This document shows positions 1 to 25,301 of a stretch of DNA of 25,301 nt, piece after piece. This stretch comes from Hamiltosporidium magnivora. Lineage: Eukaryota; Microsporidia; Dubosqiidae. The translations under genes and the position numbers were made by a program. The stretch spans positions 1 to 25,301 of the forward strand of contig PITI01000076.1 of NCBI GenBank assembly GCA_004325065.1. The letters are read 5' to 3'. The notes under the pieces are model-generated. The model was not told the DNA's origin, did not search any database, and worked only from the letters and a program-made list of their open reading frames with translations. Within the stretch, counting starts at the first letter, position 1, and every line of letters starts with the position of its first letter.

Positions 1-295
1 AGTCGAAACAATTTCCTTTGATCGACGAAGAGGACTTGAGTCAGGACTAAATGCCGAAGAGAGCTGGGAGAGAGCGTCAATGGGTGTTATTATGAGATCA
101 GAGATGCAGGAGGAACCAATACCCCCTTTAAAAGAAGCGAAAAGAGAGGAAGATGTGTTAAAATTTTAAAACCAAAAAATAATACACCCCTTATTTCATA
201 AGGAGGAACCACTTTAGAGGAACCGACCAATAGCATAAATGAAGAGTCGGATTTGGAAGAAGAGACAATAGTGGTTAAAGAGGTAGAAGAAAACA
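1..295 (+). pseudogene. Coding-like fragments of unknown origin at the window edge
   Basis: The second frame is open from the window edge to a stop at 167-169 and encodes an acidic, charged tail (for example residues EEPIPPLKEAKREEDVLKF). A second open stretch, in another frame, runs from 202 to a stop near 298 and is also acidic (ESDLEEETIVVKEVEEN). Base composition is clearly less AT-rich than the following kilobase, which fits real or recently real coding DNA. I recognise no family. It could be the 3' end of a gene or retroelement broken by a frameshift near 170-200, and the upstream part is outside the window. A reading on the opposite strand (90-296) looks like a shadow. Confidence 0.3.
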
Positions 296-299
296 TATA

Positions 300-1020
300 A
301 AAATGTTAAAAATATTTTAACCCCGAATTTTATTAAATAAATCCATTGCAAGGATAATTATATTGATCGAAAAATTGTGATATTGATCGCAAGGATTATT
401 ATACTGATAGAAAAATCTTATATATTTGAGATTTGGTATACAGATCAGTGTTAATATTATTTTACAATATAATTAAATTGCTGTTGATTACAGCAAAATA
501 AAAGGAATTTTGAGATGACTTTAGCTATAAAATATTATTTTACAACAAAGTTAAATTTTTGTTTGTATTGAAAACGAAAAAGAATTTTGAATTGAAAAAA
601 AATGACAGAAAAATACACTCAATTCTTTCTTAGAAATAAAAGTGAAATAAATTTCTATTTATCATATAAAATATTAAAATTTATTTTAATATTGAAATTA
701 TTTAGGTTGAATATCGAGTCATATTTTTACTAAAAATTAAGTACAATAATTCTATTCTAAAAAACTTAAAAAAAAATGACGCTGATTATCAAAATAATCT
801 CTGGATAGAATAAAGGTAACGAGTAATTGATTAATATATTTGAATATATCCTACTTTTGTGTTAAAATAATTATGTGTCACAAATAAAAAATATTTTTTA
901 TGAATATAATTACTTCAGATTAAAAAGTCCTTGTTGTATTTATCTATATAAACATGAAATATTTTTTTATTTTAAAAACTAGAATATAGATCGCAAACTT
1001 TATTTAAAAATAACAGTTTT
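300..1020. other. AT-rich intergenic stretch with short diverged tandem duplications
   Basis: No open frame of note. A unit of about 41 bp beginning GCAAGGAT is present twice in tandem (348-388 and 389-429, diverged). A second pair beginning ATATTATTTTACAA recurs about 80 bp apart (near 450 and 530), both copies ending in GAATTTTGA. These look like local slippage or duplication products. Confidence 0.4.
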
Positions 1021-1710
1021 TTAAAACAGTGGCAAGTGTTATATTTCTTTTAATGACATTAACGCGGTTCTAGGTTTAACATAAATAAACCCTACCCTAA
1101 AACTCCATCAGTACCCCCCTGCGATACCTACGTCCCAAAGCCTTTGATCTAACAGGTGTGTAGAACCTAATTAATACGCGAGAAAGTTATCTGAAGTTAA
1201 TTAATGTCCGTTGCATCGAGTGTGATTGAAGGATGAAGCCCCCCTCTCTAGGCTCCTTCAGGACTTTGCAGCATTCCACTTATTCTATACTTCCGAACCC
1301 AATATACATCTAGCTAAAATATATTTCAGAGACTTGGATGAGGTTCCCCTAGACAGTGCAATGTAATACCAACAGATATAACCTGCTACTTAGCTTTCCC
1401 GGCTTTGAAGGGTTATATTTTTTAATCTCCCAGGCACTAAATCTTCTAACCCGACTGAGCAAGAATAATTTATCATGTTTTTACATGGCAATTACCTACA
1501 TAATCAACTGCGATCTTAATCTAGTTAAATAAAAAACTACAAATAAATTTGTAGAAAAAGTTTCTCCATTTCTTAGACCTCTTCTCCTCCTACAAACTTC
1601 CTTCGAACAACCGAAGATGCATTGTGGTTTTATTCCCATTAGAAATCCAAACAATGGTCTTTACATCAGTTTCACACACTCATTGCCAAGCAGAAATTTT
1701 TTTATGTGGT
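1021..1710. repeat. Dispersed ~700-bp repeat, copy 1
   Basis: This stretch aligns along its length with 23547-24237, roughly three-quarters identical by eye, and with a shorter degraded copy at 21846-22258. Shared landmarks are TTAAAACAGTGGCAAGTGTT at the left end, GACATTAAC, GGTTTAACATAAATAA, GCGATACCTACGT, GAGTGTGAT, TATAACCTGCTACTTA, TTACATGGCAATT and TGTGGTTTTATTC near the right end. The two ends carry a weak inverted similarity (TGGCAAGTGTT against TGGCAATGAGTGTG on the other strand), so it may be a decayed DNA transposon. On the - strand the right part reads CRRRRGLRNGETFSTN, faintly like the basic block before the GSFF motif of Merlin/IS1016 transposases. That assignment is weak. Confidence 0.7.
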
Positions 1711-2011
1711 TATCTTCCCTTCACTATAAATCGTAAAAATACTCATTTATTTTTATATTATTAGATTTATTTCCTTAAGATTATTTTAGTTTAAACCAGA
1801 ATATTTATAGAATCTAAAATTCCGTCTATATACATAAAAATGTTTCTTTTATAACTTTATAGATATCAAGAAAAGTATAAGCTTATATAGTTTTGCGTAG
1901 GATCTTAAAAAAATACGATATTGAATTAGGTTACGAATTAAAATGAATATGTAAGAATATCAATGGAATAAAACATGTTTTAAAACGGTTTATTACGAAT
2001 ATTAAAAAAAA

Positions 2012-2039
2012 TATTTTATTCTATATTTAGAATAAAATA
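2012..2039. promoter_or_regulatory. Perfect 12-bp inverted repeat upstream of the first secreted paralogue
   Basis: TATTTTATTCTA at 2012-2023 and its exact reverse complement at 2028-2039 are separated by 4 bp, 62 bp before the ATG at 2102. The word ATTCTATAT inside it (2018-2026) also occurs at 13422-13430, 79 bp before the paralogue's ATG. It could be an operator-like site or cruciform; function is inferred only from position and conservation. Confidence 0.4.
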
Positions 2040-2101
2040 CCATAGTTAGAAAATTAATTTATTTCGTTTTTAATATTTTTTTTGCACCTTACATTACTGC
2101 C

Positions 2102-3661
2102 ATGTTTTATAAAAAACAATTGCTTAGTTTTATATATTTGCTGTGTTCTGTTCTAAGTAAAAAGAAAAAGAGAGTATTAAACAAAATACAAGGATCAAGA
2201 GAAGTTGATATATCATGTGACGATGATAATACTGCACATATTGTATATTGCAATGTTTTTGCGTATTTGATAGAACATGCGATATATTATGAACCACGGC
2301 TAGAAGCGTTTTTCGAATATTCTAGGAACTTCTTAAATAAAAGCCACGAGGAATCAAATATAATTGCCGTATTAAATATCCGTTATAGTATTGAAAAAGT
2401 CACAAAAAACCATTATTCGGAACATGCATTATATAAATCATATTATCTTGAGCGTTTAAGAATGAGCAAAAATGATATATTATGGTTATACTTAGAGTTG
2501 GTACATTTAACTCACCGTGACCGAAATGAATGGTCAAAGTCTAAAAAGTTTTTAGAAGATTCACTTAAAGATTGCCTTGTTAAATATCCGATAGATGTAG
2601 CATTAGGCGGTAAAATTTTGAGCCGAACACCAATAAACCCAAAAAGAAAAATGAATAAAATTAACGAGATAATTAAAGCTATTTCAGAGAATAAAGAATT
2701 AGAAAAATTCATATTTGTTCAATTTGCGATTTTTTTTGTGTCTTTTTTTTCACAGGTCAATAATGGAGTTCTTGGGTTTTCACCGCTTTCTCGTATTCTC
2801 GGTTCTAGTGAATTAAGTGAAGCACGTAAAGAGAATATAAAATCAGAAGTGTATTTTAAATCAATTAGGAATATTTATTATGCTAAAAATTGGAATTATC
2901 CGCAAAATTTGTTTGAGAACAACTACAAGGATATCGATGAATGTGAAATGAATGCAATTATAAGAAATGGATTATTTGGATTCCAGAAATCTCTTTTTAG
3001 AGGGTTTAAGATTCCTTTTGACTTGTGCAATCAGTCTATGATGAGCATTTATTCTAGCTATTATTCACGGTTGGTGTTAAACAATGATTTTTTGAATTGC
3101 ATATTTCCAGGATTTAATATCTTTTTTAGTGAAACCGAAATGCCTAGTTTTGATTTTTTAAATATGTCAAGGAGAATCAATATGACTGTTATTCTTCAAT
3201 CAGAGCCCTCATTAGTGGTTTTCTTGGGATATTTCATCAAAAAAGTCGATGAAAAATATTTTTATAAAATCTTTGTTGCAAAAGATACATCTGAAAAGAA
3301 ATCTCAGCTTAGAAAATTGATAGATGGTGTTTTTAAAGCAATAAAAAAAATAGAACCATTATATAAAGAAATATCAATTGGTCTTTACAATAAATTGATC
3401 AATATTTCAGTTGATGTTCATATTACTTTTGTTTTATATAAATTAGATTCCAAACTCTTCCAGTTCTTGGAAAACGAATTATTGAAGAATATAAAATCCG
3501 AAAATTTAAAGCAGAAAGTAAAAAACGAAATATTTGGCAATTCTGAGATATTTAATGTTTTTTTCGATTTATATAAGACATGTTTCTTAGAATCGACGGA
3601 TACATTAAAAACATTAAAGCATGTAAAAGAAGTCGAGTTTAAAGATTTGCCTAATGAATAA
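2102..3661 (+). CDS. Putative secreted, lineage-specific paralogous protein (copy 1)
   Basis: This encodes 519 aa with no family I recognise. Residues 1-19 (KKQ, then a hydrophobic run LLSFIYLLCSVLS) look like a signal peptide. A strongly basic patch KKKKRVLNK follows at residues 20-28. The rest is rich in Lys, Phe, Ile and Asn, with no obvious membrane segment beyond a hydrophobic patch near residues 205-217. It is a paralogue of the product of 13501-15051. The first 32 residues are identical, the region around 75-180 is poorly conserved, and better blocks return later: NAI.NGL.GF.K (284-296), FK.PFD (302-307), DVHI.F..YKLD (438-449), FFDLYK (487-492). The ATG is fixed by the shared start in the paralogue. 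A secreted effector or surface protein is plausible for a parasite but is inference. Confidence 0.85.
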   Translation: MFYKKQLLSFIYLLCSVLSKKKKRVLNKIQGSREVDISCDDDNTAHIVYCNVFAYLIEHAIYYEPRLEAFFEYSRNFLNKSHEESNIIAVLNIRYSIEKVTKNHYSEHALYKSYYLERLRMSKNDILWLYLELVHLTHRDRNEWSKSKKFLEDSLKDCLVKYPIDVALGGKILSRTPINPKRKMNKINEIIKAISENKELEKFIFVQFAIFFVSFFSQVNNGVLGFSPLSRILGSSELSEARKENIKSEVYFKSIRNIYYAKNWNYPQNLFENNYKDIDECEMNAIIRNGLFGFQKSLFRGFKIPFDLCNQSMMSIYSSYYSRLVLNNDFLNCIFPGFNIFFSETEMPSFDFLNMSRRINMTVILQSEPSLVVFLGYFIKKVDEKYFYKIFVAKDTSEKKSQLRKLIDGVFKAIKKIEPLYKEISIGLYNKLINISVDVHITFVLYKLDSKLFQFLENELLKNIKSENLKQKVKNEIFGNSEIFNVFFDLYKTCFLESTDTLKTLKHVKEVEFKDLPNE

Positions 3662-4740
3662 AAATTATGATTTTGTTTAATTTTAATATTAATATTGTTT
3701 TTTCAATTGTAATTTCTGCATTCAAATTCGATAACGTAGTTTTTAATATTTAATTGCCAAAAATATTCATTTTCTTCCCTATATAATGCTAAATTTGTAT
3801 TTGGTTTTAAAACACAATTAATTTTAGCAATTAATACGAATTACAGAAATAATATAGATTAAAAAAGTATATAATACCTCAATTAAATTATGATCATACA
3901 GCTCAAATTTTCGTAGAATTGTTTTCTAAAGAACATGATAATTTGTTTATCCGTAAGCTTTCCACATTACAAAAGAAATTATCTATTAGTGCCATAACTA
4001 TTTGATAGCTGTTTTCTACATGAATATATTTTCATCTTTTCTTTTTATGTGTTTTTTTTCTAGTTCCTTGACATATATTCTTTACAATTCAACAAAACAC
4101 GGGTAAGCAGACAAAAATTAATAAAAAATAAAAAGTTCCTCAAATCATTGAGTGTGTTTAATACACGGAAATCATAGAAGCTTATTTTTAGAAACTAAAA
4201 TAGTCTATGTGTGAAAATCAATCTTATTACAAGAAAATTTTTGTCAAAAAAATGAAAATTATCAGTGTTAGATGGTATTAAATATTCTTTTTCTGTTTCA
4301 TTCTATCAAAATATTCAATTCTTACTTTTCTAAAAAAACGTTGTGAAGTCTTTTCTGATAGAAATGTAAACTACTTCATACATTTTTCTTGTTTCTAAAC
4401 TATTCCTGTCTTCCAATAAAATCTACTTAATTGAATTTTAGATTGGATTTAAGCATATTTTCGTTTTACGGTACCTCTTTATGAGAGTGTATGTTTTGCT
4501 ATATTGCACTCGCAGGGTCTCGATAACGACTTTATTTCCTCTACACGTGTCCTCAGCCGTCTTACCAAACCTCCCCAGTTCATTTGTAATTACCCATCTC
4601 TGCGCGCATTTTTATTATAAACGAACCAATAAAAATGATATACATTGAATATGTAACGACAATTAAGATTGCCGCTTAATGAACATTACTGACCATTGTT
4701 TCTTGTGGTTTTATTATGGGTTTACATAGGTAACTCGCGA
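3662..4740. other. AT-rich intergenic stretch, no gene seen
   Basis: All six frames are cut by frequent stops and no RNA gene was recognised. Part of 4490-4740 is less AT-rich (for example ACTCGCAGGGTCTCG near 4507) and may be the non-coding 5' portion of the decayed Merlin element that follows. Confidence 0.4.
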
Positions 4741-4805
4741 GTTTAACTTAGTTCTGATTAAATTTCTTTTTTTGCCGAGGGTTTATCTTTTTAATATTGC
4801 TCCAG

Positions 4806-5640
4806 GATGAATGTGGAACGACGCATGAATCTTTGGTTTTTGCATCAGTTTAGAAAAAGTTTATTCCGGATCTATAGGTAAGTTGTGTGATTTAAGGACT
4901 TGTATGAATTTCAGATGAATTTCGAGTGGCTATGAGTGTCTTAAGTGGAAGTCTTTTATTAAATTGTGTAAACGGCATGATGTTTCTTGATGGGTTTTCG
5001 CATCAAAAAGGTTTCCTCTCATCATGGGAAACGGAGGAACAGGTGTATCTCATGGTTTAGTAAAGTCTATTGTGAATTGTGGAAATCTTTTAAGTGCTAA
5101 GTTATTTGTGCGTTATAAGAATCAGAATGAAGTGATATATGAACTGGGTCTGTCAAATGAATCTGTGTGTAACCAGGTTAGTTTTTCGTTTAAGTGTTTG
5201 AAAATGTTTATGAACGAGACTTTCACTAGGATTCGTCGTGAAAAAAATGTATTTGTGCTTGATTAAATCGAGTTTGGAAATAAAAGCGCATACAAACTAA
5301 GCGGATTAAGTATTAATCAGTGTTTATTGATATGGAGAAGATATCTAACAATTTTTATCTTCTAGTTGTCGAATCGATGGATAAGAAGACTCTTTTAAGG
5401 ATATTAAGGCAACGATTAGATCAGTAAACATTTATCGTTTTGGATCGCTGGGACTTATTCTCCTCTAAAAGATAAAACTTGTCATCATTCCAAAGTCAAC
5501 CATACCTTTGAATTAAAAACTCAAGAATAATGCGCATAGAAACGCAATAGAAGGAATATGGAGTGCTATTAAAAAGGAAAAGCCCAATCGAGTCGTTACT
5601 AACTAGCTCGAAGCCTAACTCGCAGAGTATTAATAGCTAT
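4806..5640 (+). pseudogene. Decayed Merlin/IS1016-type (ISXO2-like) transposase, copy 1
   Basis: The family is recognised from the C-terminal half, read across frames. AHRNAIEGIWSAIKK (5532-5576) matches the family's HTNTIEGIW...K motif with the last acidic catalytic residue. HSKVNHTFEL (5483-5512) matches the H.TVNHS..F block. TFIVLDRW (from 5428) matches the second Asp block (SD.W), with the Asp at 5443-5445. VLD then a stop then IEFGNKSAYK (about 5255-5296) corresponds to EIDES.FG.RKY, so the stop at 5264-5266 falls directly after the first catalytic Asp. An 80-codon open stretch (5024-5266) covers the helical part before that motif. At least two further frame changes and several stops make it inactive. 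The N-terminal zinc ribbon is not clearly readable and TIRs were not identified. Confidence 0.75.
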
Positions 5641-6656
5641 ATATTTTCTAATAATGACAATCTTATGAAAACAACCATTGGGGTAATATAAAAGAATTTA
5701 TCCTCCCCCGCTAGACTAAGGATGTGATCTAGAAACTGCTAAAATATCATGAATCTTCACTGATAATCTGAACTGCAGCTTAAAATTCTTAAGAATTTAT
5801 TTGACTTAACGTTTCGAAATCTTTGTTGTTTCTTATATTTTTAGTATTTCTTTAGAAGCGTTATTTCAGTTTGGTAACAACAATATGTTAGATTTAGCTT
5901 TCTTTTCCTTTTAAAATTTCCCATAAATTGGGTTGAAATGATAAAATACAGGTATTGACTGCAAGATATTGATTTTTACTCACTTTCCATTTCGAAATGC
6001 TATTTTTTTGATTATTTGCAAGGATAACGTAATATTAAATTTACCAATTATTCCTATAAATAACCCAATACTACTCATCTTTAAGTTATTTACTACATGT
6101 AAAATCTTATAATTGTTTTATAAATAATATTGCAGAATGTTTTGGATATGAACTTACTCAAATTAGATGGTTTCTTTTTTAGATTTTGCTTTTTTGCTTT
6201 CAAAACCTATGCGAAGCAAGAAATGTTGTGTAATCATTCTCTAACTACCTTGGATGTCACATTCAATGTATAAATTCATATTTATTGGTTTGCTTTTTTT
6301 TCTCCTTTTTTTGATAAACTTTCTTTTCATATAAAATAAATGTATGTAACTGTATGCACAATAATGTAAATTATAAAAACAGTAGCGAAAAAAGTCTCGA
6401 ACAACATATTTAAATACCGGAAAGTATCAGTGATTGTTAAAAGAGTCGAAATATCAAATCAAATTTCTAAAAAGTTCTAGATTCTAAGGGAAATTGACAT
6501 AATCACAAAAGTTTCTTGAATCTATTCTATGATCAAAAGACTTTAGTATTATAAATACTTCGTTGAAATTTCCACTTGGCTAACTTCGGTATTTCAAGTT
6601 GTGTAATCTCTTTCGGTTCATAAAAATAGACTCTTATTAACATTCAACGCTAATCT
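5641..6656. other. AT-rich intergenic stretch, no gene seen
   Basis: No frame longer than a few dozen codons and no recognisable motif. It separates the Merlin remnant from a broken gene that starts near 6657. Confidence 0.35.
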
Positions 6657-8153
6657 ATGCAACAAATCATATATTTAAAGCCGAACCCATATGTGGAGTT
6701 TGCCCATATAGGAAACAAAAGATTATTTTTTTTAAAACCCTTCATAAATAAGTTTTTATTATATTAAAAATCTTGATTCTATTTATCTTCTGCTGAAATT
6801 CCAATTAGATTAAAATAATGTTTTATTTATATAGTCTTTAGAGGAGAATTTTTGCAAGAATAAAATTTAATGAAGATCGTTTTAACCATGTTAAAATAAA
6901 ATTGATAAAACAATACCTAGCGGATAGAAATAAAGCCCTTCTGGTTTATCTTTCACGATAAAAAGAATTTTTTTAGAAAAAACAACGACTAAGAGTTAAC
7001 AAACGAAAAACTGTGTTATAGAGAAAGCGATAACTTTCATAAAGAGGCAGTTGCTTAAGACTATTTTAAAACAAAAAGCTATATTTGATTCTCTTTACAT
7101 ACCTGATCACAAAAAAATTAAGGCGATGCATGAACACCCTAAATCTCTATTCATAGGATTTAACGGTTAATTAATCAACGAATATATCTCGAAATATATA
7201 ACCTGCAAGAAATTTTATCTTTTAAGCTGGAATTCGCAAGTTATACCCATCATTTCGCGACATTTGTAACATATTGTGAAGATGAATTGCGTTGATTTAA
7301 GAAATTATAATAAGGAAAATAACAATATAGATAGATTGTGAACATTTTGGATTGCTATTCTAAATTTTCGTTTCATTTGCATTAAAAGATAAAAAAGCCA
7401 AACATCATGTCTGCTTTAAAAAATATTTAAATACAAAGGCACTCCGATTGTTGTACAGAGCGAATACGGCAGAGAATCTAACAATTCATTGTTTTGGAAT
7501 TTCTAAATTTATCTAATGTTAGGCTTGGGAGAAAAACCAAGGCATCACCAGAATCAAGGACAGGTAAAAATAGTAGATCAAAAAGTAGTACGAGAACACC
7601 AAAGCTCTTATTTATCTAAAAAAATAAGTTGAAAATACATGATAATATTGTATTTGAATACGATATATCATGAGAAGACTAATAAACATTCCCTAAATCC
7701 TGGCATTTAGAAGTCAAATGGCTATAAATATATTGCATTACCCAGTCAATACAACAGATTTAGGTGAATTTGTAATTTAATATAAAAAAAACCACATATT
7801 GAATATAATATAGAAATTATTGAAGAAACAAACTTTATATCATTTATAGTAACCTTGAATTGCAGTTCACTATTTAGGTCACAAAAGAGTTAATATAAAC
7901 TATAGAGACATTTATAGTTCTAAATTTTAAAGATGCTGATGTTTATTGCCACCGTTTCGCATTAAATTCAGGGGACTGGTTTTTATTCAAAGATCTTTTT
8001 ATACAAATAAATTGACCCAAAAAAAACAAAATATATAGTTTGAATGAAGAAGAACCTGGATTATTTTTTCATATAGCTTGCTCTGACAGTTTTAGAGTCT
8101 GTGATGAAAACGATCCTGGCAATCTAAAATTTATCTCTAAAAACAGACTATAA
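6657..8153 (+). pseudogene. Broken, unrecognised protein-coding gene
   Basis: A chain of protein-like segments on the + strand can be followed through stops and frame changes. An ATG at 6657 opens MQQIIYLKPNPYVEFAHIGN and about 20 more codons. Next come segments near 6840-6960 (including FNEDRFNHVKIKLIKQYLAD) and 7020-7170 (including KAITFIKRQLLKTILKQKAI). Further segments lie near 7170-7290 (including LEFASYTHHFATFVTYCEDE) and 7385-7520 (including ALRLLYRANTAENLTIHCFG). The last frame is open from 7899 to 8153 with one internal TGA at 8013-8015 (including DADVYCHRFALNSGDWFLF). The segments are helical and lysine-rich in style. I do not recognise the family, and they do not obviously match the secreted paralogues. 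Exact ends and number of lesions are uncertain. Confidence 0.5.
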
Positions 8154-8290
8154 AAAACAAAAACGTAAACAGGGCTTTCACCTGTCGTTTATTCTTCATA
8201 TTATCATTTTTTTACTCTTTTTATATTTTATTATCTTGTTTCTCATTTTTTTTTGAAGTTTGTTTTATCTTATTTTTCGATAATTTATTA

Positions 8291-8320
8291 CTCCCTCCGT
8301 CCGGTAATATGGTATACATT
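8291..8320. repeat. Left terminal inverted repeat of the mariner-type element
   Basis: It starts CTCCCTCCGTCCGG and matches the inverted right end at 28 of 30 positions. It is immediately preceded by TA. Confidence 0.93.
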
Positions 8321-8335
8321 TTAGCGATTTTTTTT

Positions 8336-8360
8336 GTCCGGAAAAATGGTATATATTTTT
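8336..8360. repeat. Subterminal copy of the left TIR motif
   Basis: GTCCGGAAAAATGGTATATA repeats the pattern of 8300-8318 (GTCCGGTAATATGGTATAC) in the same orientation, about 37 bp further in. It is probably an internal transposase-binding repeat or a partial end duplication. No matching second copy was obvious near the right end. Confidence 0.5.
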
Positions 8361-8558
8361 GAAAAAATAAAATAAATCAAAAAATGTACATGACAAGTTA
8401 ATTATATTACCTTTATTTGAAACATTTTAATAAATATTAATCTAAATAGTAAATAAAATTTAAAAAAATAAATATTAATATTAATAAGTTCACTCGAAAT
8501 TTGATTTGGCTTTATTGTATGCTTCTTTGGAACATACATATTTTTCTAGCTCATGACC

Positions 8559-9825
8559 TTAGAGACGAGGTTTTCCTTTACTTAAATGAGGTATTTTATA
8601 GCCATTTCCTCCATCTGCTAACATAATTGACTCCATACATGTTTGCAATGTTGTAAAAACGTTATCGAGAGTATTCGCTTGTAATCGATGAAATGCATCT
8701 TGAACACAATTTATTAATTCGTCAATTGTGTATGGCGAAACCTTATACTGCAGCGATTGTATGGAGTTGAAAAAAACCTAAATCGAGAACATTTAAATCA
8801 AGGCTATTTGCCGGTTGCGCCTTAATTTGTATATTCCAGTCATCAGCAGAACCAAGATCGAAAATATCTGCATCATTATCAGAAAAATGGGTTTTTGCAT
8901 TGTCTTGTTGTACGTACATTGTTTTCTTTTTGTATGCTGGCGGAAATTTAGATTTAATTGCGGAAATTACATTATCAATGATGATTTTTTTACAATGTAT
9001 TGCTGTAACAGATTCCACATTTTTTGTTATTATTGTCCCTTTAGCCCTGTTCTTAGAATTTATTTGAGCTGGTTCTTGATAAACAAATAGCCATATTCCA
9101 ATTTTCCCATCAAAATAATGCTCTCGATGTTCATCCTAGCGCGGTTGACCCTCTGCAGCCCTGAAATTTATTTTTGTAATAAATGGCTTTCTTTTGCAGT
9201 TTCTATCCGGTTTTTCTTCGTTTAACATTAAGTAATAAGGGCGCTTAACTTTAGTTAGATAAAACCACTTTTCAGCAATGTGAACGCAATCGTACAAATC
9301 ATCAAAAAGAAAATCTCTATTATTAGCAAGATTTACTTTAGAAGCAAAATTTCAATCTGTCTATTTTATTTTTATCTGTTAAAGTTGGTTTAACTGTAGA
9401 AAATATTTTTTTGCTATACTTTCCCTATTTGAATATATCAAACAAAATTGATTTTGGAATATCAATTGCAAAGGAAAGACTGCGAAGCGTTCCTCGACGA
9501 TTTAATGGTGTATTCTTTATTTGCGCTAAATTGTTCGAATAATCTTTAGGTTTTCTTCCGCATCTTTTTTTCATTTTTAAAAAAACATCGGCACATATCA
9601 TATCCTTTCTGTATTGAGTTTGTGCTGCATGCCAAATTCTGCTAACGTTTAGCCGGGAAACTTGAAAGGCAGAAGAAACTTCGTTTATGGCACCGTGTTT
9701 TAACCCATTCTCCTTCATCTGCTGTAATAATTTTTCTAAAATACCTGACGTTGTTCTTTAGTTAACTGTTTATATTTTGAATCTTTTCTTTCTAAATTTA
9801 ACAAATTTCTTTCCACATTTTCCAT
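8559..9825 (-). pseudogene. Broken DD39D mariner-like transposase
   Basis: It would cut and paste the surrounding element. Reading from an ATG at 9825-9823, an N-terminal segment (QLTKEQRQVF) is followed by a helix-turn-helix region (9718-9425; FQVSRLNVSRIWHAA, CGRKPKDY, PLNRRGTLRSL). Then comes VHIAEKWF with downstream FDGKIGIW, and next YVQQDNAKTH with NSLDLNVLDLGFF. Between the second Asp (QQD) and the last Asp (VLD) there are exactly 39 residues, the DD39D spacing of plant-type mariners. The C-terminal end GGNGYKIPH also fits and stops at 8559-8561. Lesions: in-frame stops at 9425-9427 and 9136-9138; frameshifts near 9736, near 9345 and in a 7-A run at 8770-8776. The first catalytic Asp is Ala (GCT, 9276-9274). 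The protein is certainly inactive. Confidence 0.92.
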
Positions 9826-10016
9826 ATTCTTCTTGCAGCGATACTAATTTTATTTACCTCAAGAAATACTGAGCTTTGAGCGGTAAGTTTTTAACTAAGA
9901 ATGATATTACTTAAGTCAAATATTTTAGGATATATTGCCATGAATATTTAATATGACAATGTCATGATAGTTGCCTATTTATTTTTATATTCACGATAAT
10001 CTACGATTTTTGTTGA

Positions 10017-10046
10017 AATGTATACCATATTATCGGGCGGAGGGAG
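10017..10046. repeat. Right terminal inverted repeat of the mariner-type element
   Basis: Ends GGGCGGAGGGAG followed by TA; reverse complement of the left TIR with two mismatches. Confidence 0.93.
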
Positions 10047-10048
10047 TA

Positions 10049-11794
10049 TTATTTAGGTATAAGTTTGTACATTAGGGAAACGACGCTCTATGTGGGCCCG
10101 ACATTTAATGCTGTAATTCCAAAAGTTACAAGTATGTTTAACGTATAAAAAAGATTATAAAATATAGATATTAAAAAACTGCACTAAATTGATAGACAAT
10201 AATAGATTAGAACGTCAATAAAGTTTCTAGGAATACAATAGAGCAGCATAGTCAAAAAAAAATTTCTTTTTCTTGCTTTCACGACCGTTTTAATAATTCA
10301 CTTTTTTGAAGACTGATTGTTGGTAAAGAAGCAGATAGAAGTGTATTATATTGAAGGAGCATCTATTCCGTCATTTCGGATCTAAATTTTAAAGGTTTAT
10401 TATTGATCCTAGTGATTACCTCTATTCTCCTTCACCGATTAATTTAATTAGATATGCCTACAACTTTCTTAATAACTGATAAAAAAGAAATTTTGCTGCA
10501 GAAATACCTTTAACCTTTAAAATTTATGAGAAGCATTATAAGAACAAATATCGAATCGATTTTTTCGTTGTCTATTTTTTAAGATAAAGTTCCAATAAAA
10601 AAAACTTGAATCGATTAAAAGATTAAAGAGTACATTTCAATTTTTTTATCTTCATTGAATTTATAAGCCGAGTTATCTTGATGTTTCAAAAGCATAACTG
10701 AATAATGTTGAAGTTAATATTTATGTTATACTTACATAATAAAGGATATTTGGTTTTAGTTTTTTAAAAAAAAATATGTTGGAAGGTAATTACTATACAG
10801 ATACTGGTATAGAATCTTAACAGAATTTTTAAAGCGATATAAAAGTATACTTTTTAATAACATTTTGGGCTGGTTTATATTGAATTAAGAAAAAAAACCA
10901 GTTTCTTTCATTTTTTTTCGAATATCTGTTGCTTCAAAGGGAATATCGGAAATAATATGGGACGTTAAAATATATTGAAATAAAGTATCTATGAAAACCA
11001 AAGTTTTAGACTACATATATTCTCCTATTTTATTTCTTTCCTGTAGATCCTATCCGATTTCTTATTTACTTTAAGAAAATGCGATCGTATATAAAATTTG
11101 CAAATTTCTATTTTTTAAACAAATTTAAATAACTTTACATAAAAAATTTATAATAGAAATATTTTAAAGTACTATCATCTTTTGAAATCAATGATACATA
11201 AGTAAAAATGCAAGGTTTATGATTTCGAGTCAAAGAATTTTCAGAAAAATCTGTACTATTGCATATGAAGTAAATATTTATAGATATAATTATAAATAAT
11301 TTAAATTATTGAGTGTGAACACATTTTATACATTAGAATATTAAAATAAGTTAATCAAATTAGGAAAATTCTAATATGTTAGCTTACGTAGATAAATTTC
11401 ATAAACATATTTTGTCATTCGTGAACATATAATTATTTACTGACGAATATAGATAATATAAATAGTAGTAGTATGTAAAGCAATACAAGAAGCTTAATGG
11501 ATTTTTTATAAATGCAACAAATATAAAATAATATTTAAAATTTACGTTTTTTCTTAGCCCGATCTCGGTTGACTTTTGATTAAGACCGAGAAAAAATTAA
11601 ATGTTTTTACCATTAGATAACGAATTGTATATAATATTCAAGCTTAAATAAAACCATCTTAAACAAAGTTTACATTTTTTAATATAAAGTTCTAATAATT
11701 CTTAAAACAGCGTACTTCGAGTTTTACATGTAGATTCTTTCTAAGAATAAATTCATTAAAGTAATCATTTAACGTAATTTAATGTTAAAATTAT
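10049..11794. other. AT-rich intergenic stretch, no gene seen
   Basis: Stops are dense in all frames. A short hairpin, CTCGGT...ACCGAG with a 16-bp loop, lies at about 11564-11591. Directly right of the mariner element (10071-10147) is a short protein-like segment (YIRETTLYVGPTFNAVIPK) that might belong to sequence interrupted by the insertion. It is too short to assign. Confidence 0.35.
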
Positions 11795-12446
11795 GTTTTA
11801 AGTGGGTTTTTCCAAATCTCTACAATGAAATTTTATTGTATTTGTATGAATACCTGATTCTGATACAAAATATGTTAAATAGTTCACATTGTCAAATAAA
11901 ATTTTTGGTTCTCTCTAAATATTGATAAGTTTTACCAGTGATTATCGTAGTATACTGCACTTATTAAAGAGATAGAATTATAAATATCATTTTTTAAAAC
12001 ACTCAACGTTCTTTTTGGAATAATTAGCGCATTAAATTTTCTTTTTTGTTCTCGAAATGCGTAAACTCTGATTTTTGAACAATAATATGATGTCGATCAT
12101 ACTTTCTTCTGGCTAAAACAGTTTCCTCTATTTAAACTATTTCTTCTGGTCTACCAATTCTTTCCAAAGGAAGAAAGGCTATTGTTTTGTATAATCAATC
12201 TCGGCTCCTCCAAAGAGAATGCTATGGGCCATCTGTAAAATCATGATGGATTGCTTTTATACCATGACATGGAAATTCAAATTTAAATTCTCACACGATA
12301 TAAATTACCTTAAATTCGAATTTCGGAGTTTTCAATTGAATTTAAAAAATATTCGGCATTTATTTTATCACAAAAAGAACAGCGGAAACCAATTTTTCTT
12401 AGAAAATGAATTGTGCGTTGAGAATTCTATTACATTCAGAACATGA
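11795..12446 (-). pseudogene. Decayed Merlin/IS1016-type (ISXO2-like) transposase, copy 2
   Basis: Read on the - strand across shifted frames, the domains appear in family order. A zinc-ribbon knuckle CSEC (12443-12432) is followed by FRCSFCDK (12387-12364) and FLNSIENSEIRI, the equivalent of the SFF..S motif. GRPEEIV, a stop, then IEETVLARRKYDR (about 12155-12093) matches GGP.EIVEIDET..RKY.RG. Next come YYDNHW (11952-11935), the second Asp block, and SGIHTNTIKFH (about 11860-11825), matching TG.HTNTIE. The usual first catalytic Asp reads Glu (GAG, 12128-12126), and a stop (12134-12132) falls two codons before it. Several frame changes complete the decay. A + strand open frame at 12219-12446 is only a shadow of this element. 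Confidence 0.78.
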
Positions 12447-12776
12447 ATTAATCAAATCAGATTGTTCAAATAGAAAATGCTACCTCAATTCACTGATGTG
12501 TCTTATTTGAATTTTGTAAATTTTGATATATAGCTCTCCACCATCAATAAGTATCATATGAATAAAAAAAGCATACTTTTAAGTCAGTAAAGTTCCCTAA
12601 AAAATTTAAATAAATATTGAAATAGTATATATCATAAATGTTTTAATTTTTCGATTTTAAATTCGTTATTAAGGATAAGAATAATTAATTTTTTTCTCTT
12701 CGACCTTGATCAAAAGTCCAAACAAAACCTCAAATCATCTGATTCAAGCAAATCGAGGAGCCAAATAGATTTATAA

Positions 12777-13019
12777 CTAAGTATAAGAACTTCAACAGTT
12801 ATAAAACCAATCTCTATGATCGAGAATGGTTATCGAATCAAGCCTACCAAATCATGAATATATTATAGTCAAACGAGAGTCAGTTCGGCTATAAATAATT
12901 ATATTCACCGAAAAATGCATATTTATATTGAAACCGGAATCCAAGTCTCGAATTCTGACTTTAAATATATTGATGAATCTAAAAACGACTTTCATTTCAA
13001 TTTAAACGCTAAAATATGA
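12777..13019 (+). pseudogene. Possible decayed coding fragment, unassigned
   Basis: One frame stays open for about 80 codons with a single TGA (12855-12857), unusual for DNA this AT-rich. It reads for example SMIENGYRIKPTK and, after the stop, SSAINNYIHRKMHIYIETGI. No family is recognised and chance cannot be excluded. Confidence 0.2.
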
Positions 13020-13421
13020 ATCATAAAAGCACAAATTTTCTTTTAGTATCTAGACTTATATTTGTGAAAATAAATGAATTTTTGAATAAATATTTTCTAT
13101 AACTAATGATGTAGTTATTTGATACAGTAAAAAGTGCGTTACTCATATTTTTTCTATTTGTAAAAAATTATAAATTATTAAATAATTTGTGTGAAACACG
13201 ATAAATTTAACAAAAAGATAAAATAAAAAAAAATAACACTATTACATGGTTGAATAGAGTTATACGTTTCAAATTAATAAAAATCTTCTTTTCTAGACTT
13301 TGAAATTTATTTTATCAAAATAAAAGAGAATTTTTCTAAAATTTTTGTAAACATTTATGTTTTTAACTATTTTTAGAAAAATTCCAAAAAGAACAAATTT
13401 TTTTTTAAAAAATCATTTAAT

Positions 13422-13430
13422 ATTCTATAT
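13422..13430 (+). promoter_or_regulatory. Shared upstream word ATTCTATAT of the secreted paralogues
   Basis: ATTCTATAT starts 79 bp before the ATG at 13501, matching the same word at 2018-2026, 84 bp before the ATG at 2102. The rest of the upstream DNA is not obviously alike. An AAATTT run (about 13485-13490) close to the ATG resembles the AAATTT-like signal reported upstream of microsporidian start codons. Confidence 0.3.
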
Positions 13431-13500
13431 CTGGTTATAAATGTCATATTTAGTAAATATGTTCGTTCTTTATTTATATTTTTTAAATTTCATCCTAGCC

Positions 13501-15051
13501 ATGTTTTATAAAAAACAATTGCTGAGTTTTATATATTTGCTGTGTTCTGTTCTAAGTAAAAAGAAAAAGAGAGTATTAAACAAAATACAAGGATCAAAAG
13601 AAGTTAATACATCATGTGACGATAATAATACCGTTCATATTTATTTCCAAAACACACCCAAATGTATGATGAATTGTGCCATATATTATGAGCCACGATT
13701 AGAAGCGTTTTTTAAAATTTCCAGAGAATTTTTCGATAATAGCTCACATACGAAAACAATGAATCAAGCTTTAAATAATCTCAAGACTGAAATCATAAAA
13801 GGTGAAAAAATCTTCTATACGACTCATGAAATATATGTGATGCATTATAAGAACTGTCTAGATGTGTTTGAAGGTAAGTTATTAGGCCTGTTTGAGAGTT
13901 GGGTACCTTTGAGACTTCCCGAAAAATCGACTATAATAAAGATGCTAGGCTCTATCAAAAGCTCATTGAAAAGCCAAAATTCAATAAGCAAACTAAATGC
14001 TGATGAAACATTGAATGAAATAAAACTTGTCTCGAATAAAAACTCCAAAAAAATGATTGAAATATTCAAAGGGATTTTAGAAAACAAAAATTTCGAACAA
14101 TTTGTTTTTTACCAACTCACTCTTTTTTATGATTACTTTTTTTCCTTGAAAATTTTACCTTGTAGTGATTTTTTAACAATAGACTACATGCTTCATTCGA
14201 AAAAATTGCCGAGTATAGATGAAGAGGCCATAAGATCTGCAACATATTTAAAGGAAATTAAAGAGGTTTATTGTGCAAATAAATGGAATTATTCGCTTTA
14301 TGAAATAAAAAAAGAAAGCGAAGCTATTGGTATCAGCGAGAAAAATAGCGCTATATCAAACGGATTATCAGGATTTAGAAAATACATTTTTAGAGATTTC
14401 AAATTTCCTTTTGATAGTGAAAGATCTTCCACATTAGGCATTCTGAATCGAGAGAAGTCAATAATATTTTTTAACAATGAATTTCCTGATTATATATTTC
14501 CCGATAAAAATATTTTTCCTAGCGATCCGGTGATTCCAGATTTTGGAACTTTAAATAAATTTAAGAGGGCAAATATTAGTATAATTTTAGAATCAGAATA
14601 TTTGATAATCATCTTTATAAAAGATTATATCGAAAAATTCGGAGAAGAGTGTTTTTATTTGAATTTTAGCCTGGAAAATATTTTTAACGAAAATTCGGAA
14701 AATAGAAAAATTTTAAACAATGTCTTTTCTTCAATTCAAAAAATAGAACCAATAAATAGTGAAATATCTGAAAATCTTTATATTACATTATCTCATATTA
14801 CAGTGGATGTTCACATTGCCTTTGCATTTTATAAATTGGATACAAGACTCTTTTCTTTTGTTCAAAATGAAATATTGTCAGTCATAAACTCTTCAGACTT
14901 AAAAGAAAAAGTAAAAGAGAAAATTTTTATTCATCCGGATATATATTATGTCTTTTTTGATTTATATAAGTTATGCTTTAAAAAAGCAACAATTAAATAT
15001 AAAGCTTTGAGGCAAATCAAAGATATCAGCTTCATGGATTTGAGTGGTTAA
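13501..15051 (+). CDS. Putative secreted, lineage-specific paralogous protein (copy 2)
   Basis: This encodes 516 aa from the ATG at 13501. An in-frame ATG at 13441 would add 20 residues, but the paralogue starts exactly at MFYKKQLL, and the two genes share GCC directly before this ATG and near-equal lengths (519 aa). The signal-peptide-like start and KKKKRVLNK patch are identical to copy 1, and the first 105 nt differ at about one position. Identity then falls sharply, apart from EPRLEAFF near residue 65 and a better conserved second half (NGL.GF.K, FPFD, DVHIAF.FYKLD, VFFDLYK). There is no recognised domain. The pattern suggests an expanded, fast-evolving secreted family whose leader is preserved by selection or gene conversion. 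Export from the parasite is an inference. Confidence 0.85.
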   Translation: MFYKKQLLSFIYLLCSVLSKKKKRVLNKIQGSKEVNTSCDDNNTVHIYFQNTPKCMMNCAIYYEPRLEAFFKISREFFDNSSHTKTMNQALNNLKTEIIKGEKIFYTTHEIYVMHYKNCLDVFEGKLLGLFESWVPLRLPEKSTIIKMLGSIKSSLKSQNSISKLNADETLNEIKLVSNKNSKKMIEIFKGILENKNFEQFVFYQLTLFYDYFFSLKILPCSDFLTIDYMLHSKKLPSIDEEAIRSATYLKEIKEVYCANKWNYSLYEIKKESEAIGISEKNSAISNGLSGFRKYIFRDFKFPFDSERSSTLGILNREKSIIFFNNEFPDYIFPDKNIFPSDPVIPDFGTLNKFKRANISIILESEYLIIIFIKDYIEKFGEECFYLNFSLENIFNENSENRKILNNVFSSIQKIEPINSEISENLYITLSHITVDVHIAFAFYKLDTRLFSFVQNEILSVINSSDLKEKVKEKIFIHPDIYYVFFDLYKLCFKKATIKYKALRQIKDISFMDLSG

Positions 15052-17807
15052 TAAAAAAATTTTTTTTTTTAAATTTTTAATTTTGATAACTTATTTGGCA
15101 TTTTCTTCATTGAAAGTCTTTTTGCTCAAATAATAGTTTTTTTTTTAAAAAATGTTTACAGTACAAATATATAAAAATATTTAGAATTATTCGAACATTC
15201 TATTCGAAAAATTAAAAAATATGTAAGTAAAGTATACAAAGAAGAAATAATCTAAAGCGAATGTCCCTTTAATACAGCCTGCGGACAAATTTATCAGGTT
15301 CGCCACAATTTTTTAAGTTTAAAACAAACTAATATAATATAAATAGATTATGCAAAGATATATTACAATTATATATAATTTTTATTACGAATTTGTAATA
15401 TAAAAAAAAATATTTAGCTGACAAATTCTTTTAACACCAATTAAGTTTATTAATTATTTTATTCTAAAAATGTAAGTCGAAATTACAGAAAATATGAGGT
15501 ATAATTTATTAATAATAAGATTGATGAAGTTGAGTTTTTTCTTTAAAATTTTTTAAAGTTATGGATTAAATTTACTTGCGTAAAATATTAATAATGACTT
15601 CAACATTCAAACTGTTAATTTATATAAGTAAATATTTTTGTACCTTTCATTTTAGAGAATAATACTTCACATGGTTCGGAAGTACGAAAGCGAGAACAAA
15701 CACTCTAGCAAATTTATGAATTTTATTGAGCTTTGTAGATGAAAATCTCAAAAAGTACAGTAATTAATTTGAATATTTATATTTAAAAGTGTCATATGGA
15801 TTCATTTATATTTTTTTTGAAAATCTTTATACGTTCACATTTACTCTAAAAAAATAAATAAAATAGAGGAAGAAATACTTTTTCTGGTTAGTATAAATTT
15901 TTAGTTTTCTGCACTCAATACATTTTACAGGAGGCAATGTAACCGCGAGGTAATATTTGGCGGCTCTTGATCTTAAGAGTAGAATGGCATGTTGTAGCAA
16001 AATGAACTAAGTTCTAATCTGGGTGAATTAATTTAATATATTAATGTATAGAGATTTAACTTATAAGGCAACTCAAAGTGGTTCAAATACTGAATAAAGA
16101 TTAGACATATATCTAAAGATGATAGGATTTCGTTGTTAGTTAAAATCGAGTAAAAGGATAGGTCCACAAAAGCAAGAAACTTCTTACAAATAAAACGTCT
16201 TTATATTTTTGAGCTAATTAAAAATCGAAAAAATTTCAAATTTTAAGCAAACACTTGCAAAAGTTATATTGTCTTAACGGTGTTACATTGTTATAAGTTT
16301 AAGTTATATAGCCGATTCTTCAACACAGCATCGCTATCTCATAAGATACTCACATTCCAAAGATTTCCATTTGAGGTGGGATAAATCAATTAAATAGTCG
16401 AGACAATTGCGGAGTGTTCAAAATTTTCGTTTTCTTGTATTGTCATAAGATTTATACTCCCAATGGGCATTGCGAAATCAGTAGCATTACCTTTTTCTCC
16501 ACACTTTTTGCATCAAATAAACCACCAGATATGATTTATTACTGCCCATTACATGAGCCCTATATATTTTGCGGTGTAAAATCAACAGATTTAATCTGCT
16601 ATTTAACAATCTTGGTATTTTATTGGTTATTTTTTTTGAACTTTTCTCAAAAGTCTCAAAAATATTTGGGAAAAGCTAGGTTAATATTCTTTTACATAGG
16701 ACTTCTAATGATTAGCCGTGGCTTCTAACCTATTTACATGAAAAACTACAAATTTCTTATTAAAAAGAGTTTCACACTTAAAAGATTCTATTCTTATACA
16801 AACCATCATAGATCAGTCGATAATTTAATGTAGTTTTCAGCCCATAAAAAACCAAGCAATATCTTTAATATTAATATTAATTTCCTCTAATCATGTCTAA
16901 ACAGAAAGATTTTAATGTAGTTATTCTCTATCACTATAGAAAATCTAAAAATATAAAATTTAGTATTTTAAAAATGAGATATAGATGTTTTTCTATTTAA
17001 ACCCAATATATTTGAAGTAATATTAAATATATTGTCAGTTTCTTTGATTTTTCACTTTTTATTTGACTCGTTCTTTAGATTCATATTATTTACTTTAGAT
17101 TTTCTAGATACACCATTAAGTCTTTTTGGTAAGAAATTAGGAATGGATATTTTTAGAGTTTGTTTGTTTTATATATTCTTCTATATTAGAGCATTATATC
17201 CGATATAAAGGCTATTCTTCCATCCCTACTTCTTGAGTGGGTGATTTACGTCTTATCCAATTATTATCTGGCTCTAATCATGACTATTTTTCAATCAAAC
17301 GAAACAGTTCCGACTGTCATCTAAAGTACTAATAACTGTAACATGACATTATTTTAAGGTATTGATTACTCTTAAAACACCTCATATATTATTTTGTAAC
17401 AATACATCTCAAGTTATCCCCAATATAATATATCTCTAACATAATATTTTAATAGAAAAGCAAACTTATTTCTCAACTATTCGTATTTATTTTTATCAAT
17501 GGTAAAAAAAAATGAAGTCTTTTTCTGAGTAATTTCGATTCTTTGATCCTAGTATTATCTAATTTCTTATCAAAACATATATCAGGTTTAATACCGAATT
17601 AAGGTAACACCATCTATTCTTGTATCTACTCTATTTACTAATTATCATTCCCCAAAAATTTCATTGGGTTTTTGCTTTTTGTGTACGAAGCAATAAAAAA
17701 GCCTATATAAACCATAAAAAATATTGAAATGAAAGCCTTAGTAAATCGTAATAGTAATCAAATTAACTTAAAACTCTCTAAAAACCTAAATTTAAACCAA
17801 CTTAAAA
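15052..17807. other. Long stretch without a convincing gene
   Basis: Mostly AT-rich with frequent stops. A 104-codon open frame at 16414-16728 (+) is hydrophobic and Phe-rich, overlaps a comparable open stretch on the other strand and has no recognised motif, so I do not call it a gene. Short Cys-containing fragments at 15266-15345 (+; SECPFNTACGQIYQVRH) and near 16500 (-; CKKCGEK) faintly recall transposase zinc ribbons but lack supporting motifs nearby. Confidence 0.35.
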
Positions 17808-17985
17808 TAAATTATGAAAAATAAAATTATGAAAAATAAAATAATAAAAGACAAAATAATAAAAGACAAAATCATGAAAAATAAAATCATGAAATACAAA
17901 ATCATATAAAATCATGAAAATAAAGATTAAGAAATGTAAAAATATATGAATAAAAATAATAAAAAACAAAAATTATAAAATGTAA
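17808..17985. repeat. Low-complexity tandem repeat, period about 15 bp
   Basis: An A-rich unit of the form AAAATMATGAAAAAT or AAAATAATAAAAGAC is reiterated about a dozen times with variation, directly 3' of the NF-YA gene's stop codon. It is probably slippage-generated; it may lie in the 3' untranslated region. Confidence 0.7.
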
Positions 17986-18003
17986 ATTTCTTTATTTTTC
18001 TAT

Positions 18004-18663
18004 TTATAAATTACCATTATTTTTCATTCTCTGTTCTGCTGCTTCTTCTTTCGTTAGAAAACGACCCGATGGTGCTCTTAATCTATTCATTGCATGTCTA
18101 TGTCTACTTTCATGTAAATAGCCAGCTTTATTTTTAGTCTTCATTAAAGAATCTAAATAATCTCTTCTAAGTTTTCTTTTCTTAATAGTATTATATTGAT
18201 GTACGTTTACGTATAGAGGCTGTTCTCCATTTCCTTCAAAAAGAAAAGAATTTTCAAAATTCGTATAATATTGGTCGGGAGTAAAATATTTTATATCCGG
18301 GTTGTTCTTTCCTTGTGCATCGTAGGGATATTCGTTTTCTCTGTAAGTATAAGGAATTGGATATTCCTGTCGTTTATCGTCTTGAAATTCTGTCCTGTAT
18401 TTATTAAAATCTTCTGGCCGGTGAGAAAATTCTTGTCTTTTGTCTTCGGAATAATTTTGTCTAAATTTATACGGATCTTCTCGCATTTGAAACAAAATGT
18501 CCCGAGAATTTGTATGTGTATCTCCTTCATACTTGCTTTGTAACATATTTCGTGTATCTTTGTATATTTCTGGTGGTGTGCCTAATGGATTACCGTATCT
18601 ATCGATAAGTATTTTGGGATTTTCGTCGTTTTGCATTGTTTTACTCTTTTTGATATCTTTCAT
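18004..18663 (-). CDS. CCAAT-binding transcription factor subunit NF-YA (HAP2/CBF-B)
   Basis: This is the sequence-specific subunit of the trimeric NF-Y/HAP complex, which joins the NF-YB/NF-YC histone-fold dimer and binds CCAAT in the nucleus. The protein is 219 aa from the ATG at 18663. The conserved core lies at the C-terminus. The subunit-association helix is at residues 148-174 (QPLYVNVHQYNTIKKRKLRR). After a short linker comes the DNA-binding part at about 181-202 (YLHESRHRHAMNRLRAPSGR), with the hallmark HESRHRHAM and GGRF-like SGRF. The N-terminal 145 residues are charged and Tyr/Glu-rich, with a short internal repeat (DKRQEF, DKRQEY), not the Gln-rich domain of animal proteins. The frame extends upstream only with a TTG, so the ATG at 18663 is preferred; another ATG lies at 18636. 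It lies in tandem with the Cdc20/Cdh1 gene. Confidence 0.93.
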   Translation of the reverse strand: MKDIKKSKTMQNDENPKILIDRYGNPLGTPPEIYKDTRNMLQSKYEGDTHTNSRDILFQMREDPYKFRQNYSEDKRQEFSHRPEDFNKYRTEFQDDKRQEYPIPYTYRENEYPYDAQGKNNPDIKYFTPDQYYTNFENSFLFEGNGEQPLYVNVHQYNTIKKRKLRRDYLDSLMKTKNKAGYLHESRHRHAMNRLRAPSGRFLTKEEAAEQRMKNNGNL

Positions 18664-18743
18664 CTTGTTTTTATATTTTTTGTTATTTTCTTTTGTGAAA
18701 TTGTGTTTCAAAATCGATTATGGTGGTTTATCGTTGGACTTTT

Positions 18744-18748
18744 ATTGG
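18744..18748 (-). promoter_or_regulatory. CCAAT box upstream of NF-YA
   Basis: CCAAT on the - strand, in the context TCTCCAATAAAAG, sits 81 bp upstream of the chosen NF-YA start. As NF-YA is the subunit that reads CCAAT, autoregulation is conceivable. A single 5-bp word can occur by chance. Confidence 0.3.
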
Positions 18749-18802
18749 AGAAAAAAAAGGAGAAAAGAATGATAAGAAGACGAGTAGAATATAATATTAA
18801 AA

Positions 18803-19173
18803 GGGGTGTTAATTGATTGATCTATTACACAGTGTTAAAGGGGATATAAAATAAAGGGTAGTACAATAAAATGTAAGGGGTGTTAATCATAGTAATAGTA
18901 TTTTAAGGGTAAGAGGTGTTAGTATTAACAGTATTATTTGAAAGGGTAATGGGTGTTAGTCATAGTAATAGTATTTTAGGGGTAAGAGGTGTTAATCTTA
19001 CTATTAGTATTTTTTAAGGTAAGAGGTGTTAATCATAGTAATAGTATTTTTTAAGGTAAGAGGTGTTAATCATAGTAATAGTATTTTTAAGGGTAAGCTT
19101 AAAGAATAGTCTTTAAAGATAGAAAGTGTTAAATTAAAGAAAATATTTACAATTAGTAAAAGGGGTGTTAAAC
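18803..19173 (+). repeat. GGTGTTAA tandem array (array A), period 37 bp
   Basis: The core (A)AGRGGTGTTAAT recurs with starts near 18875, 18911, 18948, 18984, 19021 and 19058, so successive spacings are 36-37 bp. The text between cores is also repeated (CATAGTAATAGTATTTT). Outlying cores lie at 18803, 18833, 19125 and 19161. On the - strand, the sense strand of the adjacent NF-YA gene, the core reads TTAACACCYCTT. It lies between the NF-YA start and array B. CCC/GGG-type signals close to start codons are known in microsporidia, but a phased array is not something I know of. Confidence 0.9.
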
Positions 19174-19203
19174 AAATAAATCTCCTTTTATAATATGTCG
19201 ATT

Positions 19204-19626
19204 ATTAACACCCCTTTAATTTAAAATACATAATCAAAACCATTATCGTGACAGAAATGACATGTTTTAAAAAAAATAGTCTTAATTAAAAAAGGGGTGT
19301 TATTAGAAAGAGGATAGAATTGGAATTTCATAATAATAACACCTCTTAAAACAAAGTATTTTTAACACTCTTTATTTACAGTAAATATTATCTTTTAACC
19401 AACACCCTTTATTTATGATGAAATATTATACTGTAACCAACACCCTTTATTTATACTGAAATATTATCTTTTAATCAACACCCTTTATTTACAGTAAATA
19501 TTGTCTACTAATTAACACCCTTTGTTTACAGTAAAATATTCTACTATAATTAACACCTATTAAAATAGTATATTTTTAACACCCTTTATTTACACTTTAC
19601 CTTATACTCTATTTAACACCCCTTTA
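19204..19626 (-). repeat. AACACCC tandem array (array B), inverted relative to array A
   Basis: The core AACACCCTTTATTTA recurs with AACAC starting at 19338, 19364, 19401, 19439, 19477, 19514, 19552, 19578 and 19615. Spacings are 37-38 bp, with two of 26 bp. An AACACCCC copy at 19207 and one inverted copy at about 19293 lie near the centre. The spacer often contains AGTAAATATT. The core is the reverse complement of array A's, so the two arrays form a long, imperfect inverted repeat centred near 19190. The last unit ends about 25 bp before the Cdc20/Cdh1 stop codon. Confidence 0.9.
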
Positions 19627-19650
19627 TTTCCCTATAATTTCCTTAAAAAT

Positions 19651-20703
19651 TTACCTTAAATAAGAAAAAGATTCATGCTCAAAATTTTCTTCCGCCTTCC
19701 AAAATGTAAGAATATTATCAGAAGAACCCGTAACAAAATATTTTTCATCCTTTGAAACTGAAAAATGAATAACCCTATTTTTATGACCATAAAATATTTT
19801 TTTTACTCTTAAAGTTGGTGCCTGTGAAATTCTAGCATCGTTCTGTGAATATCCATGTGTACTTATAACTGTATTATTTCTTGTCCAATACAAATTACAT
19901 ATTTGAGAATTATAATCTACTGTTTTGACAGGTGAATTATTTATATTCATAGTGTCCCACATTTTAATACTTTTATCTGCTGTTCCACCCCCACTTAAAA
20001 GTAAAGAAGGTTTTATTGGTGACCATGCTATTGCTTTTACAGCTGCTTTATGTTCGGTGTATTTGTGAAAATAATTATTTAAATTTCTTGTATCGTAAAC
20101 AAATAATTTGTTATCATTTCCTCCTGAAGCTATAAATTTTTTGTTTTTACTTATTTTTAAACCACAGACTTCTTGTTGGTGAAAAGTTAAAACATCTGGA
20201 CTGTCTTCTATTCTTATATCCATATTTTTAATTGTTCTATCTCTACTGCCTGTAATTATTCTATTTTCGTCCCATTCTATTACTCCTATCCTAGATTTGT
20301 GTTGTTGGTAATTTTGTATTTTTTGAGTTGAAATATCTAAAATATTTAAAATTCCTGTTGAAGTACCAATAGCTACGGTATTTCCCTTATCATTAAATTT
20401 TACTGAAGTAACCATCAAACCATTTAAAGAATATAAAAGTGTATTTTTTGAAGAATAATAATTAAAAAGGTAAATTCTGTTTTCTACAGCATAAAGAATA
20501 TAATTGTCTGACCAATCTACCAAATTAGAATAAAAATCATCTGCTAGTCCTGGTACTGTTAGTTTACGAAGTGGTTGTGTATAAATTTTAGGTTCCTTAA
20601 GGGATTCCTTATAGTTGATAAGAATATCAGTGTTTGGTGGATTTTCTTTGGTAAAAAATTCTATGCACGAAAATCTGTTGAATTTTTTTGAGTTTCTGTG
20701 CAT
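19651..20703 (-). CDS. Cdc20/Cdh1 (Fizzy) family WD40 activator of the anaphase-promoting complex
   Basis: This protein recruits substrates to the APC/C ubiquitin ligase to drive mitotic exit. It has 350 aa, shorter than the usual 450-600, because the N-terminal region is cut to about 48 residues. The family entry motif PGLADDFYSNLVDWS (51-65) opens a WD40 propeller. Characteristic blocks follow: SGGNDNKLFVYDTRN (193-207), LLSGGGTADKSIKMWD (235-250), STHGYSQN (281-288) and GHKNRVIHFSVS...VTGSSDN.LTFWK (306-336). The N-terminal C-box (normally DRFIP) survives at best as NRFSC (9-13). The C-terminus ends in Leu-Arg where the family has the APC/C-binding Ile-Arg tail. The segment after STHGYSQN is shorter than usual. 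Whether it acts as Cdc20, Cdh1 or both cannot be told. The ATG at 20703 is the only good start. Confidence 0.93.
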   Translation of the reverse strand: MHRNSKKFNRFSCIEFFTKENPPNTDILINYKESLKEPKIYTQPLRKLTVPGLADDFYSNLVDWSDNYILYAVENRIYLFNYYSSKNTLLYSLNGLMVTSVKFNDKGNTVAIGTSTGILNILDISTQKIQNYQQHKSRIGVIEWDENRIITGSRDRTIKNMDIRIEDSPDVLTFHQQEVCGLKISKNKKFIASGGNDNKLFVYDTRNLNNYFHKYTEHKAAVKAIAWSPIKPSLLLSGGGTADKSIKMWDTMNINNSPVKTVDYNSQICNLYWTRNNTVISTHGYSQNDARISQAPTLRVKKIFYGHKNRVIHFSVSKDEKYFVTGSSDNILTFWKAEENFEHESFSYLR

Positions 20704-20709
20704 AAAATG

Positions 20710-20764
20710 TTTTTGTTTTGTAAATTTTTTATTTTTTTATATTTTTGTTTTGTAAACAAAACAA
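20710..20764 (-). promoter_or_regulatory. Forkhead-type site and duplicated element upstream of Cdc20/Cdh1
   Basis: On the - strand TTTACAAAACAAAAA occurs twice (20756-20742 and 20724-20710), 32 bp apart, just upstream of the ATG. The distal copy forms a perfect palindrome, TTGTTTTG-TAAA-CAAAACAA (20745-20764), containing the exact forkhead core GTAAACA (20752-20758). In budding yeast CDC20 belongs to the forkhead-controlled mitotic cluster, so a conserved control is possible. A-rich sequence makes partial matches cheap. Confidence 0.4.
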
Positions 20765-21845
20765 CAGATAAATTAAAATTTGTTTTAAATGCCAAAGATT
20801 AGAAGTAAATAGTTTAAAGGATTTAAATGTATTTAAAAAGAAGGGGTAATTTGATTAGTTGTAGGTTTAAAGATGGAGGGAAGTGAATTGGTTTTTTTAG
20901 TTTGGAGTTTTGGAAATTTTTATTGAGAGAAAATTGGGGTCAGGTATTGGATAGTGTGGGTTTTAAAAATTGTTTGAGGCATTAAAAAATTGAAGAAAAA
21001 ATTTAGATTGGTTCAGAATTTGATAAGTTAAAGTTATATTGTGTTGAGTAAAACAGGAATAGAAAATTAGAATTCTTAAATTCAGTATAATTTTAAAGGA
21101 ATAACTTTAAAGAATATTTGAGGATTATGGATTGAGAAATACAACAACTCGAATTCTTGGATCCAGTATGGTTTTTATTGAATAATTTTGAAGAATGATA
21201 AGTGATTATTGATTGAAAAAGGTTTGAATAAATGAAGTCAGAATATTATCGATTAATAAGGTATACTGGTTTTGATTTTTAAAAAAGCGGTATAATTCTA
21301 AGAAAAATGATTATTATAATTTCTAAGCAATTATAAGATAGAAAAAATTCTAATGTTTATAACGTATGTTCTTAAACTGTCTGATAGTTTAAATAAGTCT
21401 TGTTTTTAATCTTATTTCAATCTTTAAAGGTAATTTGACTTGAAATGCTTGATTTTATCAAAATTATACATTTCAAATAATTGAACACAAATTGTAGAGA
21501 AAAATGCGTATTTAGAGTTCGTTATATTTATCGTTGCTTAAACTGGTATCTAAGTTATAATTCTTATTTACTGACTTTTATATATATTTTTGTTTCTAAA
21601 ATCGGAGTTGTAGTTGCTTTTAAGGATTTTATATAGTCTGACAATTACCTTTGTGTTTTTTAAGGATATGGAAATTTTTATTACGAATAATTTTGGTGCA
21701 GATGCAATATGAACAATTACTTCCGTTTTTCATTAGAAATAATTGTCAAAGTAGGATTTAATATTTGATTAAAACGCAATATAGTAAAGAAAATAGCAGA
21801 TTGAAGATAATTTACTTAAAAATATTACATTTTTAAAAAAAAGAA
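20765..21845. other. G-skewed, AT-rich intergenic stretch upstream of Cdc20/Cdh1
   Basis: No gene seen. Between about 20800 and 21250 the + strand has many G and very few C, a clear skew unlike the neighbouring intergenic DNA. It might reflect a transcribed, decayed or replication-biased region. Confidence 0.35.
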
Positions 21846-22258
21846 GGCACGAGTTGTATGTTTTGGTGACATTAACGCAGTTCCGGTTTAAAAGATAAAT
21901 GCACACTCTAACAATCTATCAGTATCCTCTATAATACCAAATTTCATAGGCTTTCTATCCAAAGATGTGTAAACTTATTAAATGAGCATGAAATTTTCTC
22001 TGATTCGTTGATTTTTGTTACTTGGAGTGTGATTGATTTAGAAACCGGCCTTGGTATCTTACAAGACCAGCAGGATTCTTATTTAATCTAAACTTTCTTA
22101 AAAAAATATACTTTAGTTAAGATATTTCAAGATAAGTTACATTTGAATCACTTGGACTTTAAAATGGCATACCAATAGGTATAATCACCTACTTAGTATT
22201 CCTGGATTTTAGAAGTTATGTTCTTTCTATTTTTCAGGCACGTCATGTTCAGTTCAAG
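21846..22258. repeat. Dispersed repeat, degraded and shorter copy 2
   Basis: It aligns with parts of 1021-1710 and 23547-24237 through GACATTAACGCAGTTC, TCTATCAGTATCC, TAATACCAAATTTCATAGGC, GGAGTGTGATTGATTT, TAGGTATAATCACCTACTTA and GGATTTTA. Identity is clearly lower, and the right-hand third of the repeat is missing or unrecognisable. Confidence 0.6.
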
Positions 22259-23546
22259 TATACGAGCCTAGGATACTAGGCTTATATGCTGCAAGAAATA
22301 AAAATATATTAAATTTGAGTTAAAGAACATAGGCTTGCTATAGAAGATATTTTATCAGAAAAATGCTTGTTTTGAATCTATTCTTATAAATAATAGTAAT
22401 TATGGTGTGTAATCTTTATTTTAATTGTGACATAGAAGTTCAATTACATTAATACAGCTCAAATTATGAGTGCACATAATATTATTCTCGTCGAATCTAT
22501 TTAAATTATGTAGCTTTGATTACTCAAGTTAAGTTTCATTTGCAGAAAAAAAATATATTTTTTAAAAAGATTGCGATCACGAGCCGCCAAATATATTATT
22601 CTGTATCAGAAATATCCTTCACTATATTATGAAGAATAAAACGCAAAAAATGATTTAATATGTATATTCAGTTGAACAAATATGGTGTTTGGTAAATAAG
22701 ATTAAGCTAAAATTTGGAAATAAATATTCAAGGATTTTTAATTAGAGTATATCAACTCAAATTTAAATAAAAATAATCACGTTAATAAAATATGTTCCTA
22801 ATCCTATAAAATTACTGATAAAAAATTATTCGAAACCAAATTGAATACTAAAATGTAATCTCTTACGACTTAACGACATTTTAGGCGAATTTTCATTCGA
22901 CGGTCGATTTTTGCTAATATTTTTAGTCTTTGGGGAAAATATGTCAAACATTACTTTGTAAAAAATAATCTTAATGATATAAATCTGCTTAAAAATTTCA
23001 GATATTAGGAAATCTATTTCCAATCCGATGCTCATTTAAAAGATATTCTTGGTGAAAAGATTCATCGTAATCAAGTTGAACAACTTATGTTAAATAAGGC
23101 AAACAGATTGAGATCACCTAGCAAACAATTTTATGTATAGTTGAGATTCATTTAACATTATTTTAATCATTTTGTAAAAATACAAACGCGCAGGTTCTTA
23201 GGAAACATCGGATTTGAGAAAGACTATAGCGGATGTTATTTTTTTAAGAAAAGTGAATGTTGCAAACATCATATTAATTAGATCAAAATAGTCTATAAAA
23301 AGACAATTTTTGCATGCCGTTCTAAGTAAACACATATATAAATTTGTTAATATGTAAAAAAATTCAAACCATAGTTACAACGGAATAGATTTTCTATGCT
23401 TTGAAAAAATATATTAAAAAATTATTTATGCATTATTTTCAAAAGATTCAGTGGCAATTTTTTACAAGCATAGGTAACCTCATTTTGTTTTAATATTTGT
23501 CTAGTATTCTACAAAACCAATAGCTTTATATAAAAGTATCACATCT
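22259..23546. other. AT-rich intergenic stretch, no gene seen
   Basis: The longest frame is a 69-codon reading on the - strand (22826-23035) with no recognisable motif, not called as a gene. Confidence 0.35.
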
Positions 23547-24237
23547 TTAAAACAGTGGCAAGTGTTATAGTTATTTTCACGACATTAACTCAGTTCTAGG
23601 TTTAACATAAATAACTGCTACCTAACACTCCTTCAAGTCCCCCTACGATACCTACATCTCAAAGTCTTTCATCTATCAGGTGTATTGAACCAAATTAATA
23701 GGCGAGCCAGTTGTCTGGAGTACGATAATTTCCGTTGCATGGAGTGTGATCGGAAACCCGAAGTTCGTCTTGCCCCCCCTCCCAAGACTATGCCGCCTTC
23801 CTGCTTACTTTAAACCTACCGATCCCAATAAACTTATAGCTAAGATATATCTCGAAGGCTTACATGGTATCCACCTAGACAGAGCAATATCATACTAACA
23901 GGTATAACCTGCTACTTAACTCCTCCGGATTTTAAGGGTTGATATTTTTATATCTTTAAGGCGCTAAGTCTTCTAACCCGAATGAGTAAGGCTAGGTTTC
24001 CATGCTATTACATGGCAATTGTCTACATATTCAGCCGCGGTCTGCAATCTAGTTGCATAAAAAACCACAAATGAATTTGTAGAAAAGGTTCCGCCATTTC
24101 GTAGACTTCTCCTCCTGATACAAACACCCATGGAATAACCGAAGATGTAATGTGGTTTTATTCTCACCAATAATCCAAAAAATGATCTTCACGGCAGTAT
24201 CACACATTTATTGCCATGTAGAAAGTTTTTTTATGTT
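23547..24237. repeat. Dispersed ~700-bp repeat, copy 3
   Basis: Starts TTAAAACAGTGGCAAGTGTT, identical to copy 1 over its first 20 bp or so, and follows it to the right end (TGTGGTTTTATTC, CACAC, ATTGCCA, TTTTTTTATG). The - strand frame at 24170-23973 contains CIRRRSLRNGGTFSTNS, paralleled in copy 1, so this part may once have been coding. It resembles the RRSLR.GTFF..S stretch of Merlin/IS1016 transposases, but no catalytic block was confirmed. Confidence 0.7.
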
Positions 24238-25301
24238 TTATCGATTCTCCACCAAGTATTCTACGAATACGTATGAGCAATAATAGTAAGTAAACGATAG
24301 AGACGGTAAGAAAAAGTAATATTTGGATATTTTTATTAGATTTTCGGAAAGGAATCTGCAAAATAAAAGAACAGATTGAAAGCTACAATGCGTCAATTTT
24401 TCGTATGCTTTAAATTTACCGAGAACATCAGACCATAAGCATGGTAAAATTTCCAAAAAGGAATTTTTCTGGTCGAGAATAGGTTGTTTAAATGTATTAT
24501 TCAAAATGTTGTTGAAATTTGAAGCTTTATAGTTGATAAAAATTCTTTAAATCGTTAAAAAATACCATTTGTGATTAATATGCTCAAGATTTGAACTTCA
24601 AAAAACAAGAAAATCAAAAAAGCAAACACAATATTATTATATCGCGCTCTTTTGATTTCGGATAGAATTTTAAAAAAGCTAGTGGGTGTTTTCACAAGCC
24701 TTTCTCGGTATCAAGATGTACATGTAGCATGTAAGAAAATAGGAGTAAGAAACGCCAAGTTTGTCAAGAATTAGACACAGTAAATGCAATTCCTCCATAT
24801 AATAGTATAGAAAAGGTAGAAAGTAAAAGAATACCTCCGCCAGAGATAAGATTTGTTCTACTCTTCCGGCCCAGGCCCCCATAGAGGTGAGGATTAGGCA
24901 TAGGGCCAACACTCATATCTCACAAAACCATATCGTTACGAAACCGAAACATAATAATATAAATTAGGAAGACCGTCAAGAAGCCCTGGTTCTTTAAGAG
25001 CTGTAACGCCGGTTAGTAGTAGTAGAAAATAAAAGAATAGTTGTATTTTTTATATTGAAAAATACTTCACAAAGTTTTTTTTCAAAAAGTAAGAACTAAG
25101 AATTTTGTTTGTATGCAACCGGTGGAAATATAATTATTTTTATATTAATAATTATCATTTGGTCGAGAAGTATTTAAATATAGCAAGACGAGTTTCTAAA
25201 TATATTCAAAATTTTAGTTTCTAAGATTAGGATTTCTGGATCTCCGTGTATTCGAATGCTTCAATTATTTTATACACTTTTTTTTCTCCTTGTTTGTATT
25301 T
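24238..25301. other. Terminal stretch with a GC-richer coding-like fragment
   Basis: A + strand frame is open from about 24732 to a stop at 24888-24890. It encodes a basic, Pro-rich segment (for example SKKRQVCQELDTVNAIPPYN and SKRIPPPEIRF). Protein-like sequence continues past the stop towards about 24960. The DNA around 24840-24910 is notably GC-richer than its surroundings. No family is recognised; the opposite-strand readings (24238-24504, 24679-24912) look like shadows. It is probably a decayed gene or element fragment. Confidence 0.3.

Follow-up and report, generated by a model that had tools for sequence, protein, structure and literature searches.

What fills the space between the NF-YA and Cdc20/Cdh1 genes of Hamiltosporidium magnivora, and does it belong to these two genes or to something wider in the genome? 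We addressed this question in a window of 25,301 nucleotides, the whole stretch of DNA analysed, which is contig C76 of the searched draft assembly (10.74 Mb, 644 contigs). Most of the about 1 kb from the NF-YA start (18663) to the Cdc20 stop (19651) consists of arrays of the short word AACACC, or GGTGTT when read on the other strand. The genes and the parts of the array are listed below.

18004..18663, minus strand: NF-YA (CBFB_NFYA) gene, first ATG at 18663 (PF02045, E 3.3e-21)
18801..19169, minus strand: left half, eight exact GGTGTT cores (AACACC on the minus strand), mostly 36-37 bp apart, pointing to the NF-YA start
19207..19212, plus strand: lone AACACC core where the two halves join
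19296..19301, minus strand: lone GGTGTT core past the junction of the halves
19338..19626, plus strand: right half, eight exact AACACC cores, mostly 37-38 bp apart, with AACACT at 19364, pointing to the Cdc20 3' end
19651..20703, minus strand: Cdc20/Cdh1-type WD40 gene (PF24807, E 3.6e-96)
Exact GGTGTT starts: 18805, 18879, 18915, 18952, 18988, 19025, 19062, 19164, 19296
Exact AACACC starts: 19207, 19338, 19401, 19439, 19477, 19514, 19552, 19578, 19615

Structure of the array between NF-YA and Cdc20/Cdh1

An earlier note on this DNA had seen about ten cores on each side. The arrays are present, and we counted nine exact cores of each kind, GGTGTT and AACACC, between 18801 and 19626, mostly with steps of 36-38 bp, plus degenerate ones. 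There are eighteen exact cores in 824 bp, whereas 2000 dinucleotide shuffles averaged 0.56 and never exceeded 5. The steps between GGTGTT cores are 74, 36, 37, 36, 37, 37, and then 102 and 132 bp; those between AACACC cores are 131, 63, 38, 38, 37, 38, 26 and 37 bp. Steps of 37-38 bp, some of 26 bp and one of 63 bp were thus as claimed, and the 63-bp step of the right half can be read as 26+37 because a degenerate AACACT sits inside it at 19364. TRF alone recovers a 37-bp array at 18869-19097 and a 38-bp array at 19364-19540, the head-to-tail arrangement of units of roughly 10-100 bp that is typical of a minisatellite. The edge of the left cluster is 141 bp from the NF-YA ATG, and the edge of the right cluster is 30 bp from the Cdc20 stop.

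The two halves had been described as imperfect inverted copies that meet near 19190. The core is indeed inverted, but there is no clean meeting point, because plus and minus cores interleave between 19164 and 19338. When the cores were masked, one half aligned to the reverse complement of the other with a local score of 41, compared with a shuffle mean of 31.9 and maximum of 43; 7 of 200 shuffles reached this score. The halves appear to be inverted copies mainly in the core, and the inverted-copy model is marginal after core masking.

A near-identical second copy of the locus was found on contig C572, with 11 differences over about 3.8 kb, of which one (18848) falls in the array. The Cdc20-type protein is 100% identical to a Hamiltosporidium magnivora record, and the organism is accordingly this microsporidian of Daphnia (water fleas) or a near-identical relative. 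A scan of 18000-20400 gave no RNA family at the gathering threshold.

Other features of the window were noted in passing. A 15-bp tandem repeat (6.5 copies, 17809-17905) follows closely on the 3' end of NF-YA; its consensus does not resemble the array units. The plus-strand ORFs 2102-3661 and 13441-15051 (519 and 536 aa) are alike in sequence and look like a lineage-specific paralogous family; a Pfam scan of ORF 2102-3661 gave no match. ORF 9425-9718 has a DUF7769 match just under threshold (26.3 bits, cut-off 27) and is perhaps a transposase remnant.

The core word defines a dispersed family

To place the locus in its genome, we searched the assembly for the word itself. AACACC pairs 22-46 bp apart (16-40 bases between cores) were found 563 times (266 forward, 297 reverse), compared with 29 (15, 14) in the reversed control; among the pairs listed, a few come from other repeats. 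The longer word AACACCCYTT occurs 416 times (191 + 225) vs 48 (24 + 24) for the reversed control, and among the matches listed (first contigs) these places are mostly clustered by eye. Of the 13-base forms, TAACACCCTTTTA gave 50 vs 0 and TAACACCCCTTTA 118 vs 1. The core common to the sampled arrays is T-AACACCC-Y-N-TT-W-A, about 12 bp, with mostly array-specific spacers.

We also compared units of two length classes, taken from among the matches listed, with near-duplicates and odd units dropped by eye. In the units of 37-39 bp (72 from 22 arrays), T precedes the core in 97%, C7 is present in 88%, T or C comes next and T10 is present in 85%; these conserved positions lay outside the search pattern, and the spacers share little between arrays. 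In the units of 29-31 bp (67 from 26 arrays), for which C7 belonged to the search pattern, T precedes the core in 85%. Some spacer signal is common to this class (A16 in 87%), which may reflect shared descent of part of the group.

Clusters were defined as at least three cores, counted per strand, and the second copy on C572 was excluded from the step, cluster and orientation counts. Up to 19 core copies occur in one cluster. When steps of 16-60 bp were counted, those in the other noncoding arrays ranged from 23 to 60 bp. The steps peak at 29-30 and 37-38 bp, and further ones fall at 26-28, 35-36 and 39-42 bp. The earlier note had proposed that the steps phase bound proteins on the DNA helix. 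This proposal is unsupported because the sampled noncoding arrays use many different steps; at 10.5 bp per turn the two peaks correspond to about 2.8 and 3.6 turns, and circular statistics are uninformative with steps that form two clumps.

One line of evidence was set aside. Head-to-head GGTGTT..AACACC pairs numbered 60 vs 4 in each direction, and many of the matches listed are copies of a dispersed 41-bp sequence. This sequence, GGTGTTGGTTCCTC through AACACC, recurs in many contigs and is probably part of a mobile element.

Arrays of the word occur in frame inside conserved proteins

ORFs also contain in-frame repeats of the word, on either strand and in several frames. Among steps of 16-60 bp, 95 of 99 in coding clusters are divisible by 3, vs 103 of 264 in noncoding clusters (Fisher p 6e-26, steps taken as independent). 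The sample comprises 22 coding and 57 noncoding clusters, a split that is not a genome-wide proportion because the loci were mostly picked for holding arrays. The coding unit is mostly 27-60 bp. The ORFs to which a domain or a likeness could be assigned are as follows.

C65: in-frame array in a PI3/PI4 kinase ORF (Pfam)
C15: in-frame array in a ubiquitin hydrolase ORF with zf-UBP and UCH (Pfam)
C55: in-frame array in an alpha/beta hydrolase ORF (Pfam of the H. tvaerminnensis counterpart)
C437: array-bearing ORF, myosin-like (by eye only)
C322: array-bearing ORF, TOG-type (by eye only)

In seven ORF-bearing loci, the frames of the 7-base word were NT- 42 times (mostly NTP or NTL), GV 44 times, QHP 13 times and RVL or GVL 5 times, and each of the two remaining frames occurred once. 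At the protein level only, like repeats were found in named records with histone deacetylase, TGT, CPSF A, helicase, Myb and UBA_E1_SCCH domains. When a single repeat-rich protein of H. magnivora was used as query, 26 proteins including itself were retrieved, all 26 named Hamiltosporidium; other lineages were possibly missed, since this search needs shared words and similar length. Copies are present both between genes and within genes that encode conserved proteins, which suggests that it is the word in the DNA that is copied or kept.

Chaperonin genes served as a sample of conserved genes. They gave seven matches, and none of the six long ORFs examined carries the repeats; therefore, the arrays are not present in every conserved gene. 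On C174, five AACACC cores (locus positions 1225-1357) adjoin a chaperonin-family match, outside the matched region, and were excluded from the orientation counts.

A search of the assembly did not find the HDAC and TGT domains that proteins of the sister species carry. The assembly matches to these two proteins were ruled out as genes, as they match only through repeats, and therefore the genes themselves are probably missing. Three copies of TTAGGG in a row likewise had no match in the 644 contigs. Since these three were not found, the assembly is probably incomplete. Kinship of the arrays with telomeres was rejected on this null result and on the telomere repeat of H. tvaerminnensis, published as TTAGGG (PMC10542269).

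The arrays gain and lose units

Residues 108-226 of the hydrolase (about 119) are missing or nearly so in five other proteins of the family, from three named microsporidia, one entry labelled as a louse contaminant and one without an organism name. The H. tvaerminnensis array lacks two ten-residue units. Between the two species, 5 of 98 aligned array residues differ, with 21 gap columns, and 1 of 372 residues differs in the flanks, with 3 gap columns. In the repeat tract of another protein, two H. magnivora records are separated by a 24-residue gap. Repeat number is thus variable in the family in these two proteins; the array of the window and its copy on C572 have equal repeat number and length.

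On C297 (6700-7800), QQGV and QHPV units alternate by eye in the same frame, corresponding to AACAGGGTGTT and its reverse complement AACACCCTGTT. The alternation points to flipping in place of an 11-bp near-palindrome, or to reuse of the duplex word either way.

Sampled noncoding arrays mostly point at neighbouring genes

Among the intergenic arrays sampled, most have the AACACC strand directed at the adjacent gene, regardless of the direction of that gene. A noncoding array lies within 250 bp of 36 ORF ends, and 32 of these are pointed at, comprising 15/15 starts and 17/21 ends. A sense bias had been predicted ahead of its data; the toward-gene rule was formed on a first set of loci (22/26) and then tested on a new batch, in which it held for 10/10 ends (two-sided p 0.002 if ends are independent, which ends sharing one array are not). 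This hold-out was chosen from listings that showed the core strand, not the genes; C71, C248 and C297 also have first-set loci. The 250-bp count leaves out ORFs below 100 aa and ends without a noncoding cluster (at least three cores) within that distance, and the ORF calls are intron-free and were made in this analysis. It was devised after a count by nearest ORF on both sides, which gave 18 arrays toward, 2 away and 18 one-sided or ORF-less in the first set, and 5, 0 and 14, respectively, in the hold-out.

The order seen in the window, minus and then plus between two called ORFs, was also found on C45 and C150, in the first set with C76, and, in the hold-out, on C411. On C362 the order is also minus and then plus, with a called ORF at just one of the two sides; C389 has mixed minus and plus clusters and likewise an ORF on a single side. 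The counted exceptions, on C19, C72, C151 and C270, are all 3' ends that are pointed away from; on C19, C72 and C270 the array has a plus-strand ORF on each side and fits the downstream start. Below the 100-aa threshold, further exceptions would be a 98-aa ORF on C387 and an S17-like gene (by eye) on C71. Beyond 250 bp, the minus-strand ORF starts on C113 (325 bp) and C248 (581 bp) are pointed away from. The earlier note had taken ordinary dispersed copies with no positional bias as the finding that would speak against it; a dispersed family was found, but it is not free of bias, being biased in orientation.

The polarity at starts and ends has different relations to known signals

The start signals described in microsporidia, CCC-like and GGG-like, lie immediately before the start codon (Peyretaillade et al. 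2009, PMC2803860). We tested array-free ORF starts for the CCC-like signal, which the array core had been suggested to extend. CCC occurs within 40 bp upstream of 12/21 such starts, compared with a null mean of 2.2 and maximum of 8 (2000 shuffles), and 11 starts in loci not selected for arrays have 13 CCC vs 1 GGG on the coding strand. Because CCC precedes ordinary starts on the coding strand, the 5' polarity of the arrays fits the known CCC-like signal. The likeness of the core is partial. The core contains CCC and its orientation fits at all 15 starts, where the arrays stand 24-230 bp away from the ATG; array-free starts seldom or never have the longer word, as [AT]CCC[CT]T[TA] occurs at 5/21 (antisense 0/21), ACCC[CT]T at 2/21 (antisense 2/21) and AACACC within 40 bp at 0/21. 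The suggested likeness is partly supported, and beyond CCC it is limited.

The published signal and the array core are alike as C-rich words on the coding strand upstream of starts, the core having CCC followed by C or T. They differ in that the signal is not described in tandem in the available part of that report (PMC2803860), whereas the array word is longer, reaches 19 copies per cluster and also lies after and within genes.

At 30 ORF ends we counted 2 CCC and 21 GGG. The G runs after stops are confined to array-bearing neighbourhoods, with 21 in 20 ends near arrays vs 0 in 10 ends elsewhere, and a general 3' G-run signal was rejected. Therefore, no general 3' signal explains the 3' polarity, which belongs to the array family.

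Explanations of the array family

Taken together, the family can safely be described, from its sequence, as an unstable minisatellite family with a DNA-level core, gene-oriented when noncoding, in frame when coding, and found here only in Hamiltosporidium. We tentatively favour, with a probability of roughly 0.45, the reading that the locus is a member of this family and that the word is kept as multiple copies for the factor that recognizes the start signal. The right part of the word partly resembles the CCC-like signal, so the word is possibly start-signal-like, and it would be kept because the CCC start-signal factor would bind it in multiple copies. A multi-site promoter would then result where an array adjoins a gene start. 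An array adjoining a gene end would recruit the same factor for antisense transcription or form a border against transcription leaving the gene. Arrays gain and lose units and sit between genes, mostly pointing inward from either end, and in frame within coding regions.

The strongest rival to a functional reading is a site at which duplication starts. The minisatellite would be selfish or neutral, and the core would be kept only as a break, nick or slippage site; units that lost it would cease multiplying, and polarity would follow from the strand asymmetry of transcription or replication during growth. This is a real possibility, at odds somewhat below even. It agrees with the growth of the word whether the DNA is coding or not, in several frames and on either strand, with spacers that are mostly array-specific, with tracts that vary between species and between the two H. 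magnivora records, and with the alternation on C297, read by eye as an 11-bp core flipped in place. By itself, however, it does not predict sense arrays at 15/15 starts or the 10/10 hold-out. Transcription-driven growth should also bias coding arrays, but the coding clusters are 11 sense and 11 antisense. Because of this balance, a purely transcription-driven expansion is disfavoured, and a strong directional transcription barrier is unlikely.

A device specific to NF-YA or Cdc20 (promoter, enhancer or insulator) would suit arrays that occupy most of the intergenic space and a left half that aims at the NF-YA start. The dispersed family mostly refutes it: many other ORFs have arrays of this core, which flank them 5' or 3' or lie within them, and the earlier proposal of a promoter or enhancer block for NF-YA is therefore unsupported. 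We consider any such specific device very improbable. Equally improbable are repeats at or near the ends of a transposable element, whether foldback, MITE or CACTA-like. Transposase-binding subterminal repeats do resemble inverted arrays of a short motif, and an array of the same core lies on C20 (about 6400-8850) within what looks by eye like a decayed retroelement. However, dispersed near-identical copies with inverted ends, as expected of a MITE or foldback element, were not seen: the 824-bp sequence used as query matched this locus and one near-identical copy, at least seven other matches (seven of nine, counts being lower bounds) were partial at 69-73% identity, and the halves are alike mainly in the core. 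In-frame arrays with multiple-of-3 steps are not element ends either. Phased repeats also occur at some centromere, origin or segregation elements, and the earlier note had raised a replication or segregation element and asked whether arrays sit once per contig. More than one array lies on several sampled contigs (C72, C86, C248, C389), so these give no evidence for an element present once per chromosome, and some arrays lie within ORFs. We consider this explanation very improbable as well.

Relation to known repeats

Human hypervariable minisatellites have a common short core and an unstable repeat number. The arrays described here share with them the conserved short core, array-specific spacers and unstable repeat number, but are also found in frame in conserved genes and oriented to gene ends. 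Rickettsia palindromic elements, in which a single palindromic unit is carried in frame inside proteins, are likewise repeated DNA within proteins; here, in contrast, the units stand in tandem clusters. PARCELs are tandem, variable-number in-frame repeats whose DNA has dyad symmetry (PMC2996958). As described in the available part of their report, they form a 25-residue motif in ORFs without assigned functions from distant taxa, whereas the coding unit here is mostly 27-60 bp and occurs in ORFs with known domains, was found only in one genus, and has matching noncoding arrays.

A close precedent comes from Octosporea bayeri, now H. tvaerminnensis, in which short tandem repeats were reported in 1,345 contigs, together with in-frame insertions in conserved proteins that are kept in mRNA according to RT-PCR (Corradi et al. 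2009, PMC2784321). These insertions are like the arrays here in being in frame within conserved proteins; the available part of that report gives no common DNA word and no link between insertions and intergenic arrays (PMC2784321). Neither the shared DNA word nor the polarity turned up in our literature searches, mainly of openly available papers.

Implications for Hamiltosporidium

One DNA word could tie the short tandem repeats to the unexplained in-frame insertions of this large-genome microsporidian genus. The orientation rule makes it testable whether the growth of the repeats is selfish, steered by transcription, or steering transcription. A stronger version of the start-signal reading, which we think unlikely, is that a start-signal-derived word was amplified into convergent arrays around genes and spread in frame into proteins, as a gene-border code read by one factor. 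If this were true, the word of one DNA-binding factor would now also shape the proteome. For annotation, the family carries a warning: a long Asn/Gln-rich repeat in a conserved enzyme of Hamiltosporidium can be a minisatellite that is translated.
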